This document shows, one piece after another, positions 1-64,000 of a DNA stretch of 64,000 bases. A program made the position numbers and the translations under genes. The DNA is taken from NCBI RefSeq assembly GCF_026000775.1, contig NZ_AP026830.1:2007056-2071055 (forward strand), in the 5' to 3' direction. The notes below the pieces were generated by a model that saw only the letters and a list, made by a program, of their open reading frames with translations, made no database searches and had not been told where the DNA came from. This stretch comes from Vulcanisaeta souniana JCM 11219 (GTDB lineage: Archaea > Thermoproteota > Thermoprotei > Thermoproteales > Thermocladiaceae). Every line of letters begins with the position of its first letter. Positions within the stretch are counted from its first letter, which is position 1.

Positions 1-233
1 CTGCCCCTTTCCAGGGCTTCCCTCGCCTCATCGAGGTTCTTGGCAATGGCTAATGCCTTGATGGCCTCCTCCACAGCCTTATAAAGCCTCCCACTGGCCT
101 GAACCACATCACCCTTATCAACGAAACCCAAGCCCTCATTAAACATGGCCAAGGCCAACTCGGCATGAGCCTTAGCGGTGTCTGAGGGGTCTAGGTTGAG
201 CTTTGCGGCTAGTACATCTATTATTGTAGTCAA
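1..233 (-). CDS. PaREP1-family protein, 3' part outside window
   Basis: The reading frame runs off the left edge, so only about 77 N-terminal residues are visible. It begins with TTG at 233, two codons after an in-frame TAG, so no longer N-terminus is available. The visible part has the helical pattern of the PaREP1 family of Thermoproteales: LDPSDTAKAHAELA, then a Gly-Asp turn and QASGRLYKAVEEAIKAL. Family members are small HEPN-like helical proteins, often multicopy and near mobile elements; the function is unknown. The gene starts only a few bases from the right end of the tnpB element, so its original promoter may have been displaced by that insertion. Family assignment is from memory of the pattern. 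Confidence 0.7.
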   Translation of the reverse strand, partial: MTTIIDVLAAKLNLDPSDTAKAHAELALAMFNEGLGFVDKGDVVQASGRLYKAVEEAIKALAIAKNLDEAREALERG

Positions 234-241
234 GGTCTAAT

Positions 242-258
242 CCCCTTTTTCTGAGGGG
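242..258. terminator. Short hairpin at the end of the tnpB element
   Basis: Five bases (CCCCT) pair with AGGGG across a 7-base loop, immediately downstream of tnpB and next to the PaREP1 start. It could be the subterminal hairpin of an IS200/IS605 right end (and the 3' end of its guide RNA), or a simple transcription stop. Nothing else distinguishes these options. Confidence 0.4.
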
Positions 259-317
259 TTCAGGTTTGAATGTTTTTCTTCATCCCCTCATGTTTTATTT
301 CCCCGTTCCCTCGGGTT

Positions 318-641
318 TCATTGTTCATTGCGGGGGCGTTTAGGGGTGACCCGAGCACCTCCCACATACGCGTGCAGTGCCCTTAGCCAAATGTTTGTTG
401 CGCCAACTACGTCTCTATCGCCTATGAATCCGCATCTTAGGCAGTATGCTAGTCTGTGAATGTAGTTAAGTCTCGCCCCGCACATTGGGCAGACGTTAGA
501 CGTGTCCCTGGGATCCACGAATACCACCGGCACATTGTACTCAACGGCCTTGGCTATGACTGCATGTTGAAGTCTCCTATAGGCGAATAGCGTTAGCTTC
601 CACCTAACGCCACCATCTTTCTTATTAATCGAATCCCTCAA
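318..641 (-). CDS. tnpB: TnpB C-terminal part (zinc ribbon and RuvC-III), frame-shifted
   Basis: This 107-residue frame begins at TTG 641, and the preceding frame stops at TGA 640-638, so the two overlap as TTGA. It contains the zinc ribbon CPMC...CLRC and the RuvC-III aspartate in GDRDVVGATNI, which complete the catalytic triad begun in the upstream frame. A one-base -1 shift at CTTTGA would restore a continuous protein of about 390 residues, normal for TnpB. No residue is missing around the join. So this is a recent frameshift, programmed -1 slippage, or two separately translated halves. The last option would need translational coupling through the TTGA overlap. Confidence 0.8.
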   Translation of the reverse strand: MRDSINKKDGGVRWKLTLFAYRRLQHAVIAKAVEYNVPVVFVDPRDTSNVCPMCGARLNYIHRLAYCLRCGFIGDRDVVGATNIWLRALHAYVGGARVTPKRPRNEQ

Positions 642-1492
642 AGCTCTAAATCCTCCAGGACAATCGCATGCCTAAGCCTCAGCGCCTTTAGGACTATTTC
701 CTTCGCCACCTTCCAGCAGAAGTCATTAATGATGTTCCTAGCACTCCCATGCAGTGCCCTAACCCTATTCAGAATCCTCCTATTGAATTTCCACCTCCTT
801 GGGTACTTCCTCTGAAGCTCCTCAGCCCTAGCCCTCTTACTCAAAGCCTCGATGAACCTAGTCCCGAACCTCCTAACCTCAGAGCCATTGAATGTTGTAA
901 TGTTCCTAAGGTTTACATCTATGGCTACGAATCCTTTAGGTGTATATGGCTGATACCTTAATTCAAACACTACGCTAACGTAGAGCTTCCTATTCTCGTA
1001 CTTTACGTGAACCTCCTTCCACCTCAATCCCTTAAACTTTCCAATATATTCTCTTCCGTGTTTGAGCTTCAGCACATACCATTTATCTCTCAGAATTATC
1101 TTTACGGTTCCTTTATCCATCTCCGCCCTGGCATCCTGATAGTCGAACCTAGCTGATAGCCTTCTAACCCTTGGCTTACCACCACCATTGCTTCTGGCTG
1201 ATTTAACCAGAGCCAGTGCGTATTGGTAGATGTTCCTAGTGACATGAGCCCTAAAGCCGTACTTCCTCAGCATTAGGTAAAACATTTGATGGAGTTGGCT
1301 CCTCCTTGGTAGTTCATCCAAGTCCCACAGGGCGTCAATCACCTTTTGTAGTGCATGCCTATGAATGGCTAAATCCCACAGCAAGTCATTAATACTTCCT
1401 TCGGCAACTTCAACCTCAGCCCTCAACGCCTTGTAGTACCTCCCCTCGGGCATCCGCCACGCGCGGCGGATAAACACCCCCATCGGGCTCAC
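638..1492 (-). CDS. tnpB: TnpB RNA-guided nuclease, N-terminal and central part
   Basis: This 284-residue frame carries the wedge/REC-like N-terminus and most of the RuvC fold of TnpB (OrfB of IS200/IS605). The RuvC-I aspartate lies in GFVAIDVNLRNIT and the RuvC-II glutamate in IVLEDL at the very C-terminus. It then stops with TGA at 640-638. The rest of the protein, with the zinc ribbon and RuvC-III, lies in the next frame starting at 641. TnpB is a compact RNA-guided DNA endonuclease and the ancestor of Cas12. The ATG at 1492 adds about 16 residues before the conserved RYYKALRAEV start of the family, so the native start may be internal. Promoter: palindromic TATA region at 1507-1534. Confidence 0.8.
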   Translation of the reverse strand: MSPMGVFIRRAWRMPEGRYYKALRAEVEVAEGSINDLLWDLAIHRHALQKVIDALWDLDELPRRSQLHQMFYLMLRKYGFRAHVTRNIYQYALALVKSARSNGGGKPRVRRLSARFDYQDARAEMDKGTVKIILRDKWYVLKLKHGREYIGKFKGLRWKEVHVKYENRKLYVSVVFELRYQPYTPKGFVAIDVNLRNITTFNGSEVRRFGTRFIEALSKRARAEELQRKYPRRWKFNRRILNRVRALHGSARNIINDFCWKVAKEIVLKALRLRHAIVLEDLEL

Positions 1493-1506
1493 TAAGTTAA
1501 ATTAAC

Positions 1507-1534
1507 GAGTACAGATTTATAAGTATTTGTACTC
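1507..1534. promoter_or_regulatory. Palindromic bidirectional TATA region, candidate operator
   Basis: A perfect 7-bp inverted repeat (GAGTACA / TGTACTC) encloses the A/T core ATTTATAAG, which reads as a TATA box on both strands. It sits between tnpB (ATG at 1492, minus) and the small plus-strand gene starting at 1556. The spacing to both is about right for archaeal promoters. A dimeric regulator bound here would block both genes at once. Confidence 0.5.
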
Positions 1535-1555
1535 TATTACTGTGGGTAGAGTATC

Positions 1556-1699
1556 TTGGTCGCAATATACGTATTCGAGGGTAAGGTAGTCAGGACAGCG
1601 GGCAAATACCTAATATATCCACCCAAGGAATACCAAGAAAAACTATCAAAACTCCACGGAAGAAAAGTCAAGGTAATAGTAATAGAAGAAAGCGACTAA
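1556..1699 (+). CDS. Small 47-residue protein divergent from tnpB (AbrB/antitoxin-like?)
   Basis: TTG-initiated frame preceded in frame by a TAG at 1547, so TTG 1556 is the only start. The protein begins LVAIYVFEGKVV, has a central KYLIYPPKEYQEKLSKLHGRK and ends with VKVIVIEESD. The strand-turn-strand layout with an IYPPKEY segment and a V/I-rich final strand resembles the swapped-hairpin AbrB/VapB DNA-binding fold, but I do not recognise a named family. It is divergent from tnpB across a palindromic TATA region, so a natural guess is that it represses that shared promoter. Clean codons and a stop right after a charged tail suggest a real gene despite its size. Confidence 0.5.
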   Translation: MVAIYVFEGKVVRTAGKYLIYPPKEYQEKLSKLHGRKVKVIVIEESD

Positions 1700-1831
1700 A
1701 AATAATCAAAACCCACAAAAAGCATTATAACACTATACGGCTTCGATTAATGTCTGCGGTATGCTCATTATTATTAATCATTAATTCCGCGGATTTATTA
1801 AGTCTTGTGTGGTTAAGTTGGGTAGGTGAAA

Positions 1832-2197
1832 TCACTGCTCCGGGTTTATGCCGTAGGTCCTCATTAGGTCGACGAGCCTAACTGCTTCATGCCTCATCTG
1901 CCTTATCCAGGCCGTCACTTCACCATTCCACTCCTCAGTGGTGTATATGAAGAATTCAATCCTGGGCTCAATGAATTCCTTAAGCAACAACCTCCTCTCC
2001 AACTGATTCATACCCCTCACGTCATCACTAATAATCACTAGGTCAATGTCGCTCATGTCCGTGTAATCACCCCTAGCCCTGGAACCAACTACGTAAACCT
2101 CGGAAATACTAATCCTAGACCTCGCCCTCCTCACGAATTCCCAAGCCCTCCTAAGCAGGACGACTTGACTCCCTACTGCAGATTTTGCCTTACCCAT
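1832..2197 (-). CDS. MNT-type nucleotidyltransferase (antitoxin of HEPN/MNT pair)
   Basis: A 121-residue minimal nucleotidyltransferase with the diagnostic motif VVGSRARGDYTDMSDIDLVI (GSRARG followed by SDIDL, the two metal-binding aspartates). A further acidic strand IEFFIYTTEEW supplies the third carboxylate. It overlaps the 3' end of the upstream HEPN gene by 25 bp. In characterised pairs the MNT protein neutralises the HEPN ribonuclease, in several cases by adding AMP residues to a tyrosine near its active site. The family pairing is established; activity here is inferred. It lies in the same accessory island as tnpB and PaREP1. Confidence 0.85.
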   Translation of the reverse strand: MGKAKSAVGSQVVLLRRAWEFVRRARSRISISEVYVVGSRARGDYTDMSDIDLVIISDDVRGMNQLERRLLLKEFIEPRIEFFIYTTEEWNGEVTAWIRQMRHEAVRLVDLMRTYGINPEQ

Positions 2198-2556
2198 TCA
2201 ACCACCTCCCTAGCCATCTCAAGGGCATTCCTAGCCTTACCCTCAGTATATACTTCGTATGGTAGCCCATTAGCCGCATCAGTGTACCTGGAGACCGTGT
2301 AATGCATAGTCAACTCCCTAAGGTAATCCATTATTCGTGATACATCGATACGAAGCTCATCCCTAATTATGTAGCCGAGCTCCACCAAATCATGGCCCTT
2401 GACCACCTTACCCCTCGAAATAAGCAAAGCCTTTAGTGCCTTTTCAACGGCCTGTTGCGCCCAAAATGCGCAGGCATAATAATCGCCAGAATTAAGGGAA
2501 TTCTCCGCCGTGCGCAGGTCCCTAAGTGCCTGGGCAAGCCATTTTTGGTACTCCAT
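2173..2556 (-). CDS. HEPN-domain protein (toxin of HEPN/MNT pair)
   Basis: A 127-residue all-helical HEPN protein: WLAQALRDLRTAENSL, then FWAQQAVEKALKALLISRGKVVKGHDL, then the SRYTDAANGLPYEVY segment near the C-terminus. The R-x6-H spacing in RGKVVKGH fits the HEPN ribonuclease motif, and Arg/Tyr in the SRYTDA segment match COG2250 members. It is transcribed ahead of the overlapping MNT gene. A TATA-like stretch (ATATTTTAAGCC on the minus strand, about 2582-2593) lies about 28 bp upstream of ATG 2556, suggesting a leaderless operon. Likely an RNase toxin held in check by the MNT partner. Confidence 0.85.
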   Translation of the reverse strand: MEYQKWLAQALRDLRTAENSLNSGDYYACAFWAQQAVEKALKALLISRGKVVKGHDLVELGYIIRDELRIDVSRIMDYLRELTMHYTVSRYTDAANGLPYEVYTEGKARNALEMAREVVEWVRQNLQ

Positions 2557-2669
2557 TACTCATTAACTAATTAATACCAGGGCTTAAAATATCATTCCGT
2601 GATAATATCTATAGTGTCTCATGAACATGTCATACCATGTTAATAGATAACGGCAAGGATAGGCCCGGA

Positions 2670-3545
2670 CTACACCTTAGGCATGTTCCTATATATTACC
2701 TTACTCCATACGTACCCCGCCTCGAATAGTGCTATGAACATTATGAACCATAGTAGTGTGCTCACCAGTGTTGGGTCTGGGTTTATTATGGATATGGCTA
2801 CGAGGACCCCGAAGTAAATGTAGGGCCTATTCCTTGAGAGTGCATCGGGTGTTATAAAGCCCACCCGGGTGAGTAGGGCCATTGCCACGGGTGTTTCAAA
2901 GAGGAAGCCCGCGAAGAATAGTGTCGCTATTAAGGTGTCCAGAAAACCACTTGTTGTGAGTAGGTGCACAAAACCGAACAGGCAGCTCCAGAATAGGCTT
3001 ATCCTTAGGAAGGCTGGGAATACGAAGTAATAACCAATGAACGCGCCTAAGTAGAATAATACCATGGCTATCCAGACATAAGTCCTAACAGCCCTTAACT
3101 CATGGGGGTAAAGGGCTGGTTTAACATATTGGTAGACTTCATAGACTAGTACGGGTATTGTCACGAGGAGTGCTATGACCATACTGAGCTCGACGCTGAA
3201 GACGAAGGGGCCGAGCACCGTGGTCGATATTATGCCTATGGGTTGTGTGGAATTACCAACAATGTAATTGCTGGAGCAGGTTATGGATTTAGCTGAGGAG
3301 ATGACTTGGTTGAACACGTAATGCCTGAACACAAAGGCTATTATTGGGTTATACTCCATGGTGAAGAAGCCAATGGCCACCTGGGCAATGTTGTGACCAT
3401 GAACACTAGGCATGGGTAGCCAAAGGGCCACAAAGACTATTGCGAAGACCAACAAAGCCCTCCTAAGCCTAACCCCAAGCTCACGAACATGCTCCCAAAA
3501 AGGCAACTCCCTATCAAATGGCGGCCTATCCTCACCTTCACTCAT
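2670..3545 (-). CDS. tatC: Sec-independent translocase subunit TatC
   Basis: A 291-residue membrane protein with the TatC N-terminal signature (ELPFWEHVRELGVRLRR) before the first membrane helix and the conserved FFAGFLFETP motif near the fourth or fifth helix. About six hydrophobic helices can be counted. The first outside loop (residues about 50-115) is long and Ser/Thr/Asn-rich, longer than in bacteria. TatC recognises twin-arginine signal peptides and docks folded, often cofactor-bearing, proteins for export. Two TatA-like genes lie downstream on the same strand beyond a divergent ModE-like gene, so the Tat machinery is clustered here. Confidence 0.92.
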   Translation of the reverse strand: MSEGEDRPPFDRELPFWEHVRELGVRLRRALLVFAIVFVALWLPMPSVHGHNIAQVAIGFFTMEYNPIIAFVFRHYVFNQVISSAKSITCSSNYIVGNSTQPIGIISTTVLGPFVFSVELSMVIALLVTIPVLVYEVYQYVKPALYPHELRAVRTYVWIAMVLFYLGAFIGYYFVFPAFLRISLFWSCLFGFVHLLTTSGFLDTLIATLFFAGFLFETPVAMALLTRVGFITPDALSRNRPYIYFGVLVAISIINPDPTLVSTLLWFIMFIALFEAGYVWSKVIYRNMPKV

Positions 3546-3674
3546 TATTACCTATGAAGCTAAATACTGGGTAAAAATTCCTTTTTCACATAAATGATAA
3601 GTAAATAGATATAGCGATTATTTTAGGGACATTGCTTATTTCAAAAAGGATAAAGTTCTGTATTTATTTTACCC

Positions 3675-4049
3675 ATGATTGACATGAGCGTGAGTGTTAG
3701 GTTTAGGGTTTGGGTTGAGGTTGGTGGTAGGCATGTTATTGGTCCTGGTGGTTATGAGATTCTTAAGGCTATTGATGAGGTTGGTTCCATAAGTGGTGCC
3801 GCCCGTAAATTGGGCATGTCTTACCGCTTCATCTGGAATTACATTGATAGGATGGAGAAGATGCTTGGCGTTAAGTTGGTTGATGCATGGAAGGGAGGTA
3901 GGGGAAGGGGTGGAGCAAAACTAACACCAGAAGGACAAGCCCTACTACAATACTACGAAGAAATACTCAAGGAAATGAACGAAATAGCGAACAAATGGGC
4001 ACAACAACTAATGGAAAGGCTAAAGAACATGAGTGAGGAAGATCAATAA
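3675..4049 (+). CDS. ModE-like winged-helix regulator (N-terminal domain only)
   Basis: A 124-residue protein built on the ModE/LysR-type winged helix: GPGGYEILKAIDEVGSISGAARKLGMSYRFIWNYIDRME, then the wing with GGRGRGGAKLTPEGQALL. The recognition helix SYRFIWNYI matches the DNA-binding domain of ModE, the molybdate-responsive repressor, but the molybdate-binding Mop domains are absent, as in many archaeal members. It could act alone or respond through a partner. It lies between tatC and tatA on the opposite strand. Molybdenum and tungsten enzymes are classic Tat cargo, so a link between metal supply and export capacity is plausible but inferred. ATG 3684 is an alternative start. Confidence 0.8.
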   Translation: MIDMSVSVRFRVWVEVGGRHVIGPGGYEILKAIDEVGSISGAARKLGMSYRFIWNYIDRMEKMLGVKLVDAWKGGRGRGGAKLTPEGQALLQYYEEILKEMNEIANKWAQQLMERLKNMSEEDQ

Positions 4050-4054
4050 TTCTT

Positions 4055-4408
4055 TTATTTATCATTACTTGATAGCTTCTTCATTATTTCATCTATTACC
4101 TCCTGCCTAGACCTTCCCTGGGTATTTATATTAAGGGCCTTGGCTATCCTGAGTAGGTCTGGGTCTATTGCCTCGTTTATTGTCTTTTTTATATCCAAGG
4201 TGGCATTGTTTATTGATACCTTTGTCTCATTAATAGGCTCATTAACTTCTCTCATGAAGTCCTCCATGGACCTCCTGGCCCAGTTATACCACCTACCCAA
4301 CTCCCTGGCAATCCTTGGTAGTGCCTCTGGTTTCCAGGCGATTAGGATTAGTAGGAATAGGAAGATCAATAGGCCTGTTTGACCGTCGAGGATTAGGTAG
4401 ACATGCAT
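4055..4408 (-). CDS. TatA/TatB-like protein with C-terminal SAP-like repeat
   Basis: 117 residues: a short outside N-terminus, one membrane helix (LLIFLFLLILIAWKPEAL), an amphipathic helix (LPRIARELGRWYNWARRSME), a hydrophilic linker rich in N-x-T/I, and a C-terminal unit DLLRIAKALNINTQGRSRQ followed by a helix. TatA proteins oligomerise with TatC to form the transport path. The canonical FG hinge after the membrane helix is replaced by WKPEAL, more divergent than in the neighbouring paralogue, so a TatB-like role is possible. Its C-terminal unit is the same module that occurs twice in the paralogue 22 bp upstream. The two genes probably form one transcript. Confidence 0.8.
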   Translation of the reverse strand: MHVYLILDGQTGLLIFLFLLILIAWKPEALPRIARELGRWYNWARRSMEDFMREVNEPINETKVSINNATLDIKKTINEAIDPDLLRIAKALNINTQGRSRQEVIDEIMKKLSSNDK

Positions 4409-4429
4409 TTTTGAGTCCCTTGTTGAATT

Positions 4430-4843
4430 TCACTTATTACTCATCCTCCAATTAATCTCCTTAATCAAATCCTCCTCAGACTTACCCCTGGTATCAATAC
4501 CCAGTTTTTCAGCGATCTCAAGAACCTTGGGATCAACACTGGCCTTTGTGGTTGCAGGCCCATTCCTCTGCTGACCAAGGGCCTTATTAATCTCCGCAAG
4601 CAACTCATCCCTACTCTTCCCACTTGGGTCAATACCAAGCTTCTTGGCAACCTCAATGAGCTCAGGCTCCGGCTCATTCTCAGCGGCACCACGCCTAAAC
4701 TCCCTAATGGACTGACCAAGGCTCCTGGCCAACTGGGGAATCTTACTCGGCCCCCAAATAACGAGGACAATAAAAGCTATGATGATTAAAATCAAGGTCT
4801 GAGTATCAATGAATAGTAGTACGCCCATCAATATGAGTATCAT
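4430..4843 (-). CDS. tatA: TatA with two C-terminal SAP-like repeats
   Basis: 137 residues with the TatA layout: membrane helix (LILIIIAFIVLVIWGPSKI), hinge WGPSKIPQLARSLGQ and the amphipathic helix with IREFRRG. The remainder is two copies of one module about 30 residues long, ELIEVAKKLGIDPSGKSRDE and KVLEIAEKLGIDTRGKSEED, separated by a Gln/Pro/Ala linker. The module looks like a SAP/HeH helix-turn-helix-like hairpin (LAKxLGIDxxGKSxxELxxEI). TatA normally ends in a disordered acidic tail, so a repeated folded module is unusual. ATG 4828 is an alternative start closer to the membrane helix. Confidence 0.85.
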   Translation of the reverse strand: MILILMGVLLFIDTQTLILIIIAFIVLVIWGPSKIPQLARSLGQSIREFRRGAAENEPEPELIEVAKKLGIDPSGKSRDELLAEINKALGQQRNGPATTKASVDPKVLEIAEKLGIDTRGKSEEDLIKEINWRMSNK

Positions 4844-4972
4844 GGATTAACTTAAAAACTTTGCTAACAATTATATGAAAATTCTTTCCTGAATTAATAA
4901 ATGGAATTGAATGCGAGAGTAAAGGCATTAAGTCTTTATTAAAAGTGGAGCTGAAATTAACAATCATAACCA

Positions 4973-5758
4973 TCATAAACTCTTAACCAAGTTCTTATGA
5001 ATAAACACCAATAAGACTAAGGTTATTAACGTTAGGAGCGGTATCACTATTAATGAATAGTGAATTAATTCAAGAGCATTAATGTCAAGTATGCTCATAA
5101 TAACCATCGCCATTGGCGAAATACTGAAGGCAGGTGCCGTACAAACTCCCAATCCACAGGCCGAACTAATAAATGCTGCTGTGCCCGTAGATGCCACAAT
5201 ACCCACAGTACTACCAATAGCACTACCTAACCTACTGATTATGTGCTTGGTTGCAATCCTCAACTGCAGATAAGAAATACTAACTATTAACCACGTACTC
5301 AATACCAGGTTAATAATGCCTATTATCATGAACGTTAAATTAACCGGGTTAATTAATAGAAAATTATTGGAGATTCTGTAATTATAATTTATTAGTCTCA
5401 GAACGCCTGAACTAATTAGGTAAGTGATCACCGCTGGTATAAGCAATAATAAGTATACTTGTATTAATTTTTTATTAATGAAAATGTCGAAAATACCGTG
5501 AGAATTGTAAATCCTGATTATATCACGCATGAGGGCTCTCACCAATGATGAACTATACCAATAAATTAAAAAAGCACCTAATGCTAAAAGTAGCGTCATA
5601 CCGATCATTACCTCGAGGTACTTACCAGCGAAGACCCTAACATTAACGATATTAATATAACCCACCAAGAAGTCAACTGGAGTTAGCGCTAATGGTAAGA
5701 TCACTGTAAATACTACAAAAATGTACATTATCAATAACGCAATACCCTCACTACTCAT
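4973..5758 (-). CDS. Multispanning membrane protein of unknown function
   Basis: A 261-residue hydrophobic protein with about six or seven predicted membrane helices (near residues 5-30, 48-70, 95-118, 132-160, 180-215, 235-258). It has no recognisable domain. The one distinctive segment is AAFISSACGLGVCTAPAFS, a Gly/Cys/Ala-rich stretch with two cysteines five residues apart in a presumed membrane region, which could bind a metal or form a disulfide. It follows the Tat genes on the same strand but 130 bp upstream of tatA, so it has its own leader. It ends without a clear terminator. I do not assign a function. Confidence 0.65.
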   Translation of the reverse strand: MSSEGIALLIMYIFVVFTVILPLALTPVDFLVGYINIVNVRVFAGKYLEVMIGMTLLLALGAFLIYWYSSSLVRALMRDIIRIYNSHGIFDIFINKKLIQVYLLLLIPAVITYLISSGVLRLINYNYRISNNFLLINPVNLTFMIIGIINLVLSTWLIVSISYLQLRIATKHIISRLGSAIGSTVGIVASTGTAAFISSACGLGVCTAPAFSISPMAMVIMSILDINALELIHYSLIVIPLLTLITLVLLVFIHKNLVKSL

Positions 5759-5928
5759 AATCCACCATCTTCAACATATCATAATTAAATTTAAAGTAAT
5801 TTAATTCGCATATTTTAAATGATCCTTTAAATGCTCCCTACAAACCCGCCACCCGCACCTCATTGTATAAATACCAATATATCATTTAACTATTTGTCTA
5901 GTGAATTTAAAATAACGAAGAAACTTCA

Positions 5929-5937
5929 TTTAAATAT
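5929..5937 (+). promoter_or_regulatory. TATA box of the peroxiredoxin gene
   Basis: TTTAAATAT lies 24-32 bp before ATG 5961 and no Shine-Dalgarno sequence follows, a typical leaderless crenarchaeal promoter. Confidence 0.6.
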
Positions 5938-5960
5938 ATGGCCATTTACTGACCCGTAGT

Positions 5961-6653
5961 ATGCCAATAACAATCCCGTCAATAGGGGAAAAATTCCCTG
6001 AGCTAAACGTAATGACAACTCATGGACCAATGAAACTACCAGATGCCTTCAAGGGTAAGTGGTTTATACTCTTTAGCCATCCAGGCGACTTCACGCCGGT
6101 GTGTACCACGGAGTTCGTGAGCTTCGCTAAGCACTATGACGACTTCAAGAAGCTAAATACAGAGTTAATAGGCTTAAGCGTTGATACTGATATCAGCCAC
6201 ATTGAGTGGGTACAGTGGATTGAGAAGACACTCGGCGTTAAGATACCATTCCCAATAATTGCTGATCCGCTGGGTAACGTCTCAAGGGCTCTCGGCATGT
6301 TACATGCAGAGTCTAGCACAAATACTGTTAGGACTGTCTTTATAGTTGATGATAAGGCGACGATAAGGACAATACTATACTACCCACTGGAGCTTGGTAG
6401 GAATATACCAGAGATACTCAGGGTAATTAGGTCGTTACAACTCATTGATAAGTATGGCGTTGTTATGCCAGCGAACTGGCCGTACAATGAGGTAATCGGC
6501 GAAAATGTGCTGAATCCACCACCGCATAATGTCGAGGAGGCTCCAAAGAGGCTCCAGCAGTACAAGGGCTTCGCTTGGTGGTTGACTTACAGGGAGTTGC
6601 CTAAGGAGGAGGTTGAGGAGACCAAGAGGGTTATTAAGATTAGGATTGAGTAA
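5961..6653 (+). CDS. Peroxiredoxin, Prx6 type, single-cysteine
   Basis: A 230-residue thiol peroxidase with the active-site motif [13 protein letters not shown] (peroxidatic Cys48) and the long C-terminal arm of archaeal Prx6-type enzymes that form decameric rings. It reduces hydrogen peroxide and organic peroxides. The unusual point is that Cys48 is the only cysteine in the protein. The related Aeropyrum enzyme has two further C-terminal cysteines (a CDWWFC-like motif); here that place reads GFAWWLTY. The enzyme must therefore work by a 1-Cys mechanism and be recycled by an external thiol or partner protein. Transcribed from its own leaderless promoter. Confidence 0.93.
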
Positions 6654-6720
6654 TTGAATGTAGATATTAAACACAGTCATAAAAATTAATAAGCATGTTT
6701 CTTTCCTTTCCCGATTGCTA

Positions 6721-7110
6721 ATGAAGTTTAAGGGAGAGACCTTATTCGGTAGTGGGACTATTGATGGTGAATTAATTACCTACAAGGAGCCTCTTTCGTT
6801 CCTCGGTGATGTTGATGGAAAAAGCGGCATCATAAAAACTATAAACGTCAACATAGCAGGTAAGGTACTGGCGATACCTAGTTCGAGAGGCTCAACGGTT
6901 GGCCCCTACGTAATGTACCAACTAAGCAAGTACGGCAAGGCGCCACTGGTAATACTAAGTGTTAAGGCAGATACCATGCTGATAATTGGCGCCGTCATGG
7001 CGCAGATACCAATAATGACTAACCTGCCCAAGGAAATCCTAAACATAAGGAGTGGAGTCGCGGTACATGTTGATTTGGATAGGGGTGAGGTTTATGTCAA
7101 TGAGCCCTGA
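6721..7110 (+). CDS. Phosphomevalonate dehydratase small subunit (aconitase X swivel, DUF126)
   Basis: About 130 residues of the aconitase-X swivel fold: KFKGETLFGSGTIDGELITY, the serine-loop segment IPSSRGSTVGPYVMYQL, and the C-terminal strand VHVDLDRGEVYV. The SSRGSTVGP loop is the hallmark of this family. In archaea the small and large aconitase-X subunits form phosphomevalonate dehydratase, which makes trans-anhydromevalonate 5-phosphate in the archaeal mevalonate pathway. The large subunit (DUF521) is usually adjacent but is not in this window; mevalonate kinase lies at 48.4-49.4 kb. A TTG at 6715 is in frame just before ATG 6721; I prefer the ATG. Confidence 0.85.
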   Translation: MKFKGETLFGSGTIDGELITYKEPLSFLGDVDGKSGIIKTINVNIAGKVLAIPSSRGSTVGPYVMYQLSKYGKAPLVILSVKADTMLIIGAVMAQIPIMTNLPKEILNIRSGVAVHVDLDRGEVYVNEP

Positions 7111-7396
7111 GGCAAGGTTAGCATTACTACTACTTGAGGAACTTGAGCTTAGGGGAGGCAAGGTGAGACTTAAGTACCTTAAGGTCTATAGGTTGATCAA
7201 CTATTGGCTTGGTCATGATTACGCAAGGAAAATAATCGATAGACTGGTCTTAACAGGATACATAGCAATTAAGAATGACCGTATCGAGCTACTGCGCAGG
7301 TTTAAAACAAGTAAGAGTCAGGGTCAAGTTTATAGGGAGGCAAGGGAAATCGCCACCAATACCTACCTATTAATGCACCGGCCGCCCAATAAGTAA
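7094..7396 (+). CDS. Small winged-helix-like protein, unknown function
   Basis: About 100 residues beginning MSMSPEARLALLLLEELELRGG at ATG 7094, which overlaps the end of the preceding gene, so the pair is translationally coupled. The pattern of three helices followed by a short beta hairpin (ARKIIDRLVLTGYIAIKNDRIELL) looks like a winged helix. No named family is recognised. A longer reading from 7052 would overlap the swivel gene by 58 bases and I reject it. The 3' end overlaps the convergent AGOG gene by 34 bp. Confidence 0.6.
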   Translation: MSMSPEARLALLLLEELELRGGKVRLKYLKVYRLINYWLGHDYARKIIDRLVLTGYIAIKNDRIELLRRFKTSKSQGQVYREAREIATNTYLLMHRPPNK

Positions 7397-8220
7397 AGCA
7401 ACTCATTGACTCTCTTATCACGGATGCCAAGCCCACTTAACCCATTAATTGCCTTGTTCATTTCGAATGAGGAATTTATTAACAAGCCCCCAAGCACCCA
7501 AATCACTGAGTCTAGGTTAAGGGGTGGTATGCCACTGAGTCTACCTACCTCATTCCATACATCCTGTATCTCTTGCCTGCGCCTAACCATAATCTCCCCA
7601 GCCAGTTGTCGCGCATTAAGTGAATTACTTGCGATGGGTATTAATCCACTGCATATTGTTATTACGGTAACCCTATAATCAACGGGTATTGGGATATCCA
7701 TGGGCACATTAACATCAAGGCCGCAAGCCCTATCCACGTAGTAGGCTATCTTCACGGCGAAGACCACAGTCTTCTCATTACCATGAGCATTAACAACGCT
7801 TGAAAGGAATCTCCATAGTGACGTCAAGTCATGCAGGTATTTACCTGCATCTAGATTGGTTAATCGAGGACAAGCATTCCTAATCCTCCTAATTCTTGAA
7901 CTCCTATATCTAGCCAGGTACTTACTATTCATTACATAGCCGATAAAGTCATTGCATAGATCACTTGGTCTATTTCTAATGAAGTAATTGGCGAAGTAAT
8001 CCCAGTGATCCTCACCCTTACCAGTCAATTGATAACTAATTAGTGCATTGAGAACCGTAAGCCTTAGGGTGACGCCAATGTCATTATTTAACCCATTGCA
8101 GAGTCTCGATATCGATAGAAACTGAGGATCCCTTTCCTCAAACCTCCTAACCCATTCAATACCAAGCTCACGCAGTATTAATGCAATTCTCTCCTTGACA
8201 TTCTCCTTAGCAATACCCAT
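7363..8220 (-). CDS. AGOG-type 8-oxoguanine DNA glycosylase/lyase
   Basis: A 285-residue helical HhH-GPD superfamily protein of the archaeal AGOG group, which removes 8-oxoguanine from DNA and cleaves by beta elimination. Recognisable family segments are YQLTGKGEDHWDYFANYF, the lysine-bearing helix TVVFAVKIAYY (nucleophilic lysine, around residue 155-160), PVDYRVTVITICSG (catalytic aspartate), and WNEVGRLSGIPPLNLDSVIW near the C-terminus. The family is essentially restricted to archaea, with the Pyrobaculum aerophilum enzyme as the type member. It lies 2 bp downstream of a small membrane protein gene and probably shares its transcript. Confidence 0.88.
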   Translation of the reverse strand: MGIAKENVKERIALILRELGIEWVRRFEERDPQFLSISRLCNGLNNDIGVTLRLTVLNALISYQLTGKGEDHWDYFANYFIRNRPSDLCNDFIGYVMNSKYLARYRSSRIRRIRNACPRLTNLDAGKYLHDLTSLWRFLSSVVNAHGNEKTVVFAVKIAYYVDRACGLDVNVPMDIPIPVDYRVTVITICSGLIPIASNSLNARQLAGEIMVRRRQEIQDVWNEVGRLSGIPPLNLDSVIWVLGGLLINSSFEMNKAINGLSGLGIRDKRVNELLYLLGGRCINR

Positions 8221-8222
8221 CC

Positions 8223-8729
8223 TTAACCCCGTACTAACCTACGTATTGTATAGACCCTCCAGATAGTTATTATGGCAATTACCTGACCCCAGTCGAGGTA
8301 AAGTAGTGGTTTCCCTACGGTAACCATGGAGTAAACAAATGGATAAATAATAATGGGTGCGCCTATTGTGAATAGATAAATGTAGTGTGTAATTACGTAG
8401 GAAATGCCGTAAATGATGCCGGAGGAATCAAGGACCATTGATGGTTTGATTATGTAAGCAATATACGTAATAATCCAGGCAAGGAATAGTAATGATGAAA
8501 CCCTCCACATGTATAGGTAAAGCGGTAAGTAATGGAAACCAATACTGATAACATCCCCAGCTCTATAGATCACATAACCATATACTCTGAGTTCCAGGGC
8601 AAACGCCTCACCGAAATTAGTAAGACCCATTGGGAAAAACAGGACGGTAATTACAATGCCCAGTATTGTACCCCTCCTTATCTTGGTGCTTGTATCACCA
8701 TGCTTACCAACGGCGGTGCTACCGCTCAT
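8223..8729 (-). CDS. Small membrane protein, unknown function
   Basis: About 168 residues with four hydrophobic segments (roughly 25-45, 70-95, 108-125 and 135-155) separated by short loops. The N-terminus is hydrophilic and basic. No domain is recognised. ATG 8729 is chosen over the upstream start at 8735 because a TATA-like stretch on the minus strand (about 8748-8760) sits about 25 bp before it, fitting leaderless transcription. The AGOG gene follows after 2 bp. Confidence 0.65.
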   Translation of the reverse strand: MSGSTAVGKHGDTSTKIRRGTILGIVITVLFFPMGLTNFGEAFALELRVYGYVIYRAGDVISIGFHYLPLYLYMWRVSSLLFLAWIITYIAYIIKPSMVLDSSGIIYGISYVITHYIYLFTIGAPIIIYPFVYSMVTVGKPLLYLDWGQVIAIITIWRVYTIRRLVRG

Positions 8730-8770
8730 TATCAAAGCCCGGGCTAGGTATATTTAAAAGGATTCGCACT

Positions 8771-10018
8771 TTAAATTAACCTGTATAGCCCAGTTATTAG
8801 TGTGTAGTAAAGTGTCAATCCTATTAATGACCACAGGACCACCGACAATCCAATCATTACCTTGCTCCTTAATGCCTGGTCTTTTATTACGCTGGCTAAT
8901 ATTGCATCTAGAAACTGCCCGCCATCGAGTGGATATGCTGGGAAGGCATTAAGTAAAGCCAGCGTCAGATTCAGCGTGTATATCCAAAACATTAGGTTAT
9001 AGAAGGACCTGCTCTCGACAACTACACCCCACGGACTCACATATAGGGCTGAATAACCCAGTAGCTCCATTGTGAGGTTTTTAGTACTTAGAACTTCACT
9101 AACTATGGCTCCGTTTATTGGATTCAGCGCAGTCACAGTCACGTTACTTGCGTTTACTGAACTTAATATAGAGATTAAGGTATATACGCTGGCTATGGGG
9201 TGTCCATTTACCGCGGTTATTATGTAACCGCTCTTAAGAGCTATATCTGTGGAATTAACCGTGTAAACAATGGTGGTCCCCAAAAGGCCCTGGGTCAGTT
9301 GTGGACTAAGTAATGCAAGCCCCACAAGGGCAGCTGCGATGTATGCGAGGATTATGTTCATGAAAACTCCGCTAGAGTATACCGTAAGTCTAATGGGCAA
9401 GCTCATCTTCCTCAACTCCTCTTCATCAATCTCAACAAAGCCGCCAAAGGCTAGGAATAGTAGTGCAAAGGCGCCTCCTGACTTTATTCTTATTCCGTAC
9501 CGTGATGATACGGCGCCATGGGCAAGCTCATGGAGAAGGATACCAATTCCTATGGCCACTATTATGTAGATGAATGTATAAAGCGACACTGTAACGCCAG
9601 GTATCAATGGTGCCAGTGGTGTGAATCCCTTTTCCACGGCCTCAATTGGGCTTAATCTATGTACAACAGCCACAGCCATTAGTACCAAGTTCCTAACCAT
9701 TAGGTAGAGCATTGATGGTAATCCCCACGCATTAACACTCATTATTGTTAATGGTATAGGGACAATTACAAACATGGAAATCAGGAAAAGCCCAACTGTT
9801 AGCGTGATCACTAACCAACTCGGTACCCTACGTAGTAAGTTACCGAGAGGTGCTATGATATCCTTTACCAACTCCTCATCTCTAAGCATTATGAATACTC
9901 CATAGTATATCTTGATGGGCACCTTAACACCAAGGAATCTCAGGAGGTATACTACACCAACGATTATGAACCAAGCCGCAATCACTGCTATTAAACCAAG
10001 GTACTGCACTGTAATCAC
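8771..10018 (-). CDS. Site-2-protease-like membrane metalloprotease with PDZ domain
   Basis: A 415-residue multispanning M50 protease. The zinc site is complete: HELAH (about residues 163-167) inside a membrane helix and the distal NAFPAYPLDGG motif (about 355-365) supplying the third ligand. A PDZ-like domain lies between them (about residues 250-310, with SGYIITAVNGHPIASV). Such proteases cut membrane-anchored regulators within the bilayer. Its stop region overlaps nothing, but its start overlaps the end of the metallo-beta-lactamase-fold gene upstream by 4 bp, so the two are co-translated. Confidence 0.9.
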   Translation of the reverse strand: MITVQYLGLIAVIAAWFIIVGVVYLLRFLGVKVPIKIYYGVFIMLRDEELVKDIIAPLGNLLRRVPSWLVITLTVGLFLISMFVIVPIPLTIMSVNAWGLPSMLYLMVRNLVLMAVAVVHRLSPIEAVEKGFTPLAPLIPGVTVSLYTFIYIIVAIGIGILLHELAHGAVSSRYGIRIKSGGAFALLFLAFGGFVEIDEEELRKMSLPIRLTVYSSGVFMNIILAYIAAALVGLALLSPQLTQGLLGTTIVYTVNSTDIALKSGYIITAVNGHPIASVYTLISILSSVNASNVTVTALNPINGAIVSEVLSTKNLTMELLGYSALYVSPWGVVVESRSFYNLMFWIYTLNLTLALLNAFPAYPLDGGQFLDAILASVIKDQALRSKVMIGLSVVLWSLIGLTLYYTLITGLYRLI

Positions 10019-10731
10019 CTAAACCTTAATATGGATCCTGCACCAGCATCATGAATATTCCTATGAGTAATCACTAATTCCTTCCTTAGTCTAGGTCCGG
10101 TGCCATGTAACGGATAAACCCCATTCAACCACCTAATTACATCCATCAATAAAGCACCTTGGTACTCACTTATTGATGTAGCTCCTAATCCACCAATGAA
10201 GTACTTAATACCTAATTCCCTGAAGAATTTCACAATATCACTGTCATTAATAAGCCATAGATTCAAACCACAGCCACTGATTAGCAGACCATAATTTGGT
10301 AAATAAATAAGTAACTCACCAACCCTCCTATTACCAACCCTAATAAACTCAACAGTACCAAAACTAAGCTTAACCTTCTCCCTGCCACCAACCTCAATGA
10401 CATCAAGACCAAGTTCATCCAACTTGCTCCTAAGTTCAAACCCATGTATCGTATTATCAACAGGCATTATAACCGTGGATACACCCGTCAATGCGTCAAT
10501 ACCACCCCAGTGATGATTAACTGGCGTTGTTACAATAAGTAGTCTAGGTTTAATGTTGATACCCAATACCTTGCTATTACCAACTAGCTTATTAGCGCTT
10601 GAGCAAGCATCAATTAATAACTCATTGTTAACAAGTAACGATATAGAGTTATCCCTCTCTACGTTTGGTGCCTTTACTTCGTTATCGCATATTACATTAA
10701 TTACTAATTCATCACTAGCATTCATTTCCAC
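10015..10731 (-). CDS. Metallo-beta-lactamase-fold protein with degenerate metal site
   Basis: 238 residues with the strand order of the COG1237-type metallo-beta-lactamase fold: NSISLLVNNELLIDACSS, then the metal-loop position reading TPVNHHWGG, and near the end YPLHGTG. In active enzymes the loop is HxHxDH; here only the last histidine and the GG are retained, so the normal two-metal site cannot form. The protein may have lost hydrolase activity and serve as a binding or regulatory protein, or use one metal. It is co-transcribed with, and overlaps by 4 bp, the site-2 protease gene. Confidence 0.65.
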   Translation of the reverse strand: MEMNASDELVINVICDNEVKAPNVERDNSISLLVNNELLIDACSSANKLVGNSKVLGINIKPRLLIVTTPVNHHWGGIDALTGVSTVIMPVDNTIHGFELRSKLDELGLDVIEVGGREKVKLSFGTVEFIRVGNRRVGELLIYLPNYGLLISGCGLNLWLINDSDIVKFFRELGIKYFIGGLGATSISEYQGALLMDVIRWLNGVYPLHGTGPRLRKELVITHRNIHDAGAGSILRFR

Positions 10732-10801
10732 TACACGGTGATTATAAGGAAAATAAACCTTTTCTCACTTCCCTGCCTATGCCCTGTCCTGTATTTGGTA
10801 A

Positions 10802-10810
10802 GGTTTTAAA
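10802..10810 (+). promoter_or_regulatory. TATA box of the EMC3/DUF106 gene
   Basis: GGTTTTAAA lies about 25-33 bp before ATG 10835, with no Shine-Dalgarno site between, fitting a leaderless transcript. Confidence 0.55.
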
Positions 10811-10834
10811 TGGGTATTAAAGTAGACTTCCGAG

Positions 10835-11710
10835 ATGTTCACTCAACAAAATAGTACACGGGGTAAGGTACTTAGGTACCTATGGCCGATAATATTCACA
10901 ATAGTATTTGCAGTGGTGGGTGCCTGGGGTAACATAGCCCATGAAACATCGATAACATACGTAATAGTGATCGCCTACCTAGCAATATTCTTCGGGATAG
11001 TCATAGTAATGGGTATTAGGAGCACCAGGACCAGGTTTAGGGAGATCGAGGAATACATGAAGGTTAGCAAGACGGGTGCCGTAGAGAAATTAACACGTGA
11101 TGATTTCATGAAGGCCATGGAGAAGGATCCTGAGTACATGCAGGAAACAAACAAGTTTGTTAAGTCACAGATGAAGAACATGGTGGTACTTATGGTGGTT
11201 CTAATAGGACTATTGATGCTCTATACGTATGTGCTTTCGGGGCCATTCATATCACTGGCTAAGTACATCTCGAATACGGTAAACATTGGTTATTACCTAA
11301 AGCCTTGGTTTACACAAACCATTGAGGAAGCCAACCTTTTCTATGCATACTTCATTGACTACCTAATATACTTCGGTGTATTCTTTGTACTTATGTACGT
11401 TATATTCAGGGTCATGAGGATGCCCTTCATGACAACCAGCGTACAGATATCTAACTTCCCATACACAATAAATAAGGAATTAATAATCTTCAAGGATGCA
11501 ATGCTTATAGACGGCATGTACCTGCTCAAATCACCAATACCTGTCAAGCAGGTAATAATTAATGAGAAGAGGAGATTCGTGGAATTTGAGCTCGTAAAAC
11601 CACTGCCTGGTTTTCCATATAGCAAGATAAGGATTTATCACAAGTCGCCCAGGGAATTATGGGACAAAGCCATGAAGAATTTATTCAGAGTTGAAAGCGA
11701 GAATAAATAA
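10835..11710 (+). CDS. EMC3/DUF106 membrane insertase-like protein (Oxa1 superfamily)
   Basis: A 291-residue membrane protein with two N-terminal helices, a charged coiled segment (RTRFREIEEYMKVSK...EKDPEYMQETNKFVKSQMKNM) and two or three further helices (about residues 125-145 and 185-205), followed by a cytosolic tail. The coil followed by QMKNMVVLMVVLIGLLMLY is the signature of archaeal DUF106 proteins. These are related to EMC3, TMCO1, Get1 and YidC and are thought to insert membrane proteins. The first membrane pair is more N-terminal and the C-terminal tail longer than in euryarchaeal members. Confidence 0.8.
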   Translation: MFTQQNSTRGKVLRYLWPIIFTIVFAVVGAWGNIAHETSITYVIVIAYLAIFFGIVIVMGIRSTRTRFREIEEYMKVSKTGAVEKLTRDDFMKAMEKDPEYMQETNKFVKSQMKNMVVLMVVLIGLLMLYTYVLSGPFISLAKYISNTVNIGYYLKPWFTQTIEEANLFYAYFIDYLIYFGVFFVLMYVIFRVMRMPFMTTSVQISNFPYTINKELIIFKDAMLIDGMYLLKSPIPVKQVIINEKRRFVEFELVKPLPGFPYSKIRIYHKSPRELWDKAMKNLFRVESENK

Positions 11711-11742
11711 TTTTTACACTTGTACTAGATAAAATATTTTAA

Positions 11743-12078
11743 TCAACCAAACAGACTTGATAAACCAGCAGCAATCTCCTCTTCACTGGGGCCCTCCTTC
11801 TTTTCCTCAGCTTTCTTCTCCTCCGCCTTAGTCTCAGCCTTCTGCTCACCACCAGCTGCGGCACTACCTGATGTTGCCGCTGAGGCGGCCGCTACGGGCA
11901 TCGCCACTGCAGCCTTTATAGCCTCATCAATATTAACCTCCTTCAACGCAGCCACAAGCGCCTTAACCCTAACCTCATCAACCTGTATCCCAGCTGCCTG
12001 TAGAACCTTAACCACATTCTCCTCGCTAATGGGTTGTTTACCGTAGTGCAATAGTAATGCCGCATATACGTATTCCAT
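11743..12078 (-). CDS. rpl12: Ribosomal protein P1/L12 (archaeal stalk protein)
   Basis: The stalk protein that recruits elongation factors to the ribosome. From ATG 12078 it is 111 residues: [20 protein letters not shown], a helical dimerisation domain to about residue 60, an Ala/Gly hinge ([16 protein letters not shown]), a Lys/Glu-rich segment and the conserved C-terminal GLSSLFG. The longer reading from 12096 adds six residues not seen in the family. A GAGGAAG sequence lies just before ATG 12078, and a TATA-like GTTTTTAAAG further up near 12105-12115 on the minus strand. Confidence 0.95.
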
Positions 12079-12145
12079 ACTTCCTCGACATGACACTTGA
12101 GAGCCACTTTAAAAACATTACTTAATACAATAAATCCAAGGAGGT

Positions 12146-12427
12146 ATGGCCAAGATAATGATTATAATAACGAGCAAGTGGGACTACCTCAAGGACCAAC
12201 TAGACGCATTGTGCACACAGGTGCTTAAGGCAGGAATTAATTGCGAAATCAAGAGTTATGATGAGCCGGAGGCCATGAAATTCATAATCAGGTATGGGAT
12301 TAATAACGGCATGGTGAGAATACCACAAATCTACATCATAGATAATGACAAGGTAAGGCAGGTTAAATACAGAGTTACGAACGACCTCAAGCTAGTAATT
12401 GATGATTTCAATAACCCTAATCAATGA
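12146..12427 (+). CDS. Small thioredoxin-fold-like protein, unknown function
   Basis: A 93-residue protein beginning MAKIMIIITSKWDYLKDQLD. The alternation of strands and helices, with PQIYIID in the second half (the usual cis-proline position), resembles a glutaredoxin-like fold. However, the normal CxxC site is missing: the first-helix cysteine is in ALCTQV, so redox activity is uncertain. AAGGAGGT directly abuts ATG 12146, a very short spacing; the next ATG, at 12158, would be about 13 bases away. Divergent from rpl12. No named family recognised. Confidence 0.6.
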   Translation: MAKIMIIITSKWDYLKDQLDALCTQVLKAGINCEIKSYDEPEAMKFIIRYGINNGMVRIPQIYIIDNDKVRQVKYRVTNDLKLVIDDFNNPNQ

Positions 12428-12437
12428 GCATAAAATA

Positions 12438-12494
12438 TGGCCGGGGTAACCCACGACCTTCATCGGCCCGATCCTTCGGGGCTCTGTGTGGCTA
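12438..12494. ncRNA. GC-rich structured intergenic block, candidate small RNA
   Basis: A 57-bp GC-rich island in an otherwise A/T-rich gap between two convergent genes. It contains a CCCGA/TCGGG hairpin (12468-12481) and a possible closing pair GGCC/GGCT at its ends. GC-rich islands in intergenic DNA of AT-biased hyperthermophiles often mark small RNAs. I find no C/D or H/ACA signature and no tRNA shape, and the strand is undecided. It could also be a double-ended terminator. Confidence 0.3.
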
Positions 12495-12542
12495 ATCAAG
12501 AAATAACACCTTAAGTTTAATAATATTTCGCTGTCATAATCC

Positions 12543-13304
12543 CTAGAACTTGGGTTGCCTCTTCTCCTTAAACGCCTTAATGCCCTCCTGGAAATCCTGG
12601 CTATATCGCAGCAGCGCAAAGGTTTTTCTCTCGATGTCAAAACCCACCTCCATTGGTGAGTCCTGAATAAGCCTAATAGCCCCCTTCAACGCCTTAACTG
12701 CCAGTGGCGATAATGACATTAAGTCCCTGGCTATCTCCCTGACTCTCTCGTGAATTTTAGGCAGCTCGACAACCTCATGCAACAAGCCATACTGTAACGC
12801 CTCATTCGCTTTAATCCTCGTACCAAGGAGTAAGTGGTATTTTGTGCGGAGTGGACCGAGTGCCTTAACAATCCTTGTTAAACCGCCGCTTGCTGGTACC
12901 ATGCCAAGCCTGATCTCGGGAAGCCCTATCTCCACGTCTGGTGTGCCGACCCTAATGTCGCAGGCGAGGGCTAATTCAGTGCCTGCGCCAAGTACGTAAC
13001 CCCTGAGGAGGGCTATCGTTGGTTTGCTGAGGTTCTCTACAGCCTCTATTGTCCTACCCCAGTCAATTAATTCGTTGGGTGTGGTGTTTAGGAATTCCGT
13101 AACATCACCACCGGCACTAAATGCCTTATCACCACTGCCCTCGAAAATCACGACCCTCACGTTACTGTCCTGCTCCAACTCATTGATTATCCTACCCAGG
13201 TCCCTCCTCATCTCAAGCGTTATCAAGTTCAATGGCGGCCTATTTATTATGACCTCAGCAATACCATTGTTGACCCTTACCAACCAACCACTGCCTGAGT
13301 ACAT
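12543..13304 (-). CDS. Enoyl-CoA hydratase/isomerase family protein
   Basis: About 253 residues of the crotonase fold. Visible family marks are INRPPLNLITLEM near the N-terminus, GSGDKAFSAGGDVTEF (first oxyanion-hole segment), LRGYVLGAGTELALACD (second), and EIRLGMVPASGG bearing the catalytic glutamate region. Such proteins hydrate enoyl-CoA in fatty-acid or 3-hydroxypropionate/4-hydroxybutyrate-type pathways. ATG 13304 is preferred; a TTG at 13322 would add six residues. The AOR gene diverges from the same intergenic region. Confidence 0.85.
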   Translation of the reverse strand: MYSGSGWLVRVNNGIAEVIINRPPLNLITLEMRRDLGRIINELEQDSNVRVVIFEGSGDKAFSAGGDVTEFLNTTPNELIDWGRTIEAVENLSKPTIALLRGYVLGAGTELALACDIRVGTPDVEIGLPEIRLGMVPASGGLTRIVKALGPLRTKYHLLLGTRIKANEALQYGLLHEVVELPKIHERVREIARDLMSLSPLAVKALKGAIRLIQDSPMEVGFDIERKTFALLRYSQDFQEGIKAFKEKRQPKF

Positions 13305-13408
13305 ATTCTCCACAGTTTTCAAAAATATGACCTAGTTTTAAATAAATCCTAGAATTAACATGATTAAGTAAAACCTTATTAGTCAGCTACTTAGGTGGTG
13401 ATGTCAAT

Positions 13409-15184
13409 ATGCATGGTTATGCAGGTAAGGTACTATGGATTAATTTAAGCCGTAATGAAGTAAGGACTGAGAGTATTAATGAGAATGTGGCTAGGCTATT
13501 CATAGGAGGTAGAGGATTGGGGTTAAAGATAATCTTTGATTTGAACCTAAGCCTTAGTAGTGTTGATCCATACGGCGCCGAGAACCCATTGATAATAGCC
13601 ACGGGGCCTCTGGGTGGGACAAGGATACCGCTGGCAACTAGGGCGGCGGCAATCTTCAAGTCACCGCTCACGAATAGGTGGAGTTACTCAACCGTTGGCG
13701 GGACCCTGGGCGCATACATGAAGTATGCGGGTGTTGATGCCGTGGTGATTACTGGAATAAGCCCGAGACCTGCTCACCTGGTTATTAGTGATGGTAAGGT
13801 TGAGTTTAGGGATGCCAGGGAGTTATGGGGTTTAGACACCGTGGAGACCGAGCACGCCATAAAGAGGGAGTTTAAGGACTCCGCGGTACTGACGATAGGG
13901 CCCGCTGGTGAGAATAAGGTACCGTATGCGTGCATTGGCCATGAGGAGTGGAGACAGTTTGGACGCACTGGAGCCGGGGCTGTGATGGGTAGTAAGAATG
14001 TGAAGGCCATAACCTTCATACCCGTCAGTAAGGCTGTGGATGTGGCTGATGATAAGGCATATCAAGACCTAGCTAGGAACCTTGGTAGGCAAGCCGTTAC
14101 TAGCCCTGGCATGATACCCATTAGGCAAGGCGGTACTGTGAGACTAATAGATGCTGGCAATGGGATGGGCTTCTTTCCATCAATTTACTGGACCAAGGTC
14201 GTTATGCCTAATTGGGAGGACATATCGTGGGAAAAGACGCTAAAGCCTAAGTACTTCATTAAGCACGGCGCTTGCCTCTACTGTCCAGTGGCGTGCCATA
14301 AGGTTGTTAGGTCAAGTAATGGTGAGTATGATCTTGAGTACGAGACCACGATGGCCCTTGGAGGCCTAACTGGTATTCATGACCCACAGAGGCTCATTGA
14401 CCTTGCAGAACTAGCTGATAGGCTTGGCTTCGATACGATAAGCCTCGGAAACACAATAGCCTTCCTGATATACCTTGGCAATAAAGGTATCATTAAGGGC
14501 GCGCCAAGGTGGGGTGATTATGATGGTGTTAGGCAGTTAATAATCAACATAGCCTATAGGCATGGACTCGGTGAGTTGGCCGCACTGGGTACAAAGGCCA
14601 TTGCTGAGAAACTGGGTGTCCAGGATCTCGCGATACATGATAAGGGCCTTGAACCCGCTGGTTATGATCCTAGGACCCTTAAGGGCATGATACTCAATAA
14701 CGCGATCTCAGAGAGGGGTGCCGATCACCTGTGGTCAAGTGCCTATGCCATTGATACGGCTGGTCAAGCGGGTGGTAGATTCGCCACAGGTGAGGAGAAG
14801 GTCAAGGCCGTCATGGAACTCGAGGAAAGAAACGCCCTATATGACTCAATGTTGCTGTGTAAGTTTGGTAGGGCGATATATATGTGGGACGTGATTAGGG
14901 ATGTTATGAATGCCGTGACGGGTCTTAACTATACCATTGATGAATTAAGGGAGGTAGCGCAAAGGGTCATTGTGCTTCATAGGTACATGAATGGAACTAC
15001 CATTGAACAAGATAGGCTACCGCCAAGGTGGTTAAGGGAACCGGTAGAATATGATGGTAAGCAGTACGTGGTTGCTGAGGAGGAGTGGTCATTCATGGTT
15101 AGGAAGTACTATGAATTCCGTGGCTATGATGAATCAGGAAGACCTAAGCGGGAAACACTTACCAGGCTTAAGGTTTTGTCCTGA
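13409..15184 (+). CDS. Tungsten/molybdenum aldehyde:ferredoxin oxidoreductase (AOR family)
   Basis: A 591-residue AOR-family enzyme that oxidises an aldehyde to the acid and passes electrons to ferredoxin, using a bis-pterin tungsten (or molybdenum) centre. It starts HGYAGKVLWINLS, continues with FIGGRGLGLKIIFD and a pterin-binding TGPLGGTRIPLATRAA, and has the [4Fe-4S] ligands CLYCPVAC (about residues 288-295) with the distant cysteine in LLCKFG (about 481). The substrate cannot be told by sequence (AOR, GOR or FOR groups; glyceraldehyde-3-phosphate oxidation is one option). A purine-rich GGTGGTGATG lies before the ATG. Confidence 0.92.
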   Translation: MHGYAGKVLWINLSRNEVRTESINENVARLFIGGRGLGLKIIFDLNLSLSSVDPYGAENPLIIATGPLGGTRIPLATRAAAIFKSPLTNRWSYSTVGGTLGAYMKYAGVDAVVITGISPRPAHLVISDGKVEFRDARELWGLDTVETEHAIKREFKDSAVLTIGPAGENKVPYACIGHEEWRQFGRTGAGAVMGSKNVKAITFIPVSKAVDVADDKAYQDLARNLGRQAVTSPGMIPIRQGGTVRLIDAGNGMGFFPSIYWTKVVMPNWEDISWEKTLKPKYFIKHGACLYCPVACHKVVRSSNGEYDLEYETTMALGGLTGIHDPQRLIDLAELADRLGFDTISLGNTIAFLIYLGNKGIIKGAPRWGDYDGVRQLIINIAYRHGLGELAALGTKAIAEKLGVQDLAIHDKGLEPAGYDPRTLKGMILNNAISERGADHLWSSAYAIDTAGQAGGRFATGEEKVKAVMELEERNALYDSMLLCKFGRAIYMWDVIRDVMNAVTGLNYTIDELREVAQRVIVLHRYMNGTTIEQDRLPPRWLREPVEYDGKQYVVAEEEWSFMVRKYYEFRGYDESGRPKRETLTRLKVLS

Positions 15185-15188
15185 GGAA

Positions 15189-15890
15189 TTACGACCTAAC
15201 AGCCCTTATTAAAAGGAAGATCCTAAGGTATGCGCGGTAAGTCACAATCTCACCCACGGTATGATTAACCAAGCTTCTTAACCATGAATGACCACCGATA
15301 TTCCTGACCGTGATCCTCATGGCCATGTAGTCCCTGACCTCCCTAGGTGCAACTATGGAGACCAATAACGGTAGCGCAAAGATTAGATAAAATAAAAGGA
15401 CTGCGTAGGCCAATGGGCTATCTGGTCTCCAGAACTCAAGGATAATTAACGATCCACCTCTCCTCAGCACCCTACGCGCCTCAAGAAGGGCAAGAACCTT
15501 ATTATTGAATTGTCTCAGTGCAAACGAAGTATAGACTACGCACATGGTTCCCTGCTTAAACGGCAAGTATTCGCCAACGCCAACCACCCTATCAACAACC
15601 ACAGAATGCAGATCACCCCTTAATCTAAGTCCATTAACTGCTGGATCAAGCATTATCACGGGTCTATGCCTAAGGCCGTTATTAAGAATGAACCTAGTCA
15701 TGGATCCATCACCAGCCCCAAGATCCAGCAAGTAACCCTCGCATTTATTCATTGACTTGAGGACTTCCTCAAATGCCCAATACCTGAGTCTCCTTAATTG
15801 AAAAAGGGTGATCACCGTATTAACCAACTCATAATTCGAGTAAGCAAAGACCTTATTCATCACATCCCTAAAGAACCGGGATAAGCTCAC
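15189..15890 (-). CDS. Class I SAM-dependent methyltransferase
   Basis: A 233-residue protein with motif I YLLDLGAGDGSMTRFIL, a motif II acidic strand PVIMLDPAV, and the post-I segment FKQGTMCVVYTSFALRQF. These place it in the UbiE/COQ5-like class I methyltransferases. Possible roles are quinone or lipid methylation, but the substrate is not readable. It is the last gene of a minus-strand run, 4 bp after the Pth2 gene. Confidence 0.75.
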   Translation of the reverse strand: MSLSRFFRDVMNKVFAYSNYELVNTVITLFQLRRLRYWAFEEVLKSMNKCEGYLLDLGAGDGSMTRFILNNGLRHRPVIMLDPAVNGLRLRGDLHSVVVDRVVGVGEYLPFKQGTMCVVYTSFALRQFNNKVLALLEARRVLRRGGSLIILEFWRPDSPLAYAVLLFYLIFALPLLVSIVAPREVRDYMAMRITVRNIGGHSWLRSLVNHTVGEIVTYRAYLRIFLLIRAVRS

Positions 15891-15894
15891 ACAA

Positions 15895-16260
15895 TCACCT
15901 TAGCAACTTTAACGAACCAGTGACCTTATTAATTAAATCCTCAGGCCCAGGCCCAATGGCCAACACGGTAATCGTGCCCGGAGGCAGTTCCGTGAGTCCA
16001 GCGTCCTCAACGAGAAATGTCGGTAAGCCTAACTTCTCAGCCTTCTCCCTAAGCCTAAGCAGTTCCTCCATTGAATTAACCACTAGAACAACCTTCTTCT
16101 GCCCAGAGGATTCCCAGGCCCTAAACCACTCAAGCCAGTTCCTCCTGCCATCCTCAATGATCCTGAGCACGGCCCCAACGGCCCCATGAGCCGCCTGAGC
16201 CGCAGTCTTACCGCAGGACATCCCAAGGTCAGTTCTAACCACAATAACCTGCTTATACAT
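15895..16260 (-). CDS. pth2: Peptidyl-tRNA hydrolase, archaeal Pth2 type
   Basis: 121 residues, the normal Pth2 length. It frees tRNA from prematurely released peptidyl-tRNA. Clear family marks are [21 protein letters not shown] (with the conserved lysine and histidine), [14 protein letters not shown], and the C-terminal [22 protein letters not shown] with the catalytic aspartate. Lies between a methyltransferase and an oxidoreductase remnant. Confidence 0.95.
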
Positions 16261-16266
16261 GAGTAA

Positions 16267-16455
16267 TCACCTCAATGGGTTCCATTCATTGAGTATCCTC
16301 ATGGCTGCGTTATAACCAGGCGCACCAGCTACCTGCCCACCAAGCCACGTTGCATGATCAAGGACTAAAACATTTAGTCCAGCTTTGGTTAGGACTATGC
16401 CTGTGACTAAACCATTATATCCTGCATCAATTATTACGGTATCAACCATGTACAT
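16267..16455 (-). pseudogene. N-terminal remnant of an FAD-dependent oxidoreductase
   Basis: A 60-residue fragment matching only the Rossmann N-terminus of phytoene-dehydrogenase-like FAD enzymes: VDTVIIDAGYNGLVTGIVLTK, then LNVLVLDHATWLGGQ and APGYN. The usual GAGHNG nucleotide loop has changed to DAGYNG and the other roughly 400 residues are missing. There is no continuation in another frame, since pth2 starts 7 bp away. I read it as a truncated relic, though a short expressed peptide cannot be excluded. Confidence 0.7.
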
Positions 16456-16484
16456 TGAATAATTAGTATATTGTTTTAATAACC

Positions 16485-17474
16485 TTAACTAAGGAATCGT
16501 TTATAACGTTCCACGTACTTGCTCAGCGTATCAGGGGTTCTTATGGCCAGGGCGGCCGCGCCTATTATACCCACGTCATCGCCAAATTCCGTAAACTCTA
16601 TACGCGCTGGTTTAATAGGTATGGCTAGGTAGTGCCTTAGGTATCTCTCGATAAAGCCTTTAAACAAATCCTTATTATTAAGCGCCATTGAGCCACCCAG
16701 TACTATTATTTCTGGGTCGTAGGCGCTTATTACGTTCACTAACCCAGCAACATACACCCTAGCCAGGTAGTTATCAATAAAGTCCCTCGCAAGTTCATCC
16801 CCCTCGTAATAGGCTTGAAAAACCTCCTCTGTACTCACGTTACCATTTTTAGTGAGTTTATCGTATAGCCTTGACTTATAGGATTTTCCTTTAATGAATT
16901 CCTTAATGACCCTAGGTATGTTGGCGCCCGAGCCAAGGGCCTCCCAATGGCCGTAACCACCACAGCCGCATTGTATTCCCGAGTTTATGTCAATTACCAA
17001 GTGCCCAATTTCGTGGGCATTGCCGTCCTTACCAACGAGCAAGTGCCCATCAACTATGATCCCTGCGCCAATTCCGGTGCTAAAGGTCATGTAGATCAGG
17101 TTATCAGCACCCTTACCGATGCCGAATAGGTACTCGCCCCACACGGCTGCCATGGCATCATTGCCCAAAACCACCGGCATCCTGAATGCCTTTATTATTG
17201 GCTCCGCAACCTTAAACCTCCTGATGGGTGCATTTGGTGCCCAGGGGACGATGCCCTCCTTTAGGTCCAAGGGTCCTATGGAGCCTATGCCTATACCCTC
17301 AATACTGCTGTCCATGGCCAAGTCCCTTATTAGCCTTATAATCATGTTTGCTACGACATTCTCATCGCCGGTACTCGGTTGCTTAGTCTTCACTTTGTTA
17401 ATAACATTACCATTCTTATCTATGAGGCCAACCCTTATGTACGTAGCGCCAATGTCTACTCCAACATATACCAT
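16485..17474 (-). CDS. ROK-family sugar kinase (glucokinase-like)
   Basis: About 329 residues of the ROK family, which phosphorylates glucose or other hexoses with ATP. Seen: phosphate loop VGVDIGATYIRVGL at the start, the catalytic-loop region GNDAMAAVWGEYLFG, HEIGHLVID, and the zinc cluster CGCGGYGHWEALGSG. The C-terminal VLGGSMALNN loop completes the nucleotide site. No N-terminal winged helix is present, so it is a kinase rather than a ROK repressor. ATG 17474 (VYVGVDIG) is preferred over 17495, which would add a basic MKKQVVC extension. Confidence 0.9.
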   Translation of the reverse strand: MVYVGVDIGATYIRVGLIDKNGNVINKVKTKQPSTGDENVVANMIIRLIRDLAMDSSIEGIGIGSIGPLDLKEGIVPWAPNAPIRRFKVAEPIIKAFRMPVVLGNDAMAAVWGEYLFGIGKGADNLIYMTFSTGIGAGIIVDGHLLVGKDGNAHEIGHLVIDINSGIQCGCGGYGHWEALGSGANIPRVIKEFIKGKSYKSRLYDKLTKNGNVSTEEVFQAYYEGDELARDFIDNYLARVYVAGLVNVISAYDPEIIVLGGSMALNNKDLFKGFIERYLRHYLAIPIKPARIEFTEFGDDVGIIGAAALAIRTPDTLSKYVERYKRFLS

Positions 17475-17565
17475 ACAAACCACCTGCTTTTTCATCCGTT
17501 TTTAAGTTATTAGTCGTGATTGTTGGGTTTATAAACGGGTAAGCGATGGGATTTTACTGTGATTT

Positions 17566-18318
17566 ATGGCTAAGTTGGTTATAAAGCCCATAGCAGATGT
17601 GGTTAGTGAGGATGAGATTAGGAGAAAAACCGAGGAGTACCTAGATGAGATGCTTAGGGTGTCCAAGATTATTGGTGATGACCTATACCTCATAGATAAA
17701 CCTACCGGCAAAGCCACGCCGTCATACTTCAGCAACGATTGCTTTGTTAAGTCATTGATTAAGTTAAGGTTTGGTACCATAACCAATATGGATGGAATAA
17801 GGAACTTAGCAAGGGGTAGGGCAGTCCATGATCTTTACCAGGAATGGTTTAGGATCGTTAACCCAAGGGTTCACGTGGAGGTCGAGAGCGGGATAGAGAC
17901 AGCGGATACCTCGGGCAGGGCCGACATTATTTACATGCGTGAGTTCGATGGCGAGGAGATCTGGGGATTAATAGAGTTGAAAAGCTCGTGGAACCTGAAT
18001 GAGGATAGGGAAAGGAGATACCTCAAGCAAGTGGTCTCCTACATAGTTATGCTGGAGGAGACTGGAGTGGCAATTAGGGAGGCGTACCTAGTTACAATGA
18101 GGGATGTTAAATCACTACCCATAAACAAACTAAGAAGGGAGAATCAAAGCGTACTAGCCGAGCTTAAACTCCTTGAGTCATACCAGGGATGGCCAATAGA
18201 GCCTCCGGACCCATTGCTATGCATGAAATGCGAGTTGAGGCCTATTTGCACGACATACGCGATTTATAGGAGTAGCAAGTCCATTGCAGATACGGAGAAT
18301 GTGCACAACACCGAATAA
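17566..18318 (+). CDS. Solitary Cas4-like Fe-S PD-(D/E)XK nuclease
   Basis: A 250-residue RecB-family nuclease. The catalytic core is visible as GRAVHDLYQ (about residue 85), GRADIIY (about 116) and GLIELKSSW (about 136). One cysteine lies early (about residue 59, SNDCFVK) and three late (CMKCELRPIC, about 219-229), the arrangement that binds a [4Fe-4S] cluster in Cas4 and AddB. Cas4 trims prespacers during CRISPR adaptation, but no cas1, cas2 or repeat array is nearby, so a repair or mobile-element function is equally possible. It is followed by a Usp gene with a 32-bp gap and is divergent from the ROK kinase. Confidence 0.78.
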   Translation: MAKLVIKPIADVVSEDEIRRKTEEYLDEMLRVSKIIGDDLYLIDKPTGKATPSYFSNDCFVKSLIKLRFGTITNMDGIRNLARGRAVHDLYQEWFRIVNPRVHVEVESGIETADTSGRADIIYMREFDGEEIWGLIELKSSWNLNEDRERRYLKQVVSYIVMLEETGVAIREAYLVTMRDVKSLPINKLRRENQSVLAELKLLESYQGWPIEPPDPLLCMKCELRPICTTYAIYRSSKSIADTENVHNTE

Positions 18319-18350
18319 TACTTATTAACAGCAGTTTAACCCTTGGATCT

Positions 18351-18785
18351 GTGTCTTCAATATCAAAGATACTGGTGGGTTTTGACGGTTCAAAGGCTGG
18401 AGAGAAGGCCCTTGACTATGCAATAGGCATCGCCAAGAGATTCGGCGCTAAACTCTATGTGCTTCACGTAATTGAGGAAGGTAAGATAGCAATAGCGCCG
18501 GATTCCTCAATGTATCCCGCATTAATAGACACCATGGAGAGACAGGGTAGGGATCTTCTAAGTAAGGCCGTTGAGCGTGCTAAGAGCCTTAGTGTCGAGG
18601 CAGAGGGCTTACTTGAAATAGGCACTGACGCGGCTGACACGATCATAAATGTTGCGAATAACCTTAATGTCGACTTAATTATAGTTGGTTCGAGGGGATT
18701 AAAGGGATTAACGAGGTTCCTCCTGGGCTCCGTGAGTGAGAAGGTCGTTAGGTACGCAAATAGGCCTGTGCTTGTCGTGCATTAA
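18351..18785 (+). CDS. Universal stress protein, UspA family
   Basis: A 144-residue single-domain Usp from GTG 18351. It has the N-terminal ILVGFDGSKAGEKAL and the ATP-binding C-terminal motif GSRGLKGLTRFLLGSVSEK (G-x2-G-x9-GS), so it is of the ATP-binding class. These dimeric proteins accumulate in stress or bind partner transporters. It lies just upstream of an MscS-type channel. Confidence 0.92.
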   Translation: MSSISKILVGFDGSKAGEKALDYAIGIAKRFGAKLYVLHVIEEGKIAIAPDSSMYPALIDTMERQGRDLLSKAVERAKSLSVEAEGLLEIGTDAADTIINVANNLNVDLIIVGSRGLKGLTRFLLGSVSEKVVRYANRPVLVVH

Positions 18786-18828
18786 TGCCGTTAGGTTTAA
18801 AATACGTGATCAAGGAGGTTGTTTCATA

Positions 18829-19629
18829 ATGGTGGAAGTCAATGTTAGTAACGCAGGCGGTGGAGTAATTAACTTAGTCCCGGGTTGGGTTTGGTACGCG
18901 GTAATAGTTGTTGTTATATCCGTGGTCATGTATTTCGTACTTGACTACATATTTGATAAGTTAGTTAGGGCCGTGGTAAAGCTCTCGAGGAAGGGTGATG
19001 TTGAGAATGCAAGGTTTATCTTCAGGATAATGCTAGTGGTGACCATATTATCGGCTATAGCCTATGCCTTTAGGCAGTACTTAATAGTGGGTTCTCTGCT
19101 CATTATCGTGGCGGTCATACTAATACTGGGCACAAGACCAATAATTGAGGAGTACCTCACAGGTAAGCTCAGTAGGCTCGTTAAGGATTATTCACTGGAT
19201 GTTGGAGATCACGTGGAGGTCATGGGAATTAAGGGCTATGTGATCAAGCAAACATCGCTTGGGCTAATAATTAGGAGTTCACGTAATGAGTTAATTTATG
19301 TACCATATACGCTCATGCTAAAGAACGTAATTAGGAAGGTACCGCCTGCCGAGGGTATTGAGGTCAGGATACCGTTTAAGGTGCCCAAGGATGGTTTGCT
19401 TATTGATGACTTGCGTAAGGAATTGAATGACTATATGGAGGAACTAGGTATTGAGGATCCTCATGTGGATGTGGCTGCCATTGAGGATAAGTATGTGGAG
19501 TTGATTGCCAGAGGTACGTATAAGGACTTAAGGACCTTAGATGATGTTAAGTACTCAGTGCTTAACAGGGCCTTTGAATTATCAATGGAACTTGGCAAGA
19601 GATATAGTAGTGTGAGGAGTAATGAGTAA
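18829..19629 (+). CDS. Small mechanosensitive channel, MscS family
   Basis: About 266 residues with three membrane helices (about 15-40, 62-82 and 84-105) followed by the cytosolic MscS beta domain (LDVGDHVEVMGIKGYVIKQTSLGLIIRSSRNELIYVPY) and an alpha/beta tail. The LDVGD..V...G.V motif is diagnostic. Start at ATG 18829 is supported by AAGGAGG at about 18812-18818; a longer frame from 18736 would overlap the Usp gene. The channel opens under hypo-osmotic stress, and a TrkA-like potassium regulator converges on it, suggesting an ion-homeostasis cluster. Confidence 0.85.
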   Translation: MVEVNVSNAGGGVINLVPGWVWYAVIVVVISVVMYFVLDYIFDKLVRAVVKLSRKGDVENARFIFRIMLVVTILSAIAYAFRQYLIVGSLLIIVAVILILGTRPIIEEYLTGKLSRLVKDYSLDVGDHVEVMGIKGYVIKQTSLGLIIRSSRNELIYVPYTLMLKNVIRKVPPAEGIEVRIPFKVPKDGLLIDDLRKELNDYMEELGIEDPHVDVAAIEDKYVELIARGTYKDLRTLDDVKYSVLNRAFELSMELGKRYSSVRSNE

Positions 19630-19649
19630 CGCTATGGGATTATGCGCAT

Positions 19650-20312
19650 CTACTCCGTAGATAATTCCTTTATGAGTTTGTTAATACTTGCCGAGGGGCC
19701 GACTATTACTAATTCGTCATTACCCTCGACAACATAATCACCACTTGGCTTAATGGTTCTGCCTGACGTGATTACGTATGGCACCGCTACTTCATAATTA
19801 TCAACGATATAACTAATTTGTTTACCTATTATTTGCGATTTTTCATCAACTCGTATTATTACAAAGGAAAGGTTCGTTGATGGGTCCGTGAATATTGATT
19901 CAGCCACTCTCTTCGTTAATATGGCTTCTATGGCACTCGTTACTAGGTCTTCCACGTTTATCATGGATGTAATATTTAGTTCCCTGAATAAATCCTCATT
20001 ACTCTTATTATTAACCCTCGCAATTATTATTGGCACGCCCTTTCCTACGGCAATACTACACGCTCTATGATTTAGTTCATCATCATCCGACAACGCCAAG
20101 AATAGTTCGGCCTTATCAATACCAACTTCGCTTAATACATCCTCACTGCCAGGATCACCCCTATACACCAGTGCCGATGACTTAAGCGCCTTGAATGCCC
20201 TTGAGCACGCCTCATCGTTTGAGTCGACAATGACTATTTCATACTTATCCATTAGTGTCTTGGCCACGTTAATGCTTATGTTATTTGCCCCAACTATTAT
20301 GGCAATCCTCAA
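19650..20312 (-). CDS. TrkA-like potassium-transport regulator (RCK/KTN)
   Basis: 220 residues: an RCK-N Rossmann domain (MRIAIIVGANNISINVAKTL, then EIVIVDSNDEACSRAF and the AELFLALSDDDELNHRAC motif) plus a TrkA-C domain from about residue 140. Such proteins bind NAD(H) or nucleotides and gate Trk/Ktr or potassium channels. The usual GxGxxG loop reads GANNIS, weaker than normal, so nucleotide affinity may be altered. No Trk membrane subunit lies in the window. Confidence 0.85.
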   Translation of the reverse strand: MRIAIIVGANNISINVAKTLMDKYEIVIVDSNDEACSRAFKALKSSALVYRGDPGSEDVLSEVGIDKAELFLALSDDDELNHRACSIAVGKGVPIIIARVNNKSNEDLFRELNITSMINVEDLVTSAIEAILTKRVAESIFTDPSTNLSFVIIRVDEKSQIIGKQISYIVDNYEVAVPYVITSGRTIKPSGDYVVEGNDELVIVGPSASINKLIKELSTE

Positions 20313-20379
20313 TATAAATCACCAACTGCATGACATAGGTGGAAGCCATTTAAATTCATTATTACCTAGGCATTAAACT

Positions 20380-20684
20380 GTGAATGCGAAGGATTGGGTA
20401 GATCTCGTAATGGACGGATTAAAACTCTCATACGCGCCATACAGCGGGATTAAAGTAATCGCATTAGCCATAACGCCCGACGGTAGGTATATAGAGGGAA
20501 TGTGGAGAATTCATCCCTAGGACTTACGGTATGCGCCGAGAGTGTTTCCATATTCAATGCCATATCAAATGGAGAAAGGAAGATAAAGACTATAGTACCA
20601 ACATCAAACTTAGATAAACCGATACATCCCTGTGGAGCCTGTATAGTGGGTGTTTTCTATGATCTAACCCGTAATAATGATTAA
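20380..20684 (+). pseudogene. Frameshifted cytidine deaminase
   Basis: Two frames together encode one cytidine deaminase of about 100 residues. The first, from GTG 20380, reads to IALAITPDGRYIEG and stops at 20520. The second frame restarts there with NVENSSLGLTVCAESVSIFNAIS and continues to HPCGACIVGVF, ending at 20684. The zinc ligands (CAE and PCGAC) are in the second frame. The shift is one missing base around 20496-20500. The deamination motifs are intact, so this is a recent frameshift or a sequence error. It diverges from the TrkA-like gene. Confidence 0.75.
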
Positions 20685-20735
20685 CACGTAGTAATTAAGC
20701 CCCTTAAGTTAATTATTACATTTTAATTTCGTAAG

Positions 20736-21361
20736 TATGACGCTAATTATAATAATGAGTATCTCTACCTTCAATTGAAGCGTAGAGGATTTAATGATGC
20801 GAAGGCTATTGCGGACGAGCTCCACGGCGCTGGTTTTAATGCATTGATTGGCAGGTACGGTAGTTACTCAAGAGCTTATTTGAATGAAGATGAAATTGCG
20901 AAAGACCTGTAACTCCTTTTGAGAGTTCTTGAGAGGATGCCTAAGGATTCTCTTGAGAGTGATAATAAGGAGAGGGTTCAGATTATAGCAAGGGTAATTA
21001 CGAAATTGAAGTATGGCGGTAATGGGTTTTCAATATTTGTTTAACGCCAGGACTTATGGGCGTTGTGGCTCCTCATTCCTTATGTTTTGTCTTCAAGCAA
21101 TGAGCGAGTTTGGTGTTGAGAAGGTGATCATCGTTCATGGCAGTAAGACAATAAGTCATAGCCTCACGGAGTTGTTCCCAAAGCCATTCAGTGACTGGAG
21201 GAAAGATTAATTTAAGGTTTCAAGGCCTGTTCGATTCAATAAAATTATTATCTTCACCACTTAGCTTAAGCGATTGGGGTTTCTCTCAGTACATATTGAA
21301 GCTTGATGGAGTTGGGAATAACTTGGTTAATTGGTTCGTTCTTCCGGAATTGGTGCATTAA
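20736..21361 (+). pseudogene. Decayed coding region, unknown protein
   Basis: The frame from 20736 has coding-like composition (NEYLYLQLKRRGFNDAKAIA...) and is cut by an in-frame TAA at 20910. It then continues (LLLRVLERMPKDSLESDN...KLKYGGNGF) to 21044. The reading then appears to shift into another frame (FNARTYGRCGSSFLMFCLQA to SDWRKD, ending at 21210) and again near 21210-21361 (SDWGFSQYILKLDGVGNNLV). There is no initiation codon at the front. The pieces are compatible with one gene of about 200 codons broken by a stop and two frameshifts. No family recognised; possibly one of the multicopy repeat families of Thermoproteales. Confidence 0.45.
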
Positions 21362-21561
21362 GGTTTTCTCTTTAATTCCCTGGGTGTTTTCAGTTTCAAA
21401 ATAATTTCCCTAGCCTCCCTACCATTTCCTGCCCTAGCTATTATTGATGCTTCCTCGATACGTATTAAGTAGCCGCAGTAGGGGCACTCGTGGGTTTTAA
21501 CTGTGTCACGAACAACGGAGTAATTCCCGCACCTGGGGCATGTAATAACTAGGTACATCAA
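21358..21561 (-). CDS. Small zinc-ribbon protein (DUF1922-like)
   Basis: 67 residues with one zinc ribbon at the N-terminus (CPRCGNYSVVRDTVKTHECPYCG), then a helical basic tail ending ELKRKP. The CxxC...CxxC spacing and the YLVITCP start fit the DUF1922-like single-ribbon proteins of archaea. The role is unknown; nucleic-acid binding is a guess. It converges on the decayed gene and its start region shares the gap with nrdJ. Confidence 0.7.
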   Translation of the reverse strand: MMYLVITCPRCGNYSVVRDTVKTHECPYCGYLIRIEEASIIARAGNGREAREIILKLKTPRELKRKP

Positions 21562-21710
21562 GTACCTAGTGTATACGGGGTTTTATTACTTTCAGGTTTA
21601 ATCACACAACTCTAGAGTTGGGCGAAGTAATATATATTCCTTACAAGCGTGTTCATGCTGGTTTATTTTATCTTATTTCATTATTAATAAAGTAATTTAA
21701 ATTCTGGATT

Positions 21711-24386
21711 GTGTCATTAAGTACTGAGGCAGTAAGTAAGGTGGTTGGGATAAAGATTCTGAAAAGAAATGGAACAACAGAGGACTTTTCAAGAGATAAG
21801 TTAGTCCGTTCTCTTAAACTTGCGGGTGCCCCAGACCCTGACCTTGTAATTAAAGTCCTAAATATTAAGGGTACCGTACCAAGTAGTGAACTGTCAGATA
21901 GGGTTCAACTTATCATGCTTAACATGGTCACTGATGACTTAAGATGGCATGATGCGGCTAGGAACTACCTACTATGGAGTGTGTATAAGCAGGTTTGGGG
22001 TAAGGACGTTGTTAAGGCAATTAATGATGGAAGAGCCAAATTTGAAGATGCGTATAGAGAGGGCTTTAGGACTTGGTTTAGGGCCGGTCTTGAACATAGG
22101 ATTTGGGATTCGGAGATGAGTGCTTGGTATGCCCAGCACATTGATGAACTGGCTAAATACCTCGACCCAAGTAGGGATCTACTACTTACCTACAATGGCG
22201 TTAGAACGTTAATGAGTAGGTACTTGTTGAAGAGACTCGATGGAACATTCTTCGAGACACCCCAGTACCTATGGATGAGGACGGCAATGGGCGTAGCCTA
22301 CGCGGAGCTTAAGTATGGTGGTGATCCAATAACGTGGTCAAGGAGGTTCTACGACCTAATGAGCCAGTTAAAACTAATGCCCAACTCACCAACGCTTTAC
22401 AATGCAATGACGAGACTTGGGCAACTCTCTGCATGTTTCGTGGTGCCCATTGATGATTGCCTATCCAGGGAGAGCGACACAAATAGGGAGGATCCAGAGT
22501 GCAACTTCGGAATAATGGATGCCCTAAGACTTGCTGCATTGATATTTCAGTCAGGCGGCGGTGTTGGTTATAACTTCGGTAAGTTAAGGCCTGAGGGTGA
22601 TATTGTCAGGAGCACCACTGGGATAGCCTCTGGCCCGCTCAGTTTCATGAAGCTCTTTGATACGTTAGTGGACACAATTAAGCAGGGCGGTAAGAGACGC
22701 GGTGCCCAAATGGGCATGCTCTTCTGGTGGCACCCCGACATTGAGAGATTCATAACTTCAAAGAGTGGTGAGCTTAAGGATGTTCAGCTCCAGAACTTCA
22801 ACATAAGCGTCGCCATAGATGACTACTTCATGCAGAAGGCACTTAAGGGTGAGGACGTTTACCTGGTGAACCCGAGGGAGTGTCCATGCCTATACAAGAC
22901 CTGGGGTGAGGAATTCGTTAAGTGCTATGAGGGTTGTGTTGAGGCTATAAAGGCTGGTAAAATAAGGATTTGGAGGAGGATTAACGCCAAGGAGCTTTGG
23001 GACAAGATAGTTAAGTCAGCGTGGGACAGTGGTGATCCAGGACTATGGAATAGGGACTTAGCCAATTACATAAATAATGAAAAATTACCGGGTGAGGTCA
23101 TAAATGCCACTAATCCATGTAGTGAGGAGAGCCTTTATGATTTTGAAAGTTGTAATTTAGGTAGTATTAATTTGGTGAAATATGTTTATGATGGTAGGAT
23201 TGATTGGGATTCCTTGGCTAGGGATGTTCAGTTGGCCGTTAGGTTCCTTGACGATGTTATCGATGTTAATAAGTTACCGCATGATAGGCTTAGGAAGAGG
23301 GTCCTTGAGACTAGGAGGATTGGGCTTGGCACCAATGGTCTTGCTGATACATTAATAGCCCTTGGTCTTAGGTATGACTCACCGCAGGCGCTAGCCGTAT
23401 CTAATGAGTTGGCTAGTTTCATTGCTAGGATGGCTGTTAGGGCGAGTATTGAGTTAGCTAGGGAAAAGGGTGCTTATCCAGCGTATAAGCATGGTGATTG
23501 GGCTGAGGGTGTGTTGCCATGGACAAAGCACAGGGAGAGACTTGAGAAATTCTCAAGTACTGTTGATAAGAATTCTGTTGAAGAGTATCTTAAGGTCCTG
23601 GATGCGGGTTATAATGATCCTAGGGTTAGGTCAGTAATTGACGGAGCTACGGCAGTACTTAGGGGCTACAGGGCCTTGGATGGTGAGTTGTCAATAGATG
23701 TAAGTACAATAGGTATTAGGAACGGTTCAATAATGAGCATAGCCCCTGAGGGCTCTAGGAGTTTGATTGCCGGCGTTAATTCAAGTATTGAGCCTCTCTT
23801 TGCTATCGCCTACATAAGGAACCTATCAATTGGAAAGCTAATTGAGTACAATTATACCGCTTTGAGGCTCTTGATGGTTACGAAGACGCTTGATGGGGTG
23901 ACGAGGAGGTTCGTAGAGGAGTACGGAATACTGCCAAGGGATCATCCATTGGCTAATCTATTGAGGACTGCCCATGAGATTCACTGGAAGTGGCATGTAT
24001 ACATGCAGGTGACTTGGGCGAAGTGGAATGACTCAGGTGTTAGTAAGACAATAAACATGCCTAGTGACACGCCTATTGAGGATGTTGAACAGGCATATAG
24101 GCTTGCCTGGTTGTTGAATGCCTTTGGAATAACCGTGTATAGGGATAAGAGTAAGTCTGTCCAGGTAATATACACGGGTGTTAAGAGCGCTGAGACTAAA
24201 CCCGTTGTTGAGGCTAAGGTGGAGTCCAGGCCTAAGATTGAGGCCAGGGTCAGCTATACATCATTGTCGTCACTTAAGGATAAGTTGGTCAGGATTAAGG
24301 GTAACGGGGAAAGTATTGAGGAAGAAATGCAGGAGGAGCTTGGTGAGACTGATGACCCGTACTGTAAGACCGGGTCCTGCGGCTAA
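21711..24386 (+). CDS. nrdJ: Adenosylcobalamin-dependent ribonucleotide reductase (class II)
   Basis: An 891-residue class II reductase, from GTG 21711. It has an N-terminal ATP-cone (residues about 10-95, GIKILKRNGTTEDFSRDKL), the substrate cysteine SACFVVP (about 240), the radical motif NPCSEE (about 466), and ends with a cysteine pair (YCKTGSCG) that re-reduces the active site. It makes deoxynucleotides without oxygen, so the cell needs vitamin B12 or salvages it. No activase genes and no inteins are seen. It ends 5 bp from the convergent end of the reverse gyrase gene. Confidence 0.95.
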   Translation: MSLSTEAVSKVVGIKILKRNGTTEDFSRDKLVRSLKLAGAPDPDLVIKVLNIKGTVPSSELSDRVQLIMLNMVTDDLRWHDAARNYLLWSVYKQVWGKDVVKAINDGRAKFEDAYREGFRTWFRAGLEHRIWDSEMSAWYAQHIDELAKYLDPSRDLLLTYNGVRTLMSRYLLKRLDGTFFETPQYLWMRTAMGVAYAELKYGGDPITWSRRFYDLMSQLKLMPNSPTLYNAMTRLGQLSACFVVPIDDCLSRESDTNREDPECNFGIMDALRLAALIFQSGGGVGYNFGKLRPEGDIVRSTTGIASGPLSFMKLFDTLVDTIKQGGKRRGAQMGMLFWWHPDIERFITSKSGELKDVQLQNFNISVAIDDYFMQKALKGEDVYLVNPRECPCLYKTWGEEFVKCYEGCVEAIKAGKIRIWRRINAKELWDKIVKSAWDSGDPGLWNRDLANYINNEKLPGEVINATNPCSEESLYDFESCNLGSINLVKYVYDGRIDWDSLARDVQLAVRFLDDVIDVNKLPHDRLRKRVLETRRIGLGTNGLADTLIALGLRYDSPQALAVSNELASFIARMAVRASIELAREKGAYPAYKHGDWAEGVLPWTKHRERLEKFSSTVDKNSVEEYLKVLDAGYNDPRVRSVIDGATAVLRGYRALDGELSIDVSTIGIRNGSIMSIAPEGSRSLIAGVNSSIEPLFAIAYIRNLSIGKLIEYNYTALRLLMVTKTLDGVTRRFVEEYGILPRDHPLANLLRTAHEIHWKWHVYMQVTWAKWNDSGVSKTINMPSDTPIEDVEQAYRLAWLLNAFGITVYRDKSKSVQVIYTGVKSAETKPVVEAKVESRPKIEARVSYTSLSSLKDKLVRIKGNGESIEEEMQEELGETDDPYCKTGSCG

Positions 24387-24391
24387 TGAGT

Positions 24392-27300
24392 TTAGGTAAT
24401 AATGTTTTCCTTAAGTATCCCCTTACTTACGGCTTCATTAAATAATTCGTTAAGTACATCCATGTAGTCCCTCTCACCGACCTCAACATCATCCATGTGT
24501 TTCTCAACCATCCTAGTCCTCTCCTCACTAACTAGGTCGCTGAATTCCTTGTTATCCTCAGTTAGGAATTTATAGACTTGGCGGCCTAGGCTTGTTGGTA
24601 CAACGTACCTAATTCTTCTTCCAACTATTAGGGCGTAGTGCCTCTTCAGTATTACATCTATGATCTTGGCGTAGGTGCTTGGCCTACCAATACCTCTTTC
24701 TTTCATCATTGTGATTATGTCCCCCTCTCTAAGCGGTTGCACTCTGCTTACCTTCTTTATATAGTCGGTACTTGATACGTCGTATTCACCAGGTGCGAGA
24801 TCCTGGTACTCCCTACCATTGATGTGGCTCCAGATCCTTGTGAAGCCGGGCTCCAGTATCTTCGAGATCCTCTCAATTTCTTCACCATGCACATACTCAT
24901 TATTAAGTTGTAGGCTTATTCTCAACTTCTCTTTCAAAACCCTCGCACTCTTCATCTGGCTCGCAATAAATCTTCTGAATATTAGATCATAGACCCTTAG
25001 GTGATTAGCCGTGACCTTAATCGCCAACTGAAGCAATCCGGTGTTGAGTAGGTTCCTTAGGTCGTCACTGTCAATGGGCCTTGTTGGCCTTATACACTCA
25101 TGTGCCCCTATTTCCTTACCACCCCATGCCCTACCAACGAAGTACTCAGCGCCAATTCTCTCGCCTATGTATTCCTTGGCCACACTAATACCGACATTAG
25201 ATACCCTTGTACTATCAGTCCTGTGGTATGTTATGAGTCCTGATTCGAATAATTCCTGGGCTATTGCCATGGTCTGTTCAACACTTAGGCCGAGTATGTT
25301 TGCGGAGTCCCTTAGCAGGGCATCCGTGGTGTACGGCGGCAATGGGTTTAGCTCCTCCTCGGCTTCCCCAACCTTTGTTATTGTTACCTTAATTGTTGCA
25401 TCGGTAGGTTTATTCCTATGGAGCGCCTTGAGTACCCTTATTAATTCATCCTTATCAGGCGGTATACTTAGCCTGATCCTTATACCGTTGTTAAGCGTTA
25501 ATGTCACCGAGTACACCTTGTCCCTCCTACTTTCATCATACCTTTCTATTATCCAGCCAAGGACCGGTGTTTGTACTCTACCCGCTGATAGTGTCTTTCT
25601 ATTGAACTTCTCTTGAACCTTCTGACTGAGCCCAAAGCCTATCCACCTATCCTCAATTCTTCTAACTAACTGAGCGCCGACCATGCTAAGGCTTATTGAC
25701 CTTGGGTTCATTATTGCGTCAATAATTGCCTTTTTAGTGACTTCATGAAACTCAATCCTGGCAATACTACTCACGTAGGGTCTCAGCATCATGTATGCGT
25801 CCCACGCAATCTTCTCACCCTCAGAGTCAGGGTCAGTACCGATCATTACCTGGTCAACCTCAGTGGCAATATCCCTAATGGTATTGACTATATCCATGGA
25901 GTCTACAAGCTTAGTACCGTGAACCCTACAAACATCCACGTCCTCAGTATATGTCTCGCCACCAACAGGGCATCTCTTTATTGTGCCGTATATTGGCACG
26001 AAACTACCGCCAGCCCTAAGTACCCCGTAATAGTCAATAAGTTTCTCCGCTCTCAATATTGAGGCGTAGTTCCTAACATCTGTCGGTGCTGCTGGTATTA
26101 AATCCCACATGTGTCCCTTAGTGGCCGTTATCAATAGGTATAGATTACCCAGTGTTGCCTCGTAAATGACCAAGGGACCGGCTTCCCTCCTTGTTGGGAC
26201 TCCGAAGAAGCTTGCGATCGTCCTTGCCTTTGTTGGTGACTCCACAATAACGAATGCTGTCTTCAGGGGATCCTTCTCAAGAAATTGATTTGGGATGTTG
26301 CCAAGCATTATGTTCATTATTAATTCTCTCTCGTTCCTTATCCTCTTCATTAAGTCATCAATATCAATCTCGGTAATGCTCTGTACCTTAACATCCTCAA
26401 GCCTATACCTAAGATTCTTAACTAGGCCGTTGAATACTCTCTCATTATCAACGATCAATACTGATAAACCCAGGGATACACCACCGACGTAAAGCCTTGA
26501 CGATCTACCACTTCCCTGTATATATGTTGTGACGTCAGGAATCACCACATAAAGCTCATCACCCCTATATTCAAGGCCTACCTCGTTTGATTGCTCAATA
26601 GCCTTCCTAATATTTTGCTCATTCAATAATTTGCCCACGAGTTCCACAGCCTCCTTAATCGTGTCAGCTGCATATCTATCGAAACCGCTCAATTCCTTAC
26701 CTTCCTCAATGGACCTTAATAAGTTATTTATTTGCTCCTGGTTAAGCGCTGTTAGGTTCCTTAGTCTTGTAATAATTCTGTCAATATCGTTCCTTAGGTA
26801 CTGAGGGACTATGTTCCTAATATTGAAGAGGAACATTAGGTACTTCATTGGCGTAAACTCCTCAAGTCTTAGCCTGAACTTCATGCGGGGTACCCCCGCG
26901 AAGATCACGTATGCTATTCTCTGGGGTAAATCAATGCCTCTTACAAGGGATGACCTGGACGTGGCAAGACCTATAAGTGCGTCTATTTTCCCATCAACAA
27001 AGTCATTAAGCAATGACTTGCTTGGTTTGATATAGGCAGCCGCCCTAATCCCCTCCTTGTTCAATTTCTCGGTTAATTCATTAACCAAGTCCTTAAGATC
27101 AGGCGGTACATATATTATTCCCCCACCACCCAACCTTTTCACCAATTGGACTGTTTCATTTACCAAGTTGTCCTGGGGCTTGACGTAAACATCCACCACG
27201 TTTCTAAGGCCCTCAGCCCTACCCCCAGTCTCAAAGCCTAGGAATTCCCTAAATAGAAAGAGTCTCGTCGTTCTTCTCATTCTCGTTAATGCGCCTGAGG

Positions 27301-28183
27301 CTATCAATATGCCTATGTTATTACTCTTCACATAACTGCTTAATTCATTACTTAATCTCTTAATGTCGTCCCTTAGTCTATTGATCTCCTCATCGCTCGC
27401 CCTAAACCTGATCGTCTTCCTGAGCTTCTTCATTAGGTCAACCACGGTTAATGCCTTATGCAAAGCTTCCTCACTAATACCAAGCAGTAATAGTATCCTG
27501 TCGATGTTTTTACTTGATGCTCTTAGGACGCTGTCTACATCATCAACGAATATCAGGGAGAACCTATACTTGTTGAGGATGTCCATGTGCCTTGGTAGAA
27601 AGGCATTGGTTATTATCAATACATCGAAATCCCCGTTCTCAATTGCCCTCATGGAATTAGCTAATTCCTGCTTGGATAATATTGAGGAGGCCATGACTAT
27701 TCTTACATTGGTACCAGCCCTATTGGCGTAGTCAATAAGCCTTCTATGAACATCGTATGCAAGCGTTGATGTAGGGACCATGATTAATACCTTACCACCC
27801 TTCCTCAAGATGGTGTATAGTGAAGCGATCATCCCGAACGTGGTTTTTCCACTGCCCGTTGGTGCAACTATTGCAAAACTCTTCCCTTTAATGAGTCTCC
27901 TAGTCCACAGTCTCTGGGCGCCCCACATTCCTGTACCAACTATTCTCCTAAACATACCTGCGAATTCGTTATACTCATTAATTAAGTTCGATATTGATCT
28001 AAGCCTGTTAATCGTGCCCAACCTCTCCAGTAAATTCAACACCTCGATGGTGCCGGCCGCCCTCTTCGGTACATCAGGTAAGCACCTATGGCAAGGTAAA
28101 CCAGCGCTCAATCTATCCGATGTTATATCCCCTCCACAATTCGGGCACGCTCTTCGGTATATAACTATCGGTTGCCTCTCCAT
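24392..28183 (-). CDS. rgy: Reverse gyrase
   Basis: A complete single-chain reverse gyrase of 1263 residues, the hallmark enzyme of hyperthermophiles; it introduces positive supercoils. Order: N-terminal zinc finger (CPNCGG...CHRCLP, residues 14-34), helicase-like domain with Walker A APTGSGKTTFG (about 105) and Walker B VDDVDS (about 212), then the topoisomerase IA part beginning VIVESPTKARTIASFFG (about 645) with a second zinc ribbon and the catalytic tyrosine in GLITYHRTDSTR (about 987). Walker B has VDDVDS in place of the usual DDVD context, normal for the family. No intein is present. Confidence 0.97.
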   Translation of the reverse strand: MERQPIVIYRRACPNCGGDITSDRLSAGLPCHRCLPDVPKRAAGTIEVLNLLERLGTINRLRSISNLINEYNEFAGMFRRIVGTGMWGAQRLWTRRLIKGKSFAIVAPTGSGKTTFGMIASLYTILRKGGKVLIMVPTSTLAYDVHRRLIDYANRAGTNVRIVMASSILSKQELANSMRAIENGDFDVLIITNAFLPRHMDILNKYRFSLIFVDDVDSVLRASSKNIDRILLLLGISEEALHKALTVVDLMKKLRKTIRFRASDEEINRLRDDIKRLSNELSSYVKSNNIGILIASGALTRMRRTTRLFLFREFLGFETGGRAEGLRNVVDVYVKPQDNLVNETVQLVKRLGGGGIIYVPPDLKDLVNELTEKLNKEGIRAAAYIKPSKSLLNDFVDGKIDALIGLATSRSSLVRGIDLPQRIAYVIFAGVPRMKFRLRLEEFTPMKYLMFLFNIRNIVPQYLRNDIDRIITRLRNLTALNQEQINNLLRSIEEGKELSGFDRYAADTIKEAVELVGKLLNEQNIRKAIEQSNEVGLEYRGDELYVVIPDVTTYIQGSGRSSRLYVGGVSLGLSVLIVDNERVFNGLVKNLRYRLEDVKVQSITEIDIDDLMKRIRNERELIMNIMLGNIPNQFLEKDPLKTAFVIVESPTKARTIASFFGVPTRREAGPLVIYEATLGNLYLLITATKGHMWDLIPAAPTDVRNYASILRAEKLIDYYGVLRAGGSFVPIYGTIKRCPVGGETYTEDVDVCRVHGTKLVDSMDIVNTIRDIATEVDQVMIGTDPDSEGEKIAWDAYMMLRPYVSSIARIEFHEVTKKAIIDAIMNPRSISLSMVGAQLVRRIEDRWIGFGLSQKVQEKFNRKTLSAGRVQTPVLGWIIERYDESRRDKVYSVTLTLNNGIRIRLSIPPDKDELIRVLKALHRNKPTDATIKVTITKVGEAEEELNPLPPYTTDALLRDSANILGLSVEQTMAIAQELFESGLITYHRTDSTRVSNVGISVAKEYIGERIGAEYFVGRAWGGKEIGAHECIRPTRPIDSDDLRNLLNTGLLQLAIKVTANHLRVYDLIFRRFIASQMKSARVLKEKLRISLQLNNEYVHGEEIERISKILEPGFTRIWSHINGREYQDLAPGEYDVSSTDYIKKVSRVQPLREGDIITMMKERGIGRPSTYAKIIDVILKRHYALIVGRRIRYVVPTSLGRQVYKFLTEDNKEFSDLVSEERTRMVEKHMDDVEVGERDYMDVLNELFNEAVSKGILKENIIT

Positions 28184-28297
28184 TTAACCTTCCTTCATTA
28201 TGAGTAACCCCTTAATAAACATAAGTGAGGGCATGGAACCCAGGGGATTCATTGTATTGCCGTAAATACAGTGCATATTGAAAAGAAACCTTGGATA

Positions 28298-28380
28298 CCT
28301 AGTATTTAGTTAGGTAGGGCCCGCCTGTAAACGGGTCAGCCCTAAGTAGGGTTTGTAGCTCTTCGGGTTTTAGTACTTGG
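28298..28380 (+). ncRNA. Candidate three-way-junction RNA element
   Basis: An 83-nt block that folds by eye into three stems. The closing stem pairs 28298-28304 with 28374-28380 (one mismatch). Hairpin two is AGGGC-CCG / CGG-GCCCT (28316-28323 with 28332-28334 and 28339-28343, with a GTCA bulge). Hairpin three is AGCTC/GGGTT around a TTC loop (28357-28369). It lies in the divergent gap between reverse gyrase and a membrane-protein gene, upstream of that gene's TATA box, so it is not that gene's leader. It might be a separate small RNA, or the leader of rgy if read on the minus strand. No known family is recognised. Confidence 0.35.
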
Positions 28381-28476
28381 GATCTTTCAAGGTCTTGTTA
28401 CATTGAGGACACAAAACAAGTAGATCTTAATTGTTAGGGTTAAATATTGATATTATAGTGGTATTCCTTGAATACT

Positions 28477-29019
28477 ATGTCGGTTAATACAGGGGGTATA
28501 CAGGACTATGTTAGGTACGTATACGTACTATCGCTAGTATCTGCGCTAGCCATGGCGATTGCAGTGGATTACGTACTAACTGAGTTGTGGATCTACGGCA
28601 CTGCTGATTTAACGATATTAGTGATAACGCCTGTGTTCATGTTCATGATTTCAATGCTTGTCGTTTCATCAATAAGTATGGTCAAGCAATTAAAAGGTAA
28701 TTTCGGTAAAATGTCCACGAAGGCCAAGGCATTGATGATGACTTATATATCATTCTTCATAGTAGCGCTGGTGTACTTCACATACATATCGGTAATTCAC
28801 TACGCAGGGCTTGGACTTACTGTCTCTGATCCTCAATTGGTTGGCGATCACTATTTAGGCTTTGGTCTTGCACTTTACGATGCTGGATTGCTGACCACAT
28901 CATGGCAATTAACTGAGGATTTAATGAATAACAAGTTCTCGACTCTGTATAGATTCTTCGTTAAAATGTTTAAATCTGATGATGAAAATAATGATGGTGG
29001 CACAATAGTTGTTAAATAA
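28477..29019 (+). CDS. Membrane protein of unknown function
   Basis: About 180 residues with three or four hydrophobic helices (about 20-45, 50-75, 90-120 and possibly a weaker one near 130-150) and an acidic, Asn-rich tail ending with IVVK. No domain recognised. A TTG at 28468 gives a slightly longer reading; the ATG at 28477 is preferred because a TATA-like ATTGATATTATAG lies about 25 bp upstream. Confidence 0.65.
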   Translation: MSVNTGGIQDYVRYVYVLSLVSALAMAIAVDYVLTELWIYGTADLTILVITPVFMFMISMLVVSSISMVKQLKGNFGKMSTKAKALMMTYISFFIVALVYFTYISVIHYAGLGLTVSDPQLVGDHYLGFGLALYDAGLLTTSWQLTEDLMNNKFSTLYRFFVKMFKSDDENNDGGTIVVK

Positions 29020-29129
29020 TTCTATTTCTAATTTTACCTTCAAACATTCTTCCTACCTCAATTATTGCTTTGTTATTCACATAATACGTGTGGGTAGGGA
29101 GAGGCACATGATTTTAAAATAAGCCTGCA

Positions 29130-29483
29130 ATGGCACTAATGGACATGCGAATAGCGGGATTAGTTGCTGACCTTTTAATGAGGACTTGCAATGCCAGTTC
29201 CGTGGAGAGGCAATCATTTACTGATGGGTCTAGGTACATGATTAGGTTTAGTGATAACAATAACATGGAGGTTCACCTAGTTGACAGGGGCGAGAGACTC
29301 TTTGCTGAGTTTTGGATTAGTACATACGCAACGCCAATCATGATCCTTGAATACATGTACTCAAACACAGAGCCATCCAGTGTCTGCAGGGAAATATGCG
29401 CACTAATAAGAATAATTAGTGACTCAATAACAAGGCAAAGGGCAGAAAAAGCCGCGGTGAAACAGAATAATCAACCTAAGTAA
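29130..29483 (+). CDS. Hypothetical protein, unknown function
   Basis: 117 residues, soluble, with alternating strands and helices (GSRYMIRFSDNNNMEVHLVD, then RLFAEFWISTYATPIMILEY) and a Lys/Gln-rich C-terminal tail. No named family is recognised. A TATA-like GATTTTAAAAT lies at about 29110-29120, only 10-20 bp before the first ATG. The native start may therefore be the ATG at 29139 or 29145, which would give normal leaderless spacing. It overlaps the convergent gene by 8 bp at its 3' end. Confidence 0.5.
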   Translation: MALMDMRIAGLVADLLMRTCNASSVERQSFTDGSRYMIRFSDNNNMEVHLVDRGERLFAEFWISTYATPIMILEYMYSNTEPSSVCREICALIRIISDSITRQRAEKAAVKQNNQPK

Positions 29484-29820
29484 TGTAATCCATTATTCCG
29501 CCCCTTCTACCCGTGGCTGTTTCAGTTGAGCCTGGTGACAATTCACTCACGAGGATTCTAACTAGGTCATCCCAAGTGAGCGTATTCCTAATGGACCAAT
29601 CGATCAACTCCTGCGTGTGGTTGCTAAGTATTGAAAGAAACCTCTGCCAGTTAACACCCACCCTGGTCAACTCACGGTTCCAGTGATCCCACAGGTATTT
29701 CGCAACTTCATTACCAAACCACACAGCGAAGGAGTCGCAACTAGGACCACTACATGCACTCCTTCTCTTTACTATTCTATCCTTAATATCCCTGGGCTCT
29801 GGTGGCGTCGGTAGTGCCAT
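29476..29820 (-). CDS. Hypothetical protein, unknown function
   Basis: 114 residues, largely helical, with a basic N-terminus including two close cysteines (SACSGPSCDSF) and a Trp-rich middle (YLWDHWNRELTRVGVNWQRFL, ELIDWSIRNTLTWDDLV). No family recognised. It converges on the preceding hypothetical gene with an 8-bp overlap and lies 62 bp from the RIO kinase 5' region. Confidence 0.5.
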   Translation of the reverse strand: MALPTPPEPRDIKDRIVKRRSACSGPSCDSFAVWFGNEVAKYLWDHWNRELTRVGVNWQRFLSILSNHTQELIDWSIRNTLTWDDLVRILVSELSPGSTETATGRRGGIMDYIT

Positions 29821-29882
29821 CGCAATTTACATCATTAGAAGGCTTTTGGGTATTATATTAAGCTACCGCTTAACATTATTGC

Positions 29883-30782
29883 TTATGTTAAGTCATCTAT
29901 TATTCTTTTGCCGTTTATTAGCAACCAACCTTCATTATCGCTGGTGACCTCGCCTTTATACCCATACCTACGCAGTAAGGCGTTAAACAATGCCTTACTT
30001 TTGAAGACATCAAGGTTATATTCCTTACCAAAGTACCTATTCGTGTTTTCTATATCCCTAAGTAATAATTCCATGGCATTTGGATGATTTGACTTAACTG
30101 CACTTCCCCAATCAATTATAACCAACTCACTACCCGTGTTAACTATGTTGAATTCACTCAGGTCTGCATGTATTATCTTACCCAGGATCAGTGCTCTTTC
30201 TATATACTTAATGATGGTTAAGTAAGCTGATGCTGGATCCTCGGGTGGTGCGTCCTTAATTAATGGGGCTGGCACGCCACTATGCCCACCATAACTTATG
30301 AACTCCATAACTAATATGTTTTTGTTGAAGGTTATTGGTTTAGGCACCCTAACGCCGGCATTATACGCATCATTTAAGTTACTGAACTCCCTCCTACACC
30401 AGTATTCAATTAATTTCCTTGTGTTGGTTATTTTTGCCCCAGCAAACCTCGGATCACCAAGTAGATACTTATACCTACCTCTTATGAACTGGGCTGTGGT
30501 TGTGTAAAATATCTTTAGCGCAATATCAGTACCCTCAGGTGCCCTGGCCCAAATGACCTTTGCCTCCTTACCCTGGGCGACTGGTCCATAAACCTCCTTA
30601 ACGACTCCCCTGTTCATTAACTCCCTTAGTGCGTCTATTGTGTATTGGTTGAACACATCATCTACAGTCTTCAATTGATCAATGTCCTTAAACCTAAACC
30701 TTCTACTCTCAACTTTCTCCCTAATGATCCTATCAAGGTCCTCTGAATTACCCACTGTTGTAAATGAGCGAGGCTCCCCCAT
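29883..30782 (-). CDS. rio1: Serine protein kinase RIO1
   Basis: A 299-residue RIO-family kinase/ATPase, needed in late small-subunit ribosome maturation. The RIO1-type P-loop replacement reads AQGKEAKVIWARAPEGTD (about residues 69-85), the catalytic loop is IHADLSEFNIV (about 201-211) and the metal-binding segment IIDWGSAV (about 221-228). The GKEA motif plus an 18-residue flexible insertion (IFYTTTAQFIRGRYKYLLGD) place it in the RIO1 rather than RIO2 group; the usual IDVSQ is changed to IDWGS. No winged helix of the RIO2 type precedes it. Confidence 0.9.
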   Translation of the reverse strand: MGEPRSFTTVGNSEDLDRIIREKVESRRFRFKDIDQLKTVDDVFNQYTIDALRELMNRGVVKEVYGPVAQGKEAKVIWARAPEGTDIALKIFYTTTAQFIRGRYKYLLGDPRFAGAKITNTRKLIEYWCRREFSNLNDAYNAGVRVPKPITFNKNILVMEFISYGGHSGVPAPLIKDAPPEDPASAYLTIIKYIERALILGKIIHADLSEFNIVNTGSELVIIDWGSAVKSNHPNAMELLLRDIENTNRYFGKEYNLDVFKSKALFNALLRRYGYKGEVTSDNEGWLLINGKRIIDDLT

Positions 30783-30922
30783 TTAAGCCCTAGTGTTGCT
30801 TATCTTACTGTTTTGCTTACTTTCATGATAAATATTCTAATGAATTCAAGATATAAATATGAATAAAAATGCATGTAAAAGGCTAGAATCAATGGGCTTT
30901 GTACGATTGAAGAAGGAAAAAG

Positions 30923-30931
30923 ATTTAAAAA
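30923..30931 (+). promoter_or_regulatory. Promoter of the oxidoreductase operon
   Basis: ATTTAAAAA, preceded by a purine-rich BRE-like GGAAAAAG, lies about 30 bp upstream of ATG 30960. Position and base content fit a strong archaeal promoter for the delta-alpha-beta genes that follow. Confidence 0.55.
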
Positions 30932-30959
30932 CATTTCTAATGAAAAATAAACAATAAGT

Positions 30960-31298
30960 ATGGTTCTGGCTCAACAGGATGAGGTATGGTCCATGCGTAG
31001 GCTCGTTAACCTTCACAAGATGAAGCGGCCGATTGGTAAGGTTATTGTAAACCCTGATCTTTGTAAGGATTGCAGGTTCTGCATTGAGTTCTGTCCCAAC
31101 AATGTCCTTGAGGAGTCAAAGGACGTTAATATTAAGGGTTATCACTACCCAGTTGTGAGGCCGGGCAAGGAACTTGATTGCGTGGCATGCAGAATGTGCG
31201 AGAAGGTTTGTCCGGACTTCGCAATCACCATAGTCTCCGAGGAATACACAACATACGATAAGTACTACGGGGTGAGTAGGCATGCCCACGGTGGCTGA
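30960..31298 (+). CDS. korD: 2-oxoacid:ferredoxin oxidoreductase delta subunit (ferredoxin type)
   Basis: 112 residues with two [4Fe-4S] cluster motifs, CKDCRFCIEFCPNN (about residue 36) and CVACRMCEKVCPD (about 74). It carries electrons from the thiamine-diphosphate site to ferredoxin. The order delta-alpha-beta-gamma seen here is that of the four-subunit 2-oxoglutarate oxidoreductases of methanogens. The N-terminal MVLAQQDEVWSMRRL is longer than usual. It overlaps the alpha gene by 17 bp. Confidence 0.88.
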   Translation: MVLAQQDEVWSMRRLVNLHKMKRPIGKVIVNPDLCKDCRFCIEFCPNNVLEESKDVNIKGYHYPVVRPGKELDCVACRMCEKVCPDFAITIVSEEYTTYDKYYGVSRHAHGG

Positions 31299-32463
31299 GC
31301 TTTACAAGAAGGACCTGGATAAATTACTGAGGCCTGGTATCCACTTCCTAGACGGTAATACCGCGGTTGCCGAAGGCGCAGTGACTGCTGGGTGTAGGTT
31401 CTATGGCGGTTATCCAATAACGCCATCAAATGAAATAGCTGAATACATGTCATATAGGTTGCCACAGGTCGGTGGTAAGTTCATACAGATGGAGGATGAA
31501 ATAGGTAGTATAATGTCTGTACTGGGTGCGTCGGCTGCTGGTGTTAAGGCAATGACCGCCACATCAGGTCCAGGCTTCTCCCTAATGCAGGAGGAAATTG
31601 GGCTTGGCTCGATGCTTGAGATTCCAGCCTTGATCGTTGATGTAATGAGGGCAGGGCCATCCACCGGCATACCAACACTCCTAGGTCAAGGCGATATTCT
31701 CCAGGCTAAGTATGGTTCCCATGGTGATTACGAGGTTGTGGCTTACCTACCGGCTAATCCCCAGGAGGCATTCGACTTCACAATAAAGGCAATCAACGCG
31801 GCTGAGAGGTATAGGGTTGTTGCCGTTGTCCTTTCCGACCAATTAGTCGGTCATATGTATGGTAAAGTTAGGGTTCCCGAGTTTGATGAGATTGAGATCA
31901 TCGAGAGACCAAAACCAACAGTACCACCGGATCAATATCTGCCCTATGATAGTAGGTACTTGGTGCCACCAATGGCTATTGCCGGTACTGGCTACAGGTC
32001 TAACAATGAATCATTGACACACACGGACAAGGGTTACCCAACCACTGATAGGGACGCGTCGTTTAAACTAATCATGAGGCTTGTCCGTAAGATCAGGGAA
32101 AACGAGAAAGAAATAGCCGAGTGGGAGGAGTACTTGCTTGATGATGCTGAGTACGTTATTGTGTCCTACGGTTCAACGTCGGGTTCCGTGAGAAGGGCAA
32201 TAAAGGTACTGAGGACACAGGGCTATAGGGTTGGTATGCTTAGGCCGAAGACTGCATGGCCGTTTCCAGGCTGGGTTGTGGAGAACCTGGTCTCTAGGGG
32301 TGTTCAGAAGTTCGTAACTGTTGAGGTTAACATGGGCAAGATGTACCATGTGGTTAAGGAGTTCTCTAAGGGAGTTCCCGTGGAGCATGTACCGTACGCT
32401 CCTGGTTATATTCCTGAACCGGATTACGTAATAAACAATGTGAGGAAGGTGATAGAAAGATGA
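31282..32463 (+). CDS. korA: 2-oxoacid:ferredoxin oxidoreductase alpha subunit
   Basis: 393 residues. The family signature GYPITPSNEIAEYM (about residues 47-60), EDEIGSIMSVLGASAAGVKAMTATSGPGFSLM and the C-terminal VEVNMGKMYHVV are all present, typical of the pyrimidine-binding alpha subunit. It oxidatively decarboxylates a 2-oxoacid to acyl-CoA and reduces ferredoxin. Sequence alone cannot separate 2-oxoglutarate from 2-oxoisovalerate or related acids. Its stop overlaps the beta start by 4 bp. Confidence 0.9.
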   Translation: MPTVAELYKKDLDKLLRPGIHFLDGNTAVAEGAVTAGCRFYGGYPITPSNEIAEYMSYRLPQVGGKFIQMEDEIGSIMSVLGASAAGVKAMTATSGPGFSLMQEEIGLGSMLEIPALIVDVMRAGPSTGIPTLLGQGDILQAKYGSHGDYEVVAYLPANPQEAFDFTIKAINAAERYRVVAVVLSDQLVGHMYGKVRVPEFDEIEIIERPKPTVPPDQYLPYDSRYLVPPMAIAGTGYRSNNESLTHTDKGYPTTDRDASFKLIMRLVRKIRENEKEIAEWEEYLLDDAEYVIVSYGSTSGSVRRAIKVLRTQGYRVGMLRPKTAWPFPGWVVENLVSRGVQKFVTVEVNMGKMYHVVKEFSKGVPVEHVPYAPGYIPEPDYVINNVRKVIER

Positions 32464-33296
32464 GTACGGAGGCTGAGGTAACAACCACGGGAGTTAAAGT
32501 AGAGCTTCCTAAGTCCTACGAGGACATAAAGGATTTGATAAGAGTTGATAGGTTACCGCATATCTGGTGTCCAGGATGCGGGTTGGGAATTCTACTTAAG
32601 TTATTGGCTAGGGCTATAAAGAACTCGGGGATACCAATTGAGAAACATGTCATAGTCACTGGCATAGGTTGCACTGGTAGGCTCGGTGGTTACCTAAAGT
32701 TGGATGCGTACCATGTGACTCATGGTAGGGCAATACCATTCGCCGTGGGTTTGAAAATGGCTAACCCAGAGCTTGAGGTAACCGTGGTTGGTGGAGACGG
32801 CGATATATTGGCTATTGGCGGTAATCACTTCATACATGCAGCCAGGAGGAATGATGATATTAATGTCATTATAGTTAATAACTTCATTTACGGAATGACT
32901 GGTGGTCAATACAGCCCAACAACACCAAAGGGCGCCAAGACAACCACATCGCCATACGGTCACTATGAGAACCCATTCAATGTACCATTACTAGCCTATG
33001 CAGCGGGAGCCTCATATGTAACTAGGTGGACCGTTCTCCACCAGAATGAACTCTATCAGTCTCTCCTGGAGATGTTTAAGGTCAAGGGCTTTGCCGTTGT
33101 TGAGGTCTTGTCGCCCTGCATAATCTATACTGATAGGAATGCCATGGGTGATGCTGTTGATCTAATGAGGGTCCTTAAGGAGAGACCTGTGATTGACCAT
33201 AGGGCTAACTTAGCTGATCTGGACATTGATTTTAGTATGAAGAAGATAATCCTGGGAAATTTTGTGAAAAGAGAGAGACCTGTTTCGTACGGGTAA
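32460..33296 (+). CDS. korB: 2-oxoacid:ferredoxin oxidoreductase beta subunit (TPP-binding)
   Basis: 278 residues. WCPGCGLG (about residue 37) and the thiamine diphosphate motif GDGDILAIGGNH...VIIVNN (about 104-142), then YGMTGGQYSPTTP, are those of the catalytic beta subunit. Together with alpha and delta it forms the core enzyme. After its stop comes a 111-bp A/T-rich gap containing further promoter-like boxes, so the gamma gene may belong to the next transcript. Confidence 0.92.
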   Translation: MSTEAEVTTTGVKVELPKSYEDIKDLIRVDRLPHIWCPGCGLGILLKLLARAIKNSGIPIEKHVIVTGIGCTGRLGGYLKLDAYHVTHGRAIPFAVGLKMANPELEVTVVGGDGDILAIGGNHFIHAARRNDDINVIIVNNFIYGMTGGQYSPTTPKGAKTTTSPYGHYENPFNVPLLAYAAGASYVTRWTVLHQNELYQSLLEMFKVKGFAVVEVLSPCIIYTDRNAMGDAVDLMRVLKERPVIDHRANLADLDIDFSMKKIILGNFVKRERPVSYG

Positions 33297-33320
33297 TAAT
33301 CATAAAAATTAAACTTTTTT

Positions 33321-33378
33321 CTTATATAAACACATAATATTAAATAGTTTTTGTCAAAATAGAATAAGATTTATTAAG
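33321..33378 (+). promoter_or_regulatory. Internal promoter region between korB and korC
   Basis: Within this 111-bp A/T-rich gap are two TATA-like boxes, CTTATATAAAC (about 33320-33330) and GATTTATTAAG (about 33368-33378). The second lies about 30 bp before ATG 33408. T-rich runs just after korB could end the upstream transcript. This region splits the locus into two possible transcription units. Confidence 0.45.
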
Positions 33379-33407
33379 GATTCCTAATTGTTTATCAATA
33401 GAAAAAT

Positions 33408-33998
33408 ATGCTACAACAGCTCGATCAGATACGTATCAGGCTTATGGGGCTTGGTGGGCATGGCATTGTATTTGCTGGCAGGCTCCTTGGTATGGCAGCT
33501 GCCATGGGCGGCCTTGACTCAATATTAACAATAACATACAGCCCCGAGCAGAGGGGTGGTTGGTCGAGGGCTGATGTAATAATAGCTAAGGAGATGGTCG
33601 ATTACCCACTCATTGATGAGGCTGATTTATTCCTGGCAACCACGCAGCAGGCATTTAACCTTGAATTCAAGAGTCTACGTAAGGGCGGTGTATTCATTTA
33701 CGAAAGTACAATATACAAGCCCACGATCCCCAACTTAGGCAGTTATGTGGTGATACCAGTACCTGCCACAGAGATTGCAGAAAAAACCACAGGTAGGAAG
33801 CTAACGATGAACGTGGTTCTCGTTGGTATAATAACAGCAATCCTGGAGCCCGTTATAAAGGAAGATCACATAATTAATGCAATAAAGGGCATGACAAGGA
33901 GGGCGGGTAAACTCGATACATCGGTTCAAGAAATGAACATAAAAGCATTTCAGGCAGGGCTCGATTATGGTAAAAAGTACCTGCAAGAACTGAGGTGA
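33408..33998 (+). CDS. korC: 2-oxoacid:ferredoxin oxidoreductase gamma subunit
   Basis: 196 residues of the gamma-subunit fold with LMGLGGHGIVFAGRLLGMAA near the start and EQRGGWSRADVII. The gamma domain completes the oxidoreductase and binds the CoA end. It is separated from the beta gene but sits 4 bp upstream of the HdrA fusion gene, a spacing that suggests gamma and the Hdr proteins are made together, so the oxidoreductase may physically dock on the Hdr complex. Confidence 0.9.
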   Translation: MLQQLDQIRIRLMGLGGHGIVFAGRLLGMAAAMGGLDSILTITYSPEQRGGWSRADVIIAKEMVDYPLIDEADLFLATTQQAFNLEFKSLRKGGVFIYESTIYKPTIPNLGSYVVIPVPATEIAEKTTGRKLTMNVVLVGIITAILEPVIKEDHIINAIKGMTRRAGKLDTSVQEMNIKAFQAGLDYGKKYLQELR

Positions 33999-34002
33999 TT
34001 GT

Positions 34003-37000
34003 ATGCCAACAAATAGGGTCCTCATCCTGGGTGGTGGTATTGCTGGTATTGAGGCTGCTCTTGCCCTGGCTAACATGGGTTATAGGGTTACGCTTGTTGA
34101 GAAGTCCCCTGCCATTGGCGGCAAGATGGCAATGCTCGACAAGACATTCCCAACACTGGACTGCAGCATATGCATAGAAGGACCGTTAATAAGTGACGTA
34201 GCTAGGCACCCACGCATTGAATTATTGTCTCCAGCCGAATTAATCGACCTAACGGGATCTCCAGGTGACTTTAAGGCTAGAATACTGGTTAAGCCCAGGT
34301 ATGTTACTGACGATTGCACGAAATGTGGACAGTGCGAGGATGTGTGTCCGGTGGTCGTACCTAGCGAGTTCGAGTCGGGCATTGGCGCTAGAAAGGCAAT
34401 ATACCTACCATTTCCACAGGCGGAACCTGGAATATACATGCTTGACATAGATCACTGCCTCAATAAGCCACCGAATTATTTCCCTTGCGATAGGTGTGCT
34501 AAGGCCTGCGATAGGAATGCCATAATATACACAATGATGCCCAAGGTCATAGAGCGTGATGTGGCGGCCGTGATCATGTCGACCGGCTTCGAACTCGAGA
34601 AAGGCGAAATCCTCGGGGAGTATGGGTATGGCAGACATATGGATGTGGTGACATCACTCGAATTCGAGAGACTTGTTAATGCATCGGGTCCCTCAAGTGG
34701 TGTTGTTGTTAAGCCAAGTACTGGTGAGGAACCAGAGGACATATTACTCGTGTCCTGCATAGGCTCAAGAAACAATAGGTACAATGATTACTGCTCGGGG
34801 TTCTGTTGCACATACCTGCTTAAGCAGGGTATATACGCCAAGGTACTTCATGGCATTAAGAACGTCACATTAATGTACATGAATGATATTAGGACTTATG
34901 GTAAGGGATTCGAGAACTTCTTCGATAGAGCCCTCAAGGAAGGGGTAAACATTGTTTGGGGTAGGCCGGAGGTGGTTGGTGAGAGAAATGGTAAGATAAT
35001 AGTCAAGTTTGAGGACACCAGGAATAAGAAGGTTACCATGAAGGAGTATGATATGGTTGTCCTGGCGCCCTCCATAAAACCAGTTAATGACATGGGCAAG
35101 TTAAGTAAAATATTGAGCATTTCATTGAATAGGGCTGGCTTTGTAAAGACTGAGTCTACAAACCCCACGTTAACAACAAGGCCTGGTATTTTCGTTGCAG
35201 GGTCGGTTAGTGGCCCTCGGGATATCTCAGAATCCGTGGTTACTGGATTAGCTGCCGCAGTACAGGCAACCAGGTATGCAAGCCCTGGGGTGATTGAAGA
35301 GGAGAAGTATGAGGAGAAGATAGAGCCATACCCAATCAGGGTCGGCGTTTTCGTATGCCACTGCGGTACAAATATAGCTGGTGTAGCCGATGTACCAGCA
35401 TTAGTAGAGGCGGCTAAGCAGATGCCAGGCGTTGTGCATGCCGAGGATCTCCAATTTGCATGTGCCAAATCATCACTGGATAGAATGACAGAGGTGATAA
35501 AGGAGAAGAAACTGAACAGGGTAGTTGTCGCTTCATGTTCCCCAGTCACTCATCTTAGGTTTTTCCAGGATGCTGCGAGGAGGGCTGGTCTTAATCCTTA
35601 CCTCGTGGAGATGACGAATATTAGGAACCTGGACACATGGGTCCACAGCGATAGGAGGGCAGCCACCGAGAAGGCAAAGGACATGATAAAGATGGCGGTA
35701 GCTAAAACCCACCACATGGTACCCCTACAGACAATAAAGCTACCAGTAATTAAGAGGGCCTTAGTCGTTGGTTGTGGACCAGCTGGCCTAGCAGCAGCCA
35801 CTGGATTAGCAGGAGCAGGTATTGAGACTATGCTTGTTGAGAAGGCCAACGAGTGTGGTGGTATGTTAAGGCGTCTAAGTAGGCTTGAACCAGAGGGCTT
35901 TGAAGCTAAGAAACTGCTTGATAGGATGGTTGAGGAGGCTAGGGAGGTTGGTGTTAAGTTCGTGCTTGGTACTACTATTAAGGATGTCTCTGGATTTACA
36001 GGCAATTTCCATGTCGTACTCAGCAATGGTTCCGAGTTGGATGTTGGCGCTATAGTCGTAGCCACGGGCGCCAAGCCCTATATACCAACTGAGTTCAATT
36101 ACGGTAAGGACCCCAGGGTGCTAACAACGCTGGATCTTGAGAATGGGAAGACCGTTGATGGTAAGAACGTGGCCGTAATAAACTGTGTTGGTTCCAGGAC
36201 AAGCAATAGAGGATGTTCAAAGTACTGCTGCGCAGTGGGCCTGAGTAAGGCAATTGAATTAAGGAACCAGGGTAAGAATGTAGTCCTAATTTATAGGGAT
36301 ATAATGGGTGTTGATCCCGAGGTCGAAGACCTATACAAGAAAGCTAGAGACGCTGGTGTTTTGTTCATTAGAGTGCCAAGGAAGGCGGAGTTAACTGAGG
36401 CTATAAAGATGGATAATGATAAGTTGATAGTTAATGATGTTGAGTTAGGGGATGATGTTGAGGTATCATTTGACAATGTCGTCCTTAACATAGGCTTAGT
36501 ACCGAGTGAGGATACAGACGAGGTCTCTAAGGTTTTGAGACTTTCTAGGGATCAGGAGGGTTTCTTGATGGAGGCTCATCCGAAGCTTGGCCCGGTGGAT
36601 ACGATGACACCGGGCATATTCATAGCAGGTGCCGCCAGGGGTCCGAAGAACGTAGCCGAGACAATAGCGGAGGGCTACGCGGCTGCATCAAGGGCATTGA
36701 TGATGCTTGCCCAGGGTTACGTTACCAAGGAACCATTCATTCCGAAGTTTGACTGGTCTAAATGCACTAAATGCGGTCTTTGCATTAAGGCTTGTCCCTA
36801 TGGCGCCATTAGGGGTGTACCCGGTAAGTGGATCGAGCACGTACCAGCCGCTTGCCAGGGTTGTGGTTCATGCGTTGCTGAGTGCCCGCAGGATGCTATA
36901 GCACTTGATGCACTAAGTGATGATGCTATCATGGCTCAGATTGATGCTGCCTTGGCTGAGGAGCCTGAGAGGAAGGTTGTCATGTTCACCTGTGCCTACT

Positions 37001-37392
37001 GCTCCTACTGGGCTGCCGATAATGCCGGTATATTTAAGATGCAGTACCCACCATACGCGAGGATAATTAGGCTTCAGTGCAGTTCTAGGTTGGCTTGGAG
37101 GCATGTTAAGCATGCCTTTGAGCTTGGTGCTGCTGGGGTCTTTGTGACTGGTTGTAGGCTTGGTGACTGCCACTACATAACGGCCAATTACAACACGGTC
37201 AAGAGATTCGAAAACTGGAAAAAGAGACTGAAGAACATAGGCATGAAAGAAGAAAGATTCCAAATGAGACTGTTTGGAGCGCCTGATGTGGTTGACCTAG
37301 TGGAGACTATGAGAGAGGCCGAGAAGGTCGTTAAGACAGTGACTAAGGAGGAGATTGAAATGACAAAACAAAGAATCAAGCAATTAAGGTGA
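34003..37392 (+). CDS. hdrA: Giant HdrA-HdrA-MvhD fusion flavoprotein
   Basis: 1129 residues. First HdrA unit (1 to about 440): FAD loop LILGGGIAGIEAALALANMG, CSICIEGPL, and an inserted ferredoxin motif CTKCGQCEDVCP (about 105). Second unit starts with the HdrA N-terminal domain FVCHCGTNIAGV (about 450), has its own FAD loop VVGCGPAGLAAATGLA (about 590) and a two-cluster ferredoxin, CTKCGLCIKACP and CQGCGSCVAECP (about 921-965). The last 140 residues (FTCAYCSYWAADNAG, VTGCRLGDCHY) match MvhD. HdrA is the flavin-bifurcating subunit of heterodisulfide reductase. Unit one lacks the HdrA N-terminal and C-terminal domains while unit two lacks the inserted ferredoxin, so the fusion seems to complement itself as an intramolecular dimer. 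Confidence 0.88.
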   Translation: MPTNRVLILGGGIAGIEAALALANMGYRVTLVEKSPAIGGKMAMLDKTFPTLDCSICIEGPLISDVARHPRIELLSPAELIDLTGSPGDFKARILVKPRYVTDDCTKCGQCEDVCPVVVPSEFESGIGARKAIYLPFPQAEPGIYMLDIDHCLNKPPNYFPCDRCAKACDRNAIIYTMMPKVIERDVAAVIMSTGFELEKGEILGEYGYGRHMDVVTSLEFERLVNASGPSSGVVVKPSTGEEPEDILLVSCIGSRNNRYNDYCSGFCCTYLLKQGIYAKVLHGIKNVTLMYMNDIRTYGKGFENFFDRALKEGVNIVWGRPEVVGERNGKIIVKFEDTRNKKVTMKEYDMVVLAPSIKPVNDMGKLSKILSISLNRAGFVKTESTNPTLTTRPGIFVAGSVSGPRDISESVVTGLAAAVQATRYASPGVIEEEKYEEKIEPYPIRVGVFVCHCGTNIAGVADVPALVEAAKQMPGVVHAEDLQFACAKSSLDRMTEVIKEKKLNRVVVASCSPVTHLRFFQDAARRAGLNPYLVEMTNIRNLDTWVHSDRRAATEKAKDMIKMAVAKTHHMVPLQTIKLPVIKRALVVGCGPAGLAAATGLAGAGIETMLVEKANECGGMLRRLSRLEPEGFEAKKLLDRMVEEAREVGVKFVLGTTIKDVSGFTGNFHVVLSNGSELDVGAIVVATGAKPYIPTEFNYGKDPRVLTTLDLENGKTVDGKNVAVINCVGSRTSNRGCSKYCCAVGLSKAIELRNQGKNVVLIYRDIMGVDPEVEDLYKKARDAGVLFIRVPRKAELTEAIKMDNDKLIVNDVELGDDVEVSFDNVVLNIGLVPSEDTDEVSKVLRLSRDQEGFLMEAHPKLGPVDTMTPGIFIAGAARGPKNVAETIAEGYAAASRALMMLAQGYVTKEPFIPKFDWSKCTKCGLCIKACPYGAIRGVPGKWIEHVPAACQGCGSCVAECPQDAIALDALSDDAIMAQIDAALAEEPERKVVMFTCAYCSYWAADNAGIFKMQYPPYARIIRLQCSSRLAWRHVKHAFELGAAGVFVTGCRLGDCHYITANYNTVKRFENWKKRLKNIGMKEERFQMRLFGAPDVVDLVETMREAEKVVKTVTKEEIEMTKQRIKQLR

Positions 37393-38522
37393 TGAACATG
37401 CCAGTAACCGTTAACTTCGGCCTTAGGGAGGAACTCCTTAAGTTGGTGCCCACACTAGGCCTTTGTTATCAATGCGGAACATGTAGCACCTACTGCCCAA
37501 TAACGGATGAATCATACAACATTAGGCTAATCGTTAAGAAGGCTCAACTTGGTGTTGTTGAACCAAAGGACTTTAAGGTCATTTGGGACTGCGTAACCTG
37601 CGGTACTTGCCAGGCCCTGTGCCCCAACAATGTCGAGATTGTGAATCTCGTAGAGATAATTAGGACAATGGCCATGAAGTCCAAGGTATTCCCAACAAAG
37701 ATTAATGAGATACTCTGGAAGATTTATGAGAACCAGAACCCATGGGGCTACACAGTCACTGATAAGAGAAGATTCTTAGCTCAATTCAGTAGTTTAATTA
37801 ATAATGAGAACCCAGATGTGGTTATTTATCCATGCTGCTTATCAATTGGAGATCCAAGAGTTCAGAAGCACATTAAGGCCTTGATTAGGGTATTGACCAA
37901 GGCTGGCCTCAAGGTAGGCATATACACTGGTTTATCTTGCTGTGGCGACATTATTGAGCATACAGGTAATAAGGCATTCTACGAGGAATACACAGCAAAG
38001 TTGAGAGACTCAATAATGAGTAACATTAAGGCTCCAGTAATAGTGACATTATCACCACACTGTGAGTATTCCCTTAAGAAGTATCTTAAGGGCATTAAAG
38101 TGATTCATTACGTAGAATTACTTGATGAGCTTATACGTAATGGTAAGTTAAAGATTGATAAGAAGGCAGACATTACCGTAACTTATCATGATCCATGTTA
38201 CTTATCTAAGCATCAAAGGATCATTGAGGAGCCCAGGAGGGTGATCACTTCAGTACCTGGCGTTAGGCTTGTTGAAATGATCCACTCAGGGGAGAAGTCC
38301 CTCTGCTGTGGCGCCGGCGGTGGAGGCATAGCCCTAGAGACTAGGGTATCCACTGATTTATCAAAGCGTAGGTTAAAGGAGGCAATCGACACGGGTGCTT
38401 CTGTTGTGCTCACCGCATGCACCTACTGCTTCAGGATGCTTGAGGATGCAAATAAGGTAGTGAAAACAAACATGAAGGTTATGGACCTAGTTGAGTTCCT
38501 AGATAGTATTATGGGTGATTAG
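37392..38522 (+). CDS. hdrD: HdrD-like protein (HdrC-HdrB fusion)
   Basis: About 376 residues: two [4Fe-4S] motifs, CYQCGTCSTYCP (about 25) and CVTCGTCQALCP (about 69), then two CCG domains. The first CCG domain has YPCCLSIGD and LSCCGDI; the second has HDPCYLSKH, SLCCGAGGGG and TACTYC. HdrD reduces heterodisulfides or comparable substrates with its noncubane clusters. The start ATG 37392 overlaps the HdrA stop (TGATG). It lies between HdrA and ETF, so it is likely one end of the electron chain. Its substrate is unknown, since Thermoproteales lack coenzyme M and B. Confidence 0.85.
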   Translation: MNMPVTVNFGLREELLKLVPTLGLCYQCGTCSTYCPITDESYNIRLIVKKAQLGVVEPKDFKVIWDCVTCGTCQALCPNNVEIVNLVEIIRTMAMKSKVFPTKINEILWKIYENQNPWGYTVTDKRRFLAQFSSLINNENPDVVIYPCCLSIGDPRVQKHIKALIRVLTKAGLKVGIYTGLSCCGDIIEHTGNKAFYEEYTAKLRDSIMSNIKAPVIVTLSPHCEYSLKKYLKGIKVIHYVELLDELIRNGKLKIDKKADITVTYHDPCYLSKHQRIIEEPRRVITSVPGVRLVEMIHSGEKSLCCGAGGGGIALETRVSTDLSKRRLKEAIDTGASVVLTACTYCFRMLEDANKVVKTNMKVMDLVEFLDSIMGD

Positions 38523-38523
38523 C

Positions 38524-39504
38524 ATGAGTGAATGGAGGGGAATATCCGTATTTATCGAGCAGGATAATGGCGAGCTAGAAGGGGCTTCACTTGAGGTTTT
38601 AACGAGGGCAGGCGAGCTAGGAAGGAAGTTTAATGAGGATGTTCTCGGCATATTACTGGGCCATGAGTTGAAGAATATAGCTAAGGAGTCCTCCCAGTAT
38701 GGCGCCGATAAGCTCATTGTAGTTAATCATCCTGACCTAAGGCATTACAATAGTGATGCTTATACAGAGGTCATGGCTTACCTAATTAATAAGTACAGAC
38801 CTAGGTACTTATTATTACCAGCCACTAGGAATTCGAGGGATCTGGCTGGTAGGTTAGCAGTTAGGTTTAGGGCTTGTTTGAGCGCCCATGTTATTATGGT
38901 TGATATTGATGAGAGGGATAGGAAGTTGGTCACTGCGGTACCTGGCTTCGGTGGTAACATAGTTGCCACTGTAGTTTGTACGAGTGGTAAACCCGAAATG
39001 GCTACTGTAAGCCCAGGAACCTACGAAGCAAAGCTGAGCAACAAGGAAGCTACTATAATTGAGGAGACAATACCCGAGGGTGCGTTGAGAGGTCGTAGAA
39101 TAGAGCTTATGGAGAAGAAGACCTCACCAATGCCGGATTTATCAAGGGCTGAGAAGGTCGTCGTGGCTGGTCTTGGCACTGGCGGTGATCTGGAGTTAAT
39201 TAAGGAATTTGCAAGTTTAATAGGGGCTGCAATTGGCGTTACGAGGCCCCTTGCAGACATGGGCTTAATGCCCAGGGACTATCAAATAGGTACCACGGGA
39301 GTTTCATTGAGGGCTAAGACCGTATTTGTGTTTGGCGCAAGTGGTGCTCCGCACTTCGTCTACGGCATTAGGGACTGTGGCACCATAGTTGCCGTCAATA
39401 CTGATAAGGAGGCACCCATATTTGAGAACTGCGATTACTGCGTTGTGGCTGACCTATTTGATTTACTTAAGGTGTTGATAAAGGAAATGAGGGGTGGTAA
39501 GTGA
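38524..39504 (+). CDS. etfA: Electron transfer flavoprotein alpha subunit
   Basis: About 326 residues. The C-terminal FAD domain is clear: AEKVVVAGLGTGGDLELIKEFA, RPLADMGLMPRDYQIGTTG and IVAVNTDKEAPIFENCDYCVVADLFDLL. ETF alpha binds FAD and pairs with ETF beta to carry single electrons from acyl-CoA dehydrogenases or, in bifurcating ETFs, to split electrons. The gene precedes the beta gene, the reverse of the usual beta-alpha order. The ATG at 38524 is preferred to the GTG at 38515, which overlaps the hdrD stop. Confidence 0.9.
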   Translation: MSEWRGISVFIEQDNGELEGASLEVLTRAGELGRKFNEDVLGILLGHELKNIAKESSQYGADKLIVVNHPDLRHYNSDAYTEVMAYLINKYRPRYLLLPATRNSRDLAGRLAVRFRACLSAHVIMVDIDERDRKLVTAVPGFGGNIVATVVCTSGKPEMATVSPGTYEAKLSNKEATIIEETIPEGALRGRRIELMEKKTSPMPDLSRAEKVVVAGLGTGGDLELIKEFASLIGAAIGVTRPLADMGLMPRDYQIGTTGVSLRAKTVFVFGASGAPHFVYGIRDCGTIVAVNTDKEAPIFENCDYCVVADLFDLLKVLIKEMRGGK

Positions 39505-40298
39505 TGGCATCTCTCAGGAATATAATAGTTACAATGAAGGTAACGCCGAAGCCCGAGGAGATTAGGTTCGACCCAACCACCAAGACTGTTGATAGGTCTA
39601 AGGCAACCAATGAAATAAATCCAGCAGACAAGAACGCCCTAGAGTTAGCTCTGCAATTAAAGGAGAAGTATGGTGGTAGGGTTGTTATACTGTCCATGGG
39701 TCCGCCATTCTGGGATCAATTCCTTAAGATGGGCATAGCAATGGGTGCAGATGACGCAGTGCTAATAAGTGATAGGGCATTGGGCGGCTCTGACGCCTTT
39801 GTAACTTCTAGGGTACTCGCGGCAGCAGTTAAGAAAATAGGAGATTACTCACTTGTTATTGCTGGTGAGGAGAGTGAGGATGGCTCAACAGGGCAAGTGC
39901 CTCCCGGCATGGCCGAGTGGTTGGGAATTCCTGCCGTTACGTATGTTTCACAGGTCACTGATGCTATGGAAGACTCAATAATTGTTAAGAGGACTATTAA
40001 GGGCGGCTATGAGACAGTTAAGGTTAAGTTACCTGCAGTTATATCGGTAGAGCTTGGTATAAATACACCGAGGTTTCCTGACTTCGAGAGACTACAGTGG
40101 GCTCAAAACGAGTTTAAGACAACCATATGGGGCATTAAAGACCTGGGCATTGCAGAGAATGAGGTCGGCTTTAAGGGTTCGTTAACTGCCGTAACCGAAT
40201 TAAGAGAATTAAGGCCACGTGAACGACTACGTCAATTCATCGAGGGAAGTCCCGAGGAGATAGCCAGAGAGTTAATTAAGAGACTCGGATTGAAGTGA
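39504..40298 (+). CDS. etfB: Electron transfer flavoprotein beta subunit
   Basis: About 264 residues. Marks: EINPADKNALELALQLKEKYGG, MGADDAVLISDRALGGSDAF and the binding loop GEESEDGSTGQVPPGMAEWLG (about residues 115-135). The loop matches the ETF-beta DGxTxQVxP motif. Its start overlaps the alpha stop (TGATG). The two genes end the operon; no FixC/EtfC quinone oxidoreductase follows, and no acyl-CoA dehydrogenase lies in the window, so the partner donor or acceptor is unknown. Confidence 0.9.
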   Translation: MASLRNIIVTMKVTPKPEEIRFDPTTKTVDRSKATNEINPADKNALELALQLKEKYGGRVVILSMGPPFWDQFLKMGIAMGADDAVLISDRALGGSDAFVTSRVLAAAVKKIGDYSLVIAGEESEDGSTGQVPPGMAEWLGIPAVTYVSQVTDAMEDSIIVKRTIKGGYETVKVKLPAVISVELGINTPRFPDFERLQWAQNEFKTTIWGIKDLGIAENEVGFKGSLTAVTELRELRPRERLRQFIEGSPEEIARELIKRLGLK

Positions 40299-40401
40299 AG
40301 TTCGACTTACTCCATTAGCTTAAATTGACCTAGTTCAAAATATAGTTATTATTATATTAATTGGTTATTAAGTGGGGAACCCGTGAGAACGCCAGTATCC
40401 A

Positions 40402-40719
40402 TTAACCTGCTAACTCATCTAATTGACTTAGGACTTCGGCATAGCCGCTTTGCTTTAATTCATTGACTTCATTCCTCTCGTACTTATATACCAAGTCGGC
40501 TCTGTTTGGTTCGAAGTCCCACGGAACCACGAGTATGTAATCACCAATCCTAAGCCACATCTTCTTCCTATACTTACCAGGTATCCTGACGAGCCTAATC
40601 TTGCCATCCTGGCACACAGCCTTCGCCCTGTCATCACCAACTAATTCCACAACCTTAGCAAACATCTCTCCCTCCTCCGGTAAGCGTACCTTACTTCCCT
40701 GCTGGTTTTCCTTAGGCAT
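40402..40719 (-). CDS. Translation initiation factor aIF1A
   Basis: 105 residues of the S1/OB-fold initiation factor 1A: LPEEGEMFAKVVELVGDDRAKAVCQDGK, RLVRIPGKYRKKMWLRIGDYILVVPW. It stabilises initiator tRNA on the small ribosomal subunit. The aIF1A family is 100-115 residues, so the length is normal. It is preceded by a TATA box at 40743-40750. Confidence 0.95.
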   Translation of the reverse strand: MPKENQQGSKVRLPEEGEMFAKVVELVGDDRAKAVCQDGKIRLVRIPGKYRKKMWLRIGDYILVVPWDFEPNRADLVYKYERNEVNELKQSGYAEVLSQLDELAG

Positions 40720-40742
40720 TCTCCATAGTTGATCGGTATGCG

Positions 40743-40750
40743 TTTATAAA
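40743..40750 (-). promoter_or_regulatory. TATA box of the aIF1A gene
   Basis: TTTATAAA (palindromic) lies 24-31 bp upstream of ATG 40719 on the minus strand, with no ribosome-binding site between, fitting a leaderless start. Confidence 0.6.
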
Positions 40751-40765
40751 CCCAACCTTTATAGA

Positions 40766-41704
40766 TCAACATATGTCATTAAGTAGATACCGTTCATCAT
40801 CAATAACAATCTCTAATGTCCTCGAGCCATTCACCTCCATGCATCTCACCTCGTGGTTCGGTATCGTAATTTCGTTCTTAATTATATCATTTAACCTAAT
40901 ATTAATGATTTCCTTACTGACGATGTTTAGTAACCTGACAGTGCTTTGTGAGTAGGTAAGTACGTAATAGGGCTTATTCATGTACATTATCACCGAGCCA
41001 CGGTTTAGTGGGACTAGGAACACACTAATGCTTAGTTTAGTAATTACCTTATCTCCGCGTCCCTTAATCACGCTTTGGCTTTCAAGTACTCTACTTGGGA
41101 TCGTCTTATGTATCCTATGGGCTATAGATCTGGCGAGCCCTTGATCCGAGAGCTTTATGTCGAATCCTCCTGGCGCATCATCAATCCTCAGGAAACCACT
41201 CCTCTCTGTATCCCTCATTGTTTCTTTCTTCACTATATCGATGATCAACCTCTTGAGTTGGTTATCCATGGGTATCACGCTCCTGACCTGTATAATGGCT
41301 CTCTCCTTCTCATTGATCATATCCCTACACCTCGGGCATAATTCCTCACCATACCTAACTCTGATCTGTACTTCCTCGTCGTAGTCACTGATGAGGTCGT
41401 GGACGGTACCCCTAATCTTAACGATGGAGGTGTTTAATCCATGCCTTAGCCCAAGGCTCTCTATGGACGTGCTTTTAACACTGCCTAAGTACTCGATGGA
41501 CTCTAGGATTAGTTTCTCAATTACCCTGGGATCCCTTACCCACCTGCCCTTATATAGTATTGCGCCGCAACTTGGGCATCTTACAATGCCCACGAATTCC
41601 CTCTTAACCCTGGCCAATGGGTGGGTCTTCCTATAGCAGTCTGGGCATAGTCCCTCGATTAGTATTTCGGTTTCTCTACCACATAGTGCACATATTCTAC
41701 GCAT
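40766..41704 (-). CDS. nmd3: NMD3-family ribosome export/maturation protein
   Basis: 312 residues: an N-terminal cluster of zinc-binding cysteine pairs (CALCGRETEILIEGLCPDC, then CPSC, then CPRC), followed by an all-beta region. This layout is that of NMD3, the eukaryotic 60S export adaptor; in archaea the protein is shorter and its role is likely in 50S maturation, perhaps with aIF6. It lies 46 bp upstream of aIF1A on the same strand, so the two may share a transcript. Confidence 0.88.
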   Translation of the reverse strand: MRRICALCGRETEILIEGLCPDCYRKTHPLARVKREFVGIVRCPSCGAILYKGRWVRDPRVIEKLILESIEYLGSVKSTSIESLGLRHGLNTSIVKIRGTVHDLISDYDEEVQIRVRYGEELCPRCRDMINEKERAIIQVRSVIPMDNQLKRLIIDIVKKETMRDTERSGFLRIDDAPGGFDIKLSDQGLARSIAHRIHKTIPSRVLESQSVIKGRGDKVITKLSISVFLVPLNRGSVIMYMNKPYYVLTYSQSTVRLLNIVSKEIINIRLNDIIKNEITIPNHEVRCMEVNGSRTLEIVIDDERYLLNDIC

Positions 41705-41794
41705 TTCTCCAATCAGAGGTCCCTTAGGGAGGGGCTAAATAAATCATATTTCCTCGTACCATAATACTTAATACAGTAGGCGCGGGATCAACTT

Positions 41795-42724
41795 GTGGGT
41801 GGAGATATAGAGTCGAGGATCACGGATATTGTTAATGAGATGAGGTCATCAGTCGTGAGTATAATAACGACTAGGTTGATGGTTGATGAGTGGTTGAATG
41901 CAGCACCAGTAAGGGGCATTGGCACTGGTTTTTTTATTGATAATGAGCATGTGGTTACTGCAAACCACGTCGTGCAAGACGCCACGGAATTAATAGTGGT
42001 TACACCAGGCGGTGATGAGTATGAAGGTGAGTTATTGGGTAGGGACCCAGAGTTTGATGCAGCGTTGATAAGGGTTAGTGGTGCTCGATCCATAAAGTCC
42101 GTCAAGCTCGGCGACTCTGATAAACTTAAAGTGGGCCAGATGGTGATTGCCATGGGTTATCCCCTAGGCCTGCTTGGGGAACCCACAGTAACACTGGGTG
42201 TTGTTTCCGCAATTAGCAGGAGTATAAGGACTCCGGTTGGCGTTCTTGAAGGCTTGATTCAGACCGATGCAGCAATTAACCCGGGGAATTCAGGCGGGCC
42301 CCTGCTTAATCTTGATGGCGAAGTAATTGGTATGAATACTGCAATAATAGCCGGTGCGCAGGGAATTGGGTTTGCCGTACCCATAAACCTGGTTAAGTTA
42401 ACCATCGATGAGATACTGAGGTTCGGTAGGGTAGTTAGACCTAGACTGGGTATATATGGCATTGACCTCAATAAGCCCATGGCCAAGTACTTCAAGTTAC
42501 CCGTGGACAAGGGCGTGCTTGTGGTGGGAGTTGTTCCTGGTTCACCTGCTGACGATGCTGGTATTAGACAGGGAGATGTCATTACTGCAATTGATGATGA
42601 AGAATTATCAAGCATAGTTCAACTAAAGGTTCACTTGACCAAGAAGTTTATTGATGGAGTCAACACGTTTGATTTGATGGTGACAAGGGGCAGAACGAGA
42701 TATAGAATTAAAGTTAGCATATGA
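41795..42724 (+). CDS. HtrA/DegP-like serine protease with one PDZ domain
   Basis: 309 residues from GTG 41795. The catalytic triad is complete: His in EHVVTANHVV (about 55), Asp in FDAALIRV (about 88) and Ser in NPGNSGGPLLNLDG (about 165), followed by a PDZ domain from about residue 220. No signal peptide or membrane helix is visible, so it probably works in the cytoplasm, unlike bacterial periplasmic DegP. Function: protein quality control or regulatory proteolysis. Confidence 0.92.
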   Translation: MGGDIESRITDIVNEMRSSVVSIITTRLMVDEWLNAAPVRGIGTGFFIDNEHVVTANHVVQDATELIVVTPGGDEYEGELLGRDPEFDAALIRVSGARSIKSVKLGDSDKLKVGQMVIAMGYPLGLLGEPTVTLGVVSAISRSIRTPVGVLEGLIQTDAAINPGNSGGPLLNLDGEVIGMNTAIIAGAQGIGFAVPINLVKLTIDEILRFGRVVRPRLGIYGIDLNKPMAKYFKLPVDKGVLVVGVVPGSPADDAGIRQGDVITAIDDEELSSIVQLKVHLTKKFIDGVNTFDLMVTRGRTRYRIKVSI

Positions 42725-42782
42725 TTATTTTACACTGAATGTTAAGAGAGCTAAATTAAAAACTAGGTTGTTAATTCATGTG

Positions 42783-43925
42783 ATGAATGAATTAGCAACA
42801 CCCGATTACTCAGGACTTAGTATACAAAACCTGGCTAATACACTATTGTCCCATTTCGAGGCAGTACCCAGGGGTCCTAAGCTGAAACTTGACCTTGACC
42901 TTAATGACCAAGTAGTGCTCATACTAATCGATGGACTTAGTTACCAGGACTTAATGAATACCATGGGTGGCTCGCTCCAGGTAAGTAAATTGTATAAGAT
43001 AAGCACTGTGTTCCCGACTACAACGTCCACAGTATTAACAACACTATTCACTGGGTTAAGTCCAGGGCAGCATGGTGTACTTGGCCCTAATTTATACCTC
43101 AAGGAACTCGGTACCATAGTTAATACATTATCCATGAGTCCGATAATTGGCGAAAGAGATGGTCTTTACAAATCGGGTCATGACTTGAGGAGACTCTTCC
43201 CAATTAGATCAACTATATTTGAGGAATTAAGTAATATGGGCATTAGGAGCAGGGTTTATGCCCCTAAGGGGCTTGTTGGTGGTTTATCAAGGATAGCGTA
43301 TGCCGGTGCAGAGATTGTGGAGTATGTAACTCCTTATGATGCGATAATAAATGCGGCTAGGTTTCTGAAGGAGTATGAGGTTGGTTTTGTTCACATATAT
43401 GTAACTAGTGTGGATTCTACGTCGCATAAGTACGGTCCTGATTCCGAGGAATGCAGGGTGGTGATTAGGGAAACTGTTGATTCAATAATTAGGTTGGCCA
43501 GGAATTATATGAGTGATTTCACCGTGCTTATTACGGCTGATCACGGGCATGATCATGTTAAAAATAATGTAAAGGCCAATGATTTGCAGGGATTAATGAA
43601 GTTGCTGGATGCACCACCCTATGGTGATGCAAGGGCCGTTTACCTGAGGCTCAGTAAGGAATCGAGTATTGAGGTATCCTCATTGTTGAGTAAGTATGGC
43701 GTATCTGGTTATTTCCTGAGCAGAGATGAAGCTGTGGGTAAGGGTTTATTTGGTGAGATTTCTGAGGACGTTATCGACAGGATCGGCAATGTGATCTTTA
43801 TACCGAATAGTGGCTCAGCCTTTATTTACCTCTATAAGCCGGAGAACGAGGAGGTATTAACATTGAAGGGACAGCATGGTGGCTTAACTGAGAGAGAACT
43901 CTACGTGCCATTGATTCAGTTATAG
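42783..43925 (+). CDS. Type I phosphodiesterase/nucleotide pyrophosphatase-like protein
   Basis: About 380 residues of the alkaline-phosphatase superfamily: VVLILIDGLSYQDLM (first metal ligand), FPTTTSTVLTTLFTGLSPGQHGVLG with the nucleophilic threonine, VHIYVTSVDSTSHKYGP and LITADHGHDH (second metal site). Both metal sites look intact. The likely role is a phosphodiesterase or nucleotide pyrophosphatase, with substrate unknown. ATG 42783 is taken in preference to the TTG at 42768. It converges on srp54 with a 1-bp gap. Confidence 0.85.
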   Translation: MNELATPDYSGLSIQNLANTLLSHFEAVPRGPKLKLDLDLNDQVVLILIDGLSYQDLMNTMGGSLQVSKLYKISTVFPTTTSTVLTTLFTGLSPGQHGVLGPNLYLKELGTIVNTLSMSPIIGERDGLYKSGHDLRRLFPIRSTIFEELSNMGIRSRVYAPKGLVGGLSRIAYAGAEIVEYVTPYDAIINAARFLKEYEVGFVHIYVTSVDSTSHKYGPDSEECRVVIRETVDSIIRLARNYMSDFTVLITADHGHDHVKNNVKANDLQGLMKLLDAPPYGDARAVYLRLSKESSIEVSSLLSKYGVSGYFLSRDEAVGKGLFGEISEDVIDRIGNVIFIPNSGSAFIYLYKPENEEVLTLKGQHGGLTERELYVPLIQL

Positions 43926-43926
43926 C

Positions 43927-45267
43927 TCATTCGCCAACCAGTCTTCCCAGTCTCCTGCGTGATTTCTTTATTTGATTAACCATCTTCTTCATTAATTGAT
44001 AGTAATTGAGTAATTCCTTGACATCCTTTGGAGTCACCCCTGAACCCTTTGCAATTCTACGAATCCTTGACGCATTAATAACCTCTGGGTTTAGTAATTC
44101 TTCCTTGGTCATTGAATTAAGTATATGTCTCCATTTTCTAAGCATTTCTTGCGCACTGCTCATTCTACCCTCATCAAGCATCACAGCCCTATACTGCATT
44201 GGTAACATACTTGTCGGTAACAACTCCATTATTTTGCTCAGAGGACCGAGCTTCATCATAGAGTCAAGTTGCTTCTTAATGGTTAACAGGTTTATCTTAC
44301 CTTCCTCAATCTCCTCCATGATCTTATCCTCCTCCTCAATGGCCTTTATCTTCTCGATCAACGCATCAACATCACCCATACCCAATAGCCTCGAGACGAA
44401 CTTATTGGCATTAAAAACTTCGATTTCATCAATGTCTTCGCCAATACCGATGAACTTAATCCTCGCGCCACTCCTTATTACTGAGGTCAATGCACCACCT
44501 GCCTTGGCAGTGCTGTCCATCTTTGTCAGAAACACGCTATTTATTGGAACATACTTCATAAAGGCCTCGGTTTGGGCTGCAGCTTGCCTACCAATGGTTG
44601 CGTCAATAACTAGCATTACCTCGTCAGGCTTTGCCTCCTCATAAATTGCCTTAGCCTCCCTCAGTAGTTCCTCCTCGTTTCTATGCCTACCTGCGGTGTC
44701 TATTATTATTAAATCAACCTTATTGCGCTGCATGTACTCAAGGCCATGTCTCAAGATCGCTATTGGGTCCCTCGAATCTTCCTCACCATAGAACAACGCA
44801 TTTATCTTCTCGGCCAACTGCTTGAGTTGGTAATACGCACCTGGTCTATATGTGTCGGTTTCAATGAGACCAACCCTTAAGTTCCTCTTTATGTAAAACC
44901 TTGCCAGTTTGGCCGCTGTTGTGGTTTTTCCACTACCCTCAACTCCAATGAGCATTAACCTATAGGGTTTCTTGTTAATGTTGACATTCGGTGTTTCCTC
45001 CCCACCGAGGGCCTTAACCAACTCCTGGTAGAGAAGGTATAGTAGGAATTCCTTGGATGTTATACCCTGAGGGGGTTTTTCCTGCCTAAATCTTTCTTCG
45101 ATGGTCTTCGTTATTGAGGATACCACATCCGCACTCACGTCAGCCCTTAATAATACCCTCTGTATTTCCCTCAATACTTCCTTCAGCGTTGTCTCGTCTA
45201 TATAATTCAATCCCCTAATCCTGCTAACCAAGTTAGTGAAGGCCTCAATTAATGGATTCGGCGCCAC
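43927..45267 (-). CDS. srp54: Signal recognition particle GTPase SRP54
   Basis: 446 residues with the N domain, the GTPase G domain (GVEGSGKTTTAAKLARFY about 101-118, DTAGRH, TKMDSTAKAGGAL) and a C-terminal methionine-rich M domain ending in a basic tail (KKSRRRLGR). It binds signal sequences as they leave the ribosome and docks with FtsY. It starts at GTG 45267, just 9 bp after a short upstream gene with which it may be coupled. Confidence 0.95.
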   Translation of the reverse strand: MAPNPLIEAFTNLVSRIRGLNYIDETTLKEVLREIQRVLLRADVSADVVSSITKTIEERFRQEKPPQGITSKEFLLYLLYQELVKALGGEETPNVNINKKPYRLMLIGVEGSGKTTTAAKLARFYIKRNLRVGLIETDTYRPGAYYQLKQLAEKINALFYGEEDSRDPIAILRHGLEYMQRNKVDLIIIDTAGRHRNEEELLREAKAIYEEAKPDEVMLVIDATIGRQAAAQTEAFMKYVPINSVFLTKMDSTAKAGGALTSVIRSGARIKFIGIGEDIDEIEVFNANKFVSRLLGMGDVDALIEKIKAIEEEDKIMEEIEEGKINLLTIKKQLDSMMKLGPLSKIMELLPTSMLPMQYRAVMLDEGRMSSAQEMLRKWRHILNSMTKEELLNPEVINASRIRRIAKGSGVTPKDVKELLNYYQLMKKMVNQIKKSRRRLGRLVGE

Positions 45268-45270
45268 TGC

Positions 45271-45527
45271 AACCTAGGTTTCGCCTAATCCCCTTAAATA
45301 ATTATTGCAGGTATTGCTAATAGCCCTAGGCCTAATAACACCATACCGGGACGCAATATTAGCACGAAAACAATTCCTTATCACGTCCACACTTAGGCGA
45401 CCACTTATTGAGTAAATCGCGATACACCGCATCCAATATTGGTACCGAGAATGTTGTTTCGGCATTAAAACGAGGGCAACACCAAAAGGTTGCAGAGAAA
45501 TCACTAAGGCAATGAGAAACCTAGGTT
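45271..45527. repeat. Pair of AACCTAGGTT palindromes framing a short segment
   Basis: The 10-bp perfect palindrome AACCTAGGTT occurs at 45271-45280 and again at 45518-45527. Extended outward-in they form a 12-bp terminal inverted repeat (AACCTAGGTTTC) about 257 bp apart. Two more CCTAGG sites lie at 45325 and 45540. No clear target-site duplication was seen. It could be a small MITE-like element, a cluster of protein-binding sites, or both. Confidence 0.4.
45274..45465 (-). CDS. Small protein immediately upstream of srp54, unknown
   Basis: 63 residues from ATG 45465: MPKQHSRYQYWMRCIAIYS, then SVDVIRNCFRANIASRYGVIRP and NTCNNYLRGLGET. It ends 9 bp before the srp54 start. A longer start (GTG 45504) adds 13 residues. 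The two-helix pattern with Trp, Cys and Arg suggests a DNA-binding helix pair, perhaps the N-terminal part of a longer protein cut off by the TAG that lies inside a palindromic CCTAGG. I do not recognise the family. Confidence 0.4.
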   Translation of the reverse strand: MPKQHSRYQYWMRCIAIYSISGRLSVDVIRNCFRANIASRYGVIRPRAISNTCNNYLRGLGET

Positions 45528-45634
45528 ACGGAGATCCGCCCTAGGCACACGGGTATAAAAGCAAAATATAGCAATATTAGTTTTCCAAGTTTCTCATATC
45601 CCAAGTCAATATGGCCTTTAGGCAGTTTTACTGC

Positions 45635-46669
45635 TTATTGCTGCGTCTCATAGTATTGAGACGTGTAGTACTGCTGTGTCTGTGGATAATAGTAACCCTG
45701 GGAATACTGCTGGCCACAGTAATAACTCCTGTAATAATCAAGTGTGTTCCTGTCATTTAATGGGCCAATGACATAAATGCCGCTAGGCCCTATTTCATAT
45801 ATTAGTTTTATTGGTCTAATGGGCATCCACCTCATTTTCCTAATGAACATTACCCTAGCCAAGCAACCAAAATCGTTATTGAGTAACGATACTTCCCTAA
45901 GCGATAGCATTATTACGCCGCTCGCCAGGTACTCCTCAACGCCAAACCTGCTAAGTTTATTCTCTTCACCAGTGGGTATTTCGGAGGTCATTATGGTAGT
46001 TACGTCCTTCATTCTCTTAAGCTGAAAAACAAGTTCCCTAAGGTACTCCCTTATCCAAATAACGTCTTGATGGCTCATTATTATTAATGGCGCTATTGGG
46101 TCAATAACGAGTCTCTTAACATCGTACTTCTTAACCTGCTCAATAATCATCTTGGCCAAGTCCCTTGGATCAAGGGTTATTTTCTCATCCCGTGCATAGA
46201 TCCTGAAGTAGGTTCTGAAATCAGCCATTATCAACTTACCGCTCCTTTCATAGGAATCCAAGTCCCAACCAAGCGCGTCGCGGACGCCCTTCTTAACGTC
46301 CTCGGAGGGTTCGTCCACAGTGACGTACATACCCACCTCCTCTAGGTCGGCTCCTGTTTTTAGGAAGGTTAGGCTAAAGATTGTCTTGCCAGTACCAGCC
46401 TCGCCGGCTATTAGGTAAACCTCGCCTTTCTTGAATCCACCACCGAGTATGTACGTATCTAGGTAGTTAATGCCAGTTATTGCCTTGTCCTCGTAATAAT
46501 AGTAATAATATGGGTATTGCTCCTGTGGATACTGCATTGTTTGCGTATTGTAGGGATATTGATAATAGGTCATTGTATCATAGTAATTATTTGATTGATA
46601 GTTATTATTATAATTGGAATTAGGATAGGAATCCGAAGCAGCGGTTACTGATCTCCTCACTTGGTTCAT
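45635..46669 (-). CDS. KaiC-like RecA-fold ATPase with prion-like tails
   Basis: 344 residues from ATG 46669 (TTG 46681 would add four). The core, residues about 65-305, is a single KaiC/RadA-like ATPase domain: GGGFKKGEVYLIAGEAGTGKT (Walker A), MYVTVDEPSEDVKKG, LVIDPIAPLIIM (Walker B). The first 65 residues (PNSNYNNNYQSNNYYD, then MQYPQEQYPYYYYYYED) and the last 40 (RSYYCGQQYSQGYYYP, then QQYYTSQYYETQQ) are almost entirely Tyr, Gln, Asn, Ser, Pro. Such Y/Q/N-rich tails flank low-complexity, phase-separating proteins in eukaryotes and are rare on archaeal ATPases. The function of the KaiC homologue itself is unknown. Confidence 0.85.
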   Translation of the reverse strand: MNQVRRSVTAASDSYPNSNYNNNYQSNNYYDTMTYYQYPYNTQTMQYPQEQYPYYYYYYEDKAITGINYLDTYILGGGFKKGEVYLIAGEAGTGKTIFSLTFLKTGADLEEVGMYVTVDEPSEDVKKGVRDALGWDLDSYERSGKLIMADFRTYFRIYARDEKITLDPRDLAKMIIEQVKKYDVKRLVIDPIAPLIIMSHQDVIWIREYLRELVFQLKRMKDVTTIMTSEIPTGEENKLSRFGVEEYLASGVIMLSLREVSLLNNDFGCLARVMFIRKMRWMPIRPIKLIYEIGPSGIYVIGPLNDRNTLDYYRSYYCGQQYSQGYYYPQTQQYYTSQYYETQQ

Positions 46670-46715
46670 ATTACCCGACAATAGTTATAAGAGTACTTAT
46701 ATATGTTGCGTTTCA

Positions 46716-48305
46716 TCACCGTTCCTTTGGCTTTACCTTAAGTTGAACATTGAACTTCCTCCTAATATTCTCAAGCTTAGGCAAACCCTTAGAGATAACA
46801 GCGCCTATGTAAGCATCTGGGACCTGAATAACGATTGAGCCATCATCGTCCTTAACTATCGATATCTCCTCCGGCGGTACATACTTTCTCAATACCCTCA
46901 CGATCCTGCCAACCAATCTCTTGTCGCTAATGGCAGGGCTAATCCTACGTGATTTGCTGATGGGCGTTACAAATATCTCCTCACCAAACACATAAATCTC
47001 GTATTCAGTGACGTCATTTATAAAGTCCTTAACAATAACTACGGGCCTAGCAAGATCCTCCTCGCTCATGCCCTCGGGCACCTTAACTGTTAACTCAAGG
47101 CTATAGACCTTCTGAACCTCGCCATCCTTCATGTACAATACGGTATCAACTATGGAGGGAAGCATACCAAGCTCGGTCCTACCTATGAATCTTTGAATTG
47201 AATCTATCGGACTCGTTGCGTGAACGACGCCGACCATACCAACACCCGCCAGTCTGAGGTCTATGTATAATTGGAAGTCGGCCGTGTCTCTCATCTCGTC
47301 GAAGATCGTGAAGTCAGGCCTAGACAACAGCAGTAGGTCGTGAACCTCCTCAGAAGTTGCGTAGGTCTTTGATATCTGTGTTATCTCATTAGGCAAGATC
47401 ATGTCTCTAGGTGATTCAACGGTTTTAACGATCTTACCAAGGTTCATGTAGTACTCTGCCAGGGCCTGGGCGAAGGTGGTTTTCCCAGCACCAGGTGGAC
47501 CGGCTATTAGTATTCCCTCGGCCTGCCTGCTCAACCTATCGAGAACCTTTGGATGTAATGAGTACTCCTCAAGTCTTCTCTTAATTAATGGCCTAACCGC
47601 CGTTATCTCAATACCATCAGAAACAGGGGGTAGCGCAATGACTATTCTATACTCGCCGTGCTGGATTATGAGGGAATTCTCCCTCCTGATCTCAACCCTA
47701 GTATTACTATTGGCCATGAGAGACGCAGATATTAACTCCCTAACAATCCTCTCGAGGTACTCCCTACCAAGCGGTTCATTACCAAGAGGCACCAATTGCC
47801 AGTTACCTGGTCTTCCCTTCTTGGCGTATGGTATTGAACTCTCCTTTAGATGTACGGACATCGTGTCACCATCAAAGAACCTCTCTATCTCTAGTCGATC
47901 CTTGTGCTGTCCTATGAATAGTGTTTCGATGCCCATTGCATGGGCGATTTCAAGGCTCATCTCATCACTGGTTACCAAGGTGGCGCCCAGCTCCCTAGTC
48001 AGCTCCCTAATGATTTCATCCACTGAGTGCTGATCAGGCCTTGGTATTGACTTGGGGAATATTGACACGTACTCAACCTTTACATCTTCAAGGCCAAGCT
48101 TATTTATTGAGTCCATGATGTAGTTCAACTCTCTAATGCCTAACCAACCCAGTGCACCGCCAGCCCTAGCCTCGTTCTCAAACTTTCTAATTATCTCGGT
48201 ATGTATTAATAACCTACCCCTAATGTTACCCTTTAGTATTGCTTCCTTTAGGCTTCCATCCAGAAACACTGATGTGTCAGGTACGTAAATATTGCTTATC
48301 TGCAT
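46716..48305 (-). CDS. PIN-domain/PilT-like ATPase with KH domain
   Basis: 529 residues. PIN domain at the N-terminus (YVPDTSVFLDG and the later TLVTSDEMSLEIA acidic residues), then a PilT/type-II-secretion-like ATPase (Walker A AGPPGAGKTTFAQALAEYY about 268, aspartate box IFDEMRDTADF) and a C-terminal KH-like region (GSIVIQVPDAYIGAVISKG). This is the COG1855 architecture, widely conserved in archaea; an RNA-processing role with ATP-driven remodelling is likely. It is 34 bp upstream of the KaiC-like gene, which has its own TATA box in that gap. Confidence 0.88.
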   Translation of the reverse strand: MQISNIYVPDTSVFLDGSLKEAILKGNIRGRLLIHTEIIRKFENEARAGGALGWLGIRELNYIMDSINKLGLEDVKVEYVSIFPKSIPRPDQHSVDEIIRELTRELGATLVTSDEMSLEIAHAMGIETLFIGQHKDRLEIERFFDGDTMSVHLKESSIPYAKKGRPGNWQLVPLGNEPLGREYLERIVRELISASLMANSNTRVEIRRENSLIIQHGEYRIVIALPPVSDGIEITAVRPLIKRRLEEYSLHPKVLDRLSRQAEGILIAGPPGAGKTTFAQALAEYYMNLGKIVKTVESPRDMILPNEITQISKTYATSEEVHDLLLLSRPDFTIFDEMRDTADFQLYIDLRLAGVGMVGVVHATSPIDSIQRFIGRTELGMLPSIVDTVLYMKDGEVQKVYSLELTVKVPEGMSEEDLARPVVIVKDFINDVTEYEIYVFGEEIFVTPISKSRRISPAISDKRLVGRIVRVLRKYVPPEEISIVKDDDGSIVIQVPDAYIGAVISKGLPKLENIRRKFNVQLKVKPKER

Positions 48306-48371
48306 CTCACTTATCGCTATATAATCGATACTAACACCCTTAATAAATGCTTTTGTTCATAATAACAGGAA

Positions 48372-49364
48372 TTAATCATTACTAATAACCACAGTACCAT
48401 CAGTGTCTAACCCAGCCTTTAGCACGGAACCACCAGTAAGCTCTATTGCCTTCTCAACCTCAGACTTATTGGTTAAGGCGATCATACACCCACCGCCACC
48501 CGCACCAGTTAGTTTAGAGCCAAGGGCACCCGCGTACCTAGCTACGTACACCATCTCATTCAATTGCTTAGTGGATACACCCAACGCATCCAGCAAACCG
48601 TGGTTTATATTCATTAAAACACCCATCAATTCCAAATCACCCTTTTCCAAGGCCTCCCTACCCTTCCTAGTGATCACGCCTATGGACCTTATTATGGGTT
48701 CAATCACGTCCCTCATGGACTCATACTTCCTCCTAACCATAGCCACTAAATCCTTGGTTGTACTAACCCTCGGTGTATAACCAATTATTAGTGGAATAGT
48801 CACACCAGGCTTCACAGGCTCCATTGCTGTGCTATTGCCCTCAGGCTTTATGTACATAATACCGCCAAAGGTAGCCATTGTAGTGTCTGTGGGACTCGCC
48901 GAACCCTGTACGTCCCTCTCAACCTGCCAAGCCAAACGTGCTAACTCACGTTTGTCAACGTCATAACCCAATTCCTTTACGTAGGCCAGTATTGTCGCCA
49001 CGGCCACCGCCGCTGACGTACCAAGTCCAGCGCCCACTGGCATCTCTGACCGTATCATTAAGTCAATACCGACCTTCTTATTGAAGTATTCCATGGCTAA
49101 CTCAACGGCTCTCTTGACATAACTAAGTGCGGAAATGACTGCGCCGTAGTCTGTTCTTGCGACTATATCACCATTCTCATGAATAGTCACAGAAATACCT
49201 GCCAATCTCAAGTCCCTTGCATTTATACTTACCTTGTTATCATCCCTTGCCTTTGCGGTGACGTATATGTACTTATTAACGGCCATTGCCAGGGCAGGCT
49301 CCCCATAAACAACAGCATGTTCCCCATATAGTATTACCTTACCTGGTGCCCTTACAGTAACCAC
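48372..49364 (-). CDS. mvk: Mevalonate kinase (GHMP family)
   Basis: 330 residues of the GHMP kinase fold: VRAPGKVILYGEHAVVYGEPALA at the N-terminus, the ATP loop PVGAGLGTSAAVAVATILA and the C-terminal GAGGGGCMIAL. It makes mevalonate 5-phosphate, the entry step to archaeal isoprenoid lipids. The phosphomevalonate dehydratase small subunit at 6.7 kb acts just after it in the archaeal pathway. Confidence 0.93.
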   Translation of the reverse strand: MVTVRAPGKVILYGEHAVVYGEPALAMAVNKYIYVTAKARDDNKVSINARDLRLAGISVTIHENGDIVARTDYGAVISALSYVKRAVELAMEYFNKKVGIDLMIRSEMPVGAGLGTSAAVAVATILAYVKELGYDVDKRELARLAWQVERDVQGSASPTDTTMATFGGIMYIKPEGNSTAMEPVKPGVTIPLIIGYTPRVSTTKDLVAMVRRKYESMRDVIEPIIRSIGVITRKGREALEKGDLELMGVLMNINHGLLDALGVSTKQLNEMVYVARYAGALGSKLTGAGGGGCMIALTNKSEVEKAIELTGGSVLKAGLDTDGTVVISND

Positions 49365-49517
49365 AAAACCATGATAATTATGGGGAATTAAATTCTTCCA
49401 TTAATATCTCATAAACACCAACACTGAGGGCACTGGGTAATGAGGACTAATGGGCCTAATGAAAAACTGAGTATGAACTTAGTTAACCTCCTTAATAACT
49501 AACCTAAAGTAGCATAA

Positions 49518-50747
49518 TTACTCATTAACAGTGCGATGGGCTCTCCCTAGGTTAATTACCATTAAACCCAACGATAGAACTAACGGTATTAGGAACAGAG
49601 ACTCCGTGTTCAACCTATATAGTTCGCCCGCCACATAACTACCTATTGTCTGTCCAATTAATTGAAATGTTATTAATAGGCTCATTCCGTAGCCCCTCCT
49701 ATCAATATTAATCCTATTACCCAACTCGCTCTGTATTGCGGTCATGATTAATTGGGCACCAACCTGCAGAAGTAACATGTACCCAATGGTCGAGTAGGTA
49801 TTTTCGAGCAAGCCTATTGCGCTACCCACCGTGTTAATAATGATCCCAGTAATAAGCAATTTACCTCTATACTTATCGACATAAAACAAGAGGAGGATGC
49901 CTAGTAATATGTAAGCCGCGTAGGAGGCGGATACAAGGTAACCCCAGTATACGGTGCTTAGCCCCAGCCTGTAAACAACGTATATAGGCAGTAATGTGTT
50001 GATGGGCATTACTGCTATGTACATTATTAATGTTGTTAAATACATGATTAATAGGTCACTTGGTAAATGAGTCATGTTACCCAAGGAGTAGTAGGAACGC
50101 AATAACTCCCTAAGGGAGATACTCCTTGACTTGTTGTTTAGGGTCTCCTTAATCGTGAAATGCCTAATTATTGATACGATCGTGGATATGGCTGCGGAAA
50201 ATAGGTAGGCAAACCTAATACCAAGTAATCCATACTTGTTAATTAGGAGGCCGCCGATTGGCGGTAGGACTAACCACGGTATCTGGGGTAGTACGGATGT
50301 CACCAGAATACCACTGGCGTATTTTTCAGGCGGCAATGAGTCTATCAATATCGCCAGCAGTGCCGGTTGATAAAAGCCTGCGGCCATGCTCAGGGCATAG
50401 AATACCGCGAGTAATTGCCAGCTTGGTGCTATTACCATTAGGTACGTCGTTATTGTTATTAGCCAGGTACCTATGATTATTGATAGTCTGCGGCCCATGG
50501 TATCCGTTAGATAACCACCAGGTATTATCGTCATTAACTGCGCTACCACAGACACTGAGTAAGTCAAACCAATATCAACTGCATTGGCACCAAGCATTTT
50601 AAGGTAAATCGAGAAGTAGGGTGACGTCACCGCATTGCCGATGGCATAAAGGAACCAGGTAAGTAACAGTATCCCAACATTGCCTGTCACATAGTATTTA
50701 ATGTTGCTCCTTATGCTCCGCAATAATGATCCCTTATTACAACGCAA
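49518..50747 (-). CDS. Major facilitator superfamily transporter
   Basis: 409 residues with about twelve membrane helices and the MFS motif-A-like loop GGYLTDTMGRRLSIIIG between helices 2 and 3. The likely cargo is a drug or small metabolite. It begins after an N-terminal basic stretch (GSLLRSIRSNIKY). Substrate cannot be told from the sequence. Monocistronic by its surroundings. Confidence 0.85.
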   Translation of the reverse strand: MRCNKGSLLRSIRSNIKYYVTGNVGILLLTWFLYAIGNAVTSPYFSIYLKMLGANAVDIGLTYSVSVVAQLMTIIPGGYLTDTMGRRLSIIIGTWLITITTYLMVIAPSWQLLAVFYALSMAAGFYQPALLAILIDSLPPEKYASGILVTSVLPQIPWLVLPPIGGLLINKYGLLGIRFAYLFSAAISTIVSIIRHFTIKETLNNKSRSISLRELLRSYYSLGNMTHLPSDLLIMYLTTLIMYIAVMPINTLLPIYVVYRLGLSTVYWGYLVSASYAAYILLGILLLFYVDKYRGKLLITGIIINTVGSAIGLLENTYSTIGYMLLLQVGAQLIMTAIQSELGNRINIDRRGYGMSLLITFQLIGQTIGSYVAGELYRLNTESLFLIPLVLSLGLMVINLGRAHRTVNE

Positions 50748-50872
50748 GTGAAAATAATTAATTTTAAGGATTATTACTGCGTCATCAGTTGTTTTTGCTC
50801 TTCATCATTAATCAAGAGACCGTCGTCTCATCATATCAAATAATAAACTGCTTAAATCACTTAAAAATATTG

Positions 50873-51148
50873 TTATGATATTACGTAATAATGATCTTTC
50901 ATTAACTCCATCACGTTTTTCTCATTTGTGCGTATTGGCATTACTATGGGCAATGTGTATGGCGTTGGTAATATCAACAGTCTCGAATTATTTTTCTCAT
51001 TCAGTGATACATTAATGGGATTCCCATTACTACTATTTTCTGGGTTTCTCCTTACTGTCACCTGTTTCGCTTGATTTGAGGCCATTAATAGATTCCTTAC
51101 TGTGGATATTATGGATTTTATTTCCATCATACATTTTTCAGATGCCAT
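50873..51148 (-). CDS. Hypothetical protein, unknown function
   Basis: Up to 91 residues, with an N-terminal helical stretch (MMEIKSIISTVRNLLMAS), a Ser/Asn-rich middle and a final segment with strands (RLLILPTPYTLPIVMP). No family recognised. A TATA-like CTTAAATACC on the minus strand at about 51155-51165 lies too close to ATG 51148, so translation may begin at the ATG at 51130 or 51127, which gives normal leaderless spacing. Confidence 0.45.
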   Translation of the reverse strand: MASEKCMMEIKSIISTVRNLLMASNQAKQVTVRRNPENSSNGNPINVSLNEKNNSRLLILPTPYTLPIVMPIRTNEKNVMELMKDHYYVIS

Positions 51149-51187
51149 GAAGGGCTTAAATACCTGTAGGGTGATTAGAGTTCACCT

Positions 51188-51225
51188 GCTATATATCAAG
51201 TGTAGTGAAAAAAGTACTATATAGC
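51188..51225. promoter_or_regulatory. Inverted repeat between two minus-strand genes
   Basis: A perfect 8-bp inverted repeat, GCTATATA / TATATAGC, with 22 bp between. It lies about 40-80 bp upstream of the hypothetical gene and just after the end of the IorA-like gene. It could be an operator or a terminator-linked hairpin. Confidence 0.35.
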
Positions 51226-51259
51226 ATATATATTTTGCATAAAAGGATACCCGGTTAAC

Positions 51260-52798
51260 TTAACGTTTTTCAATGGCACTAGCCCTCATGATAGCACCCC
51301 TGGTGCACACCAATTGGCAGATGCCGCACCCAACGCACCTGTTTGGGTCGATAATAGGCTTCTTACTTAGTTGAATGGCAGGGCAACCAATACGTAGGCA
51401 ATCACCACAATTATCACAGTACTCCTCGTCTATCTTAAAAGCATGCTTGTCTGCATTGTCCAGGACATTTATTATGGCGATACCCCAGGAATTAACAATG
51501 CTCAGGAGAGCCTGTAATGAGTCCAGTGGGGCATTTGGATCGTAGTTAATAACCTTATACTCAATACCACCCCTAGTTAGTGAGTCTATGGAGTCCTTGC
51601 ACTTGTTTCCCAAGGCAATAATTATCAGTAAATACTTGTTACTGTGTTTCATAATATCATTAATTATTTCTCCTTGGTTAATTAACGTACATGGATTCGA
51701 AACCACTATCAACCTGCCATACTCATACCTAGACCTTAGGTATGCTGATATAGCCATTAATGGGTTAGTCACAATGTCGACTATTTGATCAAAGTCTCTC
51801 GGTTCAAAAAATGTCGGTAGCATGTCGTAACTCGGCAATAACCCATCACTGCTGACCAAGTGTGCATATGCTGCATCAATCACAATCAACGATACCTCGC
51901 CGGAAACCTTATACTTTGATAAAAGCCATTCAATAAGCATTAATGGGTCTCCTTCTCTTCGAAAAAAGATCTCCTGAACGGCATCCCGCACTAAGTTACT
52001 ATACCAATCACTAACGGCATCACTCATAAACTTACCCACATTGAGTTTCCTCGGTAAGTAATCACTGCTATCAATGACATATTTAATACCCACAACATCC
52101 CTAGGCAACGGGTTTACATACAATGGCAGCACCAGCGAATGATCATTAAACTTATCCATAACCCCCTTAACAAAGGGCCATGCCGACCCAGAAACAAGGA
52201 TCCCATCGCCTTTCCCGATTATGTTGACGTTATCTTGGGAACGAATGAACACCTCCTTTGGGATCTCCCTACGTGCGCCACTCAGCAATCGATGAAGGCC
52301 CCACCTCATTGGTTCACTCCAATTCTTATTGAACGTTGGTTCTCTATGCCTAATGCCAAGGCCTCTTATTGTATCATCAACATTAAGCCAGGGCCCGAGC
52401 CTAATGATGTAAGGCGTCTCAAAGGCCTCACTATAGTCTCTACTTTCCCTGATCGCCTTGACCAAGGCCTCCCCGTCCCAGGGCTCCAGGCATGGCAAGC
52501 CCATCAACTCACAGTAAGGCCTTACATCGTGTAGATCGAAAACGAGGATTACGAGGGATCCCCTGACCCTAGCTACACCGAGGGCACCCAATGAGTTTAG
52601 GAGACCAAGGTCATCTGTTAGCACTGCGGTGTCTCTGAACATGCTGGAAAGGATCTCGGCCTCATTCATGGCGCCCTCCGGATGAACCTTAACGTTAAAT
52701 ACCTTGTTAATTACATATGAACCAGTGATCACTACATCGTTAAAAGAATCCCTTAGTATATCGGCGATCCTTATGATACTACTTCTTACCTCATGCAC
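51260..52798 (-). CDS. Degenerate IorA-like protein with C-terminal 2[4Fe-4S] ferredoxin domain
   Basis: 512 residues. The last 50 or so carry two [4Fe-4S] motifs (CDNCGDCLRIGCP and CVGCGICQLVCTR), as in the alpha subunit of indolepyruvate:ferredoxin oxidoreductase (IorA). The order of domains also fits, but the protein is shorter than IorA (about 600 residues) and the thiamine diphosphate motif (a GDS or GDG followed by NN) expected in the third quarter cannot be found. No IorB gene is near. It may be a decayed or re-purposed member of the family, for example an electron-transfer subunit. It diverges from the large surface protein. Confidence 0.6.
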   Translation of the reverse strand: MHEVRSSIIRIADILRDSFNDVVITGSYVINKVFNVKVHPEGAMNEAEILSSMFRDTAVLTDDLGLLNSLGALGVARVRGSLVILVFDLHDVRPYCELMGLPCLEPWDGEALVKAIRESRDYSEAFETPYIIRLGPWLNVDDTIRGLGIRHREPTFNKNWSEPMRWGLHRLLSGARREIPKEVFIRSQDNVNIIGKGDGILVSGSAWPFVKGVMDKFNDHSLVLPLYVNPLPRDVVGIKYVIDSSDYLPRKLNVGKFMSDAVSDWYSNLVRDAVQEIFFRREGDPLMLIEWLLSKYKVSGEVSLIVIDAAYAHLVSSDGLLPSYDMLPTFFEPRDFDQIVDIVTNPLMAISAYLRSRYEYGRLIVVSNPCTLINQGEIINDIMKHSNKYLLIIIALGNKCKDSIDSLTRGGIEYKVINYDPNAPLDSLQALLSIVNSWGIAIINVLDNADKHAFKIDEEYCDNCGDCLRIGCPAIQLSKKPIIDPNRCVGCGICQLVCTRGAIMRASAIEKR

Positions 52799-52897
52799 TG
52801 ATTCCCGCCATAATTCACGGCTTAAAAAGGCTTATTTTTGTTATGAGATTGAAAGGCTTAATAACACTAAAATGCAAGAAATTAGGTATAGAATTAT

Positions 52898-55800
52898 ATG
52901 AAGCCCTGGTTCAACACAAAGCAAGTGATGGAGAAAGTCATCCTACTCCTTGCCGTATCTCTGGTTCTATTATCAATTAGCGTCAACGCCCTAGCGCCAA
53001 CCGTGAACAGCACGCACTTCCTAATATATGACCTAGCTAATGCTGGTTCATCATATGACCAGGTCCTTGACAATTACCTGGAGCAAGCCTATTCACTATA
53101 CACTGGCTTGGGTATGAAAATGACGCCGCCATGCAGTGGCAGTCAGTACACGGTATACGTAGTGGCGCAAGCCCAACAGACAGGCGAGGCTGGGATAACA
53201 GATATACAATACAATTACAATCCAAGCACTGGGCAAATTATTAGTTCCTGTACAATAGAGATAAACATAACCGCTGGCCTATCAGGCGACTTGTTGGAGC
53301 ACACGGCTTACCATGAGCTTGTGCACGTATCCCAATACGCCTACGTGCAATACATAACTATTCCGCAGAGCTACCCATGGTACATAGAGGCCGATGCGGA
53401 GGGTACGGCAAGTTACTACACGAATCAATGCCCGCTAGCTCAGAGCTACTTCCAATATAATCAGTATGAGTATGATCCCTATGATTACTCTGGGAAACCC
53501 ATAATAAACATGTATTATTACTCGGCCTTCGTTTATTGGCTTATTGCAAATGGTGTTGGGCCATCGACGATTGAAGAGAATGTATTTGCCAGTAGTTCCG
53601 TAGTGGTTTCTTGGCTTGATAATTACTACGTTCAGTACCTGCTCTCCTTAGTTCATGGACAGAACCTGTGCGGTTCAACCTACTATCCAAGCTTTCAATC
53701 AGTAGACATGAGCGGAAGTATGTACTCCCTCAGCGTAAGTCTTCAGGGATTGAGTGCCCAGTATTACGAGATCCAACTGCCGGCTACTGGCACGATTGAG
53801 ATAACCATAGGCAGCGGGACAGTGATTAGCAATCTACAACTCAACTCGGAATTCATGGTAACCAATACGACATTGTATATGGTTCTTGCAAATCCAACAA
53901 CAGGTAGTGAGGATGTAACAGTAACTGTTCAGTATGTGCCTCACATGGGAATTAAGGTGGTTGGTGGTGCGTATTACGTGGTGAGCCAAAAACTAAACCT
54001 TGAGCTATACATCACGTACCAAGGAAGCCCAGTGAGTGGTACTGCCTATGTTAATGGCACGGCGGTGGCTGTTAGTAATGGCTATGCAACGGTATCGTTT
54101 ACTGGCATTACCTGGGGAACCTACACAATAAACGCAACCTACAATGGCGAGTCGGCACTAACTGGCATAACGCTTGATGAACCGTCAATGAGCATAATAA
54201 CGCCCCAAACACTGTACCTAACAAGCAATAGTTTTGGTTACATGGTAGTAGGTGTTAATAATCCTAATGATGTCCAAGTCATTACTACAATAATGATGTC
54301 ATCGCCACCAAGTCCCGCAAATCCATTTAAGCCAATGATCTACTTCATGCCTGGTAATGAATCCGTGACTTTAGATCCAGGGCAAAACTCAATAAGGTTT
54401 TATTTCATGGTGAATTCCACAGTGGTGAATGGGCAGGGTGACGTGTATTTATACGTAAGTCCATCAACCGCCGAATCCATTGTATACAGTATAGTCCCAA
54501 TCCAGGTAAGTATTGCCAGTGTTAACTATGATATTAGCAGGAATTACACCATGGTCAATGTACAGGCGAGCAATATAGGTTCATTAACCACTGGGTTCCC
54601 AGGGCTAAGTGGCACGGTGTATGTTAATTACAGCACATATACAGTGGCCACATTTAGCATTAACATTCCAAGCCCTAATCTTACACTAAGCCCGCAAATC
54701 CTTGAGGTTGCCCCCAATTGGGTAATCATCAATGCCTCAGTACTCCTGCAGCCGGCTCAATCATGTCCAGGTTATCCACTTCATTATGTTGGGAATGTTT
54801 ACGTAAATAACTCACTAATTGGAAACCTAGCAGTACCATGCGGCACAGGCGGCGGTGTATGGGGATTAATTAACGCGACATACACCGATTGGCGCGTTGC
54901 ATTGACTGTGACAGGTACCAACATAAGTAACGTGATCAACATAACACCACCATCAATAACTATTACCAATTACGTGTGGAACGTTAACCGCACTGACATA
55001 TATGTAAATGTCACATTAAGCGTCTCTGGCCCATATAGTTACTTGGTACTCGGACGCGTTGTTACTAACTCAAGTATTGAATCGATGTATACTTTATCTC
55101 CGAATGACACGTCTGTAACAATAAACACGGGTTTTAGTGCGTTCACTATACAAAGGCCAAAACTGATAATGAATCTCTCATCACCATGGCTCGTTATTTA
55201 CCCGCAACCAATCAAGATAACACTAAATATAACAGCGCCTCAACACCTAGCCTACGCGGGAAATATAAGCATATACATAAATAATACATTATATAATCAG
55301 ACCAGCGTAGATCTTCAACCGGGTGAGTCAATAACAATAAATGCGGAACTAAGTCCTGACGAACCGGGTCTCTTAAATATAACCATTCTACCCACGGATC
55401 TTCAGCCAATAAATATCTCCATTACATACGTGAAGCTCATAAATCTCCTAATACAGGCCATGCCGCTGGTCATTATCGGGAGGTCCGAGGTAATCAATGT
55501 CACGCTCATTGATGAACCAGCTACACCGATACCAATAAACATGACATTGCAGGGATGTAGTAATGAGTCCATGACAGTAATGGGAAATTACTCACTAACC
55601 CTCAGCTTCAATAACGAGTGTAGGCTTGTGGTCACGGCTAAATCATACACATTAAGTGCAATTAACGTGAGCTATTGGGATTACTTAAACCTGTGGCTCG
55701 GTAACGTGATCGCCTATTACAATAAAATGCCATTAATACTAAATGGGACGGTAACAGCCTACGCAACATTCCTAAACGGAACCAGGATCCCAGTGCCTGT

Positions 55801-56260
55801 GTTAATAAATGGTTCAAGTTCAATCTCTATACGAAGCCTCGGATCAATAAACCTGGTACTAGGCGTTACCTACCTTGGCGTCAGTAATAAATCAAGTATC
55901 AAAGCCTACGTAGTGCCACCCACCTACCTCCAGGCTAAGGAAGTACTCAAGGCACTGGGTGATCCCTCATTCCTTAACGCTACTGTAGGCAACGCAATAA
56001 TGAGCGGTAATTGGAACCTAGTTAATGAAATAGTCAATGATTACCAGGAATCATCGAGACCGTATGATCCCCTGGCCCACCTCTCGAGGTATTTATTGGT
56101 TCAGGCAATATCAAGTGGCAATATCAGCAACATAACCCTGGTGAATTATCTACTCAGGTATGAAGCCGTGATTTATGCAACATTACTACTTATTGTTATA
56201 ATATTCGTCATAATCATGCATAATAAAAGGATGAAACCCAAGCCCACACATAATAATTAA
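52898..56260 (+). CDS. Large secreted membrane-anchored gluzincin-like surface protein
   Basis: 1120 residues. N-terminal signal or anchor helix (VILLLAVSLVLLSISVNALA), then a zinc-metallopeptidase domain with YHELVHVSQYAY (HExxH about residues 138-142) and the third ligand in WYIEADAEG (about 163), the gluzincin arrangement of peptidase MA-like proteins. After about residue 280 come repeated beta-sandwich-like domains with Val/Thr/Asn-rich strands and many N-x-S/T glycosylation sequons. It ends in a membrane helix (YATLLLIVIIFVIIM) and basic tail. Probably a pseudomurein- or S-layer-associated surface protease, anchored by its C-terminus. Substrate unknown. Confidence 0.75.
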   Translation: MKPWFNTKQVMEKVILLLAVSLVLLSISVNALAPTVNSTHFLIYDLANAGSSYDQVLDNYLEQAYSLYTGLGMKMTPPCSGSQYTVYVVAQAQQTGEAGITDIQYNYNPSTGQIISSCTIEINITAGLSGDLLEHTAYHELVHVSQYAYVQYITIPQSYPWYIEADAEGTASYYTNQCPLAQSYFQYNQYEYDPYDYSGKPIINMYYYSAFVYWLIANGVGPSTIEENVFASSSVVVSWLDNYYVQYLLSLVHGQNLCGSTYYPSFQSVDMSGSMYSLSVSLQGLSAQYYEIQLPATGTIEITIGSGTVISNLQLNSEFMVTNTTLYMVLANPTTGSEDVTVTVQYVPHMGIKVVGGAYYVVSQKLNLELYITYQGSPVSGTAYVNGTAVAVSNGYATVSFTGITWGTYTINATYNGESALTGITLDEPSMSIITPQTLYLTSNSFGYMVVGVNNPNDVQVITTIMMSSPPSPANPFKPMIYFMPGNESVTLDPGQNSIRFYFMVNSTVVNGQGDVYLYVSPSTAESIVYSIVPIQVSIASVNYDISRNYTMVNVQASNIGSLTTGFPGLSGTVYVNYSTYTVATFSINIPSPNLTLSPQILEVAPNWVIINASVLLQPAQSCPGYPLHYVGNVYVNNSLIGNLAVPCGTGGGVWGLINATYTDWRVALTVTGTNISNVINITPPSITITNYVWNVNRTDIYVNVTLSVSGPYSYLVLGRVVTNSSIESMYTLSPNDTSVTINTGFSAFTIQRPKLIMNLSSPWLVIYPQPIKITLNITAPQHLAYAGNISIYINNTLYNQTSVDLQPGESITINAELSPDEPGLLNITILPTDLQPINISITYVKLINLLIQAMPLVIIGRSEVINVTLIDEPATPIPINMTLQGCSNESMTVMGNYSLTLSFNNECRLVVTAKSYTLSAINVSYWDYLNLWLGNVIAYYNKMPLILNGTVTAYATFLNGTRIPVPVLINGSSSISIRSLGSINLVLGVTYLGVSNKSSIKAYVVPPTYLQAKEVLKALGDPSFLNATVGNAIMSGNWNLVNEIVNDYQESSRPYDPLAHLSRYLLVQAISSGNISNITLVNYLLRYEAVIYATLLLIVIIFVIIMHNKRMKPKPTHNN

Positions 56261-56314
56261 ACCCTTCATCCTCGTTGAACGCATCCATAGATACCAGCGT
56301 CACCGCTCATGCCA

Positions 56315-57133
56315 TTACGTGAGTCCCAGTTTGCCCTCAAATCTTAGGCGTTTATCGAATAATTTAACTAGGAAGAACGTGATGAAAAATAGGGCAGTGA
56401 CTGTAATTACTGAGTAGAGTACTTGGTAAGCAATTGGTATTGGTAATTCTAGATATCCCAGGGCTGATTCACGCATTATAACGAATGGGTACGCTATTGG
56501 CGAATACTCATTTATTGGTAGTACATACTTATTGGCTTCACTGGGTATTAGGCCGCCCAGTGTAGGCATTAGGAACTGCATTATATCCGTAATGACCCAG
56601 TTTGATCTAAGTCTAATAACTAGCATTGCATAGATAGTTGATATGAAAAGAAGCTGGAGAGAGGCAAGCACTATGGATAATATGAATATGGCTGGGTCAC
56701 GAATATCTATTACTAGGCTAAACACTACGTAGAAGCTTACCACTAGGGAGGCAAGATCAAGTAATGTATATATAGAGTAGGCGATTCCCCACCCCACTAC
56801 GTGGGTTAGTAGATCGTTGGTTATCGACATGAAATTCTCGAGGACGCCCTCATAACTCTCCTCAATGAGTCCACTGCCGAACCCCCATAACCAACTTGAG
56901 TATAGGGCAAAGGCGTATGCAGCCCAGAGGAATAACTGAAGTATTTGCCTGCTCAGTGTTAATACCCCGAATCCTCTAAGGGTTAGTATGAAGAATGCGA
57001 GCCACAATGGCGCAGTTACTATGTTTATTATTATTGATGATGGTCTAGAGAATAGTAAACGCAACCCTCTCCAAACTTCAACCCCTAATTCCCTAAACAC
57101 CCCTACTCCTGAGGTCCCTTTCAAACCTTGCAT
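56315..57133 (-). CDS. ABC-2 type exporter permease, second subunit
   Basis: 272 residues with about six membrane helices and the typical ABC-2 pattern of a charged N-terminus, a long middle loop and TLRGFGVLTLSRQ. It overlaps the next permease gene by 41 bp, so the two are co-translated. Together with the neighbouring permease and ATPase it forms a three-gene exporter. Substrate unknown; family members export drugs, lipids or polysaccharides. Confidence 0.8.
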   Translation of the reverse strand: MQGLKGTSGVGVFRELGVEVWRGLRLLFSRPSSIIINIVTAPLWLAFFILTLRGFGVLTLSRQILQLFLWAAYAFALYSSWLWGFGSGLIEESYEGVLENFMSITNDLLTHVVGWGIAYSIYTLLDLASLVVSFYVVFSLVIDIRDPAIFILSIVLASLQLLFISTIYAMLVIRLRSNWVITDIMQFLMPTLGGLIPSEANKYVLPINEYSPIAYPFVIMRESALGYLELPIPIAYQVLYSVITVTALFFITFFLVKLFDKRLRFEGKLGLT

Positions 57134-57863
57134 AGGAGGTCATCCCCAGTATGAGGTATATTACCGTTGCGAGCAGTAGCTCTGTTATGAGCATTACGTT
57201 ACCGTGTCCAATCATTTCCAGGTACATTGAATAGAATGTCATGTACATGGGTAGTGCATAAATGAGTTCCTTGATCCATAGAGGCAGTACGTATATTGGG
57301 TATGTGGTTCCCGAGAGTATTGTTAATATTGGCGTTACTACATTCATTATAGTATCTGCATCATTAAATTTCATAATAAGCCCTACTATCAAGAGTCCAA
57401 TGCCATAAAGAGGCAACAACCCAATAAAGAGGAGTATTAAGGCAATAACCAGCCTTACTATCCCTGTTATTCCGGCGCTAATGTAAATTATTGGTAAAGA
57501 GGCTATGGTAAAGGCGCCTAGGTTGACGACTATCATTACCATGGACGTGCCGAACAATATCACGTACATGCTAGTAGGTGTTGCAAGCAGGGACTCAAGT
57601 CTCCCACCATTTTTCTCTTCCCAAAGAAACCTAGCCCCTGTCTGTACCATGATTATTGACAGCATTAGTACCTCAAGACCAATGAATTGCCTTAGGAAGA
57701 TCCCACTGGTTACCCTTACAAAGAAGGATGCTATAAAGGACATACCGCCAGCTATGAAGTACGGTAGTAGCACCAATAGTACTAAGCCACCAGGTTCCCT
57801 ACTAATTATCCTTAATTCATTAGCCATAACCACATAAAGCACGTCTAACTTATCTATCCTCAT
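57093..57863 (-). CDS. ABC-2 type exporter permease, first subunit
   Basis: 256 residues with six hydrophobic helices and the ABC-2 family motif AGGMSFIASFF near the first membrane pair, IPIIYISAG and the conserved final SGTTYPIYVLPLWIKELIYALPMYMTF segment. It sits between the ATPase and the other permease with overlapping starts and stops (14 bp with the ATPase). Confidence 0.85.
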   Translation of the reverse strand: MRIDKLDVLYVVMANELRIISREPGGLVLLVLLPYFIAGGMSFIASFFVRVTSGIFLRQFIGLEVLMLSIIMVQTGARFLWEEKNGGRLESLLATPTSMYVILFGTSMVMIVVNLGAFTIASLPIIYISAGITGIVRLVIALILLFIGLLPLYGIGLLIVGLIMKFNDADTIMNVVTPILTILSGTTYPIYVLPLWIKELIYALPMYMTFYSMYLEMIGHGNVMLITELLLATVIYLILGMTSYARFERDLRSRGV

Positions 57864-58773
57864 TTCTAATCACCCTTATGAAGGCCTCCTCGAGAGATGG
57901 TTCATTAATCCTAATTTTACTTATTCTCAATCCCCTTGACTCAGCATCACTTATGATCCTGCGGAGCGTGTCGGTGGGGTTTACGGTTTCCTCACGTATG
58001 GTCTCCACGTGCTCATTAACCTGCGCCTCAATCTCAATTACATATTTTAACCCAAGCATATCCTTAATATCCCTTGGGGATCCCTCGATCACTATCGTTC
58101 CGTTGTTTATTATACCAACCCTGTCACAGACCTCCTCAACTTCCCAAAGGTTATGACTAGTAAATAGGATCGCCTTGCCCTCCTTTCTAAATTTCCTTAC
58201 TAATTCCCTTACCTCCCTTGCCGATACTGGGTCAAGCCCTATGGTTGGCTCGTCGAGGAATAGAACCGGTGGATCATGCATTAAAGCCCTGGCGATTGCA
58301 AGCCTAGCTCTCATACCAAGTGAATACTCTTCGTAGGGCCTATTCATGGCATTCTCAAGACCAACCAATTTCATTAATTCCCTAGCCTTCGCCTCAGCGG
58401 TTGATTTACTTAGTCCATAGAGCCTACCGAAGTATGCCAGATTTTCGTACCCACTAAGCCTGGAGTAAAAACCCTTGTCTGGGTAAAGAACTAAACCTAT
58501 GATGCCCCTAACTAAGGGGGCCTCCCTAACCACGTCATGCCCATCAATAGTTGCATACCCACCGTCTGGGATCAGTAGCGTGGTAAGGATCTTAACAGTC
58601 GTGGTCTTGCCCGCCCCATTCGGACCCAGTAACCCATATACCTCGCCCCACCTCACATTTAACGACAAGTCCCTTAAAGCCTCCACTACGATTTTCCTCT
58701 TTCTTATGAAACCAACACGTTCGTAACTAATGAATCTCTTCCTAAGGTTGGATGCTGCTACGGCGACACTCAC
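57850..58773 (-). CDS. ABC-2 exporter ATPase subunit (DrrA type)
   Basis: About 307 residues from GTG 58773. Walker A GPNGAGKTTTVK, signature YSLGMRARLAIARAL, Walker B VLFLDEPTIGLD and the His loop are complete. The C-terminal extension (RGLRISKIRINEPSLEEAFIRV) is of the DrrA/CcmA export group. A longer start from a TTG at 58857 would cover the divergent promoter and add a non-family N-terminus, so the GTG is preferred. Confidence 0.88.
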   Translation of the reverse strand: MSVAVAASNLRKRFISYERVGFIRKRKIVVEALRDLSLNVRWGEVYGLLGPNGAGKTTTVKILTTLLIPDGGYATIDGHDVVREAPLVRGIIGLVLYPDKGFYSRLSGYENLAYFGRLYGLSKSTAEAKARELMKLVGLENAMNRPYEEYSLGMRARLAIARALMHDPPVLFLDEPTIGLDPVSAREVRELVRKFRKEGKAILFTSHNLWEVEEVCDRVGIINNGTIVIEGSPRDIKDMLGLKYVIEIEAQVNEHVETIREETVNPTDTLRRIISDAESRGLRISKIRINEPSLEEAFIRVIRNEDR

Positions 58774-58859
58774 ACAAGGGCCACTACAGGGCTGTCCAAA
58801 TAAAAATGTTTTGTCGTGAACCGCAGTTACCAACCAATTCAGCCTATTCCAAGGCAAAG

Positions 58860-58867
58860 GTTTATAA
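58860..58867 (+). promoter_or_regulatory. TATA box of the zinc-finger protein/aspS genes
   Basis: TTTATAAG at 24-32 bp before ATG 58892, with no Shine-Dalgarno site, fitting a leaderless promoter. Confidence 0.6.
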
Positions 58868-58891
58868 GCTGAGTATTCCTATGGGTATCGA

Positions 58892-59404
58892 ATGAAAATA
58901 CCGTTTTGTACCTTCTGCGTTAAGACTAGGGTGTTTTGCAACAAGTGCCAGTCACTGCTTGATAGTGGAGAATATTCTATGCTCGATGTAGACGTTAGTG
59001 ATGCCCTTCTTAACATAGCCACCGGCAAGATGGAGGAGATCCTGAAGAACGTTGAGTATGTGAAGTCGTATGAAGTTGGCGACCTATTAATCGTGGTGCT
59101 TAAGGGCGTAAAGACGCTTCCTCGGGCCATAATACAGCAGATTGAGCACGATCTCGAGAGAGCATTGAATAAGAGGGTTAAGGTTGTTGAAAAGGGTGTT
59201 AATGTGAATGAGCTTGCTACGCAGTTGGCATCGCCGGCTCGAATACTCACGGTATCGACATCATGGCTTCCTGACGGTACCACAGAGACCGTTGTCAGAA
59301 TAACAAGAAATGAACTTAGGCGATTGCCATTTAGACCAAGCGAGTTGGCTAAAGTTCTTAGTCAAATTAGCGGCACAAACATCAGGGTTGAGATTACTAG
59401 GTAA
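58892..59404 (+). CDS. Zinc-finger protein with NusA/KH-like region
   Basis: 170 residues. The first 20 contain CTFCVKTRVFCNKCQ, a zinc-binding cysteine cluster, followed by helices and strands resembling two KH-type folds (LIVVLKGVKTLPRAIIQQIE, KRVKVVEKGVNVNEL). It is like the archaeal NusA-like proteins, which bind RNA, with an added zinc finger. The C-terminal part (GTNIRVEITR) fits a second KH strand. It sits 37 bp upstream of aspS. A role in transcription or tRNA-linked processes is possible but unproven. Confidence 0.6.
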   Translation: MKIPFCTFCVKTRVFCNKCQSLLDSGEYSMLDVDVSDALLNIATGKMEEILKNVEYVKSYEVGDLLIVVLKGVKTLPRAIIQQIEHDLERALNKRVKVVEKGVNVNELATQLASPARILTVSTSWLPDGTTETVVRITRNELRRLPFRPSELAKVLSQISGTNIRVEITR

Positions 59405-59410
59405 TCACAA

Positions 59411-59420
59411 TTTTTAAATT
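59411..59420 (+). promoter_or_regulatory. TATA box of aspS
   Basis: TTTTTAAATT lies 22-31 bp before GTG 59442, so aspS has its own promoter despite the close upstream gene. Confidence 0.5.
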
Positions 59421-59441
59421 CCAAAAGTTTACCAATAAATC

Positions 59442-60743
59442 GTGAGTTTTCCGAGGAAAACCCACTGGACAAAAAACATAACTCCAGAGCTAGATGGAAA
59501 AGAAGTCGTACTAGCCGGGTGGGTTTGGGACATTAGGGACATTGGCAACATAAAATTCATACTACTCAGGGACAGGGAGGGCTTAATCCAGCTAACGGTA
59601 AAGAGGGGTACGGTACCTGAGGAAGTGTGGAGCACCGCATCATCACTAAACAGGGAGGATGCCATAGTGGTTAAGGGTATTGTTAAGTCCAGTAGGATTG
59701 CAAAGGCCGGTGTTGAGGTATTCCCAAGTGAGGTACACATTGTTGCTAGGTCTAAGGCTTTACCGATTGATATATGGGGCTCCGTAGAGACCGACCTCGA
59801 CACTCGGTTAAAGTATAGGTCGGTGGATCTCAAGAGGCCTCTCAATTCCCTAATATTCAAGGCTGGGAGCGAGGTTACCCGTGCCGTTCGTGATTCCTTG
59901 TATAATCACGGCTTCATTGAGGTATTTACACCAAAGATAATAGTAACAAGTACTGAGGGTGGCGCTGAATTATTCACAGTGCAATACTTCGAGAGAGTGG
60001 CCTACCTAGCACAAAGCCCGCAGCTTTACAAGGAGGAGTTAACAGCGAGTCTCGAGAGAATTTTTGAAATAGCACCCGCCTATAGGGCTGAGAAGCATAA
60101 TACCAATTATCACCTTAATGAGTTCATATCTGTCGATATTGAAGAGGCCTTTGCCAATTACATGGATGTTATGGAGATACTTGAGGACGTGATAATCAAT
60201 GTATATGATAGGGTAAACAAGGCCTTTAACGACGAGCTAAATAAGTATGGAATAGAGATAAAGAACCCCAGGAAGCCCTTCAGGAGAATCACGTATGACG
60301 AGGCCTTAGATATGCTAGGTAAAAGAGGGTTAAAGATTGATTGGGGCGAGGATGTGCCGAAGAACGGCATGGAAATCCTCAGCGAAGAGATTGGGGAACC
60401 ATTCTTCATAATACACTTCCCAACGGACCTAAGGGCGTTCTACACAAAGCCCCTTGACTCAGACCCAAGGATAAGCGAGTCCTTCGACCTCGTTATAGGC
60501 GGTTTAGAAATAGCATCAGGGAGTAGCAGGGTTCACGTTAAGGAGCAGTTAACAGAGGCGTTGAGGAAGAGGGGGTTGAACCCTGAAAGTTTTGAAAATC
60601 ACTTAATGATTTATGACTATGGAATGCCACCACACGCAGGTTGGGGCATGGGCCTATACAGACTGCTAATGGTGTTACTGAGGAGGGATAATATTCGCGA
60701 GGTCGTGCTCTACCCAAGGGATAGATTTAGGCTTGAGCCATAG
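59442..60743 (+). CDS. aspS: Aspartyl-tRNA synthetase, archaeal type
   Basis: 433 residues, class II synthetase from GTG 59442. N-terminal OB-fold (AGWVWDIRDIGNIKFILLRDREG), then the catalytic domain with motif 2 YRAEKHNTNYHLNEF and motif 3 GWGMGLYRLLM. Trp29 and a lysine in RIAKAGVEV occupy the positions that, in the Thermococcus enzyme, mark a discriminating AspRS (charges only tRNA-Asp); non-discriminating ones have His and Pro there. If right, Asn-tRNA is made by a separate route. This comparison is from memory. Confidence 0.94.
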   Translation: MSFPRKTHWTKNITPELDGKEVVLAGWVWDIRDIGNIKFILLRDREGLIQLTVKRGTVPEEVWSTASSLNREDAIVVKGIVKSSRIAKAGVEVFPSEVHIVARSKALPIDIWGSVETDLDTRLKYRSVDLKRPLNSLIFKAGSEVTRAVRDSLYNHGFIEVFTPKIIVTSTEGGAELFTVQYFERVAYLAQSPQLYKEELTASLERIFEIAPAYRAEKHNTNYHLNEFISVDIEEAFANYMDVMEILEDVIINVYDRVNKAFNDELNKYGIEIKNPRKPFRRITYDEALDMLGKRGLKIDWGEDVPKNGMEILSEEIGEPFFIIHFPTDLRAFYTKPLDSDPRISESFDLVIGGLEIASGSSRVHVKEQLTEALRKRGLNPESFENHLMIYDYGMPPHAGWGMGLYRLLMVLLRRDNIREVVLYPRDRFRLEP

Positions 60744-61709
60744 CTATATTATCTTTCTTCTCCCAATTACGAATACTGAGCGTAGGTTAATAGATATTAC
60801 GTAGTTTCTGGCCTCGTTATTTGACGCCACAAATTCCTTACCTATTCGTATGAATCCGTGATAATCCATTAATCCCCACCTATACCCTAAACCGCCTTTT
60901 CTTAATTCAATATTAAGTGATAAGATCGATATTGCAAGTAATATCCAAGCCACTGGGTTACTTGGTAATTGCTGTATTGGTAATGACGCAACCAACGAAC
61001 TCACAGTCTCTATAGAGGATGTTAACGACGTCTCAACAGGGCCTATTCGCTTAATGGATTCTGCATACAATGCATAGGGTATTACATTACCAACTAATGC
61101 CAATATTAATGGGTAATAAAGGTAATTAAGAGCCAGGGTCGATGCCGAGAGACTCCGCATTACTAAGTATGAGATCATCAGGGTACCTAGTGATTGACCA
61201 AGTACAAAGTTGATGATATCAACATCACCAATCCTTACAAGGGATATTGTGTATATGAGGTTCATAACCATGAGGAGCAACGCACCATATATGGAATCAC
61301 CATAGCCTTGGAACAGTAGGTACAGTGCTCCAAGCAGGGTAATTGCTGATATTATGTACCTCGTGTTAATGCTCCTATTAGTAACGTAATCAAGGGCTAT
61401 CAACGGTACTATATAGCTTGAACTTACAAGGGCTGTTAATCCACCAGCTCCACCTGACAGCTCAGTATATAGGTAAATAATCACGTAATTAATCGGTGAT
61501 AACAATAAACCCTTGATTATTGATTCTCCATCATAACCATAGAATGGTAGAATTATAAGGAGTAACGCCACAGAGAATAGATAGCTTAGGGCGATTAGAT
61601 TATTTATGCTAAATAGTCTAAGAGCTAGGTAAATAAGTGGGTATGACATTCCCCACAGGGCTGAGGCGAGCATTGCCAGTGCCAGATGTCGCTTAGTCAT
61701 AGGGCTCAC
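60744..61709 (-). CDS. EamA/DMT-family transporter
   Basis: 321 residues with about ten membrane helices in two EamA halves. The first half starts at MLASALWGMSYPLIYLALR and the second includes TSSIETVSSLVASLPIQQLPSN, the typical motif of drug/metabolite exporters. Substrate unknown. It ends 1 bp after the aspS stop on the opposite strand. The ATG at 61700 is an alternative start. Confidence 0.82.
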   Translation of the reverse strand: MSPMTKRHLALAMLASALWGMSYPLIYLALRLFSINNLIALSYLFSVALLLIILPFYGYDGESIIKGLLLSPINYVIIYLYTELSGGAGGLTALVSSSYIVPLIALDYVTNRSINTRYIISAITLLGALYLLFQGYGDSIYGALLLMVMNLIYTISLVRIGDVDIINFVLGQSLGTLMISYLVMRSLSASTLALNYLYYPLILALVGNVIPYALYAESIKRIGPVETSLTSSIETVSSLVASLPIQQLPSNPVAWILLAISILSLNIELRKGGLGYRWGLMDYHGFIRIGKEFVASNNEARNYVISINLRSVFVIGRRKII

Positions 61710-61873
61710 CAGGAATTCGTGGACTAAGAAAATGGCGAAGCTTTTATTGCTCTTGGTAATTAAAAATCTTTCTAAATCACTTTTTTAGAAGTCTGTGAGT
61801 ATGATGGCATGCCATTCATGGTCATTCATTAATAACTTTTAACGAAGATTCATCATTTTAAATTATCAATGCA

Positions 61874-63244
61874 TTATGAGTGTTGCCGACCTTTATCTGC
61901 AGCTTTGTCGAGGGCATGTATTGGTAATCCTCTGGTCTCAACACCGTATATGTACCATGCCAGCGCCGCTGCAAAACCCACGGCGTAAAGCACTAAGTTA
62001 GATAATAGATATGTATATACATTGGATGAGGCGAGTAGGTAGTAAATGAGGGAGATGTACATTATCCATGCAATGAACCTGACAATGCCAATCCAAGTCG
62101 CCCTGGTCCTAGTTGGGTATAGTTCTGGTTCGAGGAGCACCCTAACGGCCCAACCAAACTCACTAAATACCATGTTTAGAAATAGTAGTGCATAGAATAT
62201 GGTAAGCGATGAGCTCATTTGATTACTGACTATTTTTCCATAGATCAGGAATATTGGGATCATGGTCAATAGGCCACCTAGGTATGAGAGCAGTGTGAAT
62301 GTTTTTCTACTCAGTCTATCAACAATAAAACCAATGAGACCAGCTATGGAGGCACCCACGTTAGCCCACAGCAACACCTGCGTTGCTAAGACCTCATTGC
62401 TAGAGGTGGGTAATGATGGGAGGTACACTATGTAGTAAGCCATCAAACCATACGTGGTCAATTGAGACACTCCAAGGAGTGATAATATGAGTGTTCTAAA
62501 CCATAATGGCGGGAACTTAATACCCTGAGTCGGAGTTTCCGTTAAAGTGTATGTCAATCCGTACTCGCTGGCCACTCGTTCAGCTTCACTGACCCTACCC
62601 TTGGCAAGTAACCACCTGACTGATTCAGGGGTTATTAACCTGATTATCACCGTTGCAATTAGGGTAATAACTGCAGCACTGATCATAGTGCCTGTGGCGG
62701 ATAACTGTGAACTGCGCAATAGGGCAATTAGGAGGATTGCGGATGCTATTGCAGCTCCAACATTGTCAAAGTTAGTTATTAAAACAATTGCGGCACCCCT
62801 TTTATTATGAGGCATTAATTCCGTGGCGGCGGCTAACGCTGGTGGTTCCTCACCACCGACACCGATTTCTGCCAAGGCATACGACACTATGAATAATAAA
62901 AAAGCACTCGACCCGGGCACAACCCTTGATAAGTATATGGACAAGCCCATGCCCAGTAATCCCGCGGTGTATAACGACATCGTGTATACATATATGCCCC
63001 TCCTACCAACGACATCTGCTAGCCTACCCATGAAAACATTACCTACCATTAGGAATACAGGGCCCATGGCCGCGGAAACAGGAATGAGGAACCTAGGTAT
63101 ATAACTAGAGAAGTAGTAAAGGGTCATTACGCCACTGGTGGTTACGAAACCCCATATTAAGAACGTTAATGAATAACTCATAAACATCGCATAGTGAATC
63201 CCCGAAAATCTCACAGCCTCCTGTGAGCTGTCCATATCAATCAA
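61874..63244 (-). CDS. Sugar-transporter-like MFS permease
   Basis: 456 residues with about twelve membrane helices. The motif-A loop GRLADVVGRRGIYVY, the Pro-Glu-Ser segment ITPESVRWLLAKGRVSEAE between the two halves and PELYPTRTRATWIGI near the tenth helix are those of the sugar/organic-acid subfamily of MFS (SV2/Shal-like). Likely a sugar or aromatic acid symporter. ATG 63235 is an alternative start. Confidence 0.85.
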   Translation of the reverse strand: MIDMDSSQEAVRFSGIHYAMFMSYSLTFLIWGFVTTSGVMTLYYFSSYIPRFLIPVSAAMGPVFLMVGNVFMGRLADVVGRRGIYVYTMSLYTAGLLGMGLSIYLSRVVPGSSAFLLFIVSYALAEIGVGGEEPPALAAATELMPHNKRGAAIVLITNFDNVGAAIASAILLIALLRSSQLSATGTMISAAVITLIATVIIRLITPESVRWLLAKGRVSEAERVASEYGLTYTLTETPTQGIKFPPLWFRTLILSLLGVSQLTTYGLMAYYIVYLPSLPTSSNEVLATQVLLWANVGASIAGLIGFIVDRLSRKTFTLLSYLGGLLTMIPIFLIYGKIVSNQMSSSLTIFYALLFLNMVFSEFGWAVRVLLEPELYPTRTRATWIGIVRFIAWIMYISLIYYLLASSNVYTYLLSNLVLYAVGFAAALAWYIYGVETRGLPIHALDKAADKGRQHS

Positions 63245-63543
63245 CCTGTTATTGTTAATTAATAACTAAGTTATTTTTAAGGATTACTCAAAACCTAAAA
63301 TTAAATTAATAGTTCCTGGTCTCATTGATGCACCTGGTACTTTGTATTAAATACCATGAGTAAAGCCACTGGAAAGATCATTTAATTACCAAGAGGCTCC
63401 TTATTCGTGATTAACTAAATAAGCCCCCTAAATAATAAAACCATGAACGCGAAAACCAACATCCTAAGGTAAGTGGAGGGTCAGGTAATTTACAGGTATC
63501 CTTGTTCGGAATATAATTTATCTCCTAAGGATGCTTGGTATCG
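63245..63543. other. Intergenic region, nothing definite
   Basis: About 300 bp, A/T-rich. It contains the start region of the MFS gene and the end region of uL18. I see no convincing gene, RNA or repeat. Confidence 0.5.
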
Positions 63544-64000
63544 TCATTCCTCCGTTTCCTGTGGTATTTCTATGTTTAATCTCTTAAACCAACCCATGTA
63601 ATAATTCTTTATCTTATTCCTAACCTCATCAACATGCTTTGGTAAGTCCATAGGTTCAAGCCCCTTAGCAAGATACTGAGAAAAGCGTGCTTTATATAGG
63701 TCTTCGTTCTCGCCCTTAAGCTTCTCGGCATACTCAGCAATGTGTTTACCCTCTGCCCTATCATCTTCAGGAAGTATATCCTCACTATGCGGTACTTCAA
63801 GCCCAGCATCAATTGCGCCCTTCAGTACAGTAAAAATGCGGGTGCCCTTGATGGGCCTGTGAAGCCCAATATCGAGTATGACCTTCTTAATGCCCTTTAA
63901 TAATGCCTTATAACCAATTATTAAACCCACTAGGTATGCACTCGGTGTGTCCTTCAAGCCTCCCTTCCAACCGAAGCCCGGTAACTCCTTGGATGTGGCG
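63544..64000 (-). CDS. rpl18: Ribosomal protein uL18, 5' end outside window
   Basis: 152 residues of the uL18 (L18/L5e) protein are visible; the frame continues past the right edge ([20 protein letters not shown]). Marks: [42 protein letters not shown] and the C-terminal helical tail of archaeal members. It binds 5S rRNA. In most archaea uL18 is followed by uS5; here the next minus-strand gene is a transporter, so the ribosomal operon is broken at this point. Confidence 0.92.

Follow-up and report, generated by a model that had tools for sequence, protein, structure and literature searches.

A conserved korDABC-hdrA-hdrD-etfAB cluster in Vulcanisaeta that may couple 2-oxoacid oxidation to an electron transfer flavoprotein

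Organization of the gene cluster

Vulcanisaeta is a hot-spring archaeon. The window analyzed here is a 64,000-nucleotide stretch of the Vulcanisaeta souniana JCM 11219 genome, and its positions 30960-40298 carry eight ORFs on the forward strand in the order korDABC-hdrA-hdrD-etfAB. The first four encode a 2-oxoacid:ferredoxin oxidoreductase (Kor). The product of korD (30960-31298) is the two-[4Fe-4S] ferredoxin subunit, with Fer4 domains and OGOR_delta as its best NCBIfam match. It is followed by the alpha subunit korA (31282-32463), which contains POR_N and PFOR_II domains and scores above the NF006412 cut-off, and by the TPP-binding beta subunit korB (32460-33296; PF02775), whose nearest NCBIfam family is 2-oxoglutarate ferredoxin oxidoreductase beta. 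The gamma subunit, korC (33408-33998; PF01558), completes this module. The hdrA gene (34003-37392) encodes a duplicated HdrA of 1129 aa, and hdrD (37389-38522) a 377-aa protein that resembles a soluble EtfD-like relay. The last two genes, etfA (38515-39504) and etfB (39501-40298), encode the alpha and beta subunits of an electron transfer flavoprotein (ETF). Only 4 bp separate korC from hdrA; 4-bp overlaps (GTGATG) join hdrA to hdrD and etfA to etfB, and hdrD and etfA overlap by 8 bp. This gene order and the korC-hdrA, hdrA-hdrD, and etfA-etfB junctions had been described in the initial annotation and are confirmed by the ORF list; Pfam and NCBIfam agree on the gene assignments.

A gap of 111 bp (33297-33407, forward strand) lies between korB and korC. 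An overlooked ORF is ruled out here by stop codons in all frames. Since the gap is AT-rich and non-coding and contains a T-run, it may harbor an internal promoter or terminator, and it may split the Vulcanisaeta transcript. It is kept in Vulcanisaeta only; in other lineages korB and korC overlap or nearly abut.

Conservation across archaea and bacteria

Relatives within Vulcanisaeta keep the operon together with its flanks, a RIO-type kinase upstream and eIF1A downstream. Across 398 sampled genomes of the phylum, all HdrAs outside the genus with at least 46% identity sit in the korDABC-hdrA-hdrD-etfAB order (11 genomes in four families, with two contigs stopping before the final gene is complete), an order not seen at the more divergent HdrA loci that were examined. 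Such an HdrA was not found in other genera of Vulcanisaeta's own family in this sample, so the distribution is patchy. The full eight-gene set is also present in named genomes from Dehalococcoidia, Anaerolineaceae, Anaerolineae, another Chloroflexi MAG, and a Thermoplasmata MAG, and in Elusimicrobia the same set runs as far as a contig end. Within a 400-genome sample of Chloroflexota, HdrAs of 1616 bits or more come from seven genomes, and each of them lies inside the cluster, which in one genome is without korD at a contig edge; the next-best HdrA loci examined in that sample have neither Kor nor ETF nearby. Wherever this HdrA subfamily occurs on a long enough contig, the order of the eight genes is identical, an arrangement far beyond chance. 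The gene-set search suggested in the initial annotation returned an order conserved across two domains, archaea and bacteria. Additional genes are inserted at two loci, one foreign gene between hdrD and etfA in L170 and two ORFs between korC and hdrA in L102.

Trees of seven of the genes agree in their main groupings, with distance correlations of 0.75-0.95. All seven share a grouping of the window with locus L079, and in all of them the Thermoplasmata MAG (L104) falls within a bacterial group. The latter placement suggests that the whole operon was transferred between domains; alternatively, it could stem from a misbinned contig.

The Kor module and its link to HdrA

The Kor domains (POR_N/PFOR_II, TPP, gamma, and ferredoxin) are spread over four subunits. 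Among solved structures, KorA comes closest to 1yd7 and to the 2-oxoglutarate synthase 8ys5, and the nearest families and structures for Kor overall are of the 2-oxoglutarate or generic 2-keto acid types. By sequence, the substrate may be of the 2-oxoglutarate type. Kor resembles the KorDABC 2-oxoglutarate:ferredoxin oxidoreductases in its four-subunit make-up and sequence, but differs in being genetically tied to HdrA. Other bacteria have this tie without etfAB, and there HdrD mostly retains two sites.

The same genome encodes a second HdrA (HdrA2, 66% identical) adjoining PorGDAB. HdrA2 carries at its N-terminus a fused ferredoxin that resembles KorD (45% identical), and its gene is followed by one for a short HdrC. 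Among the sequence data, the fusion argues most strongly for docking of KorD on HdrA. The two hdrA genes also share tracts of 100% nucleotide identity that include the whole MvhD domain, which is gene conversion. Because the conversion spans this domain, HdrA and HdrA2 may share one MvhD partner.

The initial annotation also suggested that the locus encodes a single complex linking 2-oxoacid oxidation to ETF chemistry. The conserved gene order, the broadly agreeing trees, and the ferredoxin-HdrA2 fusion support such a conserved unit, and on this evidence we accept korDABC-hdrA-hdrD-etfAB as one functional unit. We infer that Kor, HdrA, HdrD, and EtfAB also interact physically.

Architecture of HdrA

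The first half of HdrA (residues 1-441) contains an FAD domain with an Fe-S insert and the lysines K274 and K301. The second half (445-966) contains an HdrA N-domain, a second FAD domain, and a two-cluster ferredoxin, and the C-terminus is an MvhD (FlpD) domain (992-1112). AlphaFold modeling of full HdrA gave a pLDDT of 71.8 with low confidence over the Fe-S inserts, and the model served for the fold match only. K274 aligns with K409 of 5odc_A, which is said to be the lysine that contacts N5 of the FAD in the HdrA described by Wagner and colleagues in 2017. All 27 members have this residue in their first FAD domain (FAD1), and its equivalent in the second is not conserved, so FAD1 is likely the coupling flavin. 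No member has lost any of the HdrA cofactor sites that were checked, among them the bifurcation Lys and the MvhD cysteines. K274 and K301 are also conserved across most HdrA proteins, and hence they indicate competence rather than function. As for NADH use by the second FAD domain, a GGGxSA-type NADPH motif was not seen there when the alignment was inspected by eye.

In known HdrA systems, MvhD brings in the mid-potential pair, ferredoxin is the low-potential branch, and HdrC/HdrB form the high-potential branch. The Vulcanisaeta protein shares with HdrABC-MvhAGD and HdrA2B2C2 the FAD-bearing HdrA, bifurcation Lys, C-terminal two-cluster ferredoxin, MvhD, and HdrC-type clusters. Unlike in those complexes, HdrA here is internally duplicated, the low-potential branch is linked with a 2-oxoacid oxidoreductase, and the high-potential branch appears to lead through the EtfD-like HdrD to ETF rather than to a disulfide. 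The cluster also lacks the hydrogenase, formate dehydrogenase, or F420 module. None of the clusters contains an MvhD-linked donor gene (MvhAG, FdhAB, F420). The Vulcanisaeta genome of the window has no match for NiFe hydrogenase (PF00374) or FrhB/FdhB (PF04432), and nine of 25 cluster genomes give no PF00374 match.

HdrD resembles EtfD

HdrD consists of an HdrC-type two-cluster ferredoxin followed by two CCG domains, of which only the C-terminal one is complete, plus His224. Its best solved relative by both sequence and fold is Mycobacterium smegmatis EtfD (9ojn), and the HdrD model (pLDDT 87) matches EtfD with a TMq of 0.82 versus at most 0.53 for HdrB. M. smegmatis EtfD passes ETF electrons to menaquinone (PMC13083937). 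Its noncubane cluster is non-catalytic and is bound by C637, C672, C673, C709, C712, and H583, with H583 standing in for the bridging Cys of HdrB (PMC13083937). These ligands are matched in HdrD by C270, C306, C307, C344, C347, and H224, invariant in all 27 members. The HdrB-type N-terminal five-Cys site is broken in the same 27 proteins, where S/D-P-H-C/S replaces CxxC, and in L102 no Cys is left in it. EtfD homologs that lack an N-terminal-type cluster are thought still to accept electrons from ETF (PMC13083937).

The resemblance to EtfD and the DUF224-type ETF:quinone oxidoreductases covers the fold and the noncubane ligands including the His, and etfAB is adjacent in the clusters. HdrD differs from EtfD in being tied to HdrA and in its length, since its 377 aa span only the soluble part of 9ojn and leave no room for the membrane/heme b region. 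The ligands of the linear [3Fe-4S] cluster D1 of EtfD (C503, C538, C581, C584) also differ and are not matched as a set: HdrD has Ser at the C581 position (Asp in one member), Cys or Ser at C584, and an extra Cys185.

We compared these proteins with HdrD from bacterial Kor-Hdr loci that lack etfAB. Nine of ten keep both five-Cys sites; the remaining one keeps the C-terminal site and is missing the last Cys of the N-terminal site. The SPH signature was found in none of the ten. One exception to this pattern is L125, where HdrD carries SPHC and no ETF was found within 10 kb. Taken together, the EtfD-like character, His-capped cluster, and broken N-terminal site indicate that the partner of HdrD is most likely the cluster's own ETF, and a heterodisulfide-like substrate is unlikely. 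HdrD had earlier been taken to act on a substrate other than the CoM/CoB heterodisulfide, and these features do not support another disulfide in that role. We do not class the proposed complex as a heterodisulfide reductase, since only one of the two complete, disulfide-cleaving five-Cys sites that define the class was found.

The ETF is probably a carrier

Both EtfA and EtfB have bifurcating ETFs as their nearest PDB relatives, and the closest solved complexes by sequence of both subunits are Bcd-EtfAB, CarCDE, Ldh-EtfAB, and EtfABCX. In these complexes an Arg contacts N5 of the bifurcating FAD, and its loss abolishes bifurcation in Ldh-EtfAB (PMC9232219). At this position (LctC R205 equivalent) the Vulcanisaeta EtfA has Val142, and of 26 members 24 have Val, one Asn, and one Thr. 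The b-FAD motif of EtfB, DGDTAQVGP, is replaced by DGSTGQVPP in Vulcanisaeta and by D[GAS][SGA]T..VP. among the members, with the second Asp in none. EtfA further differs from the bifurcating complexes in having no ferredoxin domain. The EtfABCX of the same genome retains the bifurcation Arg, as read by eye.

With the Arg absent in 26 of 26 and the b-FAD motif altered, the cluster ETF is probably non-bifurcating and acts as a carrier, which leaves HdrA as the likely coupling flavin. The initial annotation had envisaged two bifurcating flavins, and the ETF does not bear this out. Its suggestion that the system works without a quinone oxidoreductase holds for the cluster and fails for the genome, which encodes a separate ETF with a membrane EtfD, and EtfABCX.

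Models of electron flow

We propose that the eight genes form one soluble Kor-Hdr-Etf complex in which HdrA confurcates electrons from Kor and ETF, with exit via MvhD, a proposal for which we see an even chance. Its observed part is the conservation and co-inheritance of the genes, the ferredoxin fusion, and the domain and ligand anatomy. From there we infer the electron route, its direction, and the MvhD partner. KorABC would oxidize a 2-oxoacid, or run in reverse, and electrons at about -500 mV would pass through KorD to FAD1 of HdrA. HdrD would be the Fe-S wire, a soluble protein of the EtfD type whose HdrC-like clusters would face HdrA and whose His-capped noncubane cluster would exchange electrons with the FAD of the non-bifurcating EtfAB. 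EtfAB would in turn shuttle to dehydrogenases, for example acyl-CoA dehydrogenases. At FAD1, one low-potential electron from Kor and one high-potential electron from ETF would be confurcated, and the mid-potential pair would exit through MvhD to a partner whose gene lies outside the cluster; the reverse direction would be bifurcation. The model is thus the known HdrA scheme with Kor in place of ferredoxin and ETF in place of the disulfide. By textbook values, the potentials involved would be about -500 mV and about 0 mV, meeting near -250 mV. As a reading of the clusters in both archaea and bacteria, an eight-subunit confurcating/bifurcating complex with Kor as the low branch, ETF as the high branch, and HdrA as the coupling flavin is tentative, somewhat short of an even chance.

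Acyl-CoA dehydrogenases were detected in 23 of 25 cluster genomes, and one lies near the operon only in family f39, about 5 kb away. With no match in the other two genomes, a universal link to these enzymes is rejected. Branched-chain 2-oxoacids, oxidized by Kor and then by an acyl-CoA dehydrogenase, would feed the two branches 1:1, a speculative idea given that Kor looks 2-oxoglutarate-like and an acyl-CoA dehydrogenase was not detected in two of the 25.

The main rival of the confurcation model is a plain wire from Kor to ETF, in which electrons pass from 2-oxoacid through Kor, HdrA, and HdrD to ETF, or the reverse, with HdrA as a conduit that does not bifurcate. ETF would then feed reductases, or the genome's EtfD/FixABCX and the quinone pool. 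This route requires the fewest unseen parts: it needs no MvhD partner, for which the clusters have no gene and the window genome neither hydrogenase nor FrhB/FdhB, and the genome's membrane EtfD and EtfABCX could accept the ETF electrons. However, a mere wire would have no need of the bifurcation Lys and MvhD cysteines that HdrA keeps in all members, and passing electrons straight from -500 mV to ETF would waste energy. We regard the wire as rather unlikely.

Less probable still, and in our view quite unlikely, is that Kor, HdrA-HdrD, and EtfAB are separate enzymes co-regulated for one pathway and form no complex. ETF is normally a diffusible carrier, and the 111-bp gap in Vulcanisaeta and the insertions in L170 and L102 fit such an arrangement. 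The strict order in two domains, the overlapping starts, the ferredoxin-HdrA fusion, and the match between loss of the HdrB site and presence of ETF argue against it. Finally, disulfide reduction by HdrD with bifurcation at both ETF and HdrA, as suggested by the family names, the PDB relatives of the ETF, and the complete C-terminal CCG of HdrD, is very improbable given that the N-terminal CCG C..C pair is absent from all 27 members (with all cysteines of that site lost in L102), that His224 matches the residue making the EtfD cluster non-catalytic, and that neither the EtfA Arg nor the second Asp of the EtfB motif is ever present.

Discussion

The component families of this cluster are known, and their combination is apparently an undescribed version of an Hdr-based electron-coupling complex. 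We found no description of korDABC-hdrA-hdrD-etfAB in the open-access literature searched, and Kor-ETF coupling via HdrA is not among the classes of bifurcating enzymes given in the reviews consulted. A known link between ETF and Hdr is of the membrane type, HdrF3 with etfBA in Desulfobacterium.

The locus offers an answer to the recurring question of what HdrD-like proteins do in organisms without CoM/CoB, since in these clusters the HdrD sequence indicates ETF as the partner. In nearly all loci compared, HdrD proteins linked to ETF can be told from the two-site type by the N-terminal SPH signature, which provides a testable annotation rule. Under anaerobic conditions and without a quinone, it is hard to dispose of the electrons that ETF collects from oxidations such as that of acyl-CoA. 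If the confurcation model is true, pairing them with 2-oxoacid electrons would lift the ETF electrons to a useful potential.

Paralogous loci in the V. souniana genome

The genome carries a second HdrA gene at a Por-Hdr locus (locus L039, 3950-11413; C1:1482949-1490412), which encodes PorGDAB, an HdrA2-MvhD fusion and a short HdrC (hdrC2), without HdrB, and is kept across the genus Vulcanisaeta. A KorD-like ferredoxin is fused to the N-terminus of HdrA2-MvhD. When the operon hdrA (window 34003-37392) was compared with its paralogue (L039 7332-11413), residues 1-40 were near-identical and every nucleotide matched across residues 522-561 and 973-1129, with mostly 50-77% identity in the remainder. 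The first 45 bp of the window's hdrD and of hdrC2 are also identical. This pattern of sequence identity marks gene conversion within the HdrA pair.

Within the operon, korB and korC are separated by a 111-bp AT-rich, non-coding gap with a T-run (window 33297-33407), which is kept in four Vulcanisaeta. Two additional ETF systems were located in the same genome (L201 4770-8703 and L202 5677-9205): one comprises ETF and a membrane EtfD of 681 aa, and the other is an EtfABCX-type set whose EtfA retains the bifurcation Arg. A separate locus of this genome (L040 7087-12986) contains DsrE-like, MvhD, QmoA, QmoB and QmoC genes, an arrangement likewise present in sulfate reducers.

Related operons in other genomes

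Ten loci from other bacteria (L108, L110, L111, L116, L135, L148, L144, L157, L163 and L176) contain korDABC-hdrA-hdrD without etfAB. In nine of their HdrD proteins both noncubane Cys sites are complete (C[AP]EC), while in that of L108 the N-terminal site lacks its final Cys. These loci could represent a sister system with a disulfide-type end. Among the loci examined, the sole exception to the pairing of the SPH signature with ETF is L125, where an HdrD bearing SPHC (14210-15478) is flanked by two HdrA genes and no ETF was detected within 10 kb.

In several archaeal genomes, a divergently transcribed gene directly upstream of the operon encodes a 328-355 aa protein with no Pfam match (L080 3717-4703, L082 14096-15097, L085 3682-4668, L087 3967-5034 and L089 3859-4926; 23-83% identity between loci), possibly the operon's regulator. 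In family f39, the 5 kb preceding the operon include an acyl-CoA dehydrogenase gene together with one resembling acetoacetyl-CoA synthetase (L089 3-3265, and corresponding places in L087). A Por neighbourhood is recurrent, since certain archaeal and Chloroflexota genomes have a pyruvate-type oxidoreductase, PorGDAB, encoded beside the operon (L203, L204 and L080-L085).

The entire operon of the Thermoplasmata MAG UBA61 (L104) clusters with bacterial operons in gene trees, which suggests transfer between domains, or else a misbinned contig.
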